A stretch of DNA of 64,000 nucleotides from Xanthomarina sp. F2636L (GTDB lineage: Bacteria; Bacteroidota; Bacteroidia; Flavobacteriales; Flavobacteriaceae): assembly GCF_026410195.1 (NCBI RefSeq), contig NZ_JAPMLM010000068.1, positions 315,001-379,000 on the forward strand, given 5' to 3'. The notes beneath the pieces are model-generated. The model was not told where the DNA came from. It ran no database searches and saw only the letters and a list, made by a program, of their open reading frames with translations. Positions within the stretch are counted from its first letter, which is position 1; each line of letters begins with the position of its first letter. The translations under genes and the position numbers were made by a program. This document shows, one piece after another, positions 1-64,000 of the stretch.

Positions 1-1
1 A

Positions 2-295
2 TTGTTTTTGGCTATTGAAACCTCTCCAATAATCACAAAATTATTATCTCCAAAAGGTAGCTACGATTTTAAGCTAGAAGATTCAGAAAACATAATCAGT
101 ACATGGGCCAAACGAAATGTAAAAGAAAGGCAGGTATTATTGGAAACAGACATGGAATTGAATAATAAGATTTACAGTGATATAGCAGAGGAAGAGGAAC
201 TCTATAATTACAAACGTAAAAAAGCAAAACAACTTATGCAGTTACAAGCAGATGCCTTTTTTGAAAAACAGCAAAAACACTTAAATAAATTATAA
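2..295 (+). CDS. C-terminal end of a DUF4407-like membrane protein (5' partial)
   Basis: The reading frame is open to the left edge, so only the last 97 or so residues are visible. They start with a hydrophobic stretch followed by an E-T-S-P-I-I-x-K-L-L-S-P-x-G-x-Y-D segment, then a long charged, probably coiled-coil tail rich in Glu and Lys (residues 35-97). This pattern resembles the end of DUF4407 proteins, predicted inner-membrane proteins of unknown function common in Bacteroidota. The assignment rests on a short motif and is tentative. The next gene on the same strand starts 34 bases later. Confidence 0.5.
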   Translation: MFLAIETSPIITKLLSPKGSYDFKLEDSENIISTWAKRNVKERQVLLETDMELNNKIYSDIAEEEELYNYKRKKAKQLMQLQADAFFEKQQKHLNKL

Positions 296-310
296 TCATT
301 AGGTTGAATA

Positions 311-325
311 TTTACATATTGTAAA
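311..325. promoter_or_regulatory. Palindrome TTTACA-TAT-TGTAAA, possible operator
   Basis: A perfect 6-bp inverted repeat with a 3-nt centre lies between the DUF4407-like gene and the GNAT gene, just upstream of the latter's first possible ATG. It has no T-run, so it is not a terminator. TACA-N3-TGTA is an operator-like shape, but in AT-rich DNA a 6-bp repeat can occur by chance. Confidence 0.25.
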
Positions 326-329
326 CTTT

Positions 330-1049
330 ATGTTTATTTTTACAGAAGCCAAAACGTATTTCTCTTATATATTTATGAGTAGTAATCCCTTTCATAAAAT
401 TGCTATCCTGCCTAATTTAATAATTCAAGGCAAGTCTAAATATGTTTGGAATGTATTTTTAAACAGGCTATACTCCAAAGAAATAGCTTTTGGTTTTAAA
501 CGGGATTTAAGCGTTACTATAAAAAAGCCTAGAACACTTAAACCCACTACTATTCGCAAGTATATTAAAGAAGACGAGAGTTATTTTACTGACAATCCTA
601 ATAATGGATTAATCCATAAGTTTAAAAACTGTTATGTTGGGATTACCAAAGAAGAGGTTCCTTGCGCTAGAGTTTGGCTTATTGATGCTTCTGAAAACAA
701 AAAATTAAAATCTATTTGGGGAAAGAGGTTTCCTCAACTTAATCCTGATGAGGTATTATTAGAAAACGTGTTTACAGTCCCAAAATTTCGAGGCATGGGA
801 ATAATCCCTGCTTTTCTATATGATGTTGCGGAAAGAAGCAAAGATTTAGGTGCAAAATACGCCATTACTTTTGGGGAAGTAAAAAATGCTAACACCTCAA
901 GATCTTATAACTATGCTGGCTTTACTCCTTATATAGTGAGAAATGTATCTTATTTTTTATTTATAAAGACAATTAAATTTCAAGAGATTTCAAGTAAACA
1001 TTTAGATTCTTATAATAAATCAATTCAAAGAAAAACCACTTCAAAATAA
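330..1049 (+). CDS. GNAT-family N-acetyltransferase
   Basis: The 239-residue product carries a GNAT fold in its second half. An acidic and hydrophobic beta-4 strand (LLENVFTVPKFRGMGI, about residues 148-163) contains the R-G-M-G acetyl-CoA pyrophosphate loop. It is followed by an alpha-3 helix, the strand AKYAITFGEV, and an N-x-x-x-S-x-x-Y-x-x-A-G-F motif typical of the C-terminal arm. It would transfer an acyl group from acyl-CoA to an amine; the substrate is unknown. A second ATG at 375 (MSSNPF) would remove 15 residues and is equally plausible. It is convergent with the AMP-ligase operon (1-bp gap), so it may act on the same product, but co-transcription is impossible. Confidence 0.7.
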   Translation: MFIFTEAKTYFSYIFMSSNPFHKIAILPNLIIQGKSKYVWNVFLNRLYSKEIAFGFKRDLSVTIKKPRTLKPTTIRKYIKEDESYFTDNPNNGLIHKFKNCYVGITKEEVPCARVWLIDASENKKLKSIWGKRFPQLNPDEVLLENVFTVPKFRGMGIIPAFLYDVAERSKDLGAKYAITFGEVKNANTSRSYNYAGFTPYIVRNVSYFLFIKTIKFQEISSKHLDSYNKSIQRKTTSK

Positions 1050-1050
1050 T

Positions 1051-2508
1051 CTATTTTACTTTTTTACCGGAAGCACTCATTTTCATTGCCTTTTCAAAAC
1101 TTATTTTTTGAGGAATTTTATAAATTGCCAGTTTCTTTGAACATGTTTTTAGTATTTTTTCTTTTAATTGTGCTTCATTAAAAGATCCATTTGCTACTAT
1201 AGTTGCTTGAATGGCTTCTCCAAACAAATCATCGTCGTAGCCAGATATTGTACAATCCATAACCTCTTCAACAGAAAGGATGACTTCTTCAATTTCTTTA
1301 GGACTCACTCTTTTACCTGCTACTTTTAAGATTTCTTTTTTTCTGGCCTTTAAATAATAATAGCCGTCTTCGTCAATTACTGCAACATCGCCAGTGTGAA
1401 GCCAACCCTTTTTAAGAGTCTTTCTCGTGTCTTCTTTTTCTTTAAAGTAACCTAACATGATATTTTTGCCTTTAGCTATTAGTTCACCTTCTTCATGAGC
1501 TCCTAAAGTTTCACCTTTTTCGTTCACGATTTTAAACTTTACGTTTGGTATTGGCTTACCTATTGAACTTATTTTTTCTTTAATCATTTTAGGTTCTAAA
1601 TAAGACAATCTAGCTGTTGCTTCAGTTTGTCCATACATAACATAAAAATCAATGTCTGGAAAAGCTTGAGTAAATTCATCTATAAAAACACTATGTAATT
1701 TTCCACCTGCTTGTGTAACATATCTTAAATCTGGAAAAGACGTTGTTTTAAAGGTTTTAGATTTCTTTAATAGAATTTGAAAATGACTAGGAACACCAGC
1801 AAACCCGGTACATTTATAATTCTTAATATCGCTTATTACAGTACCCAGAAACATAAAACTATTGTTTAAAACAATAGAACCTCCAACTCTTAAATGTGTA
1901 TGCAACAAGGATAACCCATAGCAGTAAAAGAATGGTAAAACCACACACATAATATCTTTTGAAGTGAGGTTTAAATATGAAATGATCGAGTCTGTATTAG
2001 CTATAATATTTTCATGACTAATCATAACTCCTTTTGGAGCTCCAGTAGAACCAGAAGTGAAAATTATTTCAGCCAGTTGATTTTTCTCAACCTCAACCCC
2101 ATAATCATCTATGATTTGTGTTGCTAATATTTGTTGCAGATCTAATTCTTCTATAACATGTATTTTAGAAGGAATTTCATATTTAGAGTGCGCACTTTTA
2201 GCCATAAAAACCGTATCGCATTCCGTTGTATTTAATATAAAATCGAGATTGTCTTGTTCTATTGCAAAATTTAAAGGCACACAGACATTTCCAGATTTTA
2301 AAATTCCCAAATACGCTGTGATAAAAAATTCTGAATTAGGACTAATTAAAACAATATTCTTGTTTGCACCAACATATTTATTTAAAAACGTGGCTATTTT
2401 TAGACTATTTTTATAAAGGTTATTAAAAGAAATAGTTTCTTTTGAACCCAACAAAAAGTCCTTCTTGAGGTTTTGTGTAGATTCAAAAAAGTAATCAAAA
2501 ACATTCAT
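1051..2508 (-). CDS. Class I adenylate-forming acyl ligase (AMP-binding)
   Basis: This 485-residue ANL-superfamily enzyme activates a carboxylic acid with ATP and passes it to a thiol. The visible motifs are the P-loop TSGSTGAPKG (151-160), YGQTEA (292-297), the hinge region HTGD (371-374) followed by K-E-I-L-K-V-A-G-K-R, and the C-terminal catalytic lysine in S-A-S-G-K (K482), so both subdomains are complete. Free-standing ligases of this size load either CoA or a separate acyl carrier protein. The ACP gene in the same operon makes the ACP the likely acceptor (inference). It is the last gene of the minus-strand operon ACP, AsnB-like, NadE-like, ligase, starting 10 nt after the NadE-like stop. 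The acyl substrate cannot be read from sequence. Confidence 0.85.
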   Translation of the reverse strand: MNVFDYFFESTQNLKKDFLLGSKETISFNNLYKNSLKIATFLNKYVGANKNIVLISPNSEFFITAYLGILKSGNVCVPLNFAIEQDNLDFILNTTECDTVFMAKSAHSKYEIPSKIHVIEELDLQQILATQIIDDYGVEVEKNQLAEIIFTSGSTGAPKGVMISHENIIANTDSIISYLNLTSKDIMCVVLPFFYCYGLSLLHTHLRVGGSIVLNNSFMFLGTVISDIKNYKCTGFAGVPSHFQILLKKSKTFKTTSFPDLRYVTQAGGKLHSVFIDEFTQAFPDIDFYVMYGQTEATARLSYLEPKMIKEKISSIGKPIPNVKFKIVNEKGETLGAHEEGELIAKGKNIMLGYFKEKEDTRKTLKKGWLHTGDVAVIDEDGYYYLKARKKEILKVAGKRVSPKEIEEVILSVEEVMDCTISGYDDDLFGEAIQATIVANGSFNEAQLKEKILKTCSKKLAIYKIPQKISFEKAMKMSASGKKVK

Positions 2509-2518
2509 ATTTTAGGGT

Positions 2519-3499
2519 TTAGAATATTGGTTTCATTCTTAAATATTCGGTTGTTTTTCTCTTTCTTTCAAAGCTCTTATAGATGTTCTCAATCTCTTTT
2601 GTTGTTTTGCCCATTACTTTCCCAACTTCTTCTGCTGGATAATTATTTTCCCAACCATACCAGATTAAATCCATAGATTCAAAAGGCATTTGATAAAAGA
2701 AATCTTCTTGAGATTGTTCTGCTGTGTAGGTATCTGTAGTTGGCGTTCTGTCTATAATTTCTTGAGGCACTCCTAAATGTTTTGCTAGTTGATAGACTTG
2801 AGTTTTATAAAAATGTCCAATTGGCATGACATCTGCTCCTCCATCACCATATTTTACAAAAAAACCTTGTTCTACTTCGTGCTTGTTAGGTGTTCCTATT
2901 ACAGCATAGTGCATGCGTTCTGCATGATAGTACAACATAGACATTCTACTACGTTGTTTAAAATTAGTTGAAGCTACTATTTGTAAATATTCTCTAGCAG
3001 GCAAGAGCTTGCTTACCACATCTCCATTTGGTTTGATAACTGTTATTGAAAAAATAGCTGGAATATTTTCAGCAATATTTTGTTTGATTTCAATTTTAGC
3101 TTTATCTACTTTTTTATCAAAATCTGGAATTACTCTTAAAATAGCTTCATCTCTTCTTTCGTAACATCCAAAACCATCTAAGGCTTTTGTAATATCTTCA
3201 ATTAAGGTACTAACACCATAAGTAGCTGCTAATTTTTCGGCTAAATGTCTGCTATCATCACTAGAATCTTGTTCCGGAAGCATGATACCTAATACATTTT
3301 TAGAACCAAAAGCTTTTGCAGACAAAGCCAAGCAAACAGAGGAATCAATGCCTCCACTTATACCAACAATAGCTCCACGACGTTGTAAATTTTTAGTCAC
3401 ATCCATTTTAAGTTTGGCTATAATATCATTACAAACTTGATCTATGTTTTCAATATGAATGATGTCTTTTGAGAATGGCTTACGTGCTTCTGATTTCAT
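2519..3499 (-). CDS. NAD-synthase-like ATP pyrophosphatase (NadE family)
   Basis: The 326-residue N-type ATP pyrophosphatase has the PP-loop S-G-G-I-D-S (48-53). The NadE core follows: an R-S-R-M-S-M-L-Y segment, G-T-P-N-K-H-E, K-Y-G-D-G-G-A-D and a YKTQVYQLAKHLG helix. The glutaminase domain of long NadE enzymes is absent, so ammonia would have to be free or channelled. It is longer than typical ammonia-dependent NadE (about 275 residues) because of an insert around residues 115-160 (E-I-K-Q-N-I-A-E-N-I-P). NadE makes NAD by amidating an adenylated carboxylate. Placed between an amidotransferase and an ACP/ligase pair, this copy may amidate a different carboxylate. True NAD synthase cannot be excluded if no other nadE exists in the genome. 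Confidence 0.75.
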   Translation of the reverse strand: MKSEARKPFSKDIIHIENIDQVCNDIIAKLKMDVTKNLQRRGAIVGISGGIDSSVCLALSAKAFGSKNVLGIMLPEQDSSDDSRHLAEKLAATYGVSTLIEDITKALDGFGCYERRDEAILRVIPDFDKKVDKAKIEIKQNIAENIPAIFSITVIKPNGDVVSKLLPAREYLQIVASTNFKQRSRMSMLYYHAERMHYAVIGTPNKHEVEQGFFVKYGDGGADVMPIGHFYKTQVYQLAKHLGVPQEIIDRTPTTDTYTAEQSQEDFFYQMPFESMDLIWYGWENNYPAEEVGKVMGKTTKEIENIYKSFERKRKTTEYLRMKPIF

Positions 3500-3511
3500 G
3501 ATGTTTTGTTT

Positions 3512-5485
3512 TTATTCAATAATTATTTTATCTAGTGCTATTAATTGGTCAGGATTTAGTTTTGGAATGGACTTATTTATAAATAAATCGTATAAAATTT
3601 GGATGGACAAAATAGCTGTCATAGCCATATTATCTATCTCAGAAACCCCTTTATTTGATGTTATCTTAGCCTGTAAATTCTTTACATGTTCTGGGTTAAA
3701 AACACCAAATTCTTTGATGTAATCTTCTGAGAGCATGGTTTTTAAATATTCTGGCAAGTCATTAGAAACAAAAAGGCTTCGAATGGGAGCTCGATAGGCT
3801 TGCTTGGATCTGTTTAAAATTTCTTCCGGCAATCTGCCTACCATCATTTTTTTAAGAAGATATTTTTCATTTAATCCTTTAAGTTTTAAATCGGGGTGTA
3901 ATTTCATACAGAACTCAATAACTCTATGATCTAAAAAAGGATAACGTCCTTCAATGGAATTAGCCATCCCCATTCTATCGCCTTGACTAGACAACAAGTA
4001 ACCTGACATAAACAAATGAATCTCCAACCATTGTGCTTTTGTAAGATAATCGAAGTCTTTTAATCTAGATTCTAACTGATTTTCTAAATTCTCGATTGGC
4101 GAATAATCTTTAATATTTTCTTTAATGGTGTTAGAAAAATAATTCTTAATTCTGCTGGTATTATGCCATCTCAACAAATGGGAATAAATTGGAGATTGTG
4201 TTTCGTTAAGCTTATAACCAAAAAACATTTTTAGCATGTTACTGCTTGATTTGCTAATTTGTGGCAAGTATGGATACAACCTTTTTAATAATAAAGGTCT
4301 GTATTTAGAATTTGGATCTTTTGCCCAAAAGTGTTTAATTTTTGTTTCTTTAAATATATTATAACCTCCTAAAAGTTCATCTGCGCCTTCTCCAGTAATA
4401 ACCACTTTAATGTTTTGGTCTTTAACGCTTTTAGAAAGTAAACTCATAGGTGTTGGAGCAGTTCTTAAAAGTGGTGCTTCAGCAAACCAAACAACGTCTT
4501 TAAAGTGATTTGAAATGTCTTTTTCACTACAAGTAACACTAGAATGCTCTGTATTAAAATAAGAAGCAGCTATGTTTTGATAAGAAGATTCGTCGAAATC
4601 TTTTTCTGTAAAACCAATTGAAAAAGTTCTAAGTTTTTTTGGAGACACCTGTTTTATGAAAGAAGTTGTTATACTTGAATCAATCCCTCCACTTAAGTAA
4701 GCTGCTACTGGCACATCTGCTCGAAGTCGTAATTTAATAGAATCTAAAAAGATATCTTCAAAAGCTTTAGTAGCGTCTTCAAGATTTGTAAACTCGTAAT
4801 CAGCTGGTTTTACTATTGGCAATTCCCAATAAATCACACTTTTAACTTCTTCAGAATTAATAAGCATATAAGTTCCTGGAGGCACTTCAAAAACATCTTC
4901 AAAAACAGTATTTGGAGATAAAGCGGTCCAAAAGGTCACATATTCTGAAAGGGCTTTGTTAGAAAATTTTAAATTGATTTCAGGATATTCTAAAAAGGAT
5001 TTAATTTCGGAAGCAAAAAGAAAAACGTTATCATTTTGCGAATAAAATAGTGGTCTAATACCCACACGGTCTCTTGCTAAAAACAACTCTTCTTTATGTT
5101 TATCCCAAATAGCGATGGCAAATTGTCCGTTTAATTTATTGAGACATTCTGGTCCATATTCTGCATATAGATGAAGGATTACTTCAGTATCACTTTGGGT
5201 TTTAAAGCTGTATTTTTTTTGAAGCAAATCTTCCCTTAATTCGACATAATTATATATTTCCCCATTAAACACAATCCATAAAGAATCATCCTGGTTAGAA
5301 ATAGGCATAACCCCAGAACTTAGATCAATAATGCTTAACCTTACACTACCTAAGCCTACTTTATTAGAGACATAAACACCACTTTGGTCTGGACCACGAT
5401 GTTTAATTCTAGTAAGCATGTGTTGTAATGTAGAAACAGATTGTTCTTTCTTTAAGTCTCCATAAAAGCCAGCTATGCCACACAT
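3512..5485 (-). CDS. asnB: Asparagine synthase (glutamine-hydrolysing) family amidotransferase
   Basis: The 657-residue protein starts M-C-G-I-A-G, giving the N-terminal Cys2 nucleophile of class II glutaminases after Met removal. Glutamine-site motifs H-R-G-P-D (29-33) and F-N-G-E-I-Y-N (73-79) follow. The synthetase half carries the PP-loop S-G-G-I-D-S (265-270) and later G-E-G-A-D-E-L and G-R-Y-P-F-L-D-H-R motifs. It hydrolyses glutamine and uses the ammonia to amidate an adenylated carboxylate. It is longer than E. coli AsnB (about 554) and matches the long AsnB type found in polysaccharide and natural-product loci. With 12 nt to the NadE-like gene and 29 nt to the ACP gene, it is in the same transcript, so a pathway-specific substrate is likely. 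Confidence 0.85.
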   Translation of the reverse strand: MCGIAGFYGDLKKEQSVSTLQHMLTRIKHRGPDQSGVYVSNKVGLGSVRLSIIDLSSGVMPISNQDDSLWIVFNGEIYNYVELREDLLQKKYSFKTQSDTEVILHLYAEYGPECLNKLNGQFAIAIWDKHKEELFLARDRVGIRPLFYSQNDNVFLFASEIKSFLEYPEINLKFSNKALSEYVTFWTALSPNTVFEDVFEVPPGTYMLINSEEVKSVIYWELPIVKPADYEFTNLEDATKAFEDIFLDSIKLRLRADVPVAAYLSGGIDSSITTSFIKQVSPKKLRTFSIGFTEKDFDESSYQNIAASYFNTEHSSVTCSEKDISNHFKDVVWFAEAPLLRTAPTPMSLLSKSVKDQNIKVVITGEGADELLGGYNIFKETKIKHFWAKDPNSKYRPLLLKRLYPYLPQISKSSSNMLKMFFGYKLNETQSPIYSHLLRWHNTSRIKNYFSNTIKENIKDYSPIENLENQLESRLKDFDYLTKAQWLEIHLFMSGYLLSSQGDRMGMANSIEGRYPFLDHRVIEFCMKLHPDLKLKGLNEKYLLKKMMVGRLPEEILNRSKQAYRAPIRSLFVSNDLPEYLKTMLSEDYIKEFGVFNPEHVKNLQAKITSNKGVSEIDNMAMTAILSIQILYDLFINKSIPKLNPDQLIALDKIIIE

Positions 5486-5514
5486 ATCAAGTTAGTTGTT
5501 GGTTGCTGAAGGAA

Positions 5515-5775
5515 TTAAACCTTTACTGAAAGTTTATTATTTACAAAGGAAACTATATTGTTGATGGATTCGAAATTTTTTGGATTCAATTCATCATCAT
5601 TAACTTCTACTTCAAAGGTTTCTCCTAAAAATTCGATAAGAAATAATAATCCCATAGAATCTAGCAAGCCGTTTTCAAAGATTAAAGCATCGTCTTCAAC
5701 ATCTTTAACATCAGATAATGAAGCTTCTAAAATATATTTTTTAATTTCTGTTTTAACGTCGTTTTTACTTTTCAT
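5515..5775 (-). CDS. Acyl carrier protein
   Basis: This small acidic 86-residue protein has a four-helix carrier-protein pattern. The phosphopantetheine site is Ser40 in G-L-L-D-S-M-G-L, preceded by an acidic stretch and followed by an L-I-E-F-L-x-E helix and an E-S-I-N-N-I-V-S-F-V last helix. The D-S-M motif differs slightly from the D-S-L of fatty-acid AcpP, which fits a dedicated carrier protein. It is the first gene of the four-gene operon with the amidotransferase, NadE-like enzyme and AMP-ligase. The ligase is the likely loading enzyme. The phosphopantetheinyl transferase must be encoded elsewhere. Confidence 0.8.
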   Translation of the reverse strand: MKSKNDVKTEIKKYILEASLSDVKDVEDDALIFENGLLDSMGLLFLIEFLGETFEVEVNDDELNPKNFESINNIVSFVNNKLSVKV

Positions 5776-6081
5776 TTTTAATATATAACAATTAATAACA
5801 CAGACATTCTAATATAGAATTGGAACGTCAATCTATTTCACTATTAATATGCTTAGGGAAAATAAAATAGTTTAAGATAATAGCTTATTTAATAATCTAA
5901 TATAATTCTATTTAGTAAACTATATAACAGCATTTTAAACTATTCGTTAAAGTTGACAAAACATTAGACAAGTTACAAACAAAACAAGTTTAGAACTTTC
6001 ATTTAAGACTTTGATTTCTTAAAAATGAATCTCTACATATCGTTTTAATTATTATTATCTTTATAAAAAGTTATATAAAAC
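5776..6081. other. Divergent intergenic region between the ACP operon and the hydroxyproline pair
   Basis: About 306 AT-rich bases separate two divergent operons and must hold both promoters. A near-consensus -7 box TATCTTTA ends about 20 nt before the plus-strand start at 6082. A loose repeat of TTGACAAAA and TTAGACAAG lies near 5953-5973, and TTTAAGA / TCTTAAA forms a weak inverted repeat at 6002-6023. I see no open frame or RNA gene. Confidence 0.5.
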
Positions 6082-7041
6082 ATGAAAAATATTGCCTTAA
6101 TCGATGACGATTTTATTGAAAAAAATACAGATTTTCCTACTCTTATTTCCAAACTAAAAGAGGGTTTTTCTTCTACATCTATTGAAGTTCCCATGCGACA
6201 TCATCATGATTTTCCAAACCCTAAAGAACAAATGGATTCCACCCTGTTATTGATGCCTGCGTGGAACCCTAGTAAAGAAGCTGGAGTAAAAATAGTAACC
6301 GTAAGCCCTAATAATGGCGTTTATAATTTACCTTCTATACAAGGGACATATCTTTATTTAGACGCACATAAAGGAACAATAAAAGCTATCTTATCAGCAA
6401 AATCTTTAACAGCAAAACGTACTGCAGCAGCATCTGCTCTAGCTTCAAGTTATTTATCAAGAAAGAATTCATCATCACTTTTAATGATTGGAACCGGAGC
6501 GCTATCTGTAAACTTAATATTAGCACATGCAAGTGTTAGACCTATAAAAAAAGTATATGTTTGGGGAAGAAGCCTCGAAAAAGCGAAAGACATTTGCGAA
6601 CAATTATCTAATGAAGAATTTAGCATAAGTCCTATTGAAAACATTGCTGATGTTATTTCGGAAGTAGATATTATATCTTCAGCCACTTTATCTAAAACTC
6701 CTCTGGTTTTGGGCAGCTTTTTAAAGACTGGGCAACATGTAGATTTGGTAGGAGCATATAAAAAAGACATGCGTGAAGCAGATGATGAAGTTCTAAAAAA
6801 GTCAAGTGTATTTATAGATACTTATCAAGGTGGTCTAAAAGAAAGTGGAGATATTGTTATTCCTCTTAAAAATGGTGTCATTAATGAAAATGACATCAAA
6901 GCCGATTTATTTGAATTATGCACCAACAAAAAACAAGGCAGACTAAACAATCAAGAAATTACATATTTTAAATCTGTTGGTCATGCTTTAGAAGATTTAG
7001 CAGCTGCATCTTATTATTATAAAATATTTAAAAATGACTAA
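6082..7041 (+). CDS. Ornithine cyclodeaminase / mu-crystallin family; probable delta1-pyrroline-2-carboxylate reductase
   Basis: This 319-residue Rossmann-fold protein has the family signature L-T-A-K-R-T-A-A-A-S-A-L (109-120) and the dinucleotide loop G-T-G-A-L-S (137-142). Members are ornithine cyclodeaminase, mu-crystallin, alanine dehydrogenase or delta1-pyrroline-2-carboxylate reductases. Its stop overlaps the start of the next gene by 8 nt. That gene encodes a Cys/Thr proline-racemase-family dehydratase, whose product is delta1-pyrroline-2-carboxylate. The most economical function is therefore NAD(P)H-dependent reduction of that imine to L-proline (LhpI-type), inferred from family and context. 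Ornithine cyclodeaminase is the alternative. The start at 6082 is the first ATG after the intergenic region. Confidence 0.75.
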   Translation: MKNIALIDDDFIEKNTDFPTLISKLKEGFSSTSIEVPMRHHHDFPNPKEQMDSTLLLMPAWNPSKEAGVKIVTVSPNNGVYNLPSIQGTYLYLDAHKGTIKAILSAKSLTAKRTAAASALASSYLSRKNSSSLLMIGTGALSVNLILAHASVRPIKKVYVWGRSLEKAKDICEQLSNEEFSISPIENIADVISEVDIISSATLSKTPLVLGSFLKTGQHVDLVGAYKKDMREADDEVLKKSSVFIDTYQGGLKESGDIVIPLKNGVINENDIKADLFELCTNKKQGRLNNQEITYFKSVGHALEDLAAASYYYKIFKND

Positions 7042-8098
7042 TACATATAGAAACATATTATCAAAAACAGAATTCAAACCAAATACAGATTGGCTGCAAA
7101 TAAAAACCATAGACATGCACACTGGAGGAGAACCCTTACGTGTTATAATTAGTGGTTTTCCAGAACTAAAAGGAAATTCAGTTTTAGAATATCGTAGATA
7201 TTGCAAAGACAATTACGATTATTTACGCACATCTCTAATGTTTGAGCCTCGTGGTCATGCAGATATGTACGGCTGTATTTTATTGCCACCAAATGATGCT
7301 GATGGCGATTTTGGAGTAATCTTTTTACATAACGAAGGCTATTCTACCATGTGTGGACATGCTATTATTGCCATTTCCACTTTAGCAATAAAAATGAATT
7401 GGATTGAAGCAAAAGAAGGTGAAAACATTTTGAAAATAGATGCACCTTGTGGGAGAATTACCTCTTTTGCACTAGTTGTAAATGGTGAGGTTGCAGGAGT
7501 TCGTTTTCATTGTGTTCCAAGTTTTGTAGTAGGATTAGATAGAACCGTAGAAGTTGCAGGTTTAGGAAAAGTAACATACGACTTAGCCTATGGAGGTGCT
7601 TTTTATGCATATGTTGATATGAATAAAAATAATTTTGATTTTGATTTGACATCTAATTCTTATCGAACATTAATAACTCAGGGAATGGCCATAAAACATG
7701 CTGTTATGAAACAGGATAAAGAAATTTTACATCCTTTTGAAAACGACTTAAGCTTTTTATATGGAACCATTTTTATTGGTGATGCTTTAGATAAAATTAA
7801 TGACAATAGAAATGTCTGTATTTTTGCTGAAGGGGAAGTCGATAGAAGTCCAACGGGCTCTGGAGTTTCTGGACGAATGGCAATCCATAAAGCACGAAAA
7901 GAACTGGGTTTTAATGAAAAAATGAAGATTGAAAGTATTACAGATTCTGTCTTTGTAGGCTCCATTGTTTCCGAAGCAGATTACGGACCTTTTACTGCCA
8001 TAATTCCTCAAGTTGAAGGCACAGCCTATATTACTGGAATGCACACCTTTGTTATAGACCCTAAAGACCCAATGAAAAATGGATTTATATTAAGATAA
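7034..8098 (+). CDS. trans-3-hydroxy-L-proline dehydratase (proline racemase family, Cys/Thr type)
   Basis: The 354-residue member of the proline racemase superfamily carries the first catalytic motif M-C-G-H with Cys107. The second site reads D-R-S-P-T-G-S-G, placing Thr274 where racemases and 4-hydroxyproline epimerases have the second Cys. A Cys/Thr pair is the established signature of trans-3-hydroxy-L-proline dehydratase (human L3HYPDH, bacterial LhpH; EC 4.2.1.77), a dehydratase rather than a racemase. The 8-nt overlap with the upstream reductase gene indicates translational coupling. Together they would convert trans-3-hydroxy-L-proline, a collagen constituent, to L-proline in the cytoplasm. 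No signal peptide is visible. Confidence 0.85.
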   Translation: MTNTYRNILSKTEFKPNTDWLQIKTIDMHTGGEPLRVIISGFPELKGNSVLEYRRYCKDNYDYLRTSLMFEPRGHADMYGCILLPPNDADGDFGVIFLHNEGYSTMCGHAIIAISTLAIKMNWIEAKEGENILKIDAPCGRITSFALVVNGEVAGVRFHCVPSFVVGLDRTVEVAGLGKVTYDLAYGGAFYAYVDMNKNNFDFDLTSNSYRTLITQGMAIKHAVMKQDKEILHPFENDLSFLYGTIFIGDALDKINDNRNVCIFAEGEVDRSPTGSGVSGRMAIHKARKELGFNEKMKIESITDSVFVGSIVSEADYGPFTAIIPQVEGTAYITGMHTFVIDPKDPMKNGFILR

Positions 8099-8130
8099 CA
8101 AAAACTGTAAACTTTACTAAACACAAAATC

Positions 8131-8565
8131 ATGAAAAAAACACTCTTATTATGTGGCTTACTTTTTACTTTGGTTTGTTCAGCCCAAACTAATTACAACA
8201 AAGATAAAGAAGCTATTTTAGCTGTTTTGTCTTTACAAGAAACTGCATGGAACAAGCATGATCTTGAAGGCTATATGGAAGGCTATTGGAGAAATGATTC
8301 ACTTAAATTTTATGACAAAAATGGATTAACCTTTGGTTGGAACAAAACCCTGGCTAACTATAAAAAAGGCTATCCAACACAAGCTGAAAGTGGAGTCTTA
8401 AAATTTGTAATTAACGACCTTTCCAAAATTGAGGACAATTCCTATTGGGTAATGGGAGAATACCATTTAACTAGAGAAATTGGTAACGCCAATGGTGTCT
8501 TTATAATAATCTTTAAGAAAATAAATAATGAATGGAAAATAATTGCAGATATGACTGCTAATTAG
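8131..8565 (+). CDS. Secreted SnoaL/DUF4440-like protein
   Basis: The 144-residue protein begins with a signal peptide (KKTLLLCGLLFTLVCSAQ, probable cleavage after residue 18 or 19). The remainder has an NTF2-like cone fold pattern: an N-terminal A-I-L-A-V-L-x-x-Q-E-T-A-W-N-K-H-D helix as in DUF4440, then strands ending I-I-F-K-K-I-N-N-E-W-K-I-I-A-D. Such proteins are often called ketosteroid-isomerase-like, but no catalytic function can be assigned. It starts 32 nt after the dehydratase and may be in the same transcript. Its stop overlaps the stop of the convergent STAS gene. Confidence 0.75.
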   Translation: MKKTLLLCGLLFTLVCSAQTNYNKDKEAILAVLSLQETAWNKHDLEGYMEGYWRNDSLKFYDKNGLTFGWNKTLANYKKGYPTQAESGVLKFVINDLSKIEDNSYWVMGEYHLTREIGNANGVFIIIFKKINNEWKIIADMTAN

Positions 8566-8840
8566 GCTGCATCATTTGTTTTAAAATGATCGTATAAATC
8601 CTTACATCCAAAGCCAATAATAGATAATTGTTTCTTTAAAACAATAGACTCATTATGAAGCTGTGCTAAGGCTTTAACACCTTCTTTATCGATACTTTGA
8701 AGTCCTTCGATACTAATGGTTACAGACTGAAGTCTTTCAAAAACATCTTGAAATTCTTGTTGAAATATTCCAACAGATTGCCTGTTTAAAACACCTGTTA
8801 CTTTAAAAAAATTGTTGTAGTGAGTAATAGAAAGGTTCAT
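8562..8840 (-). CDS. STAS-domain protein (anti-sigma-factor-antagonist-like)
   Basis: From ATG 8840 the product is 92 residues: a single STAS domain with a V-x-G-x-L-N-R-Q-S strand-turn, an F-Q-Q-E-F helix, a V-T-I-S-I-E-G-L-Q-S-I-D-K-E-G central segment and A-L-A-Q-L-H. The canonical phosphorylatable D-S-[SG]-G is replaced by I-D-K-E-G, so regulation by Ser phosphorylation is doubtful. An upstream in-frame ATG at 8864 would add eight residues not expected for the family. STAS proteins bind anti-sigma factors or sensor kinases; the partner is unknown. Its stop overlaps the convergent DUF4440-like gene by a few bases. Confidence 0.65.
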   Translation of the reverse strand: MNLSITHYNNFFKVTGVLNRQSVGIFQQEFQDVFERLQSVTISIEGLQSIDKEGVKALAQLHNESIVLKKQLSIIGFGCKDLYDHFKTNDAA

Positions 8841-8930
8841 AATAACATAAATTAAGTTTATCAATCTGTTTATGCTATTAATCAGTTTTGATGTTGTAAA
8901 TATATATTTATTAGATACTTACAAATAAAA

Positions 8931-8990
8931 AATTCGACAAAAGCCCTAAGAATTAGACAAAAGAAAAAACCGTGTTTATTTACTCGACAA
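8931..8990. repeat. Repeated (T/A)CGACAAA boxes upstream of the STAS gene
   Basis: AATTCGACAAAAG at 8931-8943 is repeated as AATTAGACAAAAG at 8951-8963, exactly 20 bp later. TACTCGACAA at 8981-8990 is a weaker third copy. They lie 90-150 bp upstream of the STAS start at 8840. A 17-nt match containing the first box (8927-8943) also occurs at 33336-33352, upstream of the other STAS-like gene. Spacing near two helical turns suggests a regulator-binding array; the function is unknown. Confidence 0.35.
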
Positions 8991-9047
8991 ACTACCTGAA
9001 TTTCAACAAATATTTCTTAATTATTTACAAATAAGACTATTACAACT

Positions 9048-9626
9048 TTAGGTTTTCTTTACGTACTTAGTAATTATAACTATATTCTGTCCATCTACCT
9101 TACCTTCTATATATTCAGCATTTTCATGATCCAAACGAATATTTCTAACAGCAGTCCCTTGTTTGGCAACCATGCTAGAACCTTTTACTTTTAGGTCTTT
9201 TATTAAAACAACCGAATCGCCATTATCTAAAATAACGCCATTAGAATCTCTATGAATTATTTTATTTGCCTCATCTTCATGTTCACCAGTAGCTCTTGCT
9301 AATGCTAAAGCTTCATCATCCAGATACATCATGTCCAACAAGTCTTTTGGCCAACCTTCGTTACGCAATCTTTGCAGCATTCTCCAAGACAGAATTTGCA
9401 CAGCAACATGCTCGTTCCACATACAGTCGTTTAAACACCTCCAATGGTTGGGGTCCATGTCTGTATTTCCTTCAATCTGATCTAAACAGGTTTTACATAC
9501 CAATACACTATTATCTACACTTTCGTTTAAAGATGGTGGTAAAGTATATTGTGTTAAGCCTTCTTTAGAAGTGCATAATTCGCAAGTGTTATTGCTTCTT
9601 TCTTGAAGTGTTTGTAATACGCTCAT
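9048..9626 (-). CDS. PhnA/YjdM-family zinc-ribbon protein
   Basis: The 192-residue protein has an N-terminal zinc ribbon (C-E-L-C at about 15-18 and C-K-T-C at about 43-46). A central helical part follows, then a C-terminal PhnA domain with D-S-N-G-V-I-L-D-N-G-D-S-V-V-L-I-K-D-L-K-V-K-G-S, the family signature. PhnA was named for the alkylphosphonate operon, but its biochemical role is not established and no phosphonate genes are nearby. It is probably a monocistronic cytoplasmic protein. The 207-nt region downstream toward the STAS gene carries that gene's repeats. Confidence 0.85.
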   Translation of the reverse strand: MSVLQTLQERSNNTCELCTSKEGLTQYTLPPSLNESVDNSVLVCKTCLDQIEGNTDMDPNHWRCLNDCMWNEHVAVQILSWRMLQRLRNEGWPKDLLDMMYLDDEALALARATGEHEDEANKIIHRDSNGVILDNGDSVVLIKDLKVKGSSMVAKQGTAVRNIRLDHENAEYIEGKVDGQNIVIITKYVKKT

Positions 9627-9683
9627 GGGATATTCGATTTTTGATTTTAGAAGTCAGATTTCTGAATTGCAAAAATAGTGTTT

Positions 9684-10049
9684 TTATTGAAGAGAATCAC
9701 GCATTTTTTTTGTCATTCCTTTTACAACCATGTCGTAAGAATGATCGATAAGTTCGCAGATAAATTTTGGAGATAATTTGCCTTCATGAATATAAAGTGT
9801 GTTCCAATGTTTTTTACTCATGTGATAACCAGCTCGAATACTGCTGTACTCTTCACGTAGTTCTATTGCGTACTCTGGGTTGCATTTTAAATTAATGGCT
9901 TTTTCTCCTGCTTCCCATTTTTTTAGTGAAATTAAAGCAAACATTTTACCTAAAACCTTAAATACCAATGTGTCTTCATCGAAAGGAAAATCTTCTGTAG
10001 TTCCTTTCTTGCTTAAGCAGTAGTCACAAAGTTGTTCAATGTTTATCAT
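9684..10049 (-). CDS. MmcQ/YjbR family DNA-binding-like protein
   Basis: The 121-residue protein matches the YjbR/CyaY-like fold. An N-terminal C-L-S-K-K-G-T-T-E-D-F-P-F-D-E-D segment precedes a V-F-K-V-x-G-K-M-F-A-L-I hairpin, an I-N-L-K-C-N-P-E strand, and a late H-W-N-T-L-Y-I motif, all typical of MmcQ/YjbR proteins. E. coli YjbR has been described as DNA-binding-like, but no cellular role is known. It starts 5 nt downstream of the cyclase-family gene's stop and is likely co-transcribed with it. Confidence 0.8.
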   Translation of the reverse strand: MINIEQLCDYCLSKKGTTEDFPFDEDTLVFKVLGKMFALISLKKWEAGEKAINLKCNPEYAIELREEYSSIRAGYHMSKKHWNTLYIHEGKLSPKFICELIDHSYDMVVKGMTKKMRDSLQ

Positions 10050-10054
10050 AAAGG

Positions 10055-10804
10055 CTAATACATTATTTCATACAAAACAGGCTTACTTGGAGATGCATCA
10101 TTTTCAAAAGGTGCAATTTGTAGATTTAAAAAATAAGTACCATCCATCACGGAATTAGGAACAAAAATAAATTCTGTTATGGTTGCATCCATTCTTGCTC
10201 TTCCAGCTGTATTCCAAAACGCATGGTGAGCTAGCAGTTCACCATCGTCTTTCTCCTTATCCACACTTGGCAAATCTATTAGCAAATGCTTCACACCTTT
10301 TTCACGTAAATAAATAGCAGCTTCCGACAATAGATATGGGGGGTTGGTATGTGAATATTGATGGGATAATTTCTCGTTAGTATTAGGAATGGTTCTAATA
10401 ACAACTGCATCCCGTTTTTTATTTCCTAAGGCAAATTGAAGTTGCTTTTTAGAGATAACAAAGTCTTTCCCTTTTTTTTCTGGAGCAACTGTAATCACTT
10501 CTGCTAAAAAGAAAAACTGCTTTAAACTATCATTAATGGAATGAACTTTTTCAGTAATATGTCCTACACACTCGGTATGTGTGCCATGAGCATGAGGATT
10601 AAACCAAATATTATTAAAATTAATATCTGCACCTTCTGCTACACTTGCAACCCATTCATCTTCTTTTACAGGCTCTATTTTTGGTTCTTCTAAATACCAA
10701 GCATTCACATTATTTTTTGATGCTTTTAAAGGAATAGAAATATCCAAAGGTTTCGACAAGTCTATTTGACGTTTTTTTGAATTGTATTGTATGGTTGCTA
10801 GCAT
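10055..10804 (-). CDS. Cyclase-family metal-dependent hydrolase (kynurenine-formamidase-like)
   Basis: The 249-residue protein belongs to the cyclase superfamily (KynB and relatives). It carries the metal-binding motif H-A-H-G-T-H-T-E-C-V-G-H at about residues 75-86, corresponding to H-x-G-T-H-x-D-x-P-x-H, with Glu-Cys in place of Asp-x-Pro. A D-L-P-S-V-D segment and a late H-H-A-F-W segment are also typical. KynB hydrolyses N-formylkynurenine, but many homologues act on other amides or esters and no tryptophan catabolic gene is nearby, so the substrate is unassigned. It is followed closely by the MmcQ-like gene. Confidence 0.75.
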   Translation of the reverse strand: MLATIQYNSKKRQIDLSKPLDISIPLKASKNNVNAWYLEEPKIEPVKEDEWVASVAEGADINFNNIWFNPHAHGTHTECVGHITEKVHSINDSLKQFFFLAEVITVAPEKKGKDFVISKKQLQFALGNKKRDAVVIRTIPNTNEKLSHQYSHTNPPYLLSEAAIYLREKGVKHLLIDLPSVDKEKDDGELLAHHAFWNTAGRARMDATITEFIFVPNSVMDGTYFLNLQIAPFENDASPSKPVLYEIMY

Positions 10805-10848
10805 AAATTCTGAAATAATAGTTTACTAAATAATTCCAAACAAAGATA

Positions 10849-12063
10849 CTAAATCATAAATAGCTCGGCAGCAATTCCATCGACTAAAAACCATCCTTTT
10901 TCGGTTGTTTTTAACTTCTGAATCGAATTTTGCTTAGCATCCAAATCTTCGGTAATAACCAATAAGTCCTTTTCAATAAATTTCTCTGAAGTTTTTAATA
11001 GATATGATTTGTAGTCTTCTCCAAAATCTTTTGCTACTTTTTCTAAGGAAACTCCCCAAATAGTTCTCAATCCCGTCATTACATATTCGTTGTATTGCTC
11101 TTGAATTGTTAGGATTTCCTTGGTACTTGGTAAGCTGTTTTCTTCAATACTTTTTATATATCTGGTATTATTAGAAACATTCCAGCTTCTTGTATGTTCG
11201 TTAAATGAATGTGCCGAAGGACCAATCCCCAAATAAGGTTTACCTTGCCAATAACTGGTATTGTGTTTTGAGAAATAGTTAGGCTTTCCAAAATTTGAAA
11301 CTTCATAATGAACAAAACCTTGTGCTTTGGTTTTTGTTATTAAATGATTAAAATGAAGCTGCGCCAACTCATCGTCCATGGGTGGATACTCCCCTTTTTT
11401 TATAAAGGAAGCCAAAGCTGTTTTAGGCTCTACAGTTAAGGCATAACTAGAAATATGATTTACACCAAAATCGAACGTCATTTGAAGATTTTTATTCCAT
11501 TTTTCCAGACTCATGTTTGGAATTCCATAAATTAAATCGATGGTAATATTATCGAAATATTGCGTGGCCAAAGACAAACAATTTTTTGCTTCTTCTGAAG
11601 AATGAGCCCGATTCATACTTTTTAAATCGTCTTCAAAAAAGGATTGAATTCCTATACTTAATCTGTTAACCGGACTTTTAGAAAGTTCAATTATCTGCTT
11701 CTTATTTAAATCGTCCGGATTCGCTTCTAAAGTAATTTCTGGGTCTTCAGTGACTTTATAATTTTTATAAACTTCTGCAATTAAAAATTGTAATTCATCA
11801 AGCGACAACAAGCTTGGTGTTCCTCCACCAAAATAAATAGTTTCAATTATTTGATTATTAAATTCATCTTTACGAAGAAACAATTCTTTAGCTAAAGCCT
11901 GAACCAACTCTTCTTTCTTTTTATGTGACGTAGAAAAATGAAAGTCGCAATAAAAACAGGCTTGTTTGCAAAAAGGGATGTGAATATAGACACCAGCCCC
12001 TTCTATCTTTCTCGAAAGGGAAGAGTTTTTACTCAGACGGATATAACTCGTATTATTTTCCAT
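10849..12063 (-). CDS. hemW: Radical SAM protein HemW (coproporphyrinogen-oxidase-like)
   Basis: The 404-residue protein has Y-I-H-I-P-F-C-K-Q-A-C-F-Y-C-D, giving the radical-SAM cysteines C32, C36 and C39 in the C-x3-C-x2-C spacing. The SAM-binding G-G-G-T-P-S and a HemN C-terminal region follow. HemW is a heme chaperone/transferase related to HemN, not a proven oxidase. The approximately 24-residue extension before the core is slightly long, but there is no later in-frame start before the cysteines. The gene follows ruvC by 43 nt and may share its transcript. Confidence 0.85.
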   Translation of the reverse strand: MENNTSYIRLSKNSSLSRKIEGAGVYIHIPFCKQACFYCDFHFSTSHKKKEELVQALAKELFLRKDEFNNQIIETIYFGGGTPSLLSLDELQFLIAEVYKNYKVTEDPEITLEANPDDLNKKQIIELSKSPVNRLSIGIQSFFEDDLKSMNRAHSSEEAKNCLSLATQYFDNITIDLIYGIPNMSLEKWNKNLQMTFDFGVNHISSYALTVEPKTALASFIKKGEYPPMDDELAQLHFNHLITKTKAQGFVHYEVSNFGKPNYFSKHNTSYWQGKPYLGIGPSAHSFNEHTRSWNVSNNTRYIKSIEENSLPSTKEILTIQEQYNEYVMTGLRTIWGVSLEKVAKDFGEDYKSYLLKTSEKFIEKDLLVITEDLDAKQNSIQKLKTTEKGWFLVDGIAAELFMI

Positions 12064-12106
12064 GATTTTCTATTTTTGGCAGACTATAACTGAGACTGAA
12101 TAGTGT

Positions 12107-12661
12107 TTACTTCTTGACCCTATCTTGATTTTGCTTCACAAAACTATCCCACCCAGAATAGCTTTTCCCTATTTCAATTTTTCCTGCGTTATAAAAATGA
12201 CAAACAGCAGCAGCCAAGCCATCCATAGAATCTAAATTCTTTGGAAGTGTTTTTATTCCCAACAAACTTTGAAGCATTTTAGCCACTTGCTCTTTACTGG
12301 CATTTCCACTTCCCGTAATGGCCATTTTAATTTTTTTTGGGGAATACTCGGTAATTGGGACTTCTCGACTCAAGCCAGCTGCCATAGCTACTCCTTGAGC
12401 TCTGCCTAACTTTAGCATACTCTGCACATTTTTTCCAAAGAAAGGTGCCTCAATGGCTATTTCATCTGGATGATGCGTTTCAATAAGCTCTAAGGTGCGT
12501 TCAAAAATAAGTTTTAACTTTAAATAATGATCGTCGTACTTTTTTAAATCCAGTTCATTTAATTGAAGGAAGATCATTTTTTTTTCAACCACTTTTATTA
12601 AACCAAACCCCATAATAGTAGTTCCTGGATCAATCCCTAATATAATTTTTTCTTTACTCAT
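12107..12661 (-). CDS. ruvC: Holliday junction resolvase RuvC
   Basis: Starting at ATG 12661 gives 184 residues. The start was chosen because MSKEK directly precedes the first beta strand and the ATG overlaps the upstream stop by one base (TAATG), which suggests coupling. Catalytic acidic residues are visible in G-I-D-P-G-T-T (first Asp), I-E-A-P-F-F-G (Glu) and D-S-M-D-G-L-A-A-A (the last two Asps). RuvC cleaves Holliday junctions during recombination with RuvAB; ruvA and ruvB are not in the window. An upstream in-frame ATG at 12679 would add six residues and is less likely. Confidence 0.9.
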   Translation of the reverse strand: MSKEKIILGIDPGTTIMGFGLIKVVEKKMIFLQLNELDLKKYDDHYLKLKLIFERTLELIETHHPDEIAIEAPFFGKNVQSMLKLGRAQGVAMAAGLSREVPITEYSPKKIKMAITGSGNASKEQVAKMLQSLLGIKTLPKNLDSMDGLAAAVCHFYNAGKIEIGKSYSGWDSFVKQNQDRVKK

Positions 12662-13299
12662 TAATCGCAATAATAACAACCACTTAAAGAGTAAGACACT
12701 CCAATAGTTGCAGTTAATAAATTTCCACTAAACGATCCAAATCCATCTGAAACAGGATCGAAATCACTACCAAACCCGTAAATATACGAGGTGTCTAAAT
12801 AAACAGTTAGGACATCTGTAATGCTATAATGAAATTCAATTCCAGCCATAACATTCAAAAATGAGGTTTTGTTTCCCCCATATTCTCCTAAAGGTTTTAT
12901 CATGCTAAAACCAGGTCCTGCATGTGCAACAACACCCATACCAATTGGCAGAAAAGTAAAAACTGGTGTAGGGTCGTAAATAAACTGAGCATTTATTCTA
13001 GAGTAATTAACTTTAAAATATGGCGAACTTCCATCATGAGCAATCCTATTGTAACCAAAATCCAATTTAGCTCCAAACTGTCTTTTAAACATGTGTTGCA
13101 ACCCCAAATTGATGGTTGGAAAGTTAATGGACTTAGCTTCAAAGCCAGAAACAAAGCCACTAGAATTTGGACTATTAACACCTAGAGCAATTTGTGCTTT
13201 CCATTTACTGGTTTCAGCTTGACTAAAACCTAAAACAGAGATAAATAGAAAAATAACAGAAACTGAAGCCTGTTTGAAGTTTATAAAAAAAGTGTTCAT
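12661..13299 (-). CDS. Outer-membrane beta-barrel protein of unknown function
   Basis: The 212-residue product has a signal peptide (hydrophobic residues about 11-26, ending L-G-F-S-Q-A). Alternating amphipathic strands follow, rich in Tyr, Phe and Gly (for example K-L-D-F-G-Y-N-R-I and V-L-T-V-Y-L-D-T-S-Y-I-Y-G-F-G), as in outer-membrane barrels. The tail ends with an unusual C-Y-Y-C-D containing two cysteines. No specific family is recognised. It is upstream of ruvC with a one-base overlap, and divergent from the LPG-synthase-like gene. Confidence 0.7.
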   Translation of the reverse strand: MNTFFINFKQASVSVIFLFISVLGFSQAETSKWKAQIALGVNSPNSSGFVSGFEAKSINFPTINLGLQHMFKRQFGAKLDFGYNRIAHDGSSPYFKVNYSRINAQFIYDPTPVFTFLPIGMGVVAHAGPGFSMIKPLGEYGGNKTSFLNVMAGIEFHYSITDVLTVYLDTSYIYGFGSDFDPVSDGFGSFSGNLLTATIGVSYSLSGCYYCD

Positions 13300-13347
13300 A
13301 TAAAGGATATTGTTTAATTTGCGGCAAATAAATATACCAATCTATAA

Positions 13348-14319
13348 ATGCTTAGAGCCTTACCATACAAAACTAAACAATTCTTATTTGTGCTTCTAAA
13401 AATAAGCTTGGTAGTTGGTGCTTTTTATTTTATTTATCATAAACTCACTACAAACAATCAATTAGATTTTGATGTATTTAGCGATTTTTTGATCGAAAAC
13501 AAAGTGTTTTCGTATAAAAACATCACTTTTCTAATCATTTTAAGCTGTTTTAATTGGTTTTTCGAAATAATAAAATGGCGTAATTTAGTCTCTATTTTTA
13601 AAAAAATCGGCTTTAAAGATGCTCTTCAACAAAGTTTAGGGTCTTTAACAGCTTCCTTATTAACTCCAAATAGAATTGGAGAGTATGGAGCAAAAGCTAT
13701 TTTTTACACCTCATCTCTTAGAAGAAAAATAGTTCTACTAAATTTTCTTGGAAACAGTATACAAATGCTGGTAACTAGTATCTTTGGATGTATTGGTTTA
13801 TACTTCTTTTTGACCAAATACCCTATAGAAATTGACTACCATAAAACAGCCCGATTTGCAGTCATTTTAATTATAATCTCAGGCATGGCATTTTTAGGAT
13901 GGAAGAAAAAGGGAGTTACTATCAAAGGGGTTTCCATTGAAAAAGTACTGCAATTTTTTAGAAATATTTCTTTTAAACATTATGTCTTGTGTTTAACTTT
14001 TTCTGTTTTAAGATATTTTATCTTTTCGTTTCAGTTTTATTTTTTACTTCAGTTATTTGGTGTAGAAGTAGCCTATAAAAATGCCATGATTGTTGTTACT
14101 ACCATGTATTTATTAGCCTCGATAATTCCTTCAATTTTTATTTTCGATGTTGTAATTAAAGGTAGTGTGGCTGTTTATTTATTTTCTTTGGTTGGCGTTA
14201 ACGAACTCACTATTTTAAGTGTTGTTACTTGTATGTGGCTACTTAATTTTGTGCTTCCAAGTATTATAGGAAGCGTATTTGTTCTAAAATTTAAATTCTC
14301 TAAAAACGTGACATCATGA
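13348..14319 (+). CDS. Lysylphosphatidylglycerol-synthase-like integral membrane protein (UPF0104)
   Basis: The 323-residue protein has about eight predicted transmembrane segments spread over its whole length. The E-I-I-K-W, S-L-T-A-S-L-L-T-P-N-R-I-G-E-Y-G signature near residues 96-113 is typical of the LPG-synthase membrane domain (flippase-like part) without the cytosolic aminoacyl-transferase domain. Such proteins often sit beside glycosyltransferases and are thought to handle lipid-linked substrates. The stop overlaps the next gene's ATG (ATGA), so it is translationally coupled to the GT2 glycosyltransferase. Confidence 0.8.
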   Translation: MLRALPYKTKQFLFVLLKISLVVGAFYFIYHKLTTNNQLDFDVFSDFLIENKVFSYKNITFLIILSCFNWFFEIIKWRNLVSIFKKIGFKDALQQSLGSLTASLLTPNRIGEYGAKAIFYTSSLRRKIVLLNFLGNSIQMLVTSIFGCIGLYFFLTKYPIEIDYHKTARFAVILIIISGMAFLGWKKKGVTIKGVSIEKVLQFFRNISFKHYVLCLTFSVLRYFIFSFQFYFLLQLFGVEVAYKNAMIVVTTMYLLASIIPSIFIFDVVIKGSVAVYLFSLVGVNELTILSVVTCMWLLNFVLPSIIGSVFVLKFKFSKNVTS

Positions 14320-15440
14320 TAATTTTAATTTTTGTCATCACATTTTTATATCTACTTTTAATTGGAATTTTTATTTATGGGTTTGATAAAGTTGAAGATT
14401 TTAAATATGAAGAAACTATTATAAAAACCAAGTTTTCCATTATTATTCCTTTTAGAAACGAAGCTGAAAATTTACCTGATTTATTAAACTCTGTTTCAGA
14501 ATTAAAATATCCTTTCTCAAGCTTTGAAATTATTTTTGTTAATGATGATTCAGAAGATGCTTCTATAAAAATTATTAAAAATCATTTGGAGAAAACTGAC
14601 ATCGATTTTAAAATTATTGAGAATAACAGAATGTCAAAATCGCCAAAAAAAGACGCCCTTTCTGTAGCTATCGAGCAAGCAAAAAACCCTTGGATTCTAA
14701 CCACAGATGCCGATTGCTTACTATCAAAACTATGGCTAGAATGTGTTAATAGCTTTATCCATAAAAATCAAGTAAGCATGATTTCTGGTCCAGTTGCTTA
14801 TGATAAAATTAAAACATTTTTAGACAGATTTCAAGCCTTCGATTTTTTAAGTTTGATAGGTGTAACTATTGGGGGTTTTGGACTTAATACGCCTTTTTTA
14901 AGCAATGGAGCAAATTTAGCTTACAAAAAAGATTTTTTTAAAACTTTAAATGGATTTGAAGGTAATACAGATATTGCTAGCGGAGATGATGTGTTTTTAT
15001 TACAAAAAGCTATAGAAAAGCATAAAGATTTTGTGTGTTTTTTAAAAGCTAAAGAAGCTATTATTATTACCAAACCTCAACCGGATTTTGCGAGTTTAAA
15101 ATCGCAACGGGTTCGTTGGGCATCAAAAACAACACATTACAAAAATAGTTTTGGAAAATTATCTGGTCTTATAGTTTTTTTAATGAATGCATGCTTAATA
15201 GTATCGTTGCTGTTTGCTTTTATGGACATTTTAGATGTCATGTTTGTATTCATTATTTTTATTTTAAAAATAATTATTGATTTTATCTTACTATACAAAA
15301 CAGCTTCCTTTTTTAATCAAGAAAAATTATTTAGCAGCTATCTTTTTAGCGCTTTTATCTATCCCTTCTTTTCTGTATATATTGCTATAATCTCTATGTT
15401 TTCAAATTATAAATGGAAGGATAGAGGGTATAGAAAATAG
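14316..15440 (+). CDS. Membrane glycosyltransferase, family 2
   Basis: The 374-residue protein has an N-terminal membrane segment, a GT-A domain with I-I-I-P-F-R-N-E-A-E-N-L, a D-D-S-E-D nucleotide region and the metal site T-D-A-D-C. A late Q-R-V-R-W-A-S-K motif is typical of processive-type GT2 enzymes, and two or three C-terminal transmembrane helices follow. It is ATGA-coupled to the LPG-synthase-like membrane protein. The pair probably modifies a lipid or polysaccharide at the inner membrane; donor and acceptor are unknown. Confidence 0.85.
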   Translation: MIILIFVITFLYLLLIGIFIYGFDKVEDFKYEETIIKTKFSIIIPFRNEAENLPDLLNSVSELKYPFSSFEIIFVNDDSEDASIKIIKNHLEKTDIDFKIIENNRMSKSPKKDALSVAIEQAKNPWILTTDADCLLSKLWLECVNSFIHKNQVSMISGPVAYDKIKTFLDRFQAFDFLSLIGVTIGGFGLNTPFLSNGANLAYKKDFFKTLNGFEGNTDIASGDDVFLLQKAIEKHKDFVCFLKAKEAIIITKPQPDFASLKSQRVRWASKTTHYKNSFGKLSGLIVFLMNACLIVSLLFAFMDILDVMFVFIIFILKIIIDFILLYKTASFFNQEKLFSSYLFSAFIYPFFSVYIAIISMFSNYKWKDRGYRK

Positions 15441-15494
15441 TGTATGAATCATTTATTTTTGTTAGATTTACAAGAACTGAAAATCCTAAATCTA

Positions 15495-16382
15495 ATGAAA
15501 AAGCTCCTCTTTATTTTATGTTTATCGTTATCCTTTTCACCTCTTAAAGCTCAGGAATCTTATACTGTTAATGGTGAAACACTTCAGTTACAAACCGAAA
15601 TTGAAGGCAATTTAGATTTACTTTGGAATACTTTTGATGGACAATACAGGTATTTTATTAGAACTAAAGATGGCTCCATCCAAGAATTGGTGAACACTAA
15701 AAATCCTAACACTAAAAAATATCAAGAAGAATATAAAACCACTTTAAATGAGTTAACTCAGGATTTCGGGCTTTCGGCAGATAAGGTCAACCTAACGCTT
15801 ACAAGTTTAAGAGATTATATAAATATGTATGATTCTACAAGCGATTTAAGTTTTAATTATGAACCAAAATCGAAACTACAATCGCGTTTAGGTGTTTTTG
15901 GAGGTCTTACCAATCAGCCGTTTATAAATAATCCAGAAAATGTAACTGTACCATTTTTTGGAGCAGAATTTGAAGTTTATAGCAACACACGTTTGGAACG
16001 TCATTCTGGATATTTTAATCTAAGAACAGCTTTAGAGGCAGACGATTTTAAATATTCATCCACGCAATTAGGACTGGGTTATAGATATCGTTTTATTAAT
16101 AAAAATAATTTCAGCATTTATGGAAATATAACATTTGTTACCTACACCTTTTACTATGAAACTGTAAGTTATGATGACCCTTTAAATCCAGGCAACAATA
16201 TCACTGAAAAGCAATCTGGTTCAGATCTGGATGTGCCTTTTATATTTGGTTTAGGAAGTGATATTAAAGTAACGAATAATGGCTATATCACACTTGCTTA
16301 TGACAATCTATTTGCCATATTTACCGAAAATCAAGGAAATTTTCCAATAGATTTTGCTGTTGGATTTAAATTTAACTTGTAA
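15495..16382 (+). CDS. Secreted/outer-membrane protein of unknown function
   Basis: From ATG 15495 the product is 295 residues with a clean signal peptide (MKKLLFILCLSLSFSPLKAQ). The earlier in-frame ATG at 15444 would put 17 charged and polar residues before the signal sequence and is rejected. The N-terminal half (about 20-130) is soluble and helical; the C-terminal half has barrel-like alternating strands (Y-F-N-L-R-T-A-L-E-A-D and Q-L-G-L-G-Y-R-Y-R-F). It ends in F-K-F-N-L, with an outer-membrane-type aromatic C-terminal strand. No family is recognised. It follows the GT2 gene and precedes the Bax-inhibitor-1 gene by 3 nt. Confidence 0.65.
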   Translation: MKKLLFILCLSLSFSPLKAQESYTVNGETLQLQTEIEGNLDLLWNTFDGQYRYFIRTKDGSIQELVNTKNPNTKKYQEEYKTTLNELTQDFGLSADKVNLTLTSLRDYINMYDSTSDLSFNYEPKSKLQSRLGVFGGLTNQPFINNPENVTVPFFGAEFEVYSNTRLERHSGYFNLRTALEADDFKYSSTQLGLGYRYRFINKNNFSIYGNITFVTYTFYYETVSYDDPLNPGNNITEKQSGSDLDVPFIFGLGSDIKVTNNGYITLAYDNLFAIFTENQGNFPIDFAVGFKFNL

Positions 16383-16385
16383 TTC

Positions 16386-17117
16386 ATGCGTTTAGACAAA
16401 ACTTCCAATCCTGCATTTAACGATTATTTCTGGGAGAAAGACAAAAGTTCTTCTGAAAAAATGAGTGTTCGTGGCATCATCTTAAAATCTCTTTTTTTCA
16501 TATTAATAATTGCTGGCATAGCTTTATATGTTTGGAATTTATACGTTTCTGGAACAGATATTAAATGGTTTGTTACAGGTGGTATGATTGCTGCCATTGC
16601 CATTAGTATTGTAATATCCGTAAGAAGTCAATGGGCAAAATTTTTAGTACCACTTTACGCTATTGCAAAAGGTTTTTTTCTTGGAGGTATCAGCAGTTAT
16701 GCACATGCAAAGTTTCCCAATATGCCTTTTCAAGCTATTGGCGTTACTATTGTGACTTTCTTTGTGATGCTTGTACTCTACCAAACTAGAATAATTGTAG
16801 TAACAAAAAAACTGAGAAGTGTTATTATTACTGCTTGTGCCAGTATTTTTGTGATTTACATGGTCTCCTGGATTCTAAGCTTCTTCGGAATTAAATCTTT
16901 TTTATGGGGAACGTCTTGGCTTGCCATAATTTTTAATGTATTAGCTGCTATTTTTGCCTCTTTAGCTTTGCTTTTAGATTTCGACTATATTGAAAGACAT
17001 AAAAACAAAGCTCCTAAAGACAAAGAATGGCTAGCTACTTGGGGACTTTTAGTAACCCTTGTTTGGCTATATGTTGAAATTTTAAGGTTGATGAAGAAAA
17101 TGGCTATCCGATTTTAG
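16386..17117 (+). CDS. Bax inhibitor-1/YccA family membrane protein
   Basis: The 243-residue protein has a short cytoplasmic N-terminus containing S-N-P-A-F-N-D-Y-F-W, a signature of the bacterial YccA-like subgroup. About seven transmembrane helices follow, including a G-F-F-L-G-G-I-S motif. A late L-L-D-F-D-Y-I-E segment carries the acidic residues associated with calcium-leak activity in characterised members. Function in Bacteroidota is not established. It is the last gene of the plus-strand run starting at 13348. Confidence 0.85.
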   Translation: MRLDKTSNPAFNDYFWEKDKSSSEKMSVRGIILKSLFFILIIAGIALYVWNLYVSGTDIKWFVTGGMIAAIAISIVISVRSQWAKFLVPLYAIAKGFFLGGISSYAHAKFPNMPFQAIGVTIVTFFVMLVLYQTRIIVVTKKLRSVIITACASIFVIYMVSWILSFFGIKSFLWGTSWLAIIFNVLAAIFASLALLLDFDYIERHKNKAPKDKEWLATWGLLVTLVWLYVEILRLMKKMAIRF

Positions 17118-17186
17118 TACGTCGATTAACTCAGTGTGACTGTTCTAATTCGAATAATAATGTAGGCTTCATAAAACTTGACAGTT

Positions 17187-17663
17187 TTAATTCACCTGAA
17201 TAATAACAGGCAAAGTAAACGCTGTTTTTACCTGCTGTCCGCGCTTGATAGCTGGATAAATTTCAGGTAAAGAATCTAGGCTATTTCTTAGAAGTTCATC
17301 AATATTTGGAATTTCATGCCTTGTTACAGAATCCACTCTGGCTTCTAAGAAGGATAAAACTCCTTTTTCTGAGATTTGGAATTTTATATAAATGGTATCA
17401 TCAATGTTCTGAGTAACTACAATAGTGTCTCTCTGAATCCTATTGGTAATAATGGCTGTTAAGGTATTTTGAAAACAGCGTTGCTTTTCCACTTTAGAAA
17501 CATCATCGCTACAAGATGCAAAAGATGGATATTCATCCACATCGCTCCAATTAAACGTTTTTAATTCTTCATTTAAAATAGCGTCGGATGTTGTTTTCTT
17601 GACATCAAAATTATTGCAAGAAACAAGCAATAAAAAACCAAATAAAAGGTACAAATGTTTCAT
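17187..17663 (-). CDS. Lipoprotein with TonB-C-like domain, paralogous to the adjacent M56 C-terminus
   Basis: From ATG 17663 the product is 158 residues with a lipoprotein signal ending L-L-V-S-C, Cys17 being the lipid-attachment site. An earlier in-frame ATG at 17690 does not fit a signal peptide. The body contains Y-P-S-F-A-S-C, then K-Q-R-C-F-Q and I-Y-I-K-F-Q-I-S-E-K-G. It closely parallels the end of the neighbouring M56 protein (V-P-V-F-P-G-C, K-Q-C-M-S and I-A-V-Y-F-K-I-D-K-Q-G). It therefore looks like a duplicated, detached TonB-C-like domain anchored to a membrane. It lies just downstream of the M56 gene, separated by a terminator. Confidence 0.65.
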   Translation of the reverse strand: MKHLYLLFGFLLLVSCNNFDVKKTTSDAILNEELKTFNWSDVDEYPSFASCSDDVSKVEKQRCFQNTLTAIITNRIQRDTIVVTQNIDDTIYIKFQISEKGVLSFLEARVDSVTRHEIPNIDELLRNSLDSLPEIYPAIKRGQQVKTAFTLPVIIQVN

Positions 17664-17732
17664 ACACAGATTTGAACCCGAAAAGTACAATATTTTTAAT
17701 TATTCTGCATAAATGCAACTATTTAAACATAA

Positions 17733-17760
17733 AAAAACCGAAGACAAAGCTTCGGTTTTT
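17733..17760 (-). terminator. Rho-independent terminator after the M56 gene
   Basis: An 11-bp stem AAAAACCGAAG / CTTCGGTTTTT with a 6-nt loop lies 16 nt beyond the M56 stop. On the minus strand it ends in a T-run. It separates the BlaI-M56 unit from the downstream lipoprotein gene. Confidence 0.85.
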
Positions 17761-17775
17761 ATTTAAAATTTATAA

Positions 17776-19347
17776 TTACTCTTTTATTTTAAACTTTATA
17801 GGCAAATAATAAGGTACGTTTACAGCCTTCCCTTCGTGCATTCCAGGCATCATTTTTGGCAACATATTCACTACACGAAGTGCTTCATCTGCTAATTCTT
17901 GATGTGGCGCTCTGGCTTTGGCATCAGTAATATTTCCTTGTTTGTCTATTTTAAAGTAAACAGCAATTGTTACCACACCTGTTAAGTTTAAGGTATTTCC
18001 CAAATCTGTATTAAAGTTTTCGGCAACAAGATTATTAATTTGTTTACTCATGCATTGTTTCTTTTCTTCATTAGAACTTCCACTTTCACAACCTGGAAAC
18101 ACAGGAACTTGATCTATGACAGAAAATGGTACATCTTCTTTACCATCATAATCTGAAGTGTCAATCTCTTCAGGACTTTGCTCACCGATATTTCCAAAGA
18201 CTACGGTTCTTTTCACTCCTTCTTTTGATTCAACTTCATTGGACTTATAACCTTCTGGCAGTTTCTCGCTTTTTGGGTGTATGGAAAACTTCATAAATAC
18301 GGGATCCTTAGAAAAGTCCATTTCTATCCATTGACTATATTCTATATTATTATCTATGAATTCCGTCTGAGTGGCCATTTTTTCTTTCACTTCTTTAGGA
18401 TCATCTACTCCTACTGTTGAAGTAAATGTATATTTACTCAAATCCAAACCACCTTGTTGTTCAATATTCGCATTATTTTCATCAGAGCAAGATGAATAAA
18501 TTAACATCCCAAATACCATTGGAATTAATAGTGCATACCTAACTAATTGAATTTGTTTTGATTTTGATTTTTGTAACATAACGATTCGTTTTTTGATTAA
18601 TGATTCTTTAAAAAATGGATTGATGAATGATACCTGCTTGGCATGAAATACTTGCGATAACAGGTTTTGATAATATTGTGTTTTATTGTACTTAACAGCT
18701 TCGGCATCTGCACTAAATTCATGCACAACCGAAATTCTATTTTGATACATATAAATAAGCGGATTAAACCAAAATAGAACACGAAGGATTTCAAAAAACA
18801 ACATATCAAAGCTGTGTTTTTGTTTTACGTGAACCAGTTCGTGCTTAAATATGGTTTCTCGTTCTTCATTTTCTAATTGTTTTCCAATAAAAATATAATT
18901 GAAAAATGAAAAGGCATCCCGACTGTTTTCTAAATTCACAATTTGTAAATTAGATTCTTGATGTTTTTGATTGTTTTTAATTAATTGGCCTATTTTAATA
19001 ATTTTGAAGGCAAAAATCATTAACGCAAAAGCAGAGCCCATAAAGAAAAGATATATCCAAGACCACGAAAAACTTGACATTTGATTGGCGCCTTCAATTA
19101 AAACTTCATCTAAAACAACTGGATTTTGTTTTCCTATAACAACTTCTGGAAGCGTGATAATATATTGCTGTGGTACAATATTTTTAAACATCTCAATTTT
19201 TATGATTGGCAGAATAAAAGATAAAGCTGCTGTAATTAAAAGATAGGCTCTATTCCAATTAAAAAACGTTTGTTTTTTTAAGAAAACATCATAAACTATT
19301 AAAAAGAATAGTTGACATGCGATTGTTTGAATGATATAATGTGCCAT
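17776..19347 (-). CDS. M56 (BlaR1-like) membrane metallopeptidase with TonB-C domain
   Basis: The 523-residue protein has four or so N-terminal transmembrane helices (within 1-120, with another near 275) and the zinc-peptidase motif H-E-L-V-H (169-173) followed by a downstream F-S-A-D segment. After the last helix comes a periplasmic part ending in a TonB-C-like domain (about 405-523, V-P-V-F-P-G-C to Y-L-P-I-K-F). In staphylococcal BlaR1/MecR1 the M56 peptidase relays a signal to the BlaI repressor. Here the sensor is not a penicillin-binding domain, so the signal is unknown. It begins 2 nt after the BlaI-family gene, giving the standard repressor-protease operon. Confidence 0.9.
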   Translation of the reverse strand: MAHYIIQTIACQLFFLIVYDVFLKKQTFFNWNRAYLLITAALSFILPIIKIEMFKNIVPQQYIITLPEVVIGKQNPVVLDEVLIEGANQMSSFSWSWIYLFFMGSAFALMIFAFKIIKIGQLIKNNQKHQESNLQIVNLENSRDAFSFFNYIFIGKQLENEERETIFKHELVHVKQKHSFDMLFFEILRVLFWFNPLIYMYQNRISVVHEFSADAEAVKYNKTQYYQNLLSQVFHAKQVSFINPFFKESLIKKRIVMLQKSKSKQIQLVRYALLIPMVFGMLIYSSCSDENNANIEQQGGLDLSKYTFTSTVGVDDPKEVKEKMATQTEFIDNNIEYSQWIEMDFSKDPVFMKFSIHPKSEKLPEGYKSNEVESKEGVKRTVVFGNIGEQSPEEIDTSDYDGKEDVPFSVIDQVPVFPGCESGSSNEEKKQCMSKQINNLVAENFNTDLGNTLNLTGVVTIAVYFKIDKQGNITDAKARAPHQELADEALRVVNMLPKMMPGMHEGKAVNVPYYLPIKFKIKE

Positions 19348-19349
19348 AA

Positions 19350-19727
19350 TTAGTCTTTTTTGTTCATGTCTTTTAAAACCGATTCTAACTCTTGTAAACT
19401 AATATCGTTTTTCTTAACGAAAAAAGACACCATACTTTTAAAAGACCCTTGAAAATAGTTGTCTACTAAAGTGTTTAAACTTTGATTGCTATAATCTTGT
19501 TTTTTAATCAACGGATAATAAATATGTCCTTTTCCTTGTTTTTCGTAATCCACAAAACCTTTAGTCTCTAATATTCTAACTATAGTAGATACGGTGTTAT
19601 AAGCTGGTTTAGGTTCTGGTAAAACATCTATTATTTGTTTAACATTGGCTTTTTCAAGCTGCCATAACACCTGCATAATTTCTTCTTCGGCTTTGGTGAG
19701 TTGTTTGGTATGCTGCATAATAATCAA
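19350..19727 (-). CDS. BlaI/MecI/CopY-family transcriptional repressor
   Basis: This 125-residue winged-helix protein has T-K-A-E-E-E-I-M-Q-V-L-W, then a recognition helix near K-P-A-Y-N-T-V-S-T-I-V-R-I-L-E-T-K-G-F-V and a wing Y-E-K-Q-G-K-G-H-I-Y-Y-P, all family hallmarks. BlaI dimers bind inverted repeats and are inactivated by an M56 peptidase, which is the next gene. ATG 19718 (MQHTKQ) is an equally good start. Three 16-bp palindromes directly upstream (19740-19801) are probable binding sites, giving autoregulation. Confidence 0.9.
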   Translation of the reverse strand: MIIMQHTKQLTKAEEEIMQVLWQLEKANVKQIIDVLPEPKPAYNTVSTIVRILETKGFVDYEKQGKGHIYYPLIKKQDYSNQSLNTLVDNYFQGSFKSMVSFFVKKNDISLQELESVLKDMNKKD

Positions 19728-19739
19728 GAATTATTTAAA

Positions 19740-19801
19740 AACTAAAAACTTAGTTGAATACAAATATAACTAAATATTTAGTTTGAACTAATTTTTTAGT
19801 T
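19740..19801. promoter_or_regulatory. Three tandem AACTAA-N4-TTAGTT operators (BlaI-type)
   Basis: Three 16-bp inverted repeats share identical arms AACTAA and TTAGTT around 4-nt centres: 19740-19755 (centre AAAC), 19768-19783 (centre ATAT, a perfect 16-mer palindrome) and 19786-19801 (centre TTTT). They lie between the divergent BlaI gene (start 19727) and the DUF456 gene (start 19852), so they may control both. Identical arms three times in 62 bp are very unlikely by chance. Confidence 0.8.
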
Positions 19802-19851
19802 AATATTTTTGTAACAATCTTTTAATATCTTCGTCTGATAAAGAAAAATAT

Positions 19852-20361
19852 ATGGATATTGTATTATTCCTTTTTGGTTTTATGTTTATGCTATTTGGTA
19901 TTTTGGGGAGTTTTCTACCTGTTCTTCCTGGACCTCCTTTAAGTTGGATTGGCTTATTACTACTGTATTTAACTCAAGCTGTACCAACTAACTGGATGTT
20001 TTTAGGTATTACATTAACCATTGCGCTTATAGTTTTTGCATTAGATTATATTATTCCTGCTCTTGGGACTAAAAAATTTGGAGGTAGTAAATATGGCATG
20101 GTTGGTACCACCCTTGGTTTGCTTGTATCTATTATTTTTCCTGTTCTAGGCGTGTTTGGTATTATTATCTGGCCCTTTGTTGGCGCTTTTATTGGTGAGC
20201 TTTTAAACAGAACTGATTCTAAAACAGCTGCAAAAGCAGCTTTTGGTTCTTTCTTAGGTTTTTTAACAGGGACTTTTATAAAGTTTATTGTTTCTATTAT
20301 CTACTTTGGATTTTTTATTATAAAAGCTTGGGAGTACAAAAGCAGCATCTTTAGTTTTTAA
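19852..20361 (+). CDS. DUF456 membrane protein
   Basis: The 169-residue, highly hydrophobic protein has about four transmembrane segments. It carries the DUF456 pattern: G-S-F-L-P-V-L-P-G-P-P-L-S-W near the N-terminus, then A-L-D-Y-I-I-P-A-L-G-T-K-K-F-G-G-S-K, and a C-terminal G-x-F-L-G-F-L-T-G-T-F-I-K segment. The function of the family is unknown. It is divergent from the BlaI gene and shares the three operator sites, so it may belong to that regulon. Confidence 0.85.
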   Translation: MDIVLFLFGFMFMLFGILGSFLPVLPGPPLSWIGLLLLYLTQAVPTNWMFLGITLTIALIVFALDYIIPALGTKKFGGSKYGMVGTTLGLLVSIIFPVLGVFGIIIWPFVGAFIGELLNRTDSKTAAKAAFGSFLGFLTGTFIKFIVSIIYFGFFIIKAWEYKSSIFSF

Positions 20362-20369
20362 AAAGAAGA

Positions 20370-20410
20370 AACCTCATGACTCATATAAATATATATAAAG
20401 TCATGAGGTT
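20370..20410. terminator. 12-bp perfect stem-loop downstream of the DUF456 gene
   Basis: AACCTCATGACT (20370-20381) and AGTCATGAGGTT (20399-20410) form a perfect 12-bp stem around a 17-nt AT-only-like loop, 9 nt after the DUF456 stop. There is no T-run on the plus strand, so termination would be non-canonical. RNA stabilisation or processing is another possibility. Confidence 0.5.
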
Positions 20411-20503
20411 AGTGTAAATGCTATTATCAACTATTAATACTTTTGAGGGATTAATTAATATGTTGTTGATGAATCAAATATAAGATGAACATTTAAAAAA
20501 CAG

Positions 20504-20546
20504 TTACGGAAAAACCACAATATAATTACGGAAAAACCGTAATTAT
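20504..20546. repeat. Direct repeats TTACGGAAAAACC, the second inside a 10-bp inverted repeat
   Basis: TTACGGAAAAACC occurs at 20504-20516 and again at 20526-20538, a 22-bp period (about two helical turns). The second copy is part of a perfect inverted repeat ATAATTACGG / CCGTAATTAT (20522-20546) with an AAAAA loop. The site lies between two convergent genes, 75-115 bp from the stop of the response regulator gene. Related ACGGAA boxes occur at 33321-33370. It is operator-like, but no promoter is evident. Confidence 0.4.
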
Positions 20547-20620
20547 CAATAATAGCAAGGACTTTGAAAGGTTTTCTATTAACTTGAATTTAAAACTTTA
20601 ACAGTTTTGGATTATAATAC

Positions 20621-21295
20621 TTATACAAAACCCTTTTTTCTGGCTTCTTCCAACAAGGTCTCATCACTACCATCTGTAATTATAAACAATTCTTTTAAGT
20701 ATTTTTTTCGTTTTTCAATGGCACTCATGGACAAACTTATATGGTCTGTTAAACTTTTTGTTTTAATGCCTTGAGATAATAAATAAAGTATTTTCCTATT
20801 TATTTCATCTACAACAATATCATTAGAAATAGATTTTCTAATGATGCTGTTAACCGTTCCACTATAAAATGGTGGATTACTAATAACTGCTTGAAAAGCG
20901 CTTGCCAACTCTCTCGAAGTTAAGTCACTTTTAATTAGAAATCCTTCCGGGTCTATTGTTTTTACAATATTATGAACCCTGTAAGCTTCATTAAACATGG
21001 TTAGGATAACTATTTTTGCCTTAGGCATAATACTTCTAGCATATTTAGCTAAATCTTCTCCAGACGTATATTTACCATCGCTTGAAGGAGGCAAACTAAT
21101 ATCCATAAATAAAATATCGTAAGGATTTCCTAAAGCTAAGGCTTGGTTCATGAACCTTATGGACTCGTCGCAACTATTAGCTATATCAATTTTTAAATCT
21201 TGAGTCTCTTTTTTTGTAGCTAGCAATGTATTCTGATATCCTTCAATAATCATAGGATGATCGTCTGTCATTAATATGCGAATGGTTTCTTGCAT
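20621..21295 (-). CDS. Response regulator with C-terminal helix-turn-helix
   Basis: The 224-residue protein has an N-terminal receiver with acidic pair D11-D12, phospho-acceptor Asp65 in I-L-F-M-D-I-S-L-P-P and the conserved Lys in G-F-L-I-K-S. The linker leads to a C-terminal helical segment (about 160-215) with L-S-Q-G-I-K-T-K-S-L-T-D-H-I-S-L-S-M-S-A, resembling a LuxR/NarL-type recognition region but divergent from the canonical form. It starts 15 nt after the stop of the TPR histidine kinase gene, its evident partner. Confidence 0.85.
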   Translation of the reverse strand: MQETIRILMTDDHPMIIEGYQNTLLATKKETQDLKIDIANSCDESIRFMNQALALGNPYDILFMDISLPPSSDGKYTSGEDLAKYARSIMPKAKIVILTMFNEAYRVHNIVKTIDPEGFLIKSDLTSRELASAFQAVISNPPFYSGTVNSIIRKSISNDIVVDEINRKILYLLSQGIKTKSLTDHISLSMSAIEKRKKYLKELFIITDGSDETLLEEARKKGFV

Positions 21296-21310
21296 GAGGT
21301 TCTTTAGGTT

Positions 21311-23329
21311 TTAGATTGGGGCTTTTATTATAAGTTCTGTTCCAGAATCGTGGGTTGATTTTATGTCTAATTCACCATTAATTTCTTTTACTCTAGAGTA
21401 AATATTTTTTAAACCAATACCTTTTCTGGCTTTATGTACATCGAATCCTGTTCCATTGTCTGAAATCGATAAGCAAATTACATTTTTTTTCTGGTTAAAG
21501 CTAATCTGAACTTCAGCTGCATGGGCATGCTTATATATATTTTGAAGGGATTCTTGAATAATTCTATAATAGTGGATTTTTGTTTTGTTTGAAATGTCAT
21601 CCCAATCAATATTATCGTCGTTTTTTAAATCGTATTTAAGCTTGTATGCTTTTGTTTGTTTTTCTACAAGAGCTTTAATAATACTTATATAATTTGAACC
21701 AGACACAAAATCTGTGTTCAGTTCATGAGACACTTTTCGTATATCTTCTTCAATTTCTTTTAAGTCGTTTAAGTACTTTTCTCGAGTTTCTATAGCTTCT
21801 GGTTTTGAGCTCATGTTTAAGCTATCTAAACTTAATCTTATACCAAAAAGTCGTCCTAAAATACCATCGTGCATTTCTTGAGAAATCCGCTTCTTTTCAG
21901 CCACTCTAGCTTCATCAATTTTGTCTTGTTGAGATAACATTAAATTATATATCTCTTCGTTGGTTTCTTGTTGTTGTTGATTAAATTTCAACTCCTTATT
22001 TTTTGTTCTTTGATTAACAATAATATAAAGTAATAATAAAGTAAAAATTAAACCGATAGATAAAATTAACAACCAAAGCCTTTCTTTTGCTATTTGTTTA
22101 CTTCGTTCTACTATTTGATCTGTTTCAAACTCTATTCTAGCAAATTTATTTCTAATAGCTCGCTCCTTATTTTGAAGGCTATCACTTAAATTTACATATT
22201 CTGTTAAGTAAGTTTTAGCATTTGCTGCGTCTTCAATGTTCGATTTTAACATGAGCGATTGCAAAATAACATCGTTTGTATTAGTTTCTTTGGAGAGGTT
22301 ATAAGCTCTATTCGCATAAAAAAGTGCAGAATCTTTTTTTTCCAAGTCTTTATAAAATCTGGAAGCATTTAAACTCACAGACATAATACTATATGGATCA
22401 TTAATACTATCACTTATTCTATAGGCTTCAGCAAACATTTTTGCAATCTCATCTTTTTTGTAGTGTTTAGATACATGTTTTATAAAAGCATAATCCCCTA
22501 AAATGAGCGAATAATTCTTTGGCTCTTCAAGTAAAATCTCTGAATTTTTAAATAAGTGTTTATAAATATCCAAAGCTTTATCATATTGCTTTAACTCTTT
22601 GTAAATTAAGGCAATATTACTATTTGAATATAAAGTATATATAAAATTATCTTTTATTTGATCGCTATAAGTAAGTGCAGTATAGTGGTATTCAATGGCT
22701 TTATCATATAATCCTAATTCATCTGAAGCAATCCCAATTAAATTATATAATGCCCATAAATAATCTAAAGTTCTTTCTGTTTTTGGTAGGTTTTGATATA
22801 ATTTAATAGATGCTATGGCATTTTCTTCACACCCAATATAATCTCTTTGATTAAACTGAATATTAGCCATACTATACAATGATTCTGCCTCTCTTTCTTC
22901 TTCATTTAGTGCTTTAAATACTTTATAAGACGAATAATAATAGTAATAGGAACTATCTACTTGCAACTTTTCCTCATGATACCATCCTAAAACATTAGAA
23001 ATTTTACCAATAGCAAGAGAGTCTTTTAACTTCTTTGCAAGCTTTAAATTTTCATGATTTATCTGAAATGTAGAACTAAAATCTCTTTCTCTTATATAAA
23101 GTGTAGCAAGGAGCCTTTTACTTTTTAAAATGGTGGTATCTTGTTGGGTAGCCTCAGATAGTTCTATGGCGTATTTGGCAAAATGAATTCTCTCACCTGC
23201 TTCCAATGCTTTTTTAGCTAAATCTCGATAATAGTATATACTGTCTAATTGCCTATTAAAAGCCTCATTTTGTGCATTTAATGGTAGATATAGAAATAAT
23301 AAAACTATGAAGCTTATTTTTTGATACAA
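21311..23329 (-). CDS. TPR-repeat sensor histidine kinase (HisKA_3 / NarX-like)
   Basis: The 672-residue protein has a signal peptide (about 1-20), a periplasmic region of tetratricopeptide repeats (about 30-390), one transmembrane helix (about 417-439) and a coiled coil. The kinase core has H487 in R-I-S-Q-E-M-H-D-G-I-L-G-R, the H-D motif of HisKA_3 kinases, then a HATPase_c domain with N-box Q-E-S-L-Q-N and G-box D-N-G-T-G-F. It signals to the response regulator gene immediately downstream. The ligand is unknown. A -7 box and an 8-bp inverted repeat lie upstream. Confidence 0.9.
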   Translation of the reverse strand: MYQKISFIVLLFLYLPLNAQNEAFNRQLDSIYYYRDLAKKALEAGERIHFAKYAIELSEATQQDTTILKSKRLLATLYIRERDFSSTFQINHENLKLAKKLKDSLAIGKISNVLGWYHEEKLQVDSSYYYYYSSYKVFKALNEEEREAESLYSMANIQFNQRDYIGCEENAIASIKLYQNLPKTERTLDYLWALYNLIGIASDELGLYDKAIEYHYTALTYSDQIKDNFIYTLYSNSNIALIYKELKQYDKALDIYKHLFKNSEILLEEPKNYSLILGDYAFIKHVSKHYKKDEIAKMFAEAYRISDSINDPYSIMSVSLNASRFYKDLEKKDSALFYANRAYNLSKETNTNDVILQSLMLKSNIEDAANAKTYLTEYVNLSDSLQNKERAIRNKFARIEFETDQIVERSKQIAKERLWLLILSIGLIFTLLLLYIIVNQRTKNKELKFNQQQQETNEEIYNLMLSQQDKIDEARVAEKKRISQEMHDGILGRLFGIRLSLDSLNMSSKPEAIETREKYLNDLKEIEEDIRKVSHELNTDFVSGSNYISIIKALVEKQTKAYKLKYDLKNDDNIDWDDISNKTKIHYYRIIQESLQNIYKHAHAAEVQISFNQKKNVICLSISDNGTGFDVHKARKGIGLKNIYSRVKEINGELDIKSTHDSGTELIIKAPI

Positions 23330-23352
23330 TACAAGTTGATTTCAAAGTCTTT

Positions 23353-23419
23353 CAAATTTATACTTTTTTATGACATGAAAGTAATGTATTGCAGATATTG
23401 ACGAAATAATTGTCAATAT
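23353..23419 (-). promoter_or_regulatory. Promoter -7 box and inverted repeat upstream of the histidine kinase gene
   Basis: CAAATTTA at 23353-23360 reads TAAATTTG on the minus strand, a perfect match to the Bacteroidota -7 element TAnnTTTG, 24 nt before the kinase start. Upstream, ATATTGAC and GTCAATAT (23395-23402 and 23412-23419) form an 8-bp inverted repeat with a 9-nt centre, a candidate operator. No clear -33 TTG lies at standard spacing. Confidence 0.4.
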
Positions 23420-23424
23420 TAAAA

Positions 23425-23468
23425 ATAAGAATACACACCTCTTAGGGCTAAAAGGTGTATATTCTTAT
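23425..23468 (-). terminator. Rho-independent terminator after the small secreted protein gene
   Basis: A 16-bp stem with one non-Watson-Crick position (arms 23425-23440 and 23453-23468) and a 12-nt loop begins 16 nt after the stop of the 62-aa gene. On the minus strand the stem is followed by T-rich sequence (TTTTTAATA). It separates that gene from the downstream kinase operon. Confidence 0.8.
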
Positions 23469-23483
23469 GCTTTGTAGGATATT

Positions 23484-23672
23484 TTATCCTTGAGTAGGAA
23501 CTACTTTTCCTTTTCTAACGTGTCTATTAACTTCAAAATTGTATTCAAAGTTATCACTACTTGAAATAGTTTTTTCTTTAGTTGTTTTAGTTATTGCTGT
23601 ATCTTTAAGGTTAACTCCAGATACTGTTACACAAAATAATGCTACTAATAATGTGATAATTAGGGATTTCAT
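23484..23672 (-). CDS. Small secreted protein (62 aa) of unknown function
   Basis: The 62-residue product has a signal peptide (KSLIITLLVALFCVTVSG, cleavage near residue 19-20), a Thr/Lys-rich linker and a C-terminal segment E-V-N-R-H-V-R-K-G-K-V-V-P-T-Q-G. The basic R-K-G-K stretch followed by V-P-T-Q-G at the very end is a pattern I associate with short exported flavobacterial proteins, but I cannot name a family. A strong terminator just downstream and a long upstream region support a real single-gene transcript. Confidence 0.6.
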   Translation of the reverse strand: MKSLIITLLVALFCVTVSGVNLKDTAITKTTKEKTISSSDNFEYNFEVNRHVRKGKVVPTQG

Positions 23673-24106
23673 AAATTCTCAATTTTAAGTTAAAAAAATA
23701 ATTAAATGTTTAACAAGCCTTGTTCTTTACAAAACTTTAATTGAGGGAATAAATGGATAATTAATTTTTTTTTAAAACATGTATATAAACATATTTTAAA
23801 AACATGAGGGAGTCAGACAAAAACTTGTCTTAAATGGAATAATTAACCTTTTTAAGTTGAATAAATCGATTTAGGGACTTAAGAAGGGCTTCAAATATAC
23901 TCTAAGATACTAAAAAACAACCATAAACACGATAAAGTGTTAGTTTTTATCGATCAAAAGGCTTATTTGAAGTATTATCTTACAAAATAAATTAACATTT
24001 TTAATTTTACAGAAAAACAATGCTTGATAAAAAAAACATAAAAGTGTTGAAATCAGATGGTTTAAAAATCAAAAATTGTTGGTAACTTGTAAATTCAATT
24101 CTCTTT
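23673..24106. other. 434-bp intergenic region, divergent promoters
   Basis: This AT-rich region separates the small secreted protein gene (minus) from the DUF2254 gene (plus). CTTCAAATA (23889-23897) and TATTTGAAG (23964-23972) are a distant inverted pair, and ACAC-GATAAA-GTGT makes a small hairpin near 23928-23941. No reading frame with coding character is visible, and no full TTG/TAnnTTTG promoter could be placed with confidence. Confidence 0.4.
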
Positions 24107-25321
24107 ATGATATCGGTTTACAATAAATTTATAAGCTTTATAAATACCATTCAAGGAAAAATAGCCTTTTATCCAACTCTTTTTAGTATTACAGGGTTTA
24201 GTTTTGCTTTGCTCATGCTTTATCTTGAAAAAGAAGGCATTTCTGCCTTTGTTTTAGAGCATATTCCACAACTAGTTATAAATAATGCTGATACAGCAAA
24301 AACACTTTTGAGTTTTCTAACTGGTGGTATTATATCCATTATGGTATTTAGTTTTTCAATGGTGATGGTGTTATTAAATCAGGCTTCCAGCAATTTTTCT
24401 CCACGGGTTTTACCTGGTTTAATTTCCAATAGAAATCACCAATATATCTTAGGTGTTTATTTAGCGACCATTTTATATAATATTTTTACCCTTGTAGGAA
24501 TAAATCCGCAAGAAAACGATAAATACCAATTACCAGGTTTTTCGGTGCTTATTGGTATTGTTTTTACAGTTATTTGTTTGGGTGCTTTTCTATATTTTAT
24601 CCATTCTATTTCCCAAGCCATACAAGTAAACAATATTTTAGATCATATTTATAAAAAAGCAAAAAACCGTTTGGAGTCATTATTAGAGCACGAAACTGAA
24701 AAAGATCCTTGTTTCCCAGACACATCTAGCTGGAAAACGTATTACAGTTCAAAAACAGGATATTTTCAAAATATTGCTATTAATAATCTAAAGACTATAT
24801 GTACAGAACATGATATTCAATTAAAAATACTTCCTTTCCAAGGGATGTTTATTTTAAAAAACGTCCCAATTATTCAAATAAATAGAGAAGTAGAAGACGA
24901 TTTAATTAAAAATATATTTTCTAATTTCAATTTTGCAAAAGGGGAATTTGTTGAAGATAATTATGTCCTTGCTTTTAAACAAATTGCTGAAATAGGAATG
25001 AAAGCTATGTCCCCAGGAATTAACGATCCTGGAACAGCTATTAGTACTATTGATTATTTAACAGAGTTATTTGCTATTAGACTTAGAAAAAGTGATAAAA
25101 CCATCTTTAACTCCAAAGAAAACAACGCGCTTATTGAAATAACAACCATTAATTTTAAAGAATTACTTTACCAAGTTATGGTGTCTTACAGAACATACTG
25201 TAAACACGATTTAAGTTGTATTCAAAAATTATTTATCATGTTCAAATATTTACTCCTACAAGAAGCACTATTACCAGAATATCATGATGCTCTTTTAGCA
25301 GAAGCGAAATTACTATACTAA
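24107..25321 (+). CDS. DUF2254 membrane protein
   Basis: The 404-residue protein has four predicted transmembrane helices in its first 180 residues. It includes the DUF2254 core S-M-V-M-V-L-L-N-Q-A-S-S-N-F-S-P-R-V-L, then a soluble C-terminal half with the motif K-A-M-S-P-G-I-N-D-P-G-T-A (about residues 303-315), a family hallmark. The function is unknown. It appears monocistronic, with the convergent dsdA-like gene 108 nt downstream. Confidence 0.85.
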   Translation: MISVYNKFISFINTIQGKIAFYPTLFSITGFSFALLMLYLEKEGISAFVLEHIPQLVINNADTAKTLLSFLTGGIISIMVFSFSMVMVLLNQASSNFSPRVLPGLISNRNHQYILGVYLATILYNIFTLVGINPQENDKYQLPGFSVLIGIVFTVICLGAFLYFIHSISQAIQVNNILDHIYKKAKNRLESLLEHETEKDPCFPDTSSWKTYYSSKTGYFQNIAINNLKTICTEHDIQLKILPFQGMFILKNVPIIQINREVEDDLIKNIFSNFNFAKGEFVEDNYVLAFKQIAEIGMKAMSPGINDPGTAISTIDYLTELFAIRLRKSDKTIFNSKENNALIEITTINFKELLYQVMVSYRTYCKHDLSCIQKLFIMFKYLLLQEALLPEYHDALLAEAKLLY

Positions 25322-25429
25322 GACACGCTATTAACCATTAAAAATACGACTGATTTAAACCGAATTGAAAAACTATATCGATCACTACCAAAACAAAATT
25401 AAAATCTCATTTTTCTTTTAGGTACTGTA

Positions 25430-26752
25430 TTAGTTTAAGACAGCTAATCCACGATTATAATAGACTAAACGTTCCTTCTCTGGAACCAAATCGCCACCAG
25501 TTGCCCAAACAATATGTGTCGCATTTTTCATATTTAAATTATTTCTAACAGCATAATTAGTTTCTAAAACTCTCTGAGGTCCAATAAGTCCAGCTGTTGC
25601 AGATGGTTCCAAGAATATCTGTTCGGTGTCCATTAGTTGTGACAGCATTTGAAATAGCTTCGAGTCTTCAATGGTATATAGTCCGCTAATAAGATGGGAA
25701 CTCATAGAAGTAGCAAAGCTTGAAGGGCGACCAACAGCTAATCCGTCGGCTTCTGTTTTGTTATCTATTCCAATATCCTGAACACTAATACGGCTTTTCT
25801 TACCAGTAAGAAGTCCTGTTAACACAGCTGGTGAATGAGTCGGTTCAACAAAAAAGCAATGAACATGATTTCCATATATTTGTTTTAAGCCGAAAGCAAC
25901 ACCTCCAGGAGAACCCCCAACACCACAAGGAGAATAGACAAACAAAGGATGTTGTGCATCTACTTGAATATTTTCTAATTCTAATTGCTTTGCTAGCCGG
26001 AGAGCTCCAACAGAATAACCTAGAAAAAGCTCTTTTGAATTTTCGTCATCCACAAAATAAGCCATAGCATCTGCCTTGGTTTGTTTTCTTCCAGCCAAAA
26101 TGGCTTCGCTAAAATCGCCCGAAAACTCTATAACCTTTACTCCTTTTTTTCTGAGTAAATCTTTTTTCCAAGGTTTTGCATCGGCAGACATATAGACGGT
26201 TACCTGAAACCCTAAAGCAGCACTGATAATACCTATACTTAACCCTAAATTTCCAGTTGAACCTACACCTATTTTATAGTTGTTAAAAAACTTTTTAAAC
26301 TCAGGAGAAGCAAAAGCTCGATAATCAGAATCCTTTAAAATTCCAGCTTTTAATGCTAGCTTTTCTGCATAATGTAGCACTTCATAAAATCCACCTCGAG
26401 CTTTTATAGAGCCTGCTATGGGAAGTTTATTATCGCATTTTAAAAAAAATCTTCCATCTATTTTTGAGTTATTCTCATTTAAAAGACGTTTCATGTTTGG
26501 AAGTTCCTTTAAAGGAGATTCTAGGATTCCGTCAGATTTTTGAGTTTCAGGAAAGGCTTCATAAAAAAAAGGTGCAAAACGATTCCATAAGGCTTCGGCT
26601 GCTAACATGTCTTCTTTTGTAATAGAAAAATCTAACGTCTCTAATTTGGTTTTCCTATTGGGATTAATCCAAACCACGGATTTTAAAGCTATTACATCTT
26701 GTAAAAGCGGTTCCTTATCTATAAAATCTGCTATTTCTTTTGCTGAATACAT
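25430..26752 (-). CDS. dsdA: D-serine ammonia-lyase
   Basis: This 440-residue PLP enzyme has the cofactor lysine K117 in P-I-A-G-S-I-K-A-R-G-G and the glycine-rich phosphate loop G-S-T-G-N-L-G-L-S. The long N-terminal region and a late S-A-T-A-G-L segment are typical of DsdA (E. coli about 442 residues, Lys118). It deaminates D-serine to pyruvate and ammonia in the cytoplasm, for detoxification or carbon use. No dsdX or dsdC lies nearby. The cupin gene lies upstream on the same strand, with a 55-nt gap. Confidence 0.9.
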   Translation of the reverse strand: MYSAKEIADFIDKEPLLQDVIALKSVVWINPNRKTKLETLDFSITKEDMLAAEALWNRFAPFFYEAFPETQKSDGILESPLKELPNMKRLLNENNSKIDGRFFLKCDNKLPIAGSIKARGGFYEVLHYAEKLALKAGILKDSDYRAFASPEFKKFFNNYKIGVGSTGNLGLSIGIISAALGFQVTVYMSADAKPWKKDLLRKKGVKVIEFSGDFSEAILAGRKQTKADAMAYFVDDENSKELFLGYSVGALRLAKQLELENIQVDAQHPLFVYSPCGVGGSPGGVAFGLKQIYGNHVHCFFVEPTHSPAVLTGLLTGKKSRISVQDIGIDNKTEADGLAVGRPSSFATSMSSHLISGLYTIEDSKLFQMLSQLMDTEQIFLEPSATAGLIGPQRVLETNYAVRNNLNMKNATHIVWATGGDLVPEKERLVYYNRGLAVLN

Positions 26753-26807
26753 CTTTTAAAATTTTAAAAACTACGCATGCCTTAAACTTCAATATATAAT
26801 AACTTTC

Positions 26808-27152
26808 TTAGGATTTATTTATAACACCTTCCACACGTTTGGCAGAATCTAACTTATTAAGACTTAAACGCACTGTACTTGTTTTAATGGCCGTCAAATC
26901 ATGTGGCACGCCACCTTCTAACGCAATTAGGTCTCCTTTCTTTAATTGGTGAACTTTACCATTTACGCCAAAATCTATAGCACCTTCAAAAACCTCAACA
27001 ACTATAGGGAAAGGCGTTTTGTGCTCTTTCATAACATGCCCTTCTTTAAAGGCAATTCTAATCTCTTTACCAGTTTCGGTTTCCATTAACACTTGAATGG
27101 TTGGTTTAGATTCATGATACTCCAAATTATTTACTAATGATGCTACTTTCAT
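26808..27152 (-). CDS. Small cupin-domain protein
   Basis: The 114-residue single-cupin protein has a G-H-V-M-K-E-H-K-T-P-F-P-I segment (first cupin motif, fewer His than typical metal cupins) and G-D-L-I-A-L-E-G-G-V-P-H-D (second motif). It resembles small RmlC-like cupins of unknown function. A -7-like box CAAAATTA (27194-27201, minus-strand TAATTTTG) lies 42 nt upstream. It is followed by dsdA on the same strand; a functional link is not evident. Confidence 0.75.
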   Translation of the reverse strand: MKVASLVNNLEYHESKPTIQVLMETETGKEIRIAFKEGHVMKEHKTPFPIVVEVFEGAIDFGVNGKVHQLKKGDLIALEGGVPHDLTAIKTSTVRLSLNKLDSAKRVEGVINKS

Positions 27153-27304
27153 AATACATATTTCAAATTAACGAATTCTTATTTAGAATCATTCAAAATT
27201 AATGATTTTTTATGCAATATCCATGCTTATTAAAAGCTATTTTAAAGTATTTTACCATTTATTCACATTTGCGATGAAGGAGAAAAATACTAGAATTATA
27301 TAAT

Positions 27305-27338
27305 GAAAAAAAGCTCCAATTTCTTGGAGCTTTTTTTT
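27305..27338 (-). terminator. Rho-independent terminator for the surface-protein operon
   Basis: AAAAAAGCTCCAA and TTGGAGCTTTTTT pair with a TTTC loop, flanked by A- and T-runs on both sides, so it could work in either direction. It lies about 23 nt beyond the stop of the 496-aa gene, for which it is the natural minus-strand terminator. Confidence 0.85.
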
Positions 27339-27360
27339 CAAATTAATATTTTCAATAAAA

Positions 27361-28851
27361 TTATTTAATACTTAGGTTTAAAGAAAACACTGAAATACTG
27401 TCAGTTCCAGAACTAGTTAATCTTTGTCCCCAAATTTCAATATAATCACCTGGAGCTAACTCAACAGTTCCAGAAATTGAGTTACTTGAAACATCCGAAG
27501 TATTATTGACTCTCATTAATGTATTGGTTTCTACTAAGGTTGTGTTTCCATTTTTTCGGATGAAAAATGCATAGTAAGTTCCCACTCCAGAATTCCCTCT
27601 AATAGATAAAGCGGCATTAACTTGAAACGTTCTTGTTTTTTTACCTTCATACGTAATCCGATTGTCTTGTGGAGAAGACGTTCTTAATAAATTTACAGCC
27701 GTTGTAGTATTTGAATTAGAGTTTCCAGATAAATTAAAGGCACTATTATTATTAACTGTTTGACCAAACCCTGTAGTCAAAGTTCCATCAAAATAAATAT
27801 TTGCAGCAGCCACATTATCCGATTCCAATTTTATTCCAGGACAATTAACGGTCCAAGAATTATTAAATTTAAAACCTGGATAAGAACCAGTAGCATAACC
27901 TTTAACATACCCTGAAGGCGCACTGGTTGTGCCTGTAAATACGGTTGACTGTAAAACACCTGTTCCAACTGTAAGCCCTGAAGTACTAACATCTATAGCT
28001 ACTGCTGAGCCACTTACAGTACTAAAACCACTAACTTTTTCTATTAATCCAAATGTACCGGTGAATGTTTCAAAAGTTCCTGAATTATTTCCAAACCAAC
28101 CTTGATTGTTTAGCAATAAATTACCAATATTAGAATATGTAATCCCATTTGCATTATTTAAAAATTGAACAATATTACCAAAAAACATTCCTAAACCATC
28201 AACACTTCCAACATTTGTCATGCCATCAATAATCGTGTTTTGAACCAAAAGTGATGCAGTTGTTGCAATTCCAGGCCCTGTAATTTCAAAAGCTTTAGAA
28301 CCTTTCAGGGTAAGATTTCTAATACTACCCCCTGTACTCCCCTTAAAAACAGTCCCTCCAGTATATGACAGGACATCTTCATTAGCATCTATACCTGCAA
28401 TATAGGCGTTGTTTAAATCTATAGAAGCAGCCAATGTTATCGTTCCATTAATTTCATAAAAGGTATCACTTGTTAATTGGTAAGTAGAACCACCTCCTGC
28501 GACAAGTTCATCACTTAAATCTGCCACCGATTTAATTAACTTGTAATTATCTCGATTTACGGAAGCATCATTGGCCAGTTTTACCCAAGAAGTAGTAGCT
28601 GTATTATAGAAATGAAAGGCTTTTTCGTCTGTGTCAAACACCAACAAGCTATTAGCCGGTGTTACAATTGCGTTGCGCTCTAAAGTTGTCATGCGTGGCG
28701 CCAATAGCCCTTTAGAAGTAGATTGAACATCCAACATAGCAGTAGAATCTGGCTCTAAAGTTCCTATTCCTACTTGAGCATTAACTGTCATGCTTAATAA
28801 GCAAAGTGCTAGCGTTCCACACGCATTTAAAAGTATTTTTTTAGTTTTCAT
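27361..28851 (-). CDS. Large secreted protein with fibre-type N-terminal repeat motif
   Basis: The 496-residue protein has a signal peptide (about 1-25, ending V-N-A-Q) and a conserved Bacteroidota N-terminal module V-G-I-G-T-x-x-P-D-S-T-A-M-L-D-V-Q-S-T-S-K-G-L-L-A-P-R-M-T-T, common in surface fibre-like proteins. A Ser/Thr/Gly/Asn-rich body with beta-helix-like periodicity follows, then a final beta-sandwich-like stretch. No T9SS sorting domain is visible at its end. It starts 2 nt after the T9SS cargo gene upstream, so both are co-expressed. Confidence 0.6.
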   Translation of the reverse strand: MKTKKILLNACGTLALCLLSMTVNAQVGIGTLEPDSTAMLDVQSTSKGLLAPRMTTLERNAIVTPANSLLVFDTDEKAFHFYNTATTSWVKLANDASVNRDNYKLIKSVADLSDELVAGGGSTYQLTSDTFYEINGTITLAASIDLNNAYIAGIDANEDVLSYTGGTVFKGSTGGSIRNLTLKGSKAFEITGPGIATTASLLVQNTIIDGMTNVGSVDGLGMFFGNIVQFLNNANGITYSNIGNLLLNNQGWFGNNSGTFETFTGTFGLIEKVSGFSTVSGSAVAIDVSTSGLTVGTGVLQSTVFTGTTSAPSGYVKGYATGSYPGFKFNNSWTVNCPGIKLESDNVAAANIYFDGTLTTGFGQTVNNNSAFNLSGNSNSNTTTAVNLLRTSSPQDNRITYEGKKTRTFQVNAALSIRGNSGVGTYYAFFIRKNGNTTLVETNTLMRVNNTSDVSSNSISGTVELAPGDYIEIWGQRLTSSGTDSISVFSLNLSIK

Positions 28852-28853
28852 AA

Positions 28854-30788
28854 TTAGTATTTTAAGATTTTAGTAGATTTTTTTGAGGTATTTGTATTTA
28901 AAACAACCAGATAGACACCATTGCTCTCTGTAAATGGAATTTTAATTTTATTCTGGTTTTTAAGATTTTCTGTTACGGATATAATATGTTGTCCTAGAAT
29001 ATTATAGACATCTATGCTATTAATTTCTAGATTGGTAATATTTGCAACTACAATATTATTTTGACCATTGTAAAATACAGTTGCACGATCTAGAGGCGAG
29101 GTTTCAACGTTTAAAGTTTCAGCTGGCTGAAAAACAATAGAAAATCTATCTAGATACTCTCCAGAAGGTAAATTAATTTCATGCTCAGCATCGCTTAGAT
29201 TGTATGTAATATTTAAAAGATTGTCTTTTAAGTAAACAGTTTCATTAAAATTCTCAACAGAATCAAGCATGATTCTATGTGTTCCCTGTTCAGTAATTAA
29301 TAAACCTATTGGAAACTCCATGGCATCATAAAAGTCATTAACACCTTGAATTACATAGCGTTTATCGACATTATTTTCAATTATAAAAAAAACATCGTCT
29401 TCTCTCGAGGACATTTGCAAAGCATCATATCCTGGGTTATAACTTAAATCTGCAGGCGAATCTGGAAGAAAACCTAAAAGCATTTGTGTGTGAAACCCTT
29501 CTGGATCTTCGTATCCAATTCGCACATATTTATTAGCGTCTTCTGACGAGTATCTTGCAGATTCTGCTTTAAAAATACGTTGTGAGTTTTTAAAAATAAT
29601 ATTACCAGAGCCTATGGCTTCAACAAAGAACCCTTTACCAATTGGCAAATATTGCGAAGGTTCAGTCACTGATCCAGAAGTACCAATTCCTGAAATAAGC
29701 GAAGACGCTATAGACGGAGTAATTCCTCCTGTCATATTTCTAGCAGCATAACCTCCTAAATAATCAGATAAAACGTGGGATGTTGAACCTCCATCTACCC
29801 AAAAATAGAGTGTTTCTAAAATAGAACTGTTATCGGTTATAAATTCCTTTATATCTATTGCAGATGGATAAGGATTACCCAATAAAATCATTTCAGCTGT
29901 AGAAATTGGAAACTGATAATCGCCATTATTTGGCGCGCCATAAAACACATAGTTTTGATTAATTAAAGATGAGTTTGGGCCTTTCATAGTATAACCTTCT
30001 CCTGGATTTATAGCACTAGAACTATTTAAAGCGATCCATTGAGAATAAGAGCCTGAACCACGAGAATACTTATAAAGCCATCTAGTGTTTGTAGTTAATG
30101 CAGTAGTAACATTCCCTCCCCCATCTAAAACTGAAGGTAAGCCATTATACGGGGAGCCTGAATTAAATAATATTTGTGTAGGATTAAAGGGATTTAAAGA
30201 AGAATCTGTTCCATCAAATTTTCCTCCCATAAAAGAAAAAGTCCCTCCGTTATTTACAGGAGACGACCAATAATCATATTGATAAGGAGAAATCGTCCCT
30301 TGTTGGTCTATAATAAGTTTTCCAGAAACAATGGTGTTATTATTTACTCCTGAATGTTCTTGAACAAGTTGCGCGTTGGCAATTAATCTTAAATCGCCAC
30401 TTTTAAAGTTTAGTGCGTTTGCTACTTGTAATGAAAAATTATTCACAACTGAAACACCTTTCTTATCGATAGCTGTTACGTCTATTTCTAGATTATAAAA
30501 ATTGGCGTTTTCACTGTCTCCAGATAAGGTTAACAAATTATTAGTAGCACTTTTAAAGTAAGTAGTACCTTCACTTGCGCTTGTTATACCATGATTTATA
30601 AAATTATTATTTAGGTAAAATTCTCCATCACTTACATGGTTTCCTGTGGAGGCATTTGTGTATTCATCTTGAAAAGAAACGTTCGTGCTGGACGCAATTT
30701 TAAGCACACCGTTATTTATTATTTGTGCCTTTGCAATAAAGCAAGCACTCAAGATAAAAAACAATAGAATTGTAGTTTTTAAATTCAT
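28854..30788 (-). CDS. T9SS-secreted surface protein (type A sorting domain)
   Basis: The 644-residue protein has a signal peptide (about 1-21, ending A-K-A-Q). A long extracellular region contains a G-E-G-Y-T-M-K-G segment often seen in flavobacterial T9SS cargo, and a final sorting domain of about 75 residues. The latter contains I-D-V-Y-N-I-L-G-Q-H-I, then N-G-V-Y-L-V-V-L-N-T and the basic end S-T-K-I-L-K-Y, the type A pattern. It is exported by Sec and then the type IX system to the cell surface. It is the first gene of a two-gene unit with the 496-aa protein. Confidence 0.85.
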   Translation of the reverse strand: MNLKTTILLFFILSACFIAKAQIINNGVLKIASSTNVSFQDEYTNASTGNHVSDGEFYLNNNFINHGITSASEGTTYFKSATNNLLTLSGDSENANFYNLEIDVTAIDKKGVSVVNNFSLQVANALNFKSGDLRLIANAQLVQEHSGVNNNTIVSGKLIIDQQGTISPYQYDYWSSPVNNGGTFSFMGGKFDGTDSSLNPFNPTQILFNSGSPYNGLPSVLDGGGNVTTALTTNTRWLYKYSRGSGSYSQWIALNSSSAINPGEGYTMKGPNSSLINQNYVFYGAPNNGDYQFPISTAEMILLGNPYPSAIDIKEFITDNSSILETLYFWVDGGSTSHVLSDYLGGYAARNMTGGITPSIASSLISGIGTSGSVTEPSQYLPIGKGFFVEAIGSGNIIFKNSQRIFKAESARYSSEDANKYVRIGYEDPEGFHTQMLLGFLPDSPADLSYNPGYDALQMSSREDDVFFIIENNVDKRYVIQGVNDFYDAMEFPIGLLITEQGTHRIMLDSVENFNETVYLKDNLLNITYNLSDAEHEINLPSGEYLDRFSIVFQPAETLNVETSPLDRATVFYNGQNNIVVANITNLEINSIDVYNILGQHIISVTENLKNQNKIKIPFTESNGVYLVVLNTNTSKKSTKILKY

Positions 30789-30824
30789 TTTTTAAAGATT
30801 TGGTTCATAATAGGTTTGGGGGTG

Positions 30825-31265
30825 TTAAATTATTTTTCTGAATTGTTGGTTTTCTTTCATACCTTCACGTTTTAATAAGTTTTTAATTTTTTCAACTGTT
30901 AGCGGTTTTGTAATATATCCCGAGCAAAAGGTTTCTTCTTTGGCTTTCTGAATATCTTTTGGACATATAGACGAGGATAACATATAGATATCTATGCTAC
31001 CCTTATTAGGTATATTTAAGAATCTATATTCTTCAAAAAAATTAAAACCATTCATTTCTGGCATATTGACATCTAAAAAAACCACTTCAGGTAGTACTAA
31101 AGACTTAATACTAACATTTAGTTCTAAGAGTTTAAAAAAACTAATAGCCGACATGCCATTGTTAAAAGTTCTTATATTTACTTCAGGATTATATATTTCT
31201 ATTATTCTTTGGTTAACAAATAGATCTATTTTATTATCATCAATCAACATTACATTTTTAATCAT
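30825..31265 (-). CDS. Single-domain response regulator
   Basis: The 146-residue stand-alone receiver has acidic residues D9-D10, phospho-acceptor Asp65 in V-V-F-L-D-V-N-M-P-E-M-N-G and the conserved Lys in Y-I-T-K-P-L. There is no output domain, so it probably acts as a phosphorelay intermediate or binds a partner. Its start overlaps the end of the PAS histidine kinase gene by 8 nt, indicating a kinase-receiver pair. Confidence 0.85.
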   Translation of the reverse strand: MIKNVMLIDDNKIDLFVNQRIIEIYNPEVNIRTFNNGMSAISFFKLLELNVSIKSLVLPEVVFLDVNMPEMNGFNFFEEYRFLNIPNKGSIDIYMLSSSICPKDIQKAKEETFCSGYITKPLTVEKIKNLLKREGMKENQQFRKII

Positions 31266-32784
31266 TTCTTCTATTTCCTTCTATTAAATTTGGTAAAATC
31301 ACTTCAAATGAAGTGCCTTTGTTAATTTCACTTGTTACATTTATTTCGCCGTTAAAATCGTCGATAATTCGTTTTACTATATAAAGCCCAAGGCCAGTAC
31401 CCTGAGACACTTCACTATTTCCTTTAAAATAGAGGTTATAAACTTTATCCAAATGGTTTTTATTAATACCTAGACCATTATCAGCTACCGTTAAATGAGC
31501 ACCTTGTTTTGTAACCTGAATATGTATTCTAATAGTTGGTATGTGGGTTTCTGTTTTAGGTTTTACAAAACATATGGCATTGTGTATTAGGTTTTGTAAA
31601 ATAGAATCTATAAGCTCTCTATTGAAATAGAAATCGTTTTCTTGCTCAATGGCAATATGAAATGCCACAGACTGATAGTTATTAATACCCTTTAGAGCAA
31701 TCATGATGCTGCCTAATATTTTCTGAAAATCAACAACTGTAATAGCGCGTCTCTTTTCTGAAATAATAGATGCAAACGCTAAATTATCTAACAAAAGACG
31801 CCCTTTTTCTAAAGTTTCATCTAACATAGTAACCAAGAATGACCCTCTTTTGTCTAGCTTTTCCTCTTTTAATAGATTCAATAAACCTTCTGCAGAGGTT
31901 AAAGGCGCTTTTAAGTCATGAGCCGAACGGTATAAAAACAACTCTAAATCCTTGGTTGTTTTCTTTAATTTTTCTTCTAATTTTTTGCGATTAGAAATAT
32001 CAAGCATAAAGGCACAATAGAATTTTTCTTCCCCACTTTGCCAATTACTCATGGAGAATTCTACAGGAAATTCTTCACCATTTTTTCGTAAGCCAAGTAG
32101 TTCAATATTATCTCCATAAGTATCGTTATCAAGTTTATCCTTTACTTTTAAAATTTCCTTTACACCTTTATCGACTTGTTTTTTAGAGATTAAAACCGTT
32201 AAGGGTTCATCTATTATTTCGGAGCTGGAATAGCCAAATGCCAACTCGGCTCCTTTATTCCATTCGATAATGTTTCCTTTGCTATTAGCTACAACTATAA
32301 TCCCAACATTTATTGACTGAAATATTTTACTGTATTTTGTTTCAATAGCTTTAAGCTCGCTATTAACCTTAATATTTCTTTTATGCGTTTTATCGCAATA
32401 ATGATTGGAGATGTCTCTACTTACAATTAAGTACTTAATTACATTTCCATATTCATCTTTTAAGGGTGTTATAGTAGTTTCTAACCAAAAAGATGTATTG
32501 TTTTGAGATTCATAAAATAAGACTCCATTCCATTTTTGGCCAGTGGTAAGCGTTTTCCTAATTTCCCAATAAATGGCTTTAGAGGTTGCTAAACACTTTA
32601 GCAGTTGGTTTGCTTGACCATGAACTTCTTTTAAAGTAGCTCCTAAAACTTTTGAAAAATTGTCGTTAAAATAAATGATACATCCACTAATATCTGAAAT
32701 AGATATTATAAGATGGTCGTTTAAAGAAACCAACAACTCCTTTTCATTTATACTTAAAGTATCTGTTCTAGTTATTGTTTGCAT
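31258..32784 (-). CDS. PAS-domain sensor histidine kinase
   Basis: The 508-residue cytoplasmic protein has no transmembrane segment. Two PAS domains (about 20-130 and 150-270, each with a C-terminal PAC segment) precede a HisKA region with S-A-H-D-L-K-A-P-L-T-S, where the usual H-E is H-D. A HATPase_c domain with N-A-I-C-F-V, D-N-G-L-G-I and G-T-G-L-G-L-Y-I-V-K completes the kinase core. The start overlaps the end of the SpoIIAA-like gene by 17 nt, and its end overlaps the receiver gene, making a compact three-gene signalling unit. Confidence 0.85.
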   Translation of the reverse strand: MQTITRTDTLSINEKELLVSLNDHLIISISDISGCIIYFNDNFSKVLGATLKEVHGQANQLLKCLATSKAIYWEIRKTLTTGQKWNGVLFYESQNNTSFWLETTITPLKDEYGNVIKYLIVSRDISNHYCDKTHKRNIKVNSELKAIETKYSKIFQSINVGIIVVANSKGNIIEWNKGAELAFGYSSSEIIDEPLTVLISKKQVDKGVKEILKVKDKLDNDTYGDNIELLGLRKNGEEFPVEFSMSNWQSGEEKFYCAFMLDISNRKKLEEKLKKTTKDLELFLYRSAHDLKAPLTSAEGLLNLLKEEKLDKRGSFLVTMLDETLEKGRLLLDNLAFASIISEKRRAITVVDFQKILGSIMIALKGINNYQSVAFHIAIEQENDFYFNRELIDSILQNLIHNAICFVKPKTETHIPTIRIHIQVTKQGAHLTVADNGLGINKNHLDKVYNLYFKGNSEVSQGTGLGLYIVKRIIDDFNGEINVTSEINKGTSFEVILPNLIEGNRRND

Positions 32785-33178
32785 AAAATTTATTTTTAGA
32801 TTCTATGCAATATGCAAAAGCTGTTTCTATGTTTTCAAAAACCTGAATAGGTGTTTCCTGTCCATAAATTCGTTTGAAAGCGTTTATAAGAAGCTTTCCA
32901 TTTAATGTATCTACAACAAAAACTTGATTAATTAAAATTCTTTTTAGAACGGGACTATTAGCAAAAATTTTTGCTGCAGAAGGTGAAAAATTACCAACAA
33001 ATTTACGAACATCTATAAGAAAAGGCATGGGTTTACCTTCTGTAAGTTCTTCAACTTTACGAATACAAGCAAAAGCATTGTCATCATTAAAAAAATAATC
33101 ATCCTGAATTAATTCGCTGAACAGTATGCCATTCTCAATCCGAATATGGAAAAATTGATCTATAAGTAGGTTATTCAT
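32768..33178 (-). CDS. SpoIIAA/STAS-like small protein
   Basis: The 136-residue soluble protein has the layout of SpoIIAA-like/STAS-related Bacteroidota proteins. An I-D-V-R-K strand-turn follows P-M-P-F-L, then an S-P-S-A-A-K-I-F-A helix, a V-F-V-V-D-T-L-N-G-K strand and a late I-Q-V-F-E-N-I-E-T-A segment. These are thought to bind partner proteins in signalling, but no partner is known. It is the first gene of the PAS kinase / receiver operon. An 8-bp hairpin lies in its leader immediately before the start codon. Confidence 0.55.
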   Translation of the reverse strand: MNNLLIDQFFHIRIENGILFSELIQDDYFFNDDNAFACIRKVEELTEGKPMPFLIDVRKFVGNFSPSAAKIFANSPVLKRILINQVFVVDTLNGKLLINAFKRIYGQETPIQVFENIETAFAYCIESKNKFYANNN

Positions 33179-33180
33179 TT

Positions 33181-33209
33181 TTTAGCATTATTTGGGGATT
33201 CATGCTAAA
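33181..33209 (-). promoter_or_regulatory. Leader hairpin abutting the SpoIIAA-like start codon
   Basis: On the minus strand TTTAGCAT and ATGCTAAA (arms 33202-33209 and 33181-33188) pair perfectly around a 13-nt loop containing CCCC. The stem ends two bases before the ATG at 33178, so it could block ribosome access. There is no T-run, so it is not a terminator. Confidence 0.4.
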
Positions 33210-33320
33210 CTCTATTGCCAACATGTATGCCAAACAAAGAAAATCTTATTTAAATTTACGTATACAACTGATTAACAGCAAATAAACAAAGTAATGGATT
33301 AAAACGAAAAATCTATGCGC

Positions 33321-33370
33321 CACGGAATACCACGGAAAAAATTCGACAAAAGGAAAAGTCACGGAATACC
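33321..33370. repeat. CACGGAATACC boxes upstream of the signalling operon
   Basis: CACGGAATACC is found at 33321-33331 and 33360-33370, with CACGGA again at 33331-33336. The last copy continues to ACGG-AATA-CCGT, a short palindrome. AATTCGACAAAAG lies between them (33340-33352) and matches the box upstream of the STAS gene at 8931. The array lies 140-190 bp upstream of the SpoIIAA-like start, in the only promoter region of that operon. Confidence 0.4.
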
Positions 33371-33378
33371 GTTTATTT

Positions 33379-35730
33379 TTAGGATTTATATATCCCTAAT
33401 TTTTTCATCCTATCTCTTAATGTACTAGGCTTAATCTGAAGTTGTTCAGCAGCTCCTTCCGGTCCTTCGATAACCCAATTACAAGATTTAAGAACTTTCT
33501 TTATATGAATTCGCTGTACGTCATCAAGAGATAAAACGGTTGAAGATATTAAGGACTCTGAAGAAGAGGTTTTAAAATTTGGGATAATTAGTTTTTCATT
33601 GTTTGATAAAATAACCGACCTCTCGATGAGATTTTCTAGCTCTCTAATATTACCAGGCCAAGAATAAGATTGAAGATCTCTCTTAGTTTCTTCAGATGTA
33701 TATTTAATATTTTTATTATATAGTTTGCTATACTTATCTACAAAATGCTCAATTAATATAGGAATATCTTCAACACGTTCCCTTAAAGGCGGAATAGTAA
33801 TAGGAAATACATTAATTCTAAAATAAAGATCTTCTCGAAAGTTTTTTTCCTTAACTTCTTTTTCAAGATCTCTATTTGTAGCTGTAATTATCCTTATATC
33901 TACCTTTTGGGTTTTAGTTCCTCCTACTTGTTCTATTTCAGATTCTTGAATAGCCCTTAGTAACTTTGGTTGCATTTCTATAGGCAACTCTCCTATTTCG
34001 TCTAAAAACAAGGTACCTCCATCAGCCAATTGAAACTTACCTAACTTATCAGCTGCAGCACCTGTAAAAGAGCCTTTTTTATGCCCAAACAATTCACTTT
34101 CAATTAGCTCTCTTGGAATAGCAGCGCAATTAACTTTAATTAATGGCTTATTTCTTCTGTCGCTAATATTGTGTATGGCTCTTGCCAACAATTCCTTTCC
34201 AGTTCCAGATTCTCCTAAAAGTAAAACTGTTGCATTGGTAACGGCAACACGCTCTACATCTGTAAGGACATCGCTAAATGATTTGCTGCCATAAACCATT
34301 TCTTCATAATTAAATACGAGATCTATTTCTTCACGCAAATAAATATTTTCTTGTTCGAGTTTCTTTTTAAGCTTATTCAGCTCAGAATTCAAATTTACAA
34401 GTTCTTGGTTGGTTTTTATAAGTTTTGTTTCAGCCACAATACGCTCATTACTTTCTACTGCCAAGGATATAAAATTAGAAATTGAAGAAGCAAATTCCTC
34501 CTCTTCAATTGTCCATTCTTTTGGAGGTCCCGTATGCTCAATGCAAAGCACACCATAATGCCCGCTATGTCCGGGTATTAAAACGTCTAGAGTTGAAGTA
34601 ATACCCAAAGAATTAAGGTATGTTTGTAAAAAGTTTTTGGTTCTTTTATCTTTTAAAACATTGTTTACTTTAATGGTCTTGTTTTTAAAAAGGGAATTAT
34701 AATAATCCGTATAATCATTTGCATTAAGTTCTATCCCTTCACTATGTTTACTATTACTTAAACTATATGCTTTTATGCATTTGAGATTTTTATATTTATC
34801 GTGAAATTTCCAAATACTAATTCTTTCTACTTGCATTGTTTTTGCTGCAGTTTTAGTAATTTCTTCAAAAATATAATCTAAATCATCTCCTATCAATCCA
34901 GCTAATCTTAGAATAGCATCTTTTTTTTGAACAGACTTTTTATAAATATATTTCAACTCCTTTAAATACTTTATCCTTTCTGTAATATCAGTGATAATTT
35001 CAAGTAGGAATGGTTCATCATGGATATAAACTTTTTCGTAGGTAAGAATGGCTCGCTTTTTTTCTTTGGAATTAAGCAAAAGAACTGCTTTATCTATTTG
35101 AAATGATGTTTGACTTGATGTTTTAATGTTAGTGAGAAAATCCAAATTCACTAAGCTATGAAACTTTAATTCTTTAGGGGTTCGTTCTAAAATAAGTTCT
35201 TTTTTATAACCTGTATATGTTTCCCATGATCTATTAACATCAACATACTGAAGCGTTTTAAGACTGATTAGGGATTTTGGAATTGGGCTTTTTTTAAATA
35301 GCCAATTATAACTTGAATCGTTTTCAATATAATCCTGAAAATCTAAAGTTGGTAGCTGAAGATTGAATTTACCCAAATAATAGGGTTGATTATTTATGGG
35401 GTCTTCTACATAGACTATATCGCAAGTTAGACTACGTTTATCACCATCTCGTTCACATAAACTAATTTGTCCTTCCCAATATTTCTGTTGCTTTAACTTC
35501 TGCCACCAAGCTTCATCTATGCTTTGTTTTTGTATAAATGGCTGAAGTAAGATAATGTTTTTAAATAATAAATCTTGCTCTTCGTAACCTAATAAGGAAC
35601 ATAAAGGCTCACTAATATAAGTAAACTCGCCATTCATGTTAATGAGGCACAACAACGTGTTTTTATGAAGTATTTTAGCAAATTTAACAGGATCTATACC
35701 ATTAAGAATATGTTTTAAAGAAGGATTCAT
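33379..35730 (-). CDS. PAS-GAF sigma-54-dependent transcriptional activator
   Basis: The 783-residue protein has two PAS-like segments (about 15-120 and 140-250), a GAF domain (about 280-435), a coiled coil (about 435-470), a sigma-54 AAA+ domain and a C-terminal Fis-type helix-turn-helix (about 740-780). In the AAA+ part, Walker A is G-E-S-G-T-G-K-E and Walker B L-F-L-D-E-I-G-E. The sigma-54 contact loop reads G-S-F-T-G-A, a Ser variant of GAFTGA. It would activate RpoN promoters in response to a small-molecule or redox signal. It lies between the SpoIIAA-like operon and an intergenic RNA-like element. Confidence 0.9.
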   Translation of the reverse strand: MNPSLKHILNGIDPVKFAKILHKNTLLCLINMNGEFTYISEPLCSLLGYEEQDLLFKNIILLQPFIQKQSIDEAWWQKLKQQKYWEGQISLCERDGDKRSLTCDIVYVEDPINNQPYYLGKFNLQLPTLDFQDYIENDSSYNWLFKKSPIPKSLISLKTLQYVDVNRSWETYTGYKKELILERTPKELKFHSLVNLDFLTNIKTSSQTSFQIDKAVLLLNSKEKKRAILTYEKVYIHDEPFLLEIITDITERIKYLKELKYIYKKSVQKKDAILRLAGLIGDDLDYIFEEITKTAAKTMQVERISIWKFHDKYKNLKCIKAYSLSNSKHSEGIELNANDYTDYYNSLFKNKTIKVNNVLKDKRTKNFLQTYLNSLGITSTLDVLIPGHSGHYGVLCIEHTGPPKEWTIEEEEFASSISNFISLAVESNERIVAETKLIKTNQELVNLNSELNKLKKKLEQENIYLREEIDLVFNYEEMVYGSKSFSDVLTDVERVAVTNATVLLLGESGTGKELLARAIHNISDRRNKPLIKVNCAAIPRELIESELFGHKKGSFTGAAADKLGKFQLADGGTLFLDEIGELPIEMQPKLLRAIQESEIEQVGGTKTQKVDIRIITATNRDLEKEVKEKNFREDLYFRINVFPITIPPLRERVEDIPILIEHFVDKYSKLYNKNIKYTSEETKRDLQSYSWPGNIRELENLIERSVILSNNEKLIIPNFKTSSSESLISSTVLSLDDVQRIHIKKVLKSCNWVIEGPEGAAEQLQIKPSTLRDRMKKLGIYKS

Positions 35731-35915
35731 ATTATTTGTATTTAAAGCTAGGTAGTTTGGGAGAATATTACTTATTAGAAAAATAATACCTTTAAATATA
35801 CAAAAGTTTCTATACGGTTAAAAATATAATTATATAATCTTTTGAATCCTTTTCTTGAAGTAGTGAAAAAAATTAGTCACCTAATTATAGCCCTAATTGA
35901 TGATATTTATAGTCT

Positions 35916-36048
35916 TAAAACAAAAAAGCATCCCAATTTTCTATAAAGAAAAAAGGAACCCTTATCCATTGGTTAACTACTTAACATATTAATAGACTAC
36001 TACATCTATCAAAACAACAGAATTTTGCTTTTAAATATATTCTTATTG
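35916..36048 (-). ncRNA. Candidate structured RNA, copy 1 (downstream of the S74 gene)
   Basis: This intergenic element of about 133 nt shares a 43-nt identical block (35916-35958) with copy 2 at 37761-37803, and ATTCTTATTG at the other end (36039-36048). A hairpin with arms 35989-35995 and 36006-36012 encloses the loop ACTACTACAT, identical in copy 2. Relative to copy 2, one C-G pair has become T-A, and another position pairs as G-U only on the minus strand, which suggests minus-strand transcription. A GGA/TCC mini-stem before TTTTTT could terminate it. The family is unknown to me; Flavo-1 in Rfam is one candidate. Confidence 0.55.
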
Positions 36049-36095
36049 AATTATCAGTTTTTTCAAATTCAAGATAGGAGACTTTTACAATCTAT

Positions 36096-37541
36096 TTATT
36101 GAGATTCTAATTTTGTTGATTGTTTTTTACTAAATTCCATTTGTAAAACTTTACTTTTCAGAATATTAATTTCTCTTTCTTGTCTTTCTATTTTTTCATT
36201 AAGGGCTTTAATCGCTTCAATAATTACTGGATCGTAATCTCCGTAGGCAGTTTGTAGATATCCTAAATGATCTTCTGAAACTTTCTCAGGCCAGATTTTT
36301 TGGAGATCTTGTGCAATGAAACCAATTTGTTTCCCTTCCGGTCTTTCGTAATATGTAACGTTATCATTCCATTCATATGAAACACCTTTCATTTTTATAA
36401 TCTTTTCTAACATGTCTTCTTTGTCTAATGGAACAATGTTTTTTTTCAATCTTTTGTCAGAATTTGCAATCCAAGAACCAGCTACTGGCTTTGATGCCGT
36501 ATTATATAAAACTCTAAAATCACCATAGGTATTAATAATATCCACATCATTAGAAGTGCCGTTAAACTCAATCCAAGCTCTGGAAATACCATTTATTGCA
36601 AATCCGTAAAAAGGACGCGAAGTTTCACTTCCATTTGTTTCAACAAACATTCCTCCGAAATCAGAACCCGCAACAGTACGTGAAATTCCAAATACTTCTT
36701 GGTTTGAAATTTGAGAAGTACGATTTACGAAAAGCCTGTTATTTAAAAAGTCTCCATAGACTAGAGGGGTGGTAGTTCCACTATTATCAATTAACAATTT
36801 ATTAGAATAGTTCTGCGAATTCCCTGCAGACGAGCCAATGATTACATTTCCGCTTCCACTAGTAACCAAAGCACCAGCATTCGCCCCAATGATTACATTT
36901 TCACTTGCATTAGTCAATGCAGCTCCAGAATGAGCGCCCACTGAAACATTACTCATTCCAGTACCTACATTTGAGGATGAACCACTCTCTGTTCCTATAT
37001 AGGTGTTACTGTTACCAGAGGTATTAGTTTTACCAGCATTTACACCTATAAATGTATTTTCAGTTCCTGAAGCATTTGAATTGTTAAGACCTGCATCTGT
37101 ACCTAAGGCAATGGTAGTCGTGTTAGCTTTTCCATCTTTAAGATCGTTAATTGCTACACTTTTAGAGGGTACACTCAATGCATAAGGCACGGCTTTAAAA
37201 GCTATGGTTCCCATATCTATTAAACCACCACCGGTATTTATCTTTACGTTTAAATAGTGTTCGTCAATGCCCCAATCTATTGTTGTGTAAACACCACTTA
37301 TTGGAGTGCCTTCTCCTATATTTACTATTATAAATCCATTACCATCTGTGGTAGGAGTATGGATTTCTGTATAGATGTTGGTTTGAACTGCACTTTGTAA
37401 AATACTAAATTGTACTACTACAAGAGTGTTGGTTACTACATTACCACTTCCGTCTTTAATAATTGCTTTGTAGTTGATGCCTTGTTGGGCATTACTTATC
37501 AATGTCATGCAAAATGTTAATAAGAATAATAGTTTTTTCAT
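36096..37541 (-). CDS. Secreted fibre-like protein with C-terminal peptidase-S74 chaperone domain
   Basis: The 481-residue protein has a signal peptide (about 1-18, ending S-N-A-Q). It has an N-terminal I-N-Y-K-A-I-I-K-D-G-S-G segment common in Bacteroidota surface proteins, then Gly/Asn/Thr-rich turns repeating N-T-F-I-G, N-T-Y-I-G and N-V-I-I-G (about 160-240). The end is a tail-spike chaperone domain with S-D-K-R-L-K-K-N-I (about 363-371) and Q-I-G-F-I-A-Q-D, followed by a coiled coil. S74 domains trimerise and autocleave after a Ser. There is no phage context. Copies of a putative RNA element flank the gene on both sides. Confidence 0.8.
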   Translation of the reverse strand: MKKLLFLLTFCMTLISNAQQGINYKAIIKDGSGNVVTNTLVVVQFSILQSAVQTNIYTEIHTPTTDGNGFIIVNIGEGTPISGVYTTIDWGIDEHYLNVKINTGGGLIDMGTIAFKAVPYALSVPSKSVAINDLKDGKANTTTIALGTDAGLNNSNASGTENTFIGVNAGKTNTSGNSNTYIGTESGSSSNVGTGMSNVSVGAHSGAALTNASENVIIGANAGALVTSGSGNVIIGSSAGNSQNYSNKLLIDNSGTTTPLVYGDFLNNRLFVNRTSQISNQEVFGISRTVAGSDFGGMFVETNGSETSRPFYGFAINGISRAWIEFNGTSNDVDIINTYGDFRVLYNTASKPVAGSWIANSDKRLKKNIVPLDKEDMLEKIIKMKGVSYEWNDNVTYYERPEGKQIGFIAQDLQKIWPEKVSEDHLGYLQTAYGDYDPVIIEAIKALNEKIERQEREINILKSKVLQMEFSKKQSTKLESQ

Positions 37542-37760
37542 GAGTATATTTTTATTAGTTAAAGCCTATTAGTCAACAAGATACATAAAAAACAAATAAA
37601 TAGTTATACACAATGTATGGTTGGAGCAAAATAGTACATAGATGGTTATAAATTATTAGAAATTAGGTATGAGGGTACATCTTTGAAAAGGTAAAAGCAC
37701 ACCTTATAGCCCCCCTTTTCATGTGCAAAAACTTAACAAGTTGACAGAACAGAACTTACC

Positions 37761-37892
37761 TAAAACAAAAAAGCATCCCAATTTTCTATAAAGAAAAAAG
37801 GAAAGCTTTCCATTGGATAAAGTTGAAAGATTCAACTCTACTACCATTGACAGACTACTACATCTGTCAAACAACACAACTAATTCTTATTG
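37761..37892 (-). ncRNA. Candidate structured RNA, copy 2 (upstream of the S74 gene)
   Basis: This copy spans about 132 nt between the tRNA-Asp terminator and the S74 gene. The main hairpin, written on plus, is TTGACAG (37847-37853), loop ACTACTACAT, CTGTCAA (37864-37870), with seven perfect pairs. A second hairpin AGTTGAA / TTCAACT lies at 37821-37837. CCAAT (37778-37782) and ATTGG (37812-37816) can close an outer stem. On the minus strand GGAAAGCTTTCC followed by TTTTTT (37795-37811) looks like an intrinsic terminator. The S74 start lies 220 nt further on, so the element may be an sRNA or an attenuating leader. Confidence 0.55.
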
Positions 37893-37894
37893 CT

Positions 37895-37923
37895 AAAAAA
37901 AGCTTCAATTTCTTGAAGCTTTT
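37895..37923 (-). terminator. Terminator of tRNA-Asp
   Basis: GCTTCAA / TTGAAGC with flanking A/T pairs and a short loop lies 11 nt after the tRNA 3' end. On the minus strand the stem is followed by TTTTTTTAG. It separates the tRNA transcript from the RNA-like element. Confidence 0.8.
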
Positions 37924-37933
37924 GCAATATTTG

Positions 37934-38007
37934 CGGTCTGGACGGGACTCGAACCCGCGACCTTCGCCGTGACAGGGCGACATTCTAACCAACTGAACTA
38001 CCAGACC
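37934..38007 (-). tRNA. tRNA-Asp (anticodon GTC)
   Basis: Read on the minus strand, the 74 nt fold as a complete cloverleaf. The acceptor stem is GGTCTGG / CCAGACC with discriminator G, the D-loop contains AGTTGGTTAGAAT, the anticodon stem is TCGCC / GGCGA with loop CTGTCAC (anticodon GTC), and the T-arm is GCGGG-TTCGAGT-CCCGT. CCA is not encoded. It is preceded by a consensus promoter and followed by a terminator, so it is a single-gene transcript. Confidence 0.97.
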
Positions 38008-38065
38008 GTTGCATTATTGCTACTTTTCAAACTAATAACTTTCGTTATAGCCCTTCAAGCGGGTG

Positions 38066-38095
38066 CAAATATAAGCGCCTTTTTTCATTTGTCAA
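38066..38095 (-). promoter_or_regulatory. Promoter of tRNA-Asp
   Basis: On the minus strand TTG (38095-38093), 19 nt, then TATATTTG (38073-38066) matches the Bacteroidota promoter TTG-N17-23-TAnnTTTG. It lies about 60 bp upstream of the tRNA 5' end. Confidence 0.75.
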
Positions 38096-38127
38096 ACATT
38101 TTTTCAAAAATTTTTATTTTTTTTATT

Positions 38128-39057
38128 CTAAATAAATTTTTGTCTCTCTATCATATAGGTTGTCAGGATATTATTGAATTTTTTATTAATGTCTGCTTCT
38201 ACATATTTTATGCGGTATTGGCCACATTTTAGTTTTATGTTTTCAAAATAATCCCCTACAGCTTTTTTATAGCTATCCTTTATATTTTCAGCATATAAAT
38301 TTATGTGCTCACCTGTTTCAACATCAATATATTGTTTTGGTGCATTATCAAAATCAAATAACATTTCTTTTTCTTTATCGAACACATGAAATAAAACCAC
38401 CTCATGTTTATTGTATTTTAAATGACGAAGCGCTTCAAACAATTTATCTTCTTCGACTTTTGTTTGCAACATATCTGTAAAAAAGAAAATCAAAGAACGC
38501 CTTTTAATGTTTTCAGCTATTTGATGTAGATAAGTAAAGGTATCCGTTTGTCTATGCTTTGGTTTAGAAATTACTAGTTCGCTTAATTGATTCAACAACA
38601 TGTGGTGGTGTCTTTCGCTCCCTTTCTCAGGTGTATAAAAATCGTAGGAATCACTATAAACACTTAATCCAACAGCATCTCTCTGCTTTTTTAAAATATG
38701 CATTAAAGAAGCTGATGCCAGAGCGGTAAAAGCAATCTTATTTAAGCTATCAACGGAAAACGATTTCAGTTCTGGATAATGCATGGAACTACTATTGTCA
38801 ATAATTAAATGACAACGTAAATTAGTTTCTTCGTCGTATCGTTTTGTATAAAGCTTATCCGTTTTTGCATACAGTTTCCAATCTATATGCTTGGTACTTT
38901 CTCCTTGATTGTAAATTTTATGTTCGGCAAATTCTGCCGAAAATCCATGAAATGGACTTTTATGCATTCCTGCTATAAACCCTTCTACCACTTGTTTGGC
39001 AAGTAAATCTAGGTTTTTAAAACCACTTGTTTTATTGAGTTCTTGTTGTAAATCCAT
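38128..39057 (-). CDS. DUF58 domain protein
   Basis: The 309-residue cytoplasmic protein has the DUF58 signature G-E-S-T-K-H-I-D-W-K-L-Y-A-K-T-D (about 52-67). A von Willebrand-like metal-site region I-D-N-S-S-S-M-H-Y (D-x-S-x-S) and I-F-F-F-T-D-M also appear. DUF58 proteins are usually encoded beside MoxR AAA+ ATPases and vWA membrane proteins (Bat operon). Those partners are not adjacent here, so they would be encoded elsewhere. A terminator separates it from trxA upstream. Confidence 0.85.
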   Translation of the reverse strand: MDLQQELNKTSGFKNLDLLAKQVVEGFIAGMHKSPFHGFSAEFAEHKIYNQGESTKHIDWKLYAKTDKLYTKRYDEETNLRCHLIIDNSSSMHYPELKSFSVDSLNKIAFTALASASLMHILKKQRDAVGLSVYSDSYDFYTPEKGSERHHHMLLNQLSELVISKPKHRQTDTFTYLHQIAENIKRRSLIFFFTDMLQTKVEEDKLFEALRHLKYNKHEVVLFHVFDKEKEMLFDFDNAPKQYIDVETGEHINLYAENIKDSYKKAVGDYFENIKLKCGQYRIKYVEADINKKFNNILTTYMIERQKFI

Positions 39058-39071
39058 GAAGTCTCTAAACT

Positions 39072-39104
39072 AAAAAAGGTTTGCCGTTAAAGCAAACCTT
39101 TTTT
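39072..39104 (-). terminator. Rho-independent terminator after trxA
   Basis: A 13-bp stem AAAAAAGGTTTGC / GCAAACCTTTTTT with a 7-nt loop, 21 nt after the trxA stop and followed by T-rich sequence on the minus strand. Confidence 0.9.
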
Positions 39105-39124
39105 CTTTTCTTTTAGAATGTATT

Positions 39125-39442
39125 TTATAAAAGTGAGTCGATAGCTTCTGTATAAGCACTTTTTTGTGCCACACCAACTTGTCTTCCAACTACTTCTCCA
39201 TTTTGAAACACCAATACAGTTGGGATGTTACGAACACCGTATTTTGCTGCAAATTCTTGATTTGCATCTACGTCTACTTTTCCAACAACTGCTTTTCCTT
39301 CGTATTCTTTGCTAATTTCTTCAATGATTGGTCCAACCATTCTACATGGTCCACACCAAGCAGCCCAAAAGTCTACCATTACTGGTATTTTGCTATTTAA
39401 TACTGTTTCTTCAAACGTTGCATCTGTTATATCTAATGCCAT
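39125..39442 (-). CDS. trxA: Thioredoxin
   Basis: The 105-residue classic thioredoxin has the active site W-C-G-P-C (C30, C33), the preceding V-D-F-W-A-A-W and the cis-proline motif R-N-I-P-T-V-L-V-F. It reduces protein disulfides in the cytoplasm with thioredoxin reductase. It lies between dnaE and the DUF58 gene, with 200 nt to the dnaE stop and its own terminator. Confidence 0.95.
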   Translation of the reverse strand: MALDITDATFEETVLNSKIPVMVDFWAAWCGPCRMVGPIIEEISKEYEGKAVVGKVDVDANQEFAAKYGVRNIPTVLVFQNGEVVGRQVGVAQKSAYTEAIDSLL

Positions 39443-39642
39443 AATTTATAATTTAATATGTTCTACTTCTTATTACTATGCAATATTAGTCAAAAATTTT
39501 GCCAAAGCTTACAACCTGACAATTTGTTTTATTTATCATGGAATTAATTGCACTTATACTGCCAATTTTGGCTTATACCATTTCTGCAACTACTCTAAAA
39601 ATTAGGCTTTTTTACGTTTAAATAACTCTTAGTATAATAACG

Positions 39643-42600
39643 TTAATTCAACTTATAAAAAACACCATTTTGTTCCAATTCTTCCAACAACTCTTGTGAA
39701 ATTTTTATTTTTTGTTTTCTACTTGGCATGGTTAATTTAATCTGCTCTTCGGTATCATAGATTATAAAATTTAACAAATTATCTCCTTTATGCATGGTAA
39801 ACAACTCTTTTAACTTAGAGATTCGATTATCTTCTAAATCGGAAATTTGCAATTGAATAGATAATTTTCTTGCATATGTATCCATAACATCATGCAATAA
39901 TTGGAAACTATTAAATTGAATTCTAGGATCACTTTTACTACCAGTCTCTCTATTTATCCACCCTTCGCGAACAAACATCTTAACGTAAACAAAGGAATTC
40001 TTTAAAAGAAAGTGTCTGAATTTTAAATATTCTTCCCCAAAAATTCGGAATTCAAAACTATCCGTATAATCTTCTACAATAAAAGTAGCCCAACCTTTCC
40101 CTTGTTTACTCACTCTATGTTGCACATCACTGACAACACCTCCAAATGTAAGTTCTCTATTTACAAAGGGTTCTAGGTCTCTTAATAAAGCTAAATTAGC
40201 ATTACAAAAAGTTTTCATTTCTACTTTGAAATCATCCAAAGGATGTCCAGAGATGTAAATTCCAACCACTTCTTTTTCTCTTGCTAACTTTTCCATGGTT
40301 CCCCATTCTTCACAAGGTGGCACTAAAGGCTCTTCAATTTGAACATCGCTAGCTTCACCAAATAAGCTTACTTGCGCCGAATTTTCATTGTCTTGATGTT
40401 TCGCACCGTACTTAATAGCTTTTTCAAGGAATGTTATACCGTCGCCTTCATCTTGAAAATACTGAGCTCTATGTGTGTTATTAAAACAATCAAACCCGCC
40501 TGCAAGTGCTAAATTTTCAAAAGCTTTTTTATTTGCTGCTCTTAAATCAATACGTTTAGCAAAATCGAAAATAGATTTATAATGACCATCGTCTTTTCTG
40601 TTTTCTACTATTGTTTTTACAGCACCATGACCCACTCCTTTTATGGCGCCCATTCCAAAACGAACAGCATAATCTTGGTTAACCGAAAACTTATAATAAC
40701 TTTCGTTAATATCTGGACCAAGCACATTTAATTTCATACGCTTACATTCTTCCATAAAGAAAGTTACTTGCTTAATGTCGTTCATGTTATTAGAAAGCAC
40801 GGCTGCCATATATTCGGCAGGATAATGCGCTTTTAAATAGGCTGTCTGATAGGCTATCCATGCGTAACAAGTAGAATGCGATTTATTAAAGGCATAACTT
40901 GCAAAGGCTTCCCAGTCTTTCCAGATTTTTTCTAATTTTTTGGCATCGTGTCCCTTTGCTTCTGCTTGAGCAATAAATTTTGGCTTCATTTTATCCAAAA
41001 CGGCTATTTGCTTTTTACCCATAGCCTTTCTTAAAACATCTGCTTCACCTTTAGTAAAATCTGCTAATTTCTGAGAAAGTAACATCACCTGCTCTTGATA
41101 AACCGTAATTCCATAGGTTTCTTTAAGGTATTCTTCCATGGCTGGTAAATCGTAATCAATCTCCTCTAAACCGTGCTTACGTTTGGTAAAACTTGGAATA
41201 TACTCCATAGGTCCTGGACGATACAAGGCATTCATTGCAATTAAATCTTCAAATACCGATGGTTTTAGTTCTTTAAGGTGTTTTTGCATTCCAGGAGACT
41301 CATATTGAAATACACCAACAGTTTCTCCTTTTTGGAAAAGCTCGTATGTTTTTTCATCATCTAACGGAAAACTATCTGGATCTAGATCTATATTATGCTT
41401 AGCTTTTACAATTTTTACGGTATCTTTTATTAAAGTCAGCGTTTTTAAACCCAAGAAATCCATCTTTAGAAGTCCGGCATCTTCCACCACCGAGTTGTCG
41501 AATTGGGTTACATATAAATCGGAGTCTTTAGCCGTAGAAACAGGAACGAATTTTGTTATATCGTCTGGCGTAATAATAACTCCACAGGCGTGGATTCCGG
41601 TATTTCTAACAGACCCTTCCAGCATTCTTGCTAAGTTAACTGTTTCTGCTTCCAGATCGTCTCCATCTGAAATATTTAAAAGTTGATTAACCTTTTCCAA
41701 ATCTTCCGATCTGAACATGTTTTTTAACCCTTTTTCATCTGCACCAAAAATTTTACGCAACTTAGACATGGTCGGGATTAACTTTGCAATCCTATCAGCA
41801 TCAAAAAGGGGTAAATCCAAAACTCTGGCCGTATCCCTAATGGAAGATTTAGCAGCCATGGTTCCATAAGTAATAATTTGGGCCACTTGATTACTTCCGT
41901 ATTTTTCGATAACGTAATCCATAACACGACTTCTACCTTCATCATCAAAATCAATATCAATATCGGGCATGCTCACACGATCCGGGTTTAAAAAACGCTC
42001 AAAAAGTAAATCGTATTTAAGAGGATCAATATTGGTAATCCATAGACAATAAGCTACAACAGAACCGGCTGCCGATCCACGTCCAGGTCCAACAGACACA
42101 TCCATTTTTCTAGCTTCCCGAATAAAATCTTCTACAATTAAGAAGTACCCTGGATATCCCGTATTTTCAATAACGCTTAACTCGAAATCTAAACGCTCGA
42201 TAACTTCTTCTGTAAGTTCTTCTCCATAGCGTTTTTTTGCGCCTTCGTAAGTTAAATGTCGTAAAAATGCGTTTTCGCCTCGTTTACCATTATCCTCTAA
42301 ATCGGCTGTATCTTTAAACTTTTCTGGAATATCAAAAGCAGGTAATAAGACATCACGTGCCAACTCATAAGACTCCACTTTATCAACCACTTCTTGAATG
42401 TTGCTTATGGCTTCCGGAATATCTTTAAAGAGTTCCTTCATTTCTTCAGAAGATTTAAAGTAATACTCCTCGTTTGGCAAACCATATCGGTATCCACGTC
42501 CACGTCCAATTGGAGTCGCTTGTTTTTCCCCATCTTTTACACAGAGTAATATATCGTGTGCATTGGCATCATCTTGTTTGGCATAATAGGTATTATTAGA

Positions 42601-44031
42601 CGCTACTAATTTGATGTTATGCTTTTTTGAAAATGAAATTAATACAGGATTTACTCGATTTTCATCTTCCTGATTGTGACGCATTATCTCGATGTATAAA
42701 TCGTCTCCAAACTCTTCTTTCCACCAAAGCAGGGCCTCTTCTGCTTGATTTTCGCCAATATTTAAAACTTTACTTGGCACTTCTCCATAAAGGTTTCCTG
42801 TTAAAACAATCAGGTCTTGTTTGTATTGTTGAATGAGTTTTTTATCAATTCTAGGAACATAATAAAATCCATCTGTAAATGCATGAGAAGATAGTTTAGC
42901 TAAATTATGATACCCTTTTTTAGTTTTAGCAAGAAGTATAATTTGGTAGCCATTGTCTTTTCTAGATTTATCTAAATGATCTTCACAAACAAAAAACTCA
43001 CAACCTAGAATAGGTTTTACCTCTTTTAAAGTTGGGGATTCGCCTCTTTCAACAGCCTCCTTGTTTTTGGTTTGAACCATTTTATTATGATTACTTGCAG
43101 CTTTCACAAAATGAAAAGCTCCCATCATATTTGCGTGATCCGTTAAAGCAACTGCTGGCATATTTTGTTCTGCTGCAGCAGCTACCAAAGCAGGAACACT
43201 AATAGTAGATTGTAAAACTGAAAACTGAGAATGATTATGAAGGTGAACAAATTCAACTTCTTCTAATTCTGAAATATTTTCTTTTATTTCAGCATCTGAA
43301 AGATCAACGGACTGTTGTTCTTGTATACGTTTATTGATTTTAGCACTTTCCTGTTTTAGGTTGATATGCTTTAAACCAATGAGCTTAATTTCTTGTGGAT
43401 TGGCTTCAGAGAAATTCTTGAAGTAATCAGGCTGAACATCTAATTCTTCTTTTGTATATTCTTGTCTTCGGATTAATTCTAAAAAACAACGCGTGGTTGC
43501 CTCTACATCGGCAGTTGCATTATGTGCCTCAGCAAAAGGTTGATTAAATAAATATTGATGTAACTCTGTTAAGGTTGGTAGTTTAAACTTTCCATAACGC
43601 CCACCTGGAAGCTGGCAAAGTGCGGCTGTATGTTCTGTACACGTATCTAAAACCGGTAGTTCCTGTAAAGGGTTTTCTATGTTTTCCCTAACAAACTCGG
43701 CTCCCATTATATTCAGGTCGAATTTAACATTTTGTCCAACAACAAATTTTGCTTTAGACAGAGCTTCGTTAAATTTCTCTAACATAACTACTAAAGGCAC
43801 ACCTTGCTCCTGGGCTAATTCTGTAGAAATACCATGAATTTTCTCGGCATCGTAAGGGATATTAAAACCTTCAGGTTGGATTAAATAATCTTGATGCTCT
43901 ATACAGTTTCCCATGTCGTCATGCAACTGCCATGCAATTTGAATACATCTTGGCCAGTTATCTGTATCTGTAATTGGTGCATCCCAACGTTTTGGTAATC
44001 CTGTGGTTTCGGTATCGAAAATTAAATACAT
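39643..44031 (-). CDS. dnaE: DNA polymerase III alpha subunit with fused N-terminal proofreading exonuclease
   Basis: From ATG 44031 the protein has 1462 residues. It begins with a DEDDh exonuclease (D-T-E-T-T-G near residue 6, ending H-N-A-T-A-D-V-E), then a PHP domain (H-L-H-N-H-S). The polymerase core contains the catalytic P-D-I-D-I-D-F-D-D, followed by an OB fold near the end. Bacteroidota often carry the exonuclease fused to DnaE, whereas E. coli uses separate DnaQ. The upstream GTG at 44103 would add 24 residues before D-T-E-T-T-G and is rejected. It is the essential replicase. Confidence 0.93.
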   Translation of the reverse strand: MYLIFDTETTGLPKRWDAPITDTDNWPRCIQIAWQLHDDMGNCIEHQDYLIQPEGFNIPYDAEKIHGISTELAQEQGVPLVVMLEKFNEALSKAKFVVGQNVKFDLNIMGAEFVRENIENPLQELPVLDTCTEHTAALCQLPGGRYGKFKLPTLTELHQYLFNQPFAEAHNATADVEATTRCFLELIRRQEYTKEELDVQPDYFKNFSEANPQEIKLIGLKHINLKQESAKINKRIQEQQSVDLSDAEIKENISELEEVEFVHLHNHSQFSVLQSTISVPALVAAAAEQNMPAVALTDHANMMGAFHFVKAASNHNKMVQTKNKEAVERGESPTLKEVKPILGCEFFVCEDHLDKSRKDNGYQIILLAKTKKGYHNLAKLSSHAFTDGFYYVPRIDKKLIQQYKQDLIVLTGNLYGEVPSKVLNIGENQAEEALLWWKEEFGDDLYIEIMRHNQEDENRVNPVLISFSKKHNIKLVASNNTYYAKQDDANAHDILLCVKDGEKQATPIGRGRGYRYGLPNEEYYFKSSEEMKELFKDIPEAISNIQEVVDKVESYELARDVLLPAFDIPEKFKDTADLEDNGKRGENAFLRHLTYEGAKKRYGEELTEEVIERLDFELSVIENTGYPGYFLIVEDFIREARKMDVSVGPGRGSAAGSVVAYCLWITNIDPLKYDLLFERFLNPDRVSMPDIDIDFDDEGRSRVMDYVIEKYGSNQVAQIITYGTMAAKSSIRDTARVLDLPLFDADRIAKLIPTMSKLRKIFGADEKGLKNMFRSEDLEKVNQLLNISDGDDLEAETVNLARMLEGSVRNTGIHACGVIITPDDITKFVPVSTAKDSDLYVTQFDNSVVEDAGLLKMDFLGLKTLTLIKDTVKIVKAKHNIDLDPDSFPLDDEKTYELFQKGETVGVFQYESPGMQKHLKELKPSVFEDLIAMNALYRPGPMEYIPSFTKRKHGLEEIDYDLPAMEEYLKETYGITVYQEQVMLLSQKLADFTKGEADVLRKAMGKKQIAVLDKMKPKFIAQAEAKGHDAKKLEKIWKDWEAFASYAFNKSHSTCYAWIAYQTAYLKAHYPAEYMAAVLSNNMNDIKQVTFFMEECKRMKLNVLGPDINESYYKFSVNQDYAVRFGMGAIKGVGHGAVKTIVENRKDDGHYKSIFDFAKRIDLRAANKKAFENLALAGGFDCFNNTHRAQYFQDEGDGITFLEKAIKYGAKHQDNENSAQVSLFGEASDVQIEEPLVPPCEEWGTMEKLAREKEVVGIYISGHPLDDFKVEMKTFCNANLALLRDLEPFVNRELTFGGVVSDVQHRVSKQGKGWATFIVEDYTDSFEFRIFGEEYLKFRHFLLKNSFVYVKMFVREGWINRETGSKSDPRIQFNSFQLLHDVMDTYARKLSIQLQISDLEDNRISKLKELFTMHKGDNLLNFIIYDTEEQIKLTMPSRKQKIKISQELLEELEQNGVFYKLN

Positions 44032-44120
44032 ATGGTGTTTTCTTGAGAATAAATAAGAATGATAAAAATATGAAAAATTGCTCTTTAAGAATGTTAAAAT
44101 CACAAACAGTTGTAAACAAA

Positions 44121-44150
44121 AAAACCAGAGAAGTTAGCTTCTCTGGTTTT
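44121..44150 (-). terminator. Rho-independent terminator after the DUF6252-like gene
   Basis: A 13-bp perfect stem AAAACCAGAGAAG / CTTCTCTGGTTTT with a TTAG loop, 33 nt after the lipoprotein stop. On the minus strand it ends in a run of T, and it lies 90 nt before the dnaE start. Confidence 0.9.
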
Positions 44151-44183
44151 CTGTAATTTCATTTAAATTTATTTCTAAGCACT

Positions 44184-45425
44184 TTAATTTAACACATAAC
44201 TAGAAAGTGTATTAGCACCTTCATCTGTGATATATTCAATTAAACCTACATCTTTAGCATAATAATACTGAGTTGTAACTTCAACGCCTGCACCTGTTGT
44301 TATTAATTCAATATGAATAACATTATTATAGTTTACACCTTCAACAGTTCTTGATAAGTCACGTCCTATCATTTCAAACGCATAGACAGCATCCACAAGT
44401 GTATCTGGAATATTTGGCTGACCTGGTTCTGGAGTATAAGAAATAGTATAAGACACATTAGACTCCCATGTTTCTCCAACAATTGCATCATCTTTTATCA
44501 TGTTAACAGTGTATGGTGTTGCAGAAAATTGATATCCAGGAACGGAACCCGACATTTCAGCTCTTACATAATAATTTGGACCACTTTTTCTTAACCAAGA
44601 TGGCGCTCCATATAAATCATCAAAAGCATAATATTCTAAACTATCAAATATTTCAGTTCCAGTAATTGTATATGTTTGCTCACCACTAGCCATAGTATTA
44701 TAAGTCCATGAATTATTAATAGCTCTTGGCCAATAGTCTGATTCTGTAGCATCGCAGTTTAAAACATCTATTATACCTTGTAAAACCCCAGAATCATCTC
44801 CACAAGCAATTTGCTGATCTATCAAAGCTGTTTTGTATGCGTTACAAGCTGTTGAATAATTAGCATCTCCAGGATTTGTAGTATTATATAATTGAGCGGC
44901 TACTGCAGTTGCAGCTACTGCCTCATCACAAGACATTAATCCAGGTCCTGAAGAAAATGGAATTGGAATATTGTAAAAAATTCCTTGACTAAAGTTAACC
45001 GTTTTAGTTCCAGAAACAGAATAAGCATTAAACCAAAATTTTCCTGAAATAGAATTATTGATTTGATTGAATTCTGTAATTTCTATAATTCCATCTGGCG
45101 GATACAACTCAATATCCTGATCAGGCAAATTATTTGTTGAATATTCTTCAAGAGTAGAACTTATTAAAACAGCTTCATTTGTATCATTTTCACCTAAAAG
45201 ATAAGTTCCTACAGAAAAAGAAGACACTTGTAAGTTAATTGTTTCGTAATTATTATTTCCAGTGATTATCGATTTACCATTTTCATTAATGTATGCTCTA
45301 TAAGACACTGCTTTCCATGTTGAACCGTCTTTTTTACCCTGCATTGCTGGAGAATTAAACTCAATTTCATCTCCGCAACTCACCAAAGTAAAGATGGCTA
45401 ATGCAAATACAAATAACTTTTTCAT
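44184..45425 (-). CDS. Lipoprotein, DUF6252-like N-terminus
   Basis: The 413-residue protein has a lipoprotein signal peptide with Cys17 in T-L-V-S-C-G. The N-terminal half (about 20-150), with D-G-S-T-W-K-A-V-S-Y and a I-S-G-K-F-W-F-N-A motif, resembles DUF6252. A Cys-containing central part with A-C-N-A-Y-K-T-A-L follows, then a C-terminal half with a W-T-Y-N-T segment like that of other Bacteroidota surface lipoproteins. Function is unknown. A consensus promoter is at 45453-45480 and a terminator follows, so it is transcribed alone. Confidence 0.65.
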   Translation of the reverse strand: MKKLFVFALAIFTLVSCGDEIEFNSPAMQGKKDGSTWKAVSYRAYINENGKSIITGNNNYETINLQVSSFSVGTYLLGENDTNEAVLISSTLEEYSTNNLPDQDIELYPPDGIIEITEFNQINNSISGKFWFNAYSVSGTKTVNFSQGIFYNIPIPFSSGPGLMSCDEAVAATAVAAQLYNTTNPGDANYSTACNAYKTALIDQQIACGDDSGVLQGIIDVLNCDATESDYWPRAINNSWTYNTMASGEQTYTITGTEIFDSLEYYAFDDLYGAPSWLRKSGPNYYVRAEMSGSVPGYQFSATPYTVNMIKDDAIVGETWESNVSYTISYTPEPGQPNIPDTLVDAVYAFEMIGRDLSRTVEGVNYNNVIHIELITTGAGVEVTTQYYYAKDVGLIEYITDEGANTLSSYVLN

Positions 45426-45452
45426 ATGTAATTTTAATATTTATTAAGAACT

Positions 45453-45480
45453 CAAAAATAAGATAAAAAAAAACAACCAA
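45453..45480 (-). promoter_or_regulatory. Promoter of the DUF6252-like lipoprotein gene
   Basis: On the minus strand TTG (45480-45478), 17 nt, then TATTTTTG (45460-45453) fits the Bacteroidota consensus. It lies 28 nt from the start codon. Confidence 0.65.
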
Positions 45481-45499
45481 TTACTTTTTATATAAAAAG

Positions 45500-45528
45500 T
45501 TGAAATTTAAAAATTTATAGTATCTTTG
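45500..45528 (+). promoter_or_regulatory. Promoter of the rpsP operon
   Basis: TTG (45500-45502), 18 nt, then TATCTTTG (45521-45528) is a full match to the Bacteroidota promoter consensus, 47 nt before the rpsP start. The leader between them (about 40 nt) is G/C-richer than its surroundings. Confidence 0.85.
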
Positions 45529-45574
45529 CACCCTTATTAATAATCGAGGTCGCGAACCTCACTAATTAATTTAT

Positions 45575-46096
45575 ATGTCAGTTAAAATAAGATTACAAAG
45601 ACACGGGAAAAAAGGGAAACCTTACTATTGGATTGTTGCAGCAGATGCTAGATCTAAAAGAGATGGTAAATACTTAGAAAAAATAGGTGCTTACAATCCA
45701 AACACAAATCCAGCAACTATTGAATTAGATGTTGATGGAGCTGTTAAGTGGTTACAGAATGGTGCACAACCAACTGATACTGCTAAAGCAATTTTATCTT
45801 ACAAAGGCGCAATGCTTAAAAATCACCTTGCAGGTGGTGTAAGAAAAGGAGCTTTAACTGAAGAACAAGCTGAAGCAAAATTTACTGCTTGGTTAGATGA
45901 AAAAGCTAGTAAAGTTGGTGCAAAAACTGATGGTTTAGCAAAAGCTGAAGCTGAAGCAAAAGCAAAAGCTTTTGAAGCTGAAAAAGCAGCTAATGAAGCT
46001 CGTATTGCAGCTAATACACCTGTAGAGGAAGTTGTTGAAGAGGTAGCTGAAGATGCTCCAGCAGCAGAAGCAGACGCTTCAAACGAAGAAGAATAA
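45575..46096 (+). CDS. rpsP: 30S ribosomal protein S16 with C-terminal extension
   Basis: The 173-residue protein starts M-S-V-K-I-R-L-Q-R-H-G and has the S16 core with Y-Y-W-I-V-A-A-D and E-K-I-G-A-Y-N-P-N-T-N in its first 85 residues. The rest is an Ala/Glu/Lys-rich extension (about 90-173) with many A-E-A-K and E-E-V repeats. Core-only S16 is about 80-90 residues; long acidic and Ala-rich tails are common in Bacteroidota. It is the first gene of a cluster with rimM and trmN6, but it has its own terminator. Confidence 0.96.
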   Translation: MSVKIRLQRHGKKGKPYYWIVAADARSKRDGKYLEKIGAYNPNTNPATIELDVDGAVKWLQNGAQPTDTAKAILSYKGAMLKNHLAGGVRKGALTEEQAEAKFTAWLDEKASKVGAKTDGLAKAEAEAKAKAFEAEKAANEARIAANTPVEEVVEEVAEDAPAAEADASNEEE

Positions 46097-46121
46097 AAAT
46101 AATTATTTTTTTATACTTTTG

Positions 46122-46150
46122 AACCCAGACTTATTAGGTCTGGGTTTTTT
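46122..46150 (+). terminator. Terminator after rpsP
   Basis: A 9-bp stem AACCCAGAC / GTCTGGGTT with a 7-nt loop and a following run of T, 26 nt after the rpsP stop. It partly isolates rpsP from rimM. Confidence 0.9.
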
Positions 46151-46164
46151 ATATCTACAAATGT

Positions 46165-46228
46165 TACATCGAGCGCAGTCGAGATACAATTAACCTGACA
46201 TTTTAAAGTTCTAGACTGCGTTTGAACA
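46165..46228. repeat. REP-like imperfect inverted repeat (TCGAGCGCAGTCGAGA type)
   Basis: TCGAGCGCAGTCGAGA (46169-46184) is itself a near-palindrome. A degenerate inverted copy, TCTAGACTGCGTTTGAA, lies at 46210-46226, so the two can form a larger stem over a loop of about 25 nt. TCGAGCGCAGTCGAGA-type sequences are scattered in many flavobacterial genomes between genes. It is the only such element in this window. It lies between the rpsP terminator and rimM. Confidence 0.5.
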
Positions 46229-46240
46229 GACAGAAACATC

Positions 46241-46771
46241 ATGCAAAAAGAAGATTGTTTTTATTTAGGTAAAATAGTATCAAAGTATAGTTTTAAAGGC
46301 GAACTTTTGATAAAACTAGACACAGATGAACCAGATTTATACGAAAACCTAGACGCCATGTTTATCGATTTACGTAATAACTTGGTACCATTTTTTATTG
46401 AATCTTCTCAGTTGCATAAATCCGATTTATTGCGTGTCCGATTTGAAGACGTAGATACAGAAGCCGACGCAGATGCATTAATAAAGTGTGATGTTTATTT
46501 ACCCTTAGAATTTTTACCAAAACTTGAAGGCGATAAGTTTTACTTTCATGAAGTTATTGGTTTTAAGGTACAAGACATCAACTATGGTGAAGTTGGGGTT
46601 ATAAAGTCTATTGACGATTCTACGGCTCAAGCACTTTTTGAAATAGATAGAGATGGTATTGAAATTTTAATTCCATTGAACGATGCCTTTATCAACAAAA
46701 TAGACAGAGACAATAAAACGGTTTTTGTAGAAACACCTGAAGGGCTTATAGATTTATATTTAGAAGAATAG
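46241..46771 (+). CDS. rimM: Ribosome maturation factor RimM
   Basis: The 176-residue protein has an N-terminal RimM domain with L-G-K-I-V-S-K-Y-S-F-K-G-E-L-L-I-K and a C-terminal PRC-barrel part with F-Y-F-H-E-V-I-G-F-K-V and I-P-L-N-D-A-F-I (the PRC-like signature). RimM binds 30S subunits through S19 during maturation. It follows rpsP as in many bacteria and is followed two bases later by trmN6. Confidence 0.92.
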   Translation: MQKEDCFYLGKIVSKYSFKGELLIKLDTDEPDLYENLDAMFIDLRNNLVPFFIESSQLHKSDLLRVRFEDVDTEADADALIKCDVYLPLEFLPKLEGDKFYFHEVIGFKVQDINYGEVGVIKSIDDSTAQALFEIDRDGIEILIPLNDAFINKIDRDNKTVFVETPEGLIDLYLEE

Positions 46772-46773
46772 CT

Positions 46774-47505
46774 GTGTCTAGAAAACCATTTCAATTCAAA
46801 CAATTCTCTATAAACCAAGATCGTTGTGCTATGAAAATTGGTACTGACGCTGTATTACTTGGCGCTTGGGCTTCTTTAGAGAAACAACCATTTTCTGTTT
46901 TAGATATTGGCGCAGGTACTGGCGTCTTGGCATTAATGTTAGCGCAAAGAAGCTGTGCAGTCCCGATAGATATAGAGATTATGGATGCTATTGAAATTGA
47001 TGATGATGCTTACGAACAGTGCGTAGATAATTTTGAACAATCTGATTGGGCTGACAGATTGTTTTGTTATCATGCGTCCCTGGAAGAATTTGCTGAGGAA
47101 ATAGAAGACAAATACGATCTCATTATTTCTAACCCTCCTTTTTATTCAGAAGATTATAAAACTGAAAACAACCAACGTGATTTAGCTCGTTTTGCAGATG
47201 CCATGCCTTTCGAACACCTTCTTGAAGGGGTCTCAAAGTTATTATCGGAGAACGGTTTATTTTCAGTTATTATTCCTTTTAAAGAGGAAGAACAATTTAT
47301 AGGATTAGCTTTAAGGGTTCAATTATTTCCTAATAGAATTTTACACATCAAAGGAACTCCAGCTTCAGAAATAAAGCGAAGTCTTATAGAGTTTTCATTC
47401 CATAAAACCAAACTAGACACAAAGGAACTTATTATAGAAACTTCAAGACATCAATATACTCTAGACTATATAAATTTGACAAAAGATTTTTATCTTAAGA
47501 TGTAA
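46774..47505 (+). CDS. trmN6: tRNA1(Val) (adenine(37)-N6)-methyltransferase-like enzyme
   Basis: The 243-residue class I methyltransferase has the SAM loop V-L-D-I-G-A-G-T-G-V-L-A, then the catalytic N-P-P-F (in I-I-S-N-P-P-F-Y) of N6-adenine methyltransferases. The N-terminal F-K-Q-F-S-I-N-Q-D-R-C-A-M-K-I-G-T-D segment is typical of TrmN6 (YfiC). The start is GTG at 46774, two bases after the rimM stop; it gives the correct family N-terminus. Confidence 0.85.
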   Translation: MSRKPFQFKQFSINQDRCAMKIGTDAVLLGAWASLEKQPFSVLDIGAGTGVLALMLAQRSCAVPIDIEIMDAIEIDDDAYEQCVDNFEQSDWADRLFCYHASLEEFAEEIEDKYDLIISNPPFYSEDYKTENNQRDLARFADAMPFEHLLEGVSKLLSENGLFSVIIPFKEEEQFIGLALRVQLFPNRILHIKGTPASEIKRSLIEFSFHKTKLDTKELIIETSRHQYTLDYINLTKDFYLKM

Positions 47506-47521
47506 CAAATTGTTACATTTG
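47500..47521 (+). promoter_or_regulatory. 19-nt palindrome overlapping a -7 box upstream of the acyl-CoA dehydrogenase
   Basis: ATGTAACAAATTGTTACAT (47500-47518) is a perfect 9-1-9 palindrome that starts at the trmN6 stop. It overlaps TACATTTG (47514-47521), a consensus Bacteroidota -7 element, 25 nt before the dehydrogenase ATG. An operator covering the -7 box points to a repressor. No -33 TTG is at the normal distance, so the promoter itself is less certain. Confidence 0.5.
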
Positions 47522-47545
47522 CTATTCTAACATAAAGATTTAAAA

Positions 47546-48724
47546 ATGAAGCCTGATTTATTTGAAGCTCCTGATTACTATAATCTAGACGAATTATTAA
47601 CCGACGAACATAAATTAGTACGTGATGCTGCCAGAGAATGGGTAAAACGCGACGTATCTCCTATTATAGAAGAATATGCCCAAAAGGCAGAGTTTCCGAA
47701 ACAAATTATTAATGGTTTAGCTGAAATAGGTGCTTTTGGCCCATATATTCCACACGAATATGGTGGCGCTGGATTGGACCAAATTTCTTATGGCTTAATC
47801 ATGCAAGAAATTGAACGTGGAGACTCTGGAGTTCGTAGTACGGCATCTGTACAATCCTCTTTAGTGATGTATCCTATTTGGAAATACGGAAACGAAGCTC
47901 AACGTAATAAGTATTTACCAAAATTAGCATCTGGAGAATGGATAGGTTCTTTTGGATTAACAGAACCAGATCATGGGTCTAATCCTGGGGGAATGACTAC
48001 AAATTTCAAAGATATGGGTGACCATTATCTTTTAAATGGGGCTAAAATGTGGATTTCTAACGCGCCATTTTGTCAAATAGCAGTGGTTTGGGCTAAAAAT
48101 GAAGAAGGCCGAATTCACGGTTTAATTGTGGAACGTGGTATGGAAGGGTTTTCAACCCCAGAAACACATAATAAATGGTCGCTACGTGCATCTGCCACCG
48201 GCGAACTTATTTTTGATAACGTAAAAATCCCTAAAGAAAACTTATTACCAAACAAATCTGGATTAGGTGCACCACTTGGTTGTTTAGATTCGGCTCGTTT
48301 CGGAATTGCTTGGGGAGCCATTGGTGCCGCTATGGATTGTTACGATACGGCTCTACGCTACAGTAAAGAACGTTTGCAATTTGGAAAACCAATTGGTCAG
48401 TTTCAATTGCAACAAAAGAAATTAGCTGAAATGATTACAGAAATCACAAAAGCTCAATTATTAGCCTGGAGACTTGGTGTGATGCGTGAAAACGGCACAG
48501 CAACCTCGGCACAAATATCTATGGCAAAACGTAACAATGTGGATATGGCTATCAACATTGCTCGAGAAGCTAGACAAATGCTAGGTGGAATGGGAATTAC
48601 TGGAGAATACTCTATTATGCGTCATTCAATGAACTTAGAGAGTGTTATTACTTACGAAGGAACTCACGATATCCACTTACTTATTACAGGTTTGGATGTG
48701 ACTGGTTTAAACGCTTTCAAATAG
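47546..48724 (+). CDS. Acyl-CoA dehydrogenase, glutaryl-CoA dehydrogenase type
   Basis: This 392-residue flavoprotein contains S-T-A-S-V-Q-S-S-L-V-M-Y-P-I, L-T-E-P-D-H-G-S-N-P-G-G-M (FAD/substrate region) and the catalytic glutamate in Y-E-G-T-H-D-I-H. These features fit glutaryl-CoA dehydrogenase more closely than short-chain enzymes. It would oxidise and decarboxylate glutaryl-CoA to crotonyl-CoA in lysine/tryptophan degradation, using electron-transfer flavoprotein. Other acyl-CoA substrates are possible. It is probably transcribed alone, ended by a terminator at 48800. Confidence 0.85.
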   Translation: MKPDLFEAPDYYNLDELLTDEHKLVRDAAREWVKRDVSPIIEEYAQKAEFPKQIINGLAEIGAFGPYIPHEYGGAGLDQISYGLIMQEIERGDSGVRSTASVQSSLVMYPIWKYGNEAQRNKYLPKLASGEWIGSFGLTEPDHGSNPGGMTTNFKDMGDHYLLNGAKMWISNAPFCQIAVVWAKNEEGRIHGLIVERGMEGFSTPETHNKWSLRASATGELIFDNVKIPKENLLPNKSGLGAPLGCLDSARFGIAWGAIGAAMDCYDTALRYSKERLQFGKPIGQFQLQQKKLAEMITEITKAQLLAWRLGVMRENGTATSAQISMAKRNNVDMAINIAREARQMLGGMGITGEYSIMRHSMNLESVITYEGTHDIHLLITGLDVTGLNAFK

Positions 48725-48799
48725 AACCTAAAACACATTTAATTATCTCACTCGGGTAACATCTGACTGAAATAATTTTAAAAAACTGAAAAATTACAA

Positions 48800-48830
48800 G
48801 AATGCTTCTCTTTTTGGGAAGCATTTTTTT
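48800..48830 (+). terminator. Terminator after the acyl-CoA dehydrogenase
   Basis: AATGCTTC / GAAGCATT with a 9-nt loop and a run of T lies 75 nt after the dehydrogenase stop. It overlaps an ATG at 48802 that could be mistaken for the next gene's start. Confidence 0.85.
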
Positions 48831-48855
48831 ATACTTTTTTGTTTACATTTACTTT

Positions 48856-49755
48856 ATGCTTTCAAGTAAAAAACGATTAGATAGAGCTTTCAAAAATGCT
48901 AAGATTATCAACTTTGATGATTCTAGCAAGTTTATCTTATTTAGCGATTGCCATCGGGGAGATAATAGTTTTGCAGACGATTTTGCTAACAACAGAAACA
49001 TTTATTTCCATGCTCTAAAACATTATTATTCTGAAGGATTTCAGTATTGTGAAATTGGAGATGGTGATGAACTTTGGGAAAACACATCCTTTAAGCCTAT
49101 TTTTGAAGCTCATAAGAATGTTTATTTACTCATGAAACTGTTTCATGAGCAAGAAAGACTTCATTTAATCTGGGGAAATCATGATATGGTTTACCAAAAT
49201 CCTGACTATGTGGAAAAAAACCTATCCACTTATTTCGAACCAAAACTAGGAGAAGATGTCGAATTGTTTTGTAATGCAAAATATCATGAAGGCATTATCT
49301 TAAAGCACAAAGAAAGTCAGCAAGAAGTGTTTTTAACCCACGGACATCAAGCAGATTGGTGGAATTATACGTTTTGGAAATTTAGCCGTTTTATGGTTCG
49401 AGTGTTATGGAAACCCTTAAATGTGATGGGAATTGCAGATCCAACAAGTCCTGCTAAAAACTACAAAGAACTGATTAAAGTTGAACGCCGAACAAAAAAA
49501 TGGATTATAGATAATAATAATTTACTAACTATTACCGGCCATACCCATAGACCTCGTTTTCCAAATCCTGGAGAGATTGCCTATTTTAACGATGGTAGCT
49601 GCGTACATCCAAGAAGCATTACTGGAATAGAAATAGAAAATGGCGAAATTTCTTTAATCAAATGGTATATAGATACGACTGAAACTGGCACGCTTCAAAT
49701 TGTAAGAGTTTTATTGGAAGGACCTAGAAAATTGATGGATTATAAAACGGTATAA
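48856..49755 (+). CDS. Metallophosphoesterase (LpxH/UDP-diacylglucosamine-pyrophosphatase-like)
   Basis: From ATG 48856 the product is 299 residues. The calcineurin-like metal sites are visible: S-D-C-H-R-G-D, G-D-G-D-E-L-W, W-G-N-H-D and T-H-G-H-Q-A-D-W, ending in T-G-H-T-H-R-P. Substrates may be lipid A precursors or other phosphoesters; the distribution is not specific to LpxH. The longer frame from 48802 starts inside the preceding terminator and adds a hydrophobic stretch, so it is rejected as the start. Confidence 0.85.
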   Translation: MLSSKKRLDRAFKNAKIINFDDSSKFILFSDCHRGDNSFADDFANNRNIYFHALKHYYSEGFQYCEIGDGDELWENTSFKPIFEAHKNVYLLMKLFHEQERLHLIWGNHDMVYQNPDYVEKNLSTYFEPKLGEDVELFCNAKYHEGIILKHKESQQEVFLTHGHQADWWNYTFWKFSRFMVRVLWKPLNVMGIADPTSPAKNYKELIKVERRTKKWIIDNNNLLTITGHTHRPRFPNPGEIAYFNDGSCVHPRSITGIEIENGEISLIKWYIDTTETGTLQIVRVLLEGPRKLMDYKTV

Positions 49756-49809
49756 CTAAAAAAACCTTTTCTAATCGAACATGAAATTACTGCCTTCGTA
49801 GGAATTTAA

Positions 49810-50142
49810 TTAACTTTCTGGAGCCAATTCCACTTCTAAACCTTCCATTTCTGGGGTAATTTGAATTTGACAACCTAATCGGGAATTATCTTTAACGTAA
49901 AAAGCTTCGCTTAACATGGCTTCTTCATCGTCTTGTTTTTCTGGTAATACTGTATCACTTAATACATAGCATTGACAAGATGCACACATAGCCATTCCAC
50001 CACAAATACCGATGGTTCCTTCTGGAGCTAATTCATAACTTCTTACCACTTCCATTAAATTCATTGCCATATCTGTTGGAGCTAATATTTCGTGGGCAAC
50101 TCCTTCTCTATCAATAATTTTTATGTTTACATCTTGTTCCAT
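49810..50142 (-). CDS. [2Fe-2S] ferredoxin, adrenodoxin type
   Basis: The 110-residue ferredoxin has cluster ligands C47, C53, C56 and C91 in the pattern C-x5-C-x2-C-x34-C (G-I-C-G-G-M-A-M-C-A-S-C, then L-G-C-Q-I). It also has the E-E-A-M-L motif typical of adrenodoxin-type proteins. It transfers single electrons. It lies 19 nt after the ferredoxin reductase gene on the same strand, and the two are probably expressed together under a CRP-like site upstream. Confidence 0.9.
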   Translation of the reverse strand: MEQDVNIKIIDREGVAHEILAPTDMAMNLMEVVRSYELAPEGTIGICGGMAMCASCQCYVLSDTVLPEKQDDEEAMLSEAFYVKDNSRLGCQIQITPEMEGLEVELAPES

Positions 50143-50161
50143 ATAAATAACTAGCTAATGA

Positions 50162-51223
50162 TTAATTGATAGCTTTTACAACAGCTTTAGGAGCTTCTTT
50201 TCTTGACCCATCAAAACCATCTATACCACTTACTGTTGTATATTTTAAAACATACTTTTTACCAGGGTTTAATATTTGATAAGCAGCTTGACACATTAAT
50301 GTAGCTTCATGGAAACCACATAAAATCAACTTTAATTTTCCAGGATAGGTATTAACATCTCCAATGGCAAAAATCCCTGGGATATTAGTTTGATAGTCTA
50401 ACGCATTATTTACTTTAATTGCATTTTTCTCTATCTCTAACCCCCAATTTGCTATTGGACCTAATTTTGGAGACAATCCGAATAAAGGAATAAAATAATC
50501 GCATTCTATTTCAAATTCTTTTTCGATATGCTCAGCCTGACTTACAACAACCGCCTTAACATGATGATCTCCAACAATACCAGTCACCTCGGCTGGAGTA
50601 ATTAAATTTATTTTTCCTAAATTTTTTAATTCTTGTACTTTTTCAACAGAATCTAAGGCTCCTCTAAACTCATTTCTTCTATGAATTAAAGTCACTTCGG
50701 AAGCCACATTTGATAAAAAAATACTCCAATCTAATGCTGAATCTCCCCCACCTGAAATAACAACACGTTTGTTGCGAAATTTTTCTGGATCTTTTATAAA
50801 ATACTCAACACCCTTGTCTTCAAAATGAGCAATGTTATGAATTAAAGGCTTACGTGGCTCAAAACTACCTAATCCACCAGCAATTGCCACAATAGGCGCA
50901 TGATGTTTGGTCCCTTTATTAGTTGTTACAATAAAACTACCATCTTCTTGTTTATCAATCGTTTCAGCACGTTCACCTAATGTAAATCCAGGTTCAAACT
51001 GCTTACATTGCTCTAAAAGATTTTGAGTAAGGTCGTCTGCTAGTATTTCTGGAAATCCTGGAATATCATAAATAGGTTTTTTAGGATATATTTCTGAACA
51101 TTGTCCTCCGGGTTGTGGTAAAGCGTCTATTAAGTGACATTTTAATTTTAAAAGTCCAGCTTCAAAAACGGCAAATAAGCCAGTTGGACCTGCTCCAATA
51201 ATAAGAATATCTGTTTTAATCAT
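50162..51223 (-). CDS. Ferredoxin-NADP reductase (TrxR-like type)
   Basis: This 353-residue thioredoxin-reductase-like flavoprotein has an N-terminal FAD loop G-A-G-P-T-G-L, a second nucleotide loop V-V-I-S-G-G-G-D-S-A-L-D and a late F-A-I-G-D-V-N-T-Y-P-G. It lacks the redox-active C-x-x-C of thioredoxin reductases, which marks it as the YumC-type ferredoxin-NADP reductase. It probably reduces the ferredoxin encoded next. A CRP-like operator at 51270-51291 lies 47 bp upstream. Confidence 0.88.
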   Translation of the reverse strand: MIKTDILIIGAGPTGLFAVFEAGLLKLKCHLIDALPQPGGQCSEIYPKKPIYDIPGFPEILADDLTQNLLEQCKQFEPGFTLGERAETIDKQEDGSFIVTTNKGTKHHAPIVAIAGGLGSFEPRKPLIHNIAHFEDKGVEYFIKDPEKFRNKRVVISGGGDSALDWSIFLSNVASEVTLIHRRNEFRGALDSVEKVQELKNLGKINLITPAEVTGIVGDHHVKAVVVSQAEHIEKEFEIECDYFIPLFGLSPKLGPIANWGLEIEKNAIKVNNALDYQTNIPGIFAIGDVNTYPGKLKLILCGFHEATLMCQAAYQILNPGKKYVLKYTTVSGIDGFDGSRKEAPKAVVKAIN

Positions 51224-51243
51224 GAATTGTTAATTTCAGAAGA

Positions 51244-51291
51244 CAAAGTTATTAGTTACTTTCTTAAATAAATGTGACAAAAGTCACATTT
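51244..51291 (-). promoter_or_regulatory. CRP/FNR-type operator and -7 box upstream of the ferredoxin reductase operon
   Basis: A perfect inverted repeat AAATGTGAC (51270-51278) and GTCACATTT (51283-51291) around AAAA contains TGTGA-N6-TCACA, the classical CRP consensus. The minus-strand -7 box TAACTTTG is at 51251-51244. A start point 7 nt after it would put the operator centre about 40 bp upstream, near the class II activator position of -41.5. Confidence 0.65.
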
Positions 51292-51302
51292 AGATTTTTT
51301 AA

Positions 51303-51545
51303 TTAAGCCTCTACATTAATAACTTGCTCAATTTGGGGTGCATATTTTTTAATAGTCATTTCTACACCGGATTTTAAGGTCATTTGATTTACACTACAAC
51401 CTACACAAGCACCTTCTAACTGTACTTTTACAAGCTTACCATCTTCAATTGATAATAATGAAATATCACCTCCATCACTTTGTAAAAATGGACGAATTTC
51501 GTCTAAGGCTTTTTCAATATTAATTCTTAATTCTTCACCTGTCAT
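51303..51545 (-). CDS. NifU-like C-terminal domain protein
   Basis: The 80-residue protein is a single NifU-C/Nfu domain with E-I-R-P-F-L-Q-S-D-G-G-D-I-S-L and the cluster motif G-A-C-V-G-C-S-V-N-Q-M-T-L-K. Two Cys in C-x2-C ligate a [4Fe-4S] cluster in a dimer. It delivers clusters to target proteins. It follows the mrp gene by 53 nt on the same strand and forms an Fe-S maturation pair with it. Confidence 0.9.
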   Translation of the reverse strand: MTGEELRINIEKALDEIRPFLQSDGGDISLLSIEDGKLVKVQLEGACVGCSVNQMTLKSGVEMTIKKYAPQIEQVINVEA

Positions 51546-51598
51546 ATTATTATTTTTTAAATGAATTCGTAAAACTTGAACTCTCCAATAGTCTTAAT

Positions 51599-52732
51599 CT
51601 ATTTTTTAACTGCTGAACACCCAGCCATGGTTGTAATTTTTATTGCTTCAGTAGGTGGTAAATTGGTATTTCGGTTTACGACTTCTTGAACAACGTTTTG
51701 TGTTAGTTTTTCGAAAGCTGCTTCTAAAGGAGTCGCACTTTGCATAGCTGCTGGGCGACCAAGATCTCCTGCTTCACGAATACTTTGCACTAAAGGAATT
51801 CCACCTAAAAAAGGAACGTTTAAATCTTCAGATAAATGTTTTGCTCCTTCTTTACCAAAAATATAATATTTATTTTCTGGTAATTCGTCTGGTGTAAAAT
51901 ATGCCATATTTTCTATAATTCCTAAAACTGGTACATTAATACTTTCCTGCTGAAACATAGCCACTCCTTTTTTAGCATCTGCCAAGGCCACATTTTGTGG
52001 TGTACTTACCACAACTGCTCCTGTTAATGGTAAAGCTTGCATAATACTTAAATGAATGTCTCCTGTTCCTGGAGGTAAATCGATTAACATAAAATCTAAT
52101 TCTCCCCAATGAGCATCGAAAATCATTTGATTTAATGCTTTTGAAGCCATAGGACCTCTCCACACTACAGCTTGACCCGGTTGGGTAAAGAACCCTATGG
52201 ACAATATCTTAACGCCATAATTTTCTACGGGTTTCATTTTAGATTTTCCTTCAATGTTTACAGCTAAAGGTTTTTCATTTTCCACCTGAAACATGATTGG
52301 AATTGAAGGTCCATAAATATCGGCATCTAAAATCCCCACTTTAAATCCCATTTTTGCTAAAGTAACAGCTAAATTAGAGGTAACTGTAGATTTTCCTACA
52401 CCACCTTTTCCAGATGCCACTGCAATAATATTTTGAATTCCAGGAATCTGCTTTCCTTTAATTTCATTTTTGGGCTGAGCAGGTGCTTCAACTTTAACAT
52501 TGACAGTTACTTTAGCTTTTTCGTACACCAAATCATGAATGGTTTTCATGATTTCTACCTCAGTTTTCTTTTTGGCCTGTAAAGTAGGATTGTTTATTAC
52601 TATATCTACAATTACCTCATCTGCAAAAGTCACTATGTTTTTTACGGCACCACTTTCAATCATATTTTTTCCTTCTCCAGGAGCTGAAATACGTTCTAGC
52701 GCTTTATATATGTCTTGTTTATTTAACTTCAT
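51599..52732 (-). CDS. Mrp/ApbC-type P-loop Fe-S carrier
   Basis: The 377-residue protein has an N-terminal MIP18-like domain (about 1-90) and a Mrp-type P-loop with G-K-G-G-V-G-K-S-T-V, plus D-L-P-P-G-T-G-D. ApbC/Mrp proteins bind and transfer Fe-S clusters as dimers. The C-x-x-C that usually follows E-N-M-[AS]-Y-F is missing; the region reads T-P-D-E-L-P-E-N-K. The only cysteine near the end is in A-G-C-S-A. This is probably a group trait, but it means the usual cluster ligands are not visible. It is co-oriented with nifU. Confidence 0.88.
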   Translation of the reverse strand: MKLNKQDIYKALERISAPGEGKNMIESGAVKNIVTFADEVIVDIVINNPTLQAKKKTEVEIMKTIHDLVYEKAKVTVNVKVEAPAQPKNEIKGKQIPGIQNIIAVASGKGGVGKSTVTSNLAVTLAKMGFKVGILDADIYGPSIPIMFQVENEKPLAVNIEGKSKMKPVENYGVKILSIGFFTQPGQAVVWRGPMASKALNQMIFDAHWGELDFMLIDLPPGTGDIHLSIMQALPLTGAVVVSTPQNVALADAKKGVAMFQQESINVPVLGIIENMAYFTPDELPENKYYIFGKEGAKHLSEDLNVPFLGGIPLVQSIREAGDLGRPAAMQSATPLEAAFEKLTQNVVQEVVNRNTNLPPTEAIKITTMAGCSAVKK

Positions 52733-52958
52733 ATTGTTTAATATTTATGAAAAGAAAATAGTAAATAAAACAGATATTTTTATCCCATTTAAATTTACAT
52801 ATTTTTTTGATTATTAAGAATCATTCTAAAATGCAAATATACAGCGAATTGTTTAGAATTTGAAATAGATTAATTGAAATGATTTATGTGAATATTTCGT
52901 TTTATTATAGACTAACGGATTTAAATTATTTCCTAATTTTTGAAAAATTTATAATCGA

Positions 52959-53288
52959 TTATAATTCCTTAAAAGGATCCCAAAACAATATATCAAAATT
53001 TTGAATTTGGTTGTCTACTACCTCAATTCCTTCACTTTCTAGAAGCTGTTGCATCAAATTTGTACCATCAAAATGATGTTTTCCAGTTAGCAAGCCTTTT
53101 CTATTTACCACCCGATGTGCCGGGACATCTTTGGTATGAGAACCATTCATAGCATAACCAACCATTCTAGCGCTTCTTGCTGCTCCTAGATATTTGGCTA
53201 TAGCTCCATAGCTAGTAACTCGGCCATAGGGAATTAACTTGGCTACTTGATAAACTTTTTCAAAAAAATTATCTGTTTCTGGTTGCAT
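52959..53288 (-). CDS. Alkyltransferase-like (ATL) DNA repair protein
   Basis: The 109-residue protein has the MGMT DNA-binding core I-P-Y-G-R-V-T-S-Y-G-A-I-A-K-Y-L, A-R-M-V-G-Y-A-M. At the active site it reads V-P-A-H-R-V-V instead of P-C-H-R-V, so the methyl-accepting Cys is replaced by Ala. Such ATL proteins flip and flag O6-alkylguanine for nucleotide excision repair instead of reversing it. It lies 9 nt after the LysE-family gene. Confidence 0.85.
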   Translation of the reverse strand: MQPETDNFFEKVYQVAKLIPYGRVTSYGAIAKYLGAARSARMVGYAMNGSHTKDVPAHRVVNRKGLLTGKHHFDGTNLMQQLLESEGIEVVDNQIQNFDILFWDPFKEL

Positions 53289-53297
53289 GGCAAGACA

Positions 53298-53930
53298 TTA
53301 ATAATACTTTCTAAGAATACTAATTAAGGTGATGATAGAAATAACTCCAGTAATTATCCCTATTATATAATTCATCTTCTTTTGAGATGTTTCTTTTGTC
53401 TTTTTTATTTTATCAAAAAAGAATATGTATACATATAAATTCGCAAAAGAACCCATAGCTGCACCAGCTACATATGTTGAAATTCCTATTTTGTCGAAAG
53501 TTAACCAACCAAACGATGCAAAAGTAATAGTTATATATGCTTGAAATGGAATTGGAAACATATTAATGCTAGATAAAAATATGCCTTGAAAAAAGCGACT
53601 TCTTTTACTTTTAGTCTCTAATTCAGTATCTGGCTTGTTTTGCTTTTTGGCTATAAGCAAAAAATAAATAGTTATTAAAACAAATATAACAAAGGCTACC
53701 TGTTGTAAAACATCAATTACATCTGGGTGTTTGGTTAAATATCTCGCAAACACAGTAGCAATTAACGTTTGGAACATAAAGATTAGTGAAGCCCCAATAG
53801 AAAACATAATGCCTCTAGTATAGCCTTCTTTAATGCTGATTTTTGCTGCAGTCATATTCAACAGTCCTGGTGGAACTGCAGCTAGAAAAGCAACAAGCAT
53901 GGCAATAAAAAAGATCGCTGTTAAACTCAA
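53298..53930 (-). CDS. LysE-family transporter
   Basis: The 210-residue integral membrane protein has about six transmembrane segments and the family-like start A-A-V-P-P-G-L-L-N-M-T-A-A-K-I-S-I-K-E-G near residue 18-37. LysE/RhtB proteins export amino acids. The substrate is not deducible. It lies 3 nt after trmB and 9 nt before the ATL gene, so the three form a compact run. Confidence 0.75.
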   Translation of the reverse strand: MSLTAIFFIAMLVAFLAAVPPGLLNMTAAKISIKEGYTRGIMFSIGASLIFMFQTLIATVFARYLTKHPDVIDVLQQVAFVIFVLITIYFLLIAKKQNKPDTELETKSKRSRFFQGIFLSSINMFPIPFQAYITITFASFGWLTFDKIGISTYVAGAAMGSFANLYVYIFFFDKIKKTKETSQKKMNYIIGIITGVISIITLISILRKYY

Positions 53931-53933
53931 AAT

Positions 53934-54608
53934 TTATTTAATTTTAAACCGAATATACGTAATTGGTTTGTTTTGTTCTAAATACTGACTTTCATAATAG
54001 GTCTGAATACTGGTTACTTCTTCCGGACTTCCTTCTTGTTTATAAACATTATGGTTTGCATAAAGCACTTCGTGCCCTGCTCCATGAAGCAAACCAAGCG
54101 TGTAACCATGCATAAATTCGCTATCGGTTTTTAAATTCATAACACCATCTGGTTTTAAAATGGTTTTGTAACGTTTTAAAAAATCTGAATTTGTCATTCT
54201 ATGTTTGGTACGCTTATATTTTATTTGAGGATCTGGAAAAGTAATCCAGATTTCATCAACTTCGCCTTCTGCAAAAGCATGGTCGATTAATTCAATTTGG
54301 GTACGCAAAAAAGCGACATTGGATAAGTTTTCTTCGATAGCGGTTTTTGCCCCTCTCCAAAATCTAGCTCCTTTGATATCAATTCCTATAAAATTCTTGT
54401 TTGGATACTTTTTAGCTAATGCTACAGAGTATTCACCTTTTCCACAACCTAGTTCTAAAACCAAAGGATTGCTATTTTTAAAAAAAGTTTTATTCCAATT
54501 CCCTTTTAAACTATATTGATTATTTACTAACTCGTCTCTTGATGGTTGAAACACATTTGCAAAAGTTTCATTTTCTTTAAAACGCTTTAATTTATTTTTA
54601 CTTCCCAC
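53934..54608 (-). CDS. trmB: tRNA (guanine(46)-N7)-methyltransferase
   Basis: From GTG 54608 the protein is 224 residues (V-G-S-K-N-K-L-K-R-F), the size expected for TrmB. It contains the SAM loop L-E-L-G-C-G-K-G-E-Y and the signature I-T-F-P-D-P-Q-I-K, with a family-typical Phe-Pro-Asp-Pro. An earlier in-frame ATG at 54776 would add 56 residues that look like noise and overlap nothing conserved. It methylates G46 of tRNA variable loops. Confidence 0.9.
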   Translation of the reverse strand: MGSKNKLKRFKENETFANVFQPSRDELVNNQYSLKGNWNKTFFKNSNPLVLELGCGKGEYSVALAKKYPNKNFIGIDIKGARFWRGAKTAIEENLSNVAFLRTQIELIDHAFAEGEVDEIWITFPDPQIKYKRTKHRMTNSDFLKRYKTILKPDGVMNLKTDSEFMHGYTLGLLHGAGHEVLYANHNVYKQEGSPEEVTSIQTYYESQYLEQNKPITYIRFKIK

Positions 54609-54798
54609 AGAATTATTTTTACTATTAAAATATAATTTGGTAAAATTAAGGAAATATATGCAAGTGGTAATATCCTTATCTTTGTTTTTATTATAATAAG
54701 CGTGACCGATTGCTGCCATATCCTTTTTGTTTTTATAATGAAATAATTTAGCATAAAGCCTGACTTTTGTTTTCAAAAGACACGTGATAAAATATCAA

Positions 54799-55854
54799 AT
54801 GAACAAACGAATTTTAATTACGCCTTTAAATTGGGGATTGGGTCATGCTACAAGGTGCATTCCAATTATTAATGCTTTAATTGAAAACAAATTCACTCCA
54901 GTAATTGCAAGTGATGGGATGGCTCTGGAAATATTAAAAAAAGAATTTCCCAATTTGGAACATTTTGAACTTCCTTCCTACCATATAATTTATCCAAAAA
55001 ACAAACATTTATTTAAACTGAAGTTATTACAACATGCACCAAAATTATTGAAAGCCATTAAGGCAGAAAAAAAAGTTATAGCTAATCTTATAAAAACAAA
55101 ACATATTCATGGAATTATATCTGATAATAGATTAGGTGCTTTTAACAAACAAATACCAAGTGTATTTATAACGCATCAGTTGCAAGTTTTAAGCGGTAAT
55201 ACCACTTGGTTTAGCAGTAAATTACATGAAACATATATTAGAAGGTTTGATGAATGTTGGGTTCCAGACTCTAAAACAGCTCCTAATTTAGGTGGAAAAC
55301 TTAGTCATGGAGATATCAAAAATTTATTAGTAAAATATATTGGACCTTTAAGCCGATTTTCAAAAAAAGAGAAAGTGATTGAGTATGATATTATGGTATT
55401 GCTTTCTGGCCCTGAACCTCAACGCAGTTTATTTGAAAAAAAATTACTAGAAGAGTTAGAACATTATTCTGGAAAGGTATTATTTGTAAGAGGTGTTGTT
55501 GAAGCGCATCAAACAATTGAAAAAACAGGCAATCTGACTCTTTATAATTTTATGACCAGTAATACATTAGAAAATTCTTTAAACGCAAGTAAGCTGATTC
55601 TTTCTAGGTCTGGATACACCACTATTATGGATTTAGCAAAATTAGGAAAACAAGCTTTTTTTATTCCAACTCCAGGACAATTTGAACAAGAATATTTAGC
55701 TAAAAGATTGGACCGTTTACAATTAGTTCCAAGTTGCAAACAAGACGATTTTAAATTATCTAAACTCGAAAAAACATCTGAATATAAAGGATTAAGCCAT
55801 TTTGAAAAACCTATCGATTATCAAAGTTTATTCAGCCTTTTCCAAACTAAATGA
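54799..55854 (+). CDS. MurG-like glycosyltransferase (GT-B fold)
   Basis: From ATG 54799 the protein is 351 residues. It begins K-R-I-L-I-T-P-L-N-W-G-L-G-H-A-T-R-C and has a late S-R-S-G-Y-T-T-I-M-D-L-A-K-L-G-K-Q segment, then P-T-P-G-Q-F-E-Q-E-Y-L-A, the donor-site pattern of MurG/GT28-like enzymes. It probably transfers a sugar from a UDP donor. The start at 54784 (GTG) adds five residues. Its 3' end overlaps the convergent PhoR-like gene by 27 nt. Confidence 0.75.
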   Translation: MNKRILITPLNWGLGHATRCIPIINALIENKFTPVIASDGMALEILKKEFPNLEHFELPSYHIIYPKNKHLFKLKLLQHAPKLLKAIKAEKKVIANLIKTKHIHGIISDNRLGAFNKQIPSVFITHQLQVLSGNTTWFSSKLHETYIRRFDECWVPDSKTAPNLGGKLSHGDIKNLLVKYIGPLSRFSKKEKVIEYDIMVLLSGPEPQRSLFEKKLLEELEHYSGKVLFVRGVVEAHQTIEKTGNLTLYNFMTSNTLENSLNASKLILSRSGYTTIMDLAKLGKQAFFIPTPGQFEQEYLAKRLDRLQLVPSCKQDDFKLSKLEKTSEYKGLSHFEKPIDYQSLFSLFQTK

Positions 55855-56865
55855 AAACTCACTTCCTACTCCAAGCTCGCTTTCAATATAGATTTTTTCG
55901 TCATGGGCTTCAATAATATGTTTCACTATGGATAAGCCTAAGCCGGAACCACCTTCTTTTCTGGAACCACTTTTATCTATTCTGTAAAAACGTTCAAAAA
56001 CTCTAGATAAATTTCCTTCTGCAATACCTTCTCCATTGTCTGTAACTCTAACTATGACTTTGTTTTTAATCAGGTTTTCAATACTGATTTCTGTAGTTCC
56101 TTTTTCTCTACCATACTTTATTGAATTTACAACCAGGTTTGTCAAAACTTGCTGAATTCGCTCTATATCTGCATTTACTAGAATTGGTTTTGTGTAATCA
56201 ACATCGAAGGTTAGGGTTATTTTTTTCTTTGCAGCTTTCATTTCAAGCAGATCAAACACATTTTTTATAACCTCTACAATATCAAATGTGGTGATGTTAA
56301 GTCTTAAATCTCCAGCTTCAAATTTGGTAATCATATCTAAATCTTTCACAATATAAATTAGCCTTTCCACTCCTTTATTTGCTCTGCCTAAATATTTTTC
56401 TCTAATATTACTATCGTTTATAGCACCATCAATAAGCGTTAATAAATAACCTTGAACTGTAAACAAAGGGGTTTTTAACTCGTGAGAGACATTGCCAATA
56501 AATTCTTTTCTGTATTCTTCTCTAATTTTTAGCGATTCAATTTCTAACTTTTTATCTCTAGCATACTTATCAATTTCTTTAGTAAGTGTTGCCATATCTG
56601 TAGTTATAGGTTTTTTAGTTATAGAGGTTGACTCCAACAAAGTAAGATCGTCGTAGATTTTTTTTACACGTCTGTAAATAAAACGTTCGGATCTATATTG
56701 AATAATAAAAAAGCAAACAATAAAACTAATTACAGCATAAAGTAAAATATAATAAGATAAATTACCACCAAAAAACAAAAAAACACTCAAAAGGAGTGTT
56801 GACAAAATGGTAATATAGAGCGCTGTTTTAATAGCGAATTTATATGTTTTTTTAATATTTTGCAT
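55828..56865 (-). CDS. PhoR-like sensor histidine kinase
   Basis: The 345-residue protein has two N-terminal transmembrane helices (about 11-31 and 37-56) with hardly any periplasmic loop. A short linker leads to a HisKA domain with H128 in F-I-G-N-V-S-H-E-L-K-T-P-L, then HATPase_c with N-S-I-K-Y-G, D-N-G-E-G-I and G-L-G-L-S-I-V-K-H. The small sensor part resembles PhoR-type kinases of Bacteroidota; phosphate is a likely but unproven signal. The response regulator gene ends at its start, sharing one base. Confidence 0.85.
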   Translation of the reverse strand: MQNIKKTYKFAIKTALYITILSTLLLSVFLFFGGNLSYYILLYAVISFIVCFFIIQYRSERFIYRRVKKIYDDLTLLESTSITKKPITTDMATLTKEIDKYARDKKLEIESLKIREEYRKEFIGNVSHELKTPLFTVQGYLLTLIDGAINDSNIREKYLGRANKGVERLIYIVKDLDMITKFEAGDLRLNITTFDIVEVIKNVFDLLEMKAAKKKITLTFDVDYTKPILVNADIERIQQVLTNLVVNSIKYGREKGTTEISIENLIKNKVIVRVTDNGEGIAEGNLSRVFERFYRIDKSGSRKEGGSGLGLSIVKHIIEAHDEKIYIESELGVGSEFSFSLEKAE

Positions 56866-57548
56866 TAATCTATAAACTTGTATCCAACGCCTTTAACTGT
56901 TTTAAAAGAATCGTCTCCAATCTTTTCTCTGAGTTTTCTAATGTGAACATCTATGGTTCTTCCTCCTACAACGACTTCATTTCCCCAAACTTTATCTAAA
57001 ATTTCATCACGCTTAAATACTTTTCCTGGTTTAGACGTTAATAATGATAATAATTCAAATTCTTTTCTTGGCAGAACAATATCCTTGTTTTGGTAGGTTA
57101 CCTTATATTCTTCTCTATTAATAATTAATGAACCAATTTTAATAATTGGTTCTCCTGAATCGTCCTCCTTTAATCGTCTCAACAAAGCTTTCACTTTACT
57201 AATTAACAACTTAGGCTTGATTGGCTTTGTTATATAATCGTCGGCTCCAGCATCGAATCCAGCAACCTGGGAATAATCTTCTCCTCTAGCAGTTAAAAAC
57301 GTTATGAGAGTATTATTTAGTTCTGGATTTTTTCTAATGTTTTCGCAAGCTTCAATACCATCCATTTCTGGCATCATAACATCAAGAATAATTAATTGGG
57401 GTTTTTCTTTTTTAGCTTTTTTTATAGCTTTTATACCATTTTCAGCGGTTATGATTTGGTAGCCTTCTTTGGATAAATTATATCCAATTATTTCTAAAAT
57501 ATCTGGCTCATCATCAACTAAAAGAATTTTAATATCCTTTTCATTCAT
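56865..57548 (-). CDS. PhoB/OmpR-type response regulator
   Basis: The 227-residue protein has a receiver with D12-D13, Asp56 in L-I-I-L-D-V-M-M-P-E-M-D-G and Lys in D-Y-I-T-K-P-I. A winged-helix OmpR/PhoB domain follows, with the recognition region E-F-E-L-L-S-L-L-T-S-K-P-G-K-V-F-K-R-D-E-I-L and a late R-K-L-R-E-K-I-G. It regulates transcription when phosphorylated by the kinase encoded directly downstream. Bacteroidota PhoB-like targets are not evident in this window. Confidence 0.9.
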   Translation of the reverse strand: MNEKDIKILLVDDEPDILEIIGYNLSKEGYQIITAENGIKAIKKAKKEKPQLIILDVMMPEMDGIEACENIRKNPELNNTLITFLTARGEDYSQVAGFDAGADDYITKPIKPKLLISKVKALLRRLKEDDSGEPIIKIGSLIINREEYKVTYQNKDIVLPRKEFELLSLLTSKPGKVFKRDEILDKVWGNEVVVGGRTIDVHIRKLREKIGDDSFKTVKGVGYKFID

Positions 57549-57743
57549 ATAGTTCGGGTTTCCTTGATTATAATGGTAAAGATACTATTATTAACAATTA
57601 CCCAAAACCTAAACAATAACAAATAACAATTAGGTAACACGAATCTTACATTCTTTTAACACGAACAACTATTTAGCATGTTTAACACTTTTTTGGTACA
57701 CTTTTTGTCAATATTTAGTAACTTTATATAAATCCTGTTTTTT

Positions 57744-58076
57744 ATGAAAAAGCAATACTTACTTATTTTAACAATGGCATTGATGCTATTTAGCTTAAAC
57801 GGATTTAGCCAAACCAACGATTTGGTTATAAACGAAACTTCACAAATTGAAGATTTATCCATTTATCCAAATCCTGTTAGTCAAGGAATAGTTTATATTA
57901 CTTCAAAAAACAACGATCCCAAACAAATTGAAATTTACAATGTTTTAGGAAAAACCATTCTAACGGTTACTCTATTACAAAAAGAACTTAATGTATCTAA
58001 GCTAAAAGCAGGAGTTTATATTATAAAGATAACCGAAAACAACATTTCTACAACAAGAAAGCTAGTTATTAGGTAA
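57744..58076 (+). CDS. Minimal T9SS cargo: signal peptide plus sorting domain
   Basis: The 110-residue protein has a signal peptide (about 1-22, ending N-G-F-S-Q) and then almost directly a type A T9SS sorting domain: D-L-S-I-Y-P-N-P-V-S, I-E-I-Y-N-V-L-G-K, L-K-A-G-V-Y-I-I-K-I and the basic end T-R-K-L-V-I-R. Only about 14 residues separate the two. There is no room for a passenger domain, so it is either a truncated cargo gene or a stand-alone surface peptide. It lies between the PhoB-like gene and two large T9SS cargo genes. Confidence 0.8.
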   Translation: MKKQYLLILTMALMLFSLNGFSQTNDLVINETSQIEDLSIYPNPVSQGIVYITSKNNDPKQIEIYNVLGKTILTVTLLQKELNVSKLKAGVYIIKITENNISTTRKLVIR

Positions 58077-58152
58077 TTAACAATTTCATGTTATATAATT
58101 GTAAAATAGCTAACTAATTGCTGTTTCTGATTTTTTTTAGTCAATAAATTCT

Positions 58153-58160
58153 TATATTTG
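58153..58160 (+). promoter_or_regulatory. Promoter -7 box of the 573-aa T9SS cargo gene
   Basis: TATATTTG is a perfect TAnnTTTG -7 element 32 nt before the ATG. No TTG is seen at the standard -33 distance. Confidence 0.5.
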
Positions 58161-58192
58161 CTAACCTAATTATTTTATATAAACAATCAATT

Positions 58193-59914
58193 ATGAAAAA
58201 AATTTACTTATTATTATTTAGTTTATTAACAGTTTCTTTCTCATTTGGACAAGAATTATTAGTTAATGGAACCTTAGAGGGTTGGGACGATCCAAACACT
58301 CCAACAGGTTGGACTAAAGTGGAAATGGTAGATCAAGAATCTACTGAAGTGCATTCTGGTACTTTTTCGGCAAAACATACCGGTGGAACTAGCGATTTAG
58401 GACAGACTGTTTCAGGTATTATCCCTGGAACCTCTTACACTGTTTCTTTATGGTATAAAGTTGATGCTGCATTTGGTGACGGTACAGACGCAAGAATTTG
58501 GAGTTATTGGAAAAATGGCTCAAGTAACCTCTCTGACAATGCGGATGAGTTAAGAGGTCCTTTAAACGCATATTTTGACAACAATGGTAATGTTTGGACA
58601 CAATACACTACAACAATAACAGCTCCAGCTACTGCAGATAATTTTTATTTTGAATTAAGAACTTATGGCTCTGCTGTTGTTTATTGGGACGATCTTTCTT
58701 TTTTTCAAGAAGCTACGGCAGTACCTACGTTAGGTGTTGTTTCTCCTACTAATGGTTCTAATGTTCCTGGTCCAGATGTATCAGTTGAACTTAGTGTACA
58801 AAACTTTAATGTTGGACCCACAAGTGGTGGTTTTGATGGACACATACATTATAATGTTGATGGTGGGGCTAATATTATGAAATATGATACAGACCCAATA
58901 AACTTAATTGGTTTATCAGCAGGATCACATACAATAGATTTAGAATTGGTTGACAATTCGCATAACCCCTTAACACCTCCCGTAACTGCAAATGTAACTT
59001 TTACTGTTTATGAAGTTCAAGCTTTACCTTTATCCGAACATTTTGATTACACTGTCGGAGAAAATTTAGCTGATCAATCTGCTTGGACTAATTACTTTTC
59101 TGGAGACGATGTTGTGATTTCTGCAGGGAATTTATCTTACTCCACTTTAAACGGTTCTGGTAACTCAATTTCTTTTGATGGTTCTGGCGCAGATCCAGTT
59201 GTTGATTACACACCTACATCTAATGGAAAAATTTACTCTTCATTTATGTTACAAGTAGACGCTCTTGATACTTCTGCAATCGATGGATATTTTGCTGTTT
59301 TAAGAACAGATGGTGGAGATTATGCAGGTAGATTATGGATTTCTCCTACAAGTGCAACAACTTTCAGAATTGGAGTGAGCAGTGGAGCGGCTTTAACTGC
59401 CATAAATACTACTGACCATAATGTTGGCGACGTTGTTTTTGTTGTATTTAATTATGATATAGACAATAATGAAGTAAACGCATGGGTTAATCCTACTTTA
59501 GGTGGAGCTGAACCTGCTGCTGATTTAAATGATACTTCTTCTTCGTCTGGAAATACATTTACTCAGTTTTTGATTAGACAAGATAATAATACAAAAACGC
59601 CATTTATGATTATGGACGAATTAAGAATAGGAACATCTTGGACTGATGTTACTCCTTCAACTTTATCCATTTCTCAAGTAGAAGCAACGGCTTTCAACGT
59701 ATATCCTAACCCAACTTCAACTGGATATGTAAACATTACTAGCAAGACTAATGATGTTATAAATGTAACTGTTTTTGATATTTTAGGAAAACAAGTTTTA
59801 AAAAATACTGTAAACAATAACAGACTTAATGTGTCTACATTAACTACTGGTGTTTACATCATGAAAATTTCTCAAAACGGACAAATTATCACTAAAAAAT
59901 TAGTGGTGAAGTAG
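58193..59914 (+). CDS. T9SS-secreted protein with CBM-like N-terminal domain
   Basis: The 573-residue protein has a signal peptide (about 1-19), then a jelly-roll domain typical of carbohydrate-binding modules (N-G-T-L-E-G-W-D, ending V-Y-W-D-D-L-S-F-F). A fibronectin-like segment (about 180-275), a concanavalin-like domain (about 280-490) and a C-terminal type A sorting domain (about 500-573, N-V-Y-P-N-P-T-S-T-G to K-L-V-V-K) follow. No catalytic motif is recognised; it could bind polysaccharide on the cell surface. Its sorting domain is nearly identical at DNA level to that of the next gene. Confidence 0.85.
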   Translation: MKKIYLLLFSLLTVSFSFGQELLVNGTLEGWDDPNTPTGWTKVEMVDQESTEVHSGTFSAKHTGGTSDLGQTVSGIIPGTSYTVSLWYKVDAAFGDGTDARIWSYWKNGSSNLSDNADELRGPLNAYFDNNGNVWTQYTTTITAPATADNFYFELRTYGSAVVYWDDLSFFQEATAVPTLGVVSPTNGSNVPGPDVSVELSVQNFNVGPTSGGFDGHIHYNVDGGANIMKYDTDPINLIGLSAGSHTIDLELVDNSHNPLTPPVTANVTFTVYEVQALPLSEHFDYTVGENLADQSAWTNYFSGDDVVISAGNLSYSTLNGSGNSISFDGSGADPVVDYTPTSNGKIYSSFMLQVDALDTSAIDGYFAVLRTDGGDYAGRLWISPTSATTFRIGVSSGAALTAINTTDHNVGDVVFVVFNYDIDNNEVNAWVNPTLGGAEPAADLNDTSSSSGNTFTQFLIRQDNNTKTPFMIMDELRIGTSWTDVTPSTLSISQVEATAFNVYPNPTSTGYVNITSKTNDVINVTVFDILGKQVLKNTVNNNRLNVSTLTTGVYIMKISQNGQIITKKLVVK

Positions 59915-59935
59915 TTAGAAATTTTCTTACAATTT

Positions 59936-59968
59936 AAAAAGACTAGCATGAATGCTAGTCTTTTTTTT
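59936..59968 (+). terminator. Rho-independent terminator between the two T9SS cargo genes
   Basis: AAAAAGACTAGC / GCTAGTCTTTTT with a 6-nt loop and eight T residues, 22 nt after the stop. It ends the transcript of the 573-aa gene. Confidence 0.92.
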
Positions 59969-59972
59969 GTGA

Positions 59973-59980
59973 TATCTTTG
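59973..59980 (+). promoter_or_regulatory. Promoter -7 box of the 295-aa T9SS cargo gene
   Basis: TATCTTTG matches TAnnTTTG, 39 nt before the ATG and just after the upstream terminator. The -33 region overlaps the terminator stem and has no TTG at 17-23 nt. Confidence 0.5.
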
Positions 59981-60018
59981 CCACTTATTTTTAAAATTTA
60001 ACCCTAAAACTATTTCTT

Positions 60019-60906
60019 ATGAAACACATTTACTTTTTATTATTTACTCTTTTTTCTTTAACAATAAATGCTCAATTAGCAACTGGTGATATAGCTTTTA
60101 CTGGATATCAATCTGATACCCCAGATAGTTTTTCATTTGTAGTCTTAGTTGATATTCCAGCAAGTACATCTATAGAGTTTACAGACAATGGCTGGCTAGC
60201 TACTGGTGGATTTAGAGCTAATGAAGGGGTTGCAACTTGGACTTCTCCTGCCACTATTACTAATGCTGGAACTGAAATTATTGTGTCTGATGCAAATGGA
60301 ACAGTTAATATTGGAACTATTACTAGCTCTATGGCTCTATCTGGTTCTGGTGATCAGTTATTTGCTTACGACCCTAATAATGTTCCTTCTGTAGGAAACG
60401 AATCTGGTTTTTACGCTGGCATTCAAATGAATGGAGATTGGGATCTTGATGCTACTTCTTCTAACACATCAGCTCAACCAACAGCATTAATTGGTTATTC
60501 ATTAGCAATTGATCCTGAAGTTGATAATGCTTATTACAATTGTACTACAACAACAGGTACTGTAGCTGAAATTAGAACAGCTTTAATAGACCCATCAAAT
60601 TGGATTGGAGACAACAACCCTATTACATTACCTAGTTGCGGTTTTAATCCAACACTTTCTATTAAAAACGATACTTTACATACATTTTCTATTTACCCAA
60701 ACCCAACTTCAACTGGATTTGTAAATATTACTAGCAAAACTAATGACACTATTCAAGTTGCTGTTTTTGATATTTTAGGAAAACAAGTTTTAAACAATAC
60801 TGTAAACAATAACAGACTTGATGTATCTACATTAACTACTGGTGTTTACATCATGAACATATCTCAAAATGGACAAACAATCACTAAAAAATTAGTGGTT
60901 AGATAG
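60019..60906 (+). CDS. T9SS-secreted protein with lamin-tail-like domain
   Basis: The 295-residue protein has a signal peptide (about 1-18, ending N-A-Q), then a beta-rich domain I-A-F-T-G-Y-Q-S-D-T-P-D-S-F-S-F-V-V-L, I-E-F-T-D-N-G-W. This resembles the lamin-tail-like or extracellular F-T-D-N-G-W proteins frequent in Bacteroidota. The C-terminal type A sorting domain (about 222-295) has I-Y-P-N-P-T-S-T-G-F and ends K-K-L-V-V-R. It shares long identical DNA blocks with the sorting domain of the upstream gene. The role is unknown; it is probably a surface or secreted protein. Confidence 0.8.
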   Translation: MKHIYFLLFTLFSLTINAQLATGDIAFTGYQSDTPDSFSFVVLVDIPASTSIEFTDNGWLATGGFRANEGVATWTSPATITNAGTEIIVSDANGTVNIGTITSSMALSGSGDQLFAYDPNNVPSVGNESGFYAGIQMNGDWDLDATSSNTSAQPTALIGYSLAIDPEVDNAYYNCTTTTGTVAEIRTALIDPSNWIGDNNPITLPSCGFNPTLSIKNDTLHTFSIYPNPTSTGFVNITSKTNDTIQVAVFDILGKQVLNNTVNNNRLDVSTLTTGVYIMNISQNGQTITKKLVVR

Positions 60907-60927
60907 GTATTTGTTATAATACATTTT

Positions 60928-60959
60928 AAAAGCGTTATCAAAATTGGTAACGCTTTTTT
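60928..60959 (+). terminator. Terminator after the 295-aa T9SS cargo gene
   Basis: AAAAGCGTTA / TAACGCTTTT with a 10-nt loop and a T-run lies 22 nt after the stop. It overlaps the -33 region of the next promoter. Confidence 0.8.
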
Positions 60960-60975
60960 ATTTTATCTACATTTG
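60944..60975 (+). promoter_or_regulatory. Promoter of the LuxE-like gene
   Basis: TTG (60944-60946), 21 nt, then TACATTTG (60968-60975) fits the Bacteroidota consensus. The -7 box includes the TTG at 60973 that would otherwise begin a longer reading frame. Confidence 0.65.
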
Positions 60976-60990
60976 TCTAGACTAGACTTT

Positions 60991-61971
60991 ATGATGAACG
61001 CAGCAGAAATATTTAATATAGATAGCGATAAAGAATTTGAAACACTTGCGCTAAGAGTTTTCAAATTTCAATTTGAGAACAATGCTGTGTATCGTTCTTT
61101 TTGCGATTTACTATATAAAAACCCTAGTGATATTACTTCTATAAAAGACATTCCTTTTCTCCCTATTCAGTTTTTTAAAACTCATGACATCCTAAGTTCA
61201 ACTGAAGATGTTCAAAAAATATTTTCTAGTTCTGGAACTACAGGAAGTATAACAAGCAAACACCTTGTAACCAATTTAGATATTTATGAAACCAGTTTTA
61301 ACGAAGGTTTTAAACAGTTTTATGGCAATATAGAAGAGTATACCATATTAGCTTTATTACCAAGCTATTTAGAACGAGATGGCTCTTCTTTAATTTATAT
61401 GGTCGACTCCTTAATACAGCAATCTAATAAACCTAAAAGTGGCTTCTATTTAGATAATCTCTCAGAATTAAAAGATACGTTAATAGCATTGGAAGCTCAG
61501 GGCGAAAAAATTCTTTTAATTGGTGTTAGTTTTGCGCTTTTAGATTTGGTAGAAACCCATCAATTTCAATTAAAGAATACGATAGTCATGGAAACTGGAG
61601 GCATGAAAGGTAGACGTAAAGAATTGGTGAGAGAGGAACTCCATTCTATTTTAAAAGAAGGATTTGGAGTAACACAAATCCATAGTGAATATGGTATGAC
61701 CGAATTATTAAGTCAGGCTTATTCAAAAGGCAATGGCATTTTTGAATGTTCTAAAACTATGAAAGTATTTGCTAGAGATACAGAAGATGCCTTAACTATT
61801 TTAGAAAATAATAGAACTGGAGGTATTAACATTATAGATCTAGCAAATGTAAATTCCTGCTCGTTTATTGCCACACAAGACTTAGGTCGTGTTTGTAATA
61901 ATGGTACTTTTGAGATTATTGGAAGATTCGACAACTCGGATATTAGAGGATGTAACCTAATGGCCTTGTAA
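60991..61971 (+). CDS. LuxE/PaaK-family acyl-protein synthetase-like enzyme
   Basis: From ATG 60991 the protein is 326 residues. It has an S-S-S-G-T-T-G-S phosphate loop, H-S-E-Y-G-M-T-E-L-L and I-D-L-A-N-V-N, the LuxE-type pattern. LuxE activates fatty acids as acyl-AMP in luminescent bacteria, but Bacteroidota carry homologues without lux genes. No luminescence genes are here. A TTG at 60973 was rejected as start because it lies in a -7 promoter box. ATG 60994 is equally possible. The gene is convergent with tyrS. Confidence 0.8.
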   Translation: MMNAAEIFNIDSDKEFETLALRVFKFQFENNAVYRSFCDLLYKNPSDITSIKDIPFLPIQFFKTHDILSSTEDVQKIFSSSGTTGSITSKHLVTNLDIYETSFNEGFKQFYGNIEEYTILALLPSYLERDGSSLIYMVDSLIQQSNKPKSGFYLDNLSELKDTLIALEAQGEKILLIGVSFALLDLVETHQFQLKNTIVMETGGMKGRRKELVREELHSILKEGFGVTQIHSEYGMTELLSQAYSKGNGIFECSKTMKVFARDTEDALTILENNRTGGINIIDLANVNSCSFIATQDLGRVCNNGTFEIIGRFDNSDIRGCNLMAL

Positions 61972-62040
61972 GGCAATTGAGTTTTCAGGACTAATCAAAA
62001 CCCAAAGAAAGTGACACTTGATTAAGTTATTTTTTAGCAG

Positions 62041-62070
62041 AAATCGTCCCGATTTTATCGGGACGATTTT
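62041..62070. terminator. Bidirectional terminator between the LuxE-like gene and tyrS
   Basis: AAATCGTCCCGAT / ATCGGGACGATTT has 13 pairs if the tight TTT loop is counted. A/T flanks suit both directions. It sits in the centre of a convergent gene pair. Confidence 0.85.
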
Positions 62071-62074
62071 CATT

Positions 62075-63382
62075 TTAAACCACTTTAATAATATACGTGT
62101 TTTTCTTCCCTTTATTAAGAATGATGTATTTATTATTTATTAAGTCTTCTGAAGTTAGCAGATAATTTTCATCCACTTTTTCTTTATTTACAGAAACGGC
62201 ATTTTCTTTTAAGGCTCTTCTAGCTTCGCTATTAGATGCTAAAAAGTTAGTTTTAGCAGATAGTGCGGCAATCATGTCTAAACCTGGGTTTAAATCTGCT
62301 TGAGACACTTCAGACTGTGGTACACCTTCAAAAACATCTAAAAAAGTTCCTTCATCCAAGGTTTTTATATCTTCTTTAAAGCTTTTACTAAAAAGAATAT
62401 TCGAAGCTTTTTCAGCATTCTCAAAATCTTCTTTAGAATGTACAAAGGTTGTTACCTCTTCGGCCAAACGCTTTTGTAACAAACGCAAGTGTGGTGTTTG
62501 TTTATGTGCTTCCACTAAATTAACAATATTGTCCTTATCTAAAAAAGTAAATATTTTAATATATTTTTCAGCATCATCATCGCTTGTATTCAACCAAAAC
62601 TGGTAGAATTTATAAACAGATGTTTTGTCTGCATCCAACCAGATATTTCCACCTTCACTTTTCCCAAACTTGGAACCATCGGCTTTGGTAATTAATGGAC
62701 AAGTCATAGCAAAGGCTTTGGCTTGTTCGTTCACATTCATTCGCCTTACCAATTCGGTTCCTGTTGTAATATTTCCCCATTGATCGCTTCCTCCCATTTG
62801 CAACAAGCAATTGTAGTTTTTGTGTAAATGGTAAAAATCGTAACCTTGTATTAATTGGTATGTAAATTCTGTAAAAGACATGCCAACACTTCCTTCTTCA
62901 CCAGAAAAGCGCTTTTTAACCGAGTCTTTAGACATCATGTAGTTTACCGTTATTCGTTTTCCTACATCTCTGGCAAAATCGATAAATGAAAAGGTTTTCA
63001 TCCAATCGTAATTATTAACTAAAATAGGTGCATTTTCTGCTTGGGAATCAAAATCTAAAAACCGAGATAAAACGCGTTTAATGCCTTCTACATTTTTGTT
63101 TAAAGCCTCTTCGTTTAATAGATTACGTTCATCACTTTTCCCAGAAGGATCTCCAATCATTCCTGTAGCTCCACCAACTAAGGCAATAGGTTTATGACCA
63201 GCTTTTTCAAGGTGTACCAATAGAATTATAGGAACCAAACTTCCAATATGCAAAGAATCTGACGTTGGATCAAAACCAATATAAGCAGTCGTACTTTCTT
63301 TACTTAATTGTTCTTCAGTTCCAGGCATGATATCGTGTACCATTCCTCTCCAGCGTAGATCTTCAACAAATTTATTAGCCAT
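62075..63382 (-). CDS. tyrS: Tyrosine-tRNA ligase
   Basis: From ATG 63382 the protein is 435 residues. The class I motifs are H-I-G-S (in S-L-H-I-G-S-L-V-P) and K-F-G-K-S, the bacterial TyrS counterpart of KMSKS. The D-Q-W-G-N segment is the tyrosine-binding region. A C-terminal S4-like domain (about 365-435) is present. ATG 63400 would add six residues before MANKF and is less likely. It charges tRNA-Tyr. A -7 box is at 63411-63418. Confidence 0.95.
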
Positions 63383-63410
63383 TATTTCAGTTTTAATCAT
63401 TTAATTTGGA

Positions 63411-63418
63411 CAAAGATA
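63411..63418 (-). promoter_or_regulatory. Promoter -7 box of tyrS
   Basis: CAAAGATA reads TATCTTTG on the minus strand, a perfect -7 element 29 nt before the tyrS start. No TTG is seen at the standard -33 distance. Confidence 0.5.
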
Positions 63419-63471
63419 AAAATCAATGAATAATTACTATCTCTTTATTAATAATTCTTTACTTTAGTTTT

Positions 63472-64000
63472 ATGATATTAGTAACTGGAGGTACTGGATT
63501 AGTTGGATCGCATCTATTGTTTCAACTTATACAAGAAAATAAAGCTGTAAGAGCTATTTATAGAAATGAAAAAAAACTATCCATAGTTAAAAAAGTGTTT
63601 TCTTATTATTGTGAAAATCCAGACGAACTTTTCAATAAAATTGAATGGATTCAAGCAGATCTTACAGATATTCCTTTGCTAAGTGGAGCTTTTAAAGACG
63701 TCACACATGTTTACCATAGTGCTGCATTTGTTTCTTTTGAACCTAATAAATACCATGTATTAAGAAAAACCAATATTGAAGGCACAGCAAATATTGTTAA
63801 CCTTTGTATTGCAAATAATGTTGAAAAATTATGTTATGTAAGCACTATTGCAACCATTGGAAAAACAATAAATACCAAAGAAGCAAACGAAAGAACACCA
63901 TGGAATTCTGAAGCTGACAATAGTGTTTATGGGATTACAAAATATGGTGCAGAAATGGAGGTTTGGCGTGGTACTCAGGAAGGTTTAAATGCCGTAATAG
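63472..64000 (+). CDS. NAD-dependent epimerase/dehydratase (3' partial)
   Basis: The open frame runs from ATG 63472 off the right edge with 176 residues visible. It has the Rossmann loop T-G-G-T-G-L-V-G-S (5-13), a D-L-T-D segment after the third strand, H-S-A-A-F-V-S-F and the catalytic Y-G-I-T-K (Tyr and Lys of the extended SDR family), with C-Y-V-S-T-I-A before it. Substrates of the family include nucleotide sugars and hydroxy-acids; none can be chosen here. Divergent from tyrS, with a 90-nt intergenic region. Confidence 0.85.
   Translation, partial: MILVTGGTGLVGSHLLFQLIQENKAVRAIYRNEKKLSIVKKVFSYYCENPDELFNKIEWIQADLTDIPLLSGAFKDVTHVYHSAAFVSFEPNKYHVLRKTNIEGTANIVNLCIANNVEKLCYVSTIATIGKTINTKEANERTPWNSEADNSVYGITKYGAEMEVWRGTQEGLNAVI

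Follow-up and report, generated by a model that had tools for sequence, protein, structure and literature searches.

A conserved RNA behind tRNA-Asp in Flavobacteriaceae, a candidate trans-acting regulator of the pnp mRNA

Two similar intergenic repeats flank the gene of an S74-domain secreted protein in Xanthomarina sp. F2636L, and their position raises the question of what they encode: an RNA with a role of its own, control elements of the genes that follow, or the remains of mobile DNA. We analysed them in a window of 64,000 nucleotides, i.e., the whole stretch of DNA considered here. The repeats (35916–36048 and 37761–37892) share an identical 43-nt block (35916–35958 = 37761–37803), an identical far end ATTCTTATTG and an identical loop ACTACTACAT; their stems differ (TTAATAG/CTATCAA in copy 1, TTGACAG/CTGTCAA in copy 2), and second hairpins (GTTGAA/TTCAAC and GTTAA/TTAAC) keep their pairing in both copies, all as described in the original prediction, which was made from the letters alone. 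Our reading, to which we assign a probability of roughly 0.8, is that the RNA is a trans-acting small RNA (sRNA) gene of Flavobacteriaceae, usually located ~50 nt behind tRNA-Asp(GTC), which would pair with the 5′ leader of pnp and lower the synthesis of PNPase. Copy 2 would be that gene, and copy 1 a diverged extra copy.

Two copies of a structured RNA

Both repeats can be read on the minus strand as an RNA of ~100–115 nt, with a bare 5′ tail GUUGUGUUGU, two hairpins, the motif CCAAUGG, and a terminator-like hairpin. A blast search of the own genome with copy 2 returned copy 1 at E = 4.7e-19, and the runner-up reached only E = 0.0026. Compared with 200 shuffled sequences, the minus-strand fold reached z = −5.7 for copy 2 (0 shuffles as good) and z = −3.3 for copy 1 (2 as good), vs z = −5.1 (0 as good) and z = −1.5 (15 as good), respectively, on the plus strand. 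Folding by itself prefers the minus strand for copy 1 only, and we assigned the minus strand on the basis of the U tract, the homologues, and the tRNA that lies upstream in the same orientation. If made, the transcripts would end near 37766 (copy 2) and near 35921 (copy 1).

On this strand, to which all features given below also belong, copy 2 (37766–37880) is recognized by both covariance models used in this study (R1 and R2, see below), lies 52 nt behind tRNA-Asp, and folds into three hairpins. The bare tail (37871–37880, hereafter site A) is followed by hairpin 1 (37847–37870), whose helix covaries and whose loop holds the motif GUAGUAG (37855–37861, site B), and by hairpin 2 (37820–37840). 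Site C, CCAAUGGAAAGCU (37804–37816), lies partly within the 5′ arm of the terminator-like hairpin, most of which, along with the U tract, is formed by the shared 43-nt block (37761–37803). Copy 1 (35921–36023), the distal paralogue recognized by R1, has an altered terminator arm AAGGGUUCC and a changed 5′ tail. Between the two copies lies the S74 gene (36096–37541; Pfam Peptidase_S74), and downstream of copy 1 a sigma-54 activator gene (33379–35730; Pfam, syntenic proteins), which is also the downstream neighbor in two relatives without a second copy. The repeats lie about 219 nt (S74 protein) and 185 nt (sigma-54 activator) from the minus-strand starts, in line with the 190–220 nt first estimated. 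Immediately upstream of copy 2 is the tRNA-Asp(GTC) gene (37934–38007; Rfam tRNA match), which the original prediction had not mentioned, and a further terminator-like hairpin can be read from the sequence between the two (37894–37923). Protein coding was considered and rejected: the frame in copy 2 is open through the terminator arm, an extra base in copy 1 breaks it there, and loop lengths vary.

To evaluate covariation, we fitted 88 copies, of which 85 are distinct, to R1; the resulting alignment for this reason leans towards the structure. Paired cells amounted to 95.4% vs 80.4% in shuffled alignments and at most 63.8% when the structure was slid by one column. Changes on both sides affected 25 of the 39 pairs vs 21.3 in shuffles (a value reached by 3/500 shuffles), and there were 380 double-change cells vs 96. 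Helix 1 is the clearest (9/9 pairs changed on both sides, 99.1% paired), helices 3 and 4 of hairpin 2 had 10/10 pairs changed on both sides and were 83.8% and 96.6% paired, pairing is weak in the closing helix 2 (75.3%), and 6 of the 17 terminator pairs never vary. Overall, the covariation effect is far above the slid controls despite the structure-fitted alignment. The idea of a paralogous structured RNA on the minus strand is thus upheld by real covariation and by the terminator-like end.

Family distribution and an insertion hotspot at tRNA-Asp

The covariance-model search of flavobacterial genomes that had been suggested with the original prediction did yield further homologues with covariation. 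Blast alone detected the RNA in 21/60 relatives, corresponding to 14/49 genera and including 8/8 genomes of the own genus (own genome counted). Model R1, built from nine sequences and applied with strict filters, detected it in 155/299 family genomes (128/236 genera). Model R2, built from the 88 copies, matched 29/196 genomes of an order sample and 18/198 of a phylum sample, all Flavobacteriaceae; the order sample divides into 29/30 family members and 0/166 others with a match, based on a family split taken from the row list of another scan with the same sample size and handles. As far as we searched, the RNA is confined to this family. At E ≤ 0.1, R2 also matched 22 of 33 hand-picked family genomes that had no R1 match, and most of these 23 matches displayed GTTGTG...CAATGA or CGATGA and a shorter terminator (judged by eye); the G023 match and the second G011 match look false, and the one in G119 is without the tail. 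Because tRNA-Asp lies upstream of only 11 of these 23 matches, the RNA is not always found behind it. A pattern scan of named genomes recovered 50 stretches, including ones from Tamlana, Algibacter, Kordia, and Xanthomarina, which, like the other names recovered, we take to be Flavobacteriaceae, and two from metagenome-assembled genomes named only Bacteroidia. Phages and plasmids gave no match, and the pattern was absent from viral contigs, which led us to reject a phage or plasmid origin of the RNA.

No Rfam family reached the gathering score for the RNA in the window, and in 14 loci scanned with Rfam 15 (11 around the RNA, 3 around pnp leaders) the only matches were tRNA and the S15-Flavobacteria leader of rpsO; in the stretches tested, neither the RNA nor the pnp leader hairpin is covered by an Rfam family. 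Flavo-1 (RF01705), which is likewise a structured RNA motif of Flavobacteriaceae, had been named as a possible identity of the repeats. The Rfam model scan spoke against this identity, since it gave no Flavo-1 match in the window at gathering score, none in 35700–38200 at E ≤ 5, and hence none at either copy; the single match of the own genome is on another contig (G000:C70:195421–195547).

Genomic placement was evaluated across 81 sources, i.e., the window and loci chosen around the better-scoring blast or R1 matches. Among the 122 model matches in this set, 70 (“proximal” copies) lie 9–98 nt behind tRNA-Asp(GTC) on the same strand, 56 of them at 50–57 nt, 35 (“distal” copies) have their upstream tRNA at a greater distance, and for 17 the fetched stretch contains no such tRNA. 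The gene that follows varies widely and is often on the opposite strand, so that the upstream tRNA-Asp is the usual constant neighbor; in about eight loci the next gene codes for a recurring ~672-aa protein. Upstream of GTTGTG in the 70 proximal copies, the alignment columns contained the tRNA terminator and an A-rich spacer, with no clear TAnnTTTG promoter box. The first nine letters of the tail, GTTGTGTTG, are constant in 70/70 proximal, 16/35 distal, and 12/17 copies without a tRNA in the stretch, and it is this bare tail that is conserved in the RNA.

Two relatives display the gene order dnaE–trxA–DUF58–tRNA-Asp–RNA–sigma-54 gene seen in the window (G003, locus L068; G136, locus L102), with sigma-54 activators 64% and 63% identical to that of the window, and their fetched loci contain neither an S74 counterpart nor a second RNA. 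Since both syntenic relatives thus have one RNA and no S74 gene at this place, copy 1 and the S74 gene are most simply explained as DNA inserted at a tRNA-Asp/RNA hotspot, which the extra copies downstream of the tRNA in other genomes mark. Islands in G007 (about 22 kb) and G024 (about 4 kb) begin with a tyrosine integrase (Pfam Arm-DNA-bind_5, Phage_int_SAM_5, and Phage_integrase) directly behind the proximal RNA and have a displaced tRNA-Asp 3′ piece ahead of the distal RNA, the arrangement of a tDNA island. Islander-type islands, as the accessible part of the source describes them, carry a regenerated tRNA gene and a displaced fragment at their ends and occur in tandem arrays (PMC4383910), and integrative elements (ICEs) in tRNA-Asp-GTC are mentioned for Elizabethkingia in the available text of another report (PMC8694125). 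The window differs from such islands: none of its ORFs is related to the G007 and G024 integrases, and no tRNA-Asp 3′ piece precedes copy 1, which is why the insertion mechanism in the window is something we infer. By a script pattern, only 4/35 distal copies retain a 3′ piece of tRNA-Asp at a distance of up to 120 nt. We rejected the idea that extra copies generally come with an integrase, as only two were found, and these by relatedness to two seeds.

Might the repeats then be attachment sites or mobile-element debris with no RNA function at all? Copies do multiply downstream of tRNA-Asp, as in G012, where blast gave 9 matches over 30 kb and eight copies are increasingly decayed, and the G007 and G024 islands have the ends just described; however, the proximal copy persists irrespective of the following gene, its helices carry compensatory changes, its bases covary with those of another molecule (see below), and the ORFs of all 81 sources included no relatives of the two integrases other than these two themselves. 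We consider this explanation very improbable, and for copy 2 it is already disfavored: the suspicion of mobile-element remnants was justified in that the extra copies mark an insertion hotspot, and it fails for the tRNA-proximal copy, a conserved RNA gene. Harder still to believe, in our view, is that the repeats act as attenuators in the leaders of the S74 and sigma-54 genes, as the original prediction had offered; what speaks for it is their position 185–219 nt upstream of both starts. Against this, a terminator-like hairpin closes the element, the gene that comes next differs from genome to genome and often has the opposite orientation, the usual constant neighbor is tRNA-Asp, and the bare segments of the RNA match the pnp leader in trans.

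Predicted pairing with the pnp leader

The complement of the tail, ACAACACAAC, occurs at 21 places in the own genome vs 10 for a reversed control. One of these places is the RNA gene itself, and another, in the rpsO–pnp interval, starts 39 nt before the AUG of pnp, where matches to the other two conserved RNA segments adjoin it in the right order. Site C of copy 2 can form 13 contiguous pairs, G-U included, with the stretch AGUUUUUCAUUGG of this leader. The downstream gene encodes PNPase (NCBIfam polyribonucleotide nucleotidyltransferase, 909 bits) and, at G000:C65:190680, is about 160 kb away from the RNA (352766–352880). The RNA thus displays conserved complementarity to an mRNA encoded elsewhere, as a trans-acting RNA does, and the predicted pairing covers a C/A-rich loop upstream of the start codon, as in GcvB-type regulation.

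We then asked how far these leader sites are conserved. In 50 pnp leaders fetched by protein homology and not by motif, AACACAAC was present in 42, TTTTCATTGG in 44, and both in 40; several of the ten misses are near variants (L254, L267, L273, L278), the L270 leader was not reached by the script, and G017 (L286) had neither a pnp motif nor an RNA match. For comparison, a search of both strands of the window gave two occurrences of AACACAAC, one of them within the RNA gene, and a single one of TTTTCATTGG. The two sites combined into a spaced pattern were found in 203/299 family genomes vs 3 rows for the reversed pattern, just upstream of pnp in all 27 genomes comparable with protein-anchored pnp places (both judged by eye), and only once in the own genome, at pnp. 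A looser pattern, also read by eye, was detected in the order sample in 27/30 family members and 22/166 others, vs 9/30 and 12/166 for its reversed control. One of these 27 (G008) is the RNA gene on the other strand, and the G008 pnp leader (L253) has the sites with a shorter gap. G160 and G372 have an RNA match without the looser pnp pattern.

Next, we evaluated the pairing in 47 genomes with both partners. With G-U pairs counted, site A formed at least 10 and site C at least 13 contiguous pairs, each in 46/47 genomes, although these leaders had been picked by flanking motifs, so that sites A and C provide no independent test in this set. The mean duplex energy was −33.9 vs −19.9 for shuffled leaders, and in 44/47 genomes at most 1 of 100 shuffled leaders was as strong. 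The independent tests are the protein-anchored leaders, the spaced pattern with its reversed control, and site B, which is the telling site because the motifs used to pick the 47 leaders flank it. GUAGUAG in the RNA and CUACUAC in pnp were both present in 7 genomes from four genera and both absent from 39, with 1 genome having the RNA motif only (Fisher 1.3e-7); five of the seven CUACUAC leaders had been fetched for this pnp motif, before the RNA side was looked at. A further concordant GUAGUAG/CUACUAC case is G071. We also compared a set of 60 genomes, in which the 47 were joined by 13 divergent ones selected once both listings had been read; G011 was left out, and G081 was dropped by the script. 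Here GUAGU/ACUAC was found in 40 genomes, GUGGU/ACCAC in 6, GUGGU/ACUAC in 2 (one of which, G102, holds ACCAC as well), and GUAGU/ACCAC in 0 (Fisher on these four cells, 2.3e-6), and the remaining 12 had another motif on one or both sides (5 RNA-other/ACUAC, 4 other/other, 2 GUGGU/other, 1 GUAGU/other). When partners were permuted, none of 20000 permutations matched the middle-region pairing within the own genome across the 60 genomes, and the same test was weaker on the 47 genomes alone (55/10000). These site-B statistics ignore kinship: only four genera are represented by the seven GUAGUAG genomes, and a single lineage may account for the GUGGU cases. Taken together, the pairing of the RNA with the pnp mRNA in trans is well supported by these sequence comparisons.

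The two copies differ in this predicted pairing, with a duplex energy on the own pnp leader of −24.0 kcal/mol for copy 1 vs −35.4 kcal/mol for copy 2. The averages over 13 genomes were −33.2 for 14 proximal and −25.3 for 17 distal copies (Mann–Whitney 0.002). The type II terminator arm seen in copy 1 occurred in 8/35 distal, 0/70 proximal, and 0/17 other copies. Not all distal copies are decayed, since those of G069, G198, and G016 and two of the three in G064 pair with pnp about as well as the proximal ones or better. Copy 1 may be decaying or retargeted.

A possible regulator of PNPase synthesis

The RNA probably controls PNPase. Folded alone, the tail has a mean unpaired probability of 0.89 and site A of the leader 0.97, vs 0.46 for site C on either molecule, and 68/84 leaders form a hairpin in which the segment preceding the start region is the partner of site C. 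We propose that the tail would first meet the C/A-rich loop of this hairpin, that site B, the GUAGU-type motif, would next pair with the same loop, and that site C would then invade the 5′ arm of the hairpin. Synthesis of PNPase might be lowered by masking of the C/A-rich region, by exposure of the duplex to RNase III, or by both. In this scheme, we infer transcription of the RNA, the duplex in cells, the order of pairing, and the lowered PNPase synthesis, and repression in particular is a guess, which we prefer to activation.

The same pairing could have the opposite outcome if the RNA activated pnp by opening the leader hairpin, like anti-antisense activators. This would fit a stem that holds site C and the segment before the start region, and in 14/84 leaders the start region itself is the partner of site C in the lowest-energy fold. 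In one folded stretch of the own leader the AUG lies within this stem, which is not so in the stretch used for the 84-leader set. With sites A–C occupied, however, the start region was more open in only 17/84 leaders and less open in 9, and C/A-rich leader segments are often translation enhancers, whose masking would repress. Since predicted access to the start codon has no consistent sign, we retain activation as a possible, if rather unlikely, outcome. A different role for the duplex, which we think unlikely, is that the pnp leader serves to sponge up the RNA or to set off its decay, the real targets being other mRNAs. Widely conserved sRNAs often have several targets, and apart from the RNA gene and pnp the own genome has 19 further ACAACACAAC sites, surveyed for their position alone, one of them 10 nt before another start codon; yet the spaced two-site pattern is found there just once, at pnp. 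Returning to control of PNPase by the RNA, a more speculative extension would be a closed loop in which the RNA controls pnp via the three-site duplex and PNPase removes the RNA, with island-borne copies of altered site C serving as mobile regulators or decoys; we mention it as a doubtful elaboration.

Among known systems, the enterobacterial sRNA GcvB, which has a G/U-rich seed, is alike in outline. According to the accessible part of the source, its repression of gltI and dppA works through the masking of translation enhancers that are C/A-rich (PMC9988348). It differs in phylum and in target, and the comparison is by description, the RNA studied here having no Rfam match. SraG is reportedly encoded beside pnp, whereas the gene of the RNA described here lies at tRNA-Asp, some 160 kb away from pnp, and the RNA would pair in trans. 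In the text available for these systems, RNase III cleavage in the 5′ leader starts decay of the E. coli pnp mRNA (PMC9032294), SraG is tied to PNPase homeostasis by a title in the reference list (PMC9032294), and SraG appeared to raise PNPase in Yersinia (PMC3832800), so that rpsO–pnp leader control and SraG resemble the present case in having the pnp 5′ leader as the control point. Within the same phylum, the FopS/GibS sRNAs of Bacteroides are, as far as the accessible text goes, likewise multi-copy paralogues with a conserved 5′ seed, FopS being encoded at 14 loci in Bacteroidaceae, about 65–70 nt long, and directed at susC-like mRNAs (PMC11697453). The RNA described here differs from them in being longer, tied to tRNA-Asp, and matched to pnp. 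Rfp18 of Flavobacterium psychrophilum, a structured sRNA that has at least three stem-loops and is widespread in its genus, could be identical to the RNA described here, although the targets named in the accessible part of the report are metalloproteases and an adhesin and not pnp (PMC9723704); this comparison is by description.

A literature search of article listings with the openings of abstracts returned no recognized sRNA acting on pnp in Bacteroidota and no recognized report of an RNA behind tRNA-Asp. New here, at the level of sequence, are three conserved segments of an RNA that are complementary, in order, to a conserved stem-loop of the pnp leader. The small-RNA idea of the original prediction is upheld by the homologues, the conserved structure, and the trans complementarity to pnp. 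The RNA may also serve as a marker for the tRNA-Asp insertion hotspot. Base-pairing sRNAs of Bacteroidota are poorly known, and the RNA and pnp form a candidate pair, widely conserved and with co-evolving bases, which suggests that the enterobacterial control of the pnp leader has a counterpart in which an RNA would act in trans.

Copies of the RNA around tRNA-Asp

Multiple copies of the candidate small RNA form arrays in three genomes, with eight copies across ~30 kb in G012 (loci L059/L060), six across ~16 kb in G188 (L146) and four across ~7 kb in G111 (L115), and different genes occupy the intervals. At the tRNA-Asp hotspot of G139, the insertion place where extra copies accumulate, two copies (L118, 13840-13941 and 4144-4244) flank an ORF of 1438 aa, the N-terminal part of which appears Cas9-like. 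Other loci hold two tRNA-Asp genes: these flank the RNA in five loci of genus g146 (L163, L164, L165, L167 and L168), where its terminator is much shorter, while each of the two in G021 (L066) is followed by one RNA copy.

Leader elements and a further candidate target

A similar insert, beginning CCTGTCCG, was observed in the pnp (PNPase) mRNA leaders of G003 (L258), G020 (L255), G033 (L246) and G255 (L351), in each case between site A, a segment predicted to pair with the RNA, and the closing GACC of the leader. Another leader RNA, matching the S16-Flavobacteria ribosomal protein leader (Rfam RF03138), lies on the plus strand of the window at 45536-45570. Elsewhere in the organism's own genome, ACAACACAAC (L241:1501-1510, i.e., G000:C70:151098-151107) begins ten nt upstream of the start of a 132-aa ORF, possibly a second target of the RNA.
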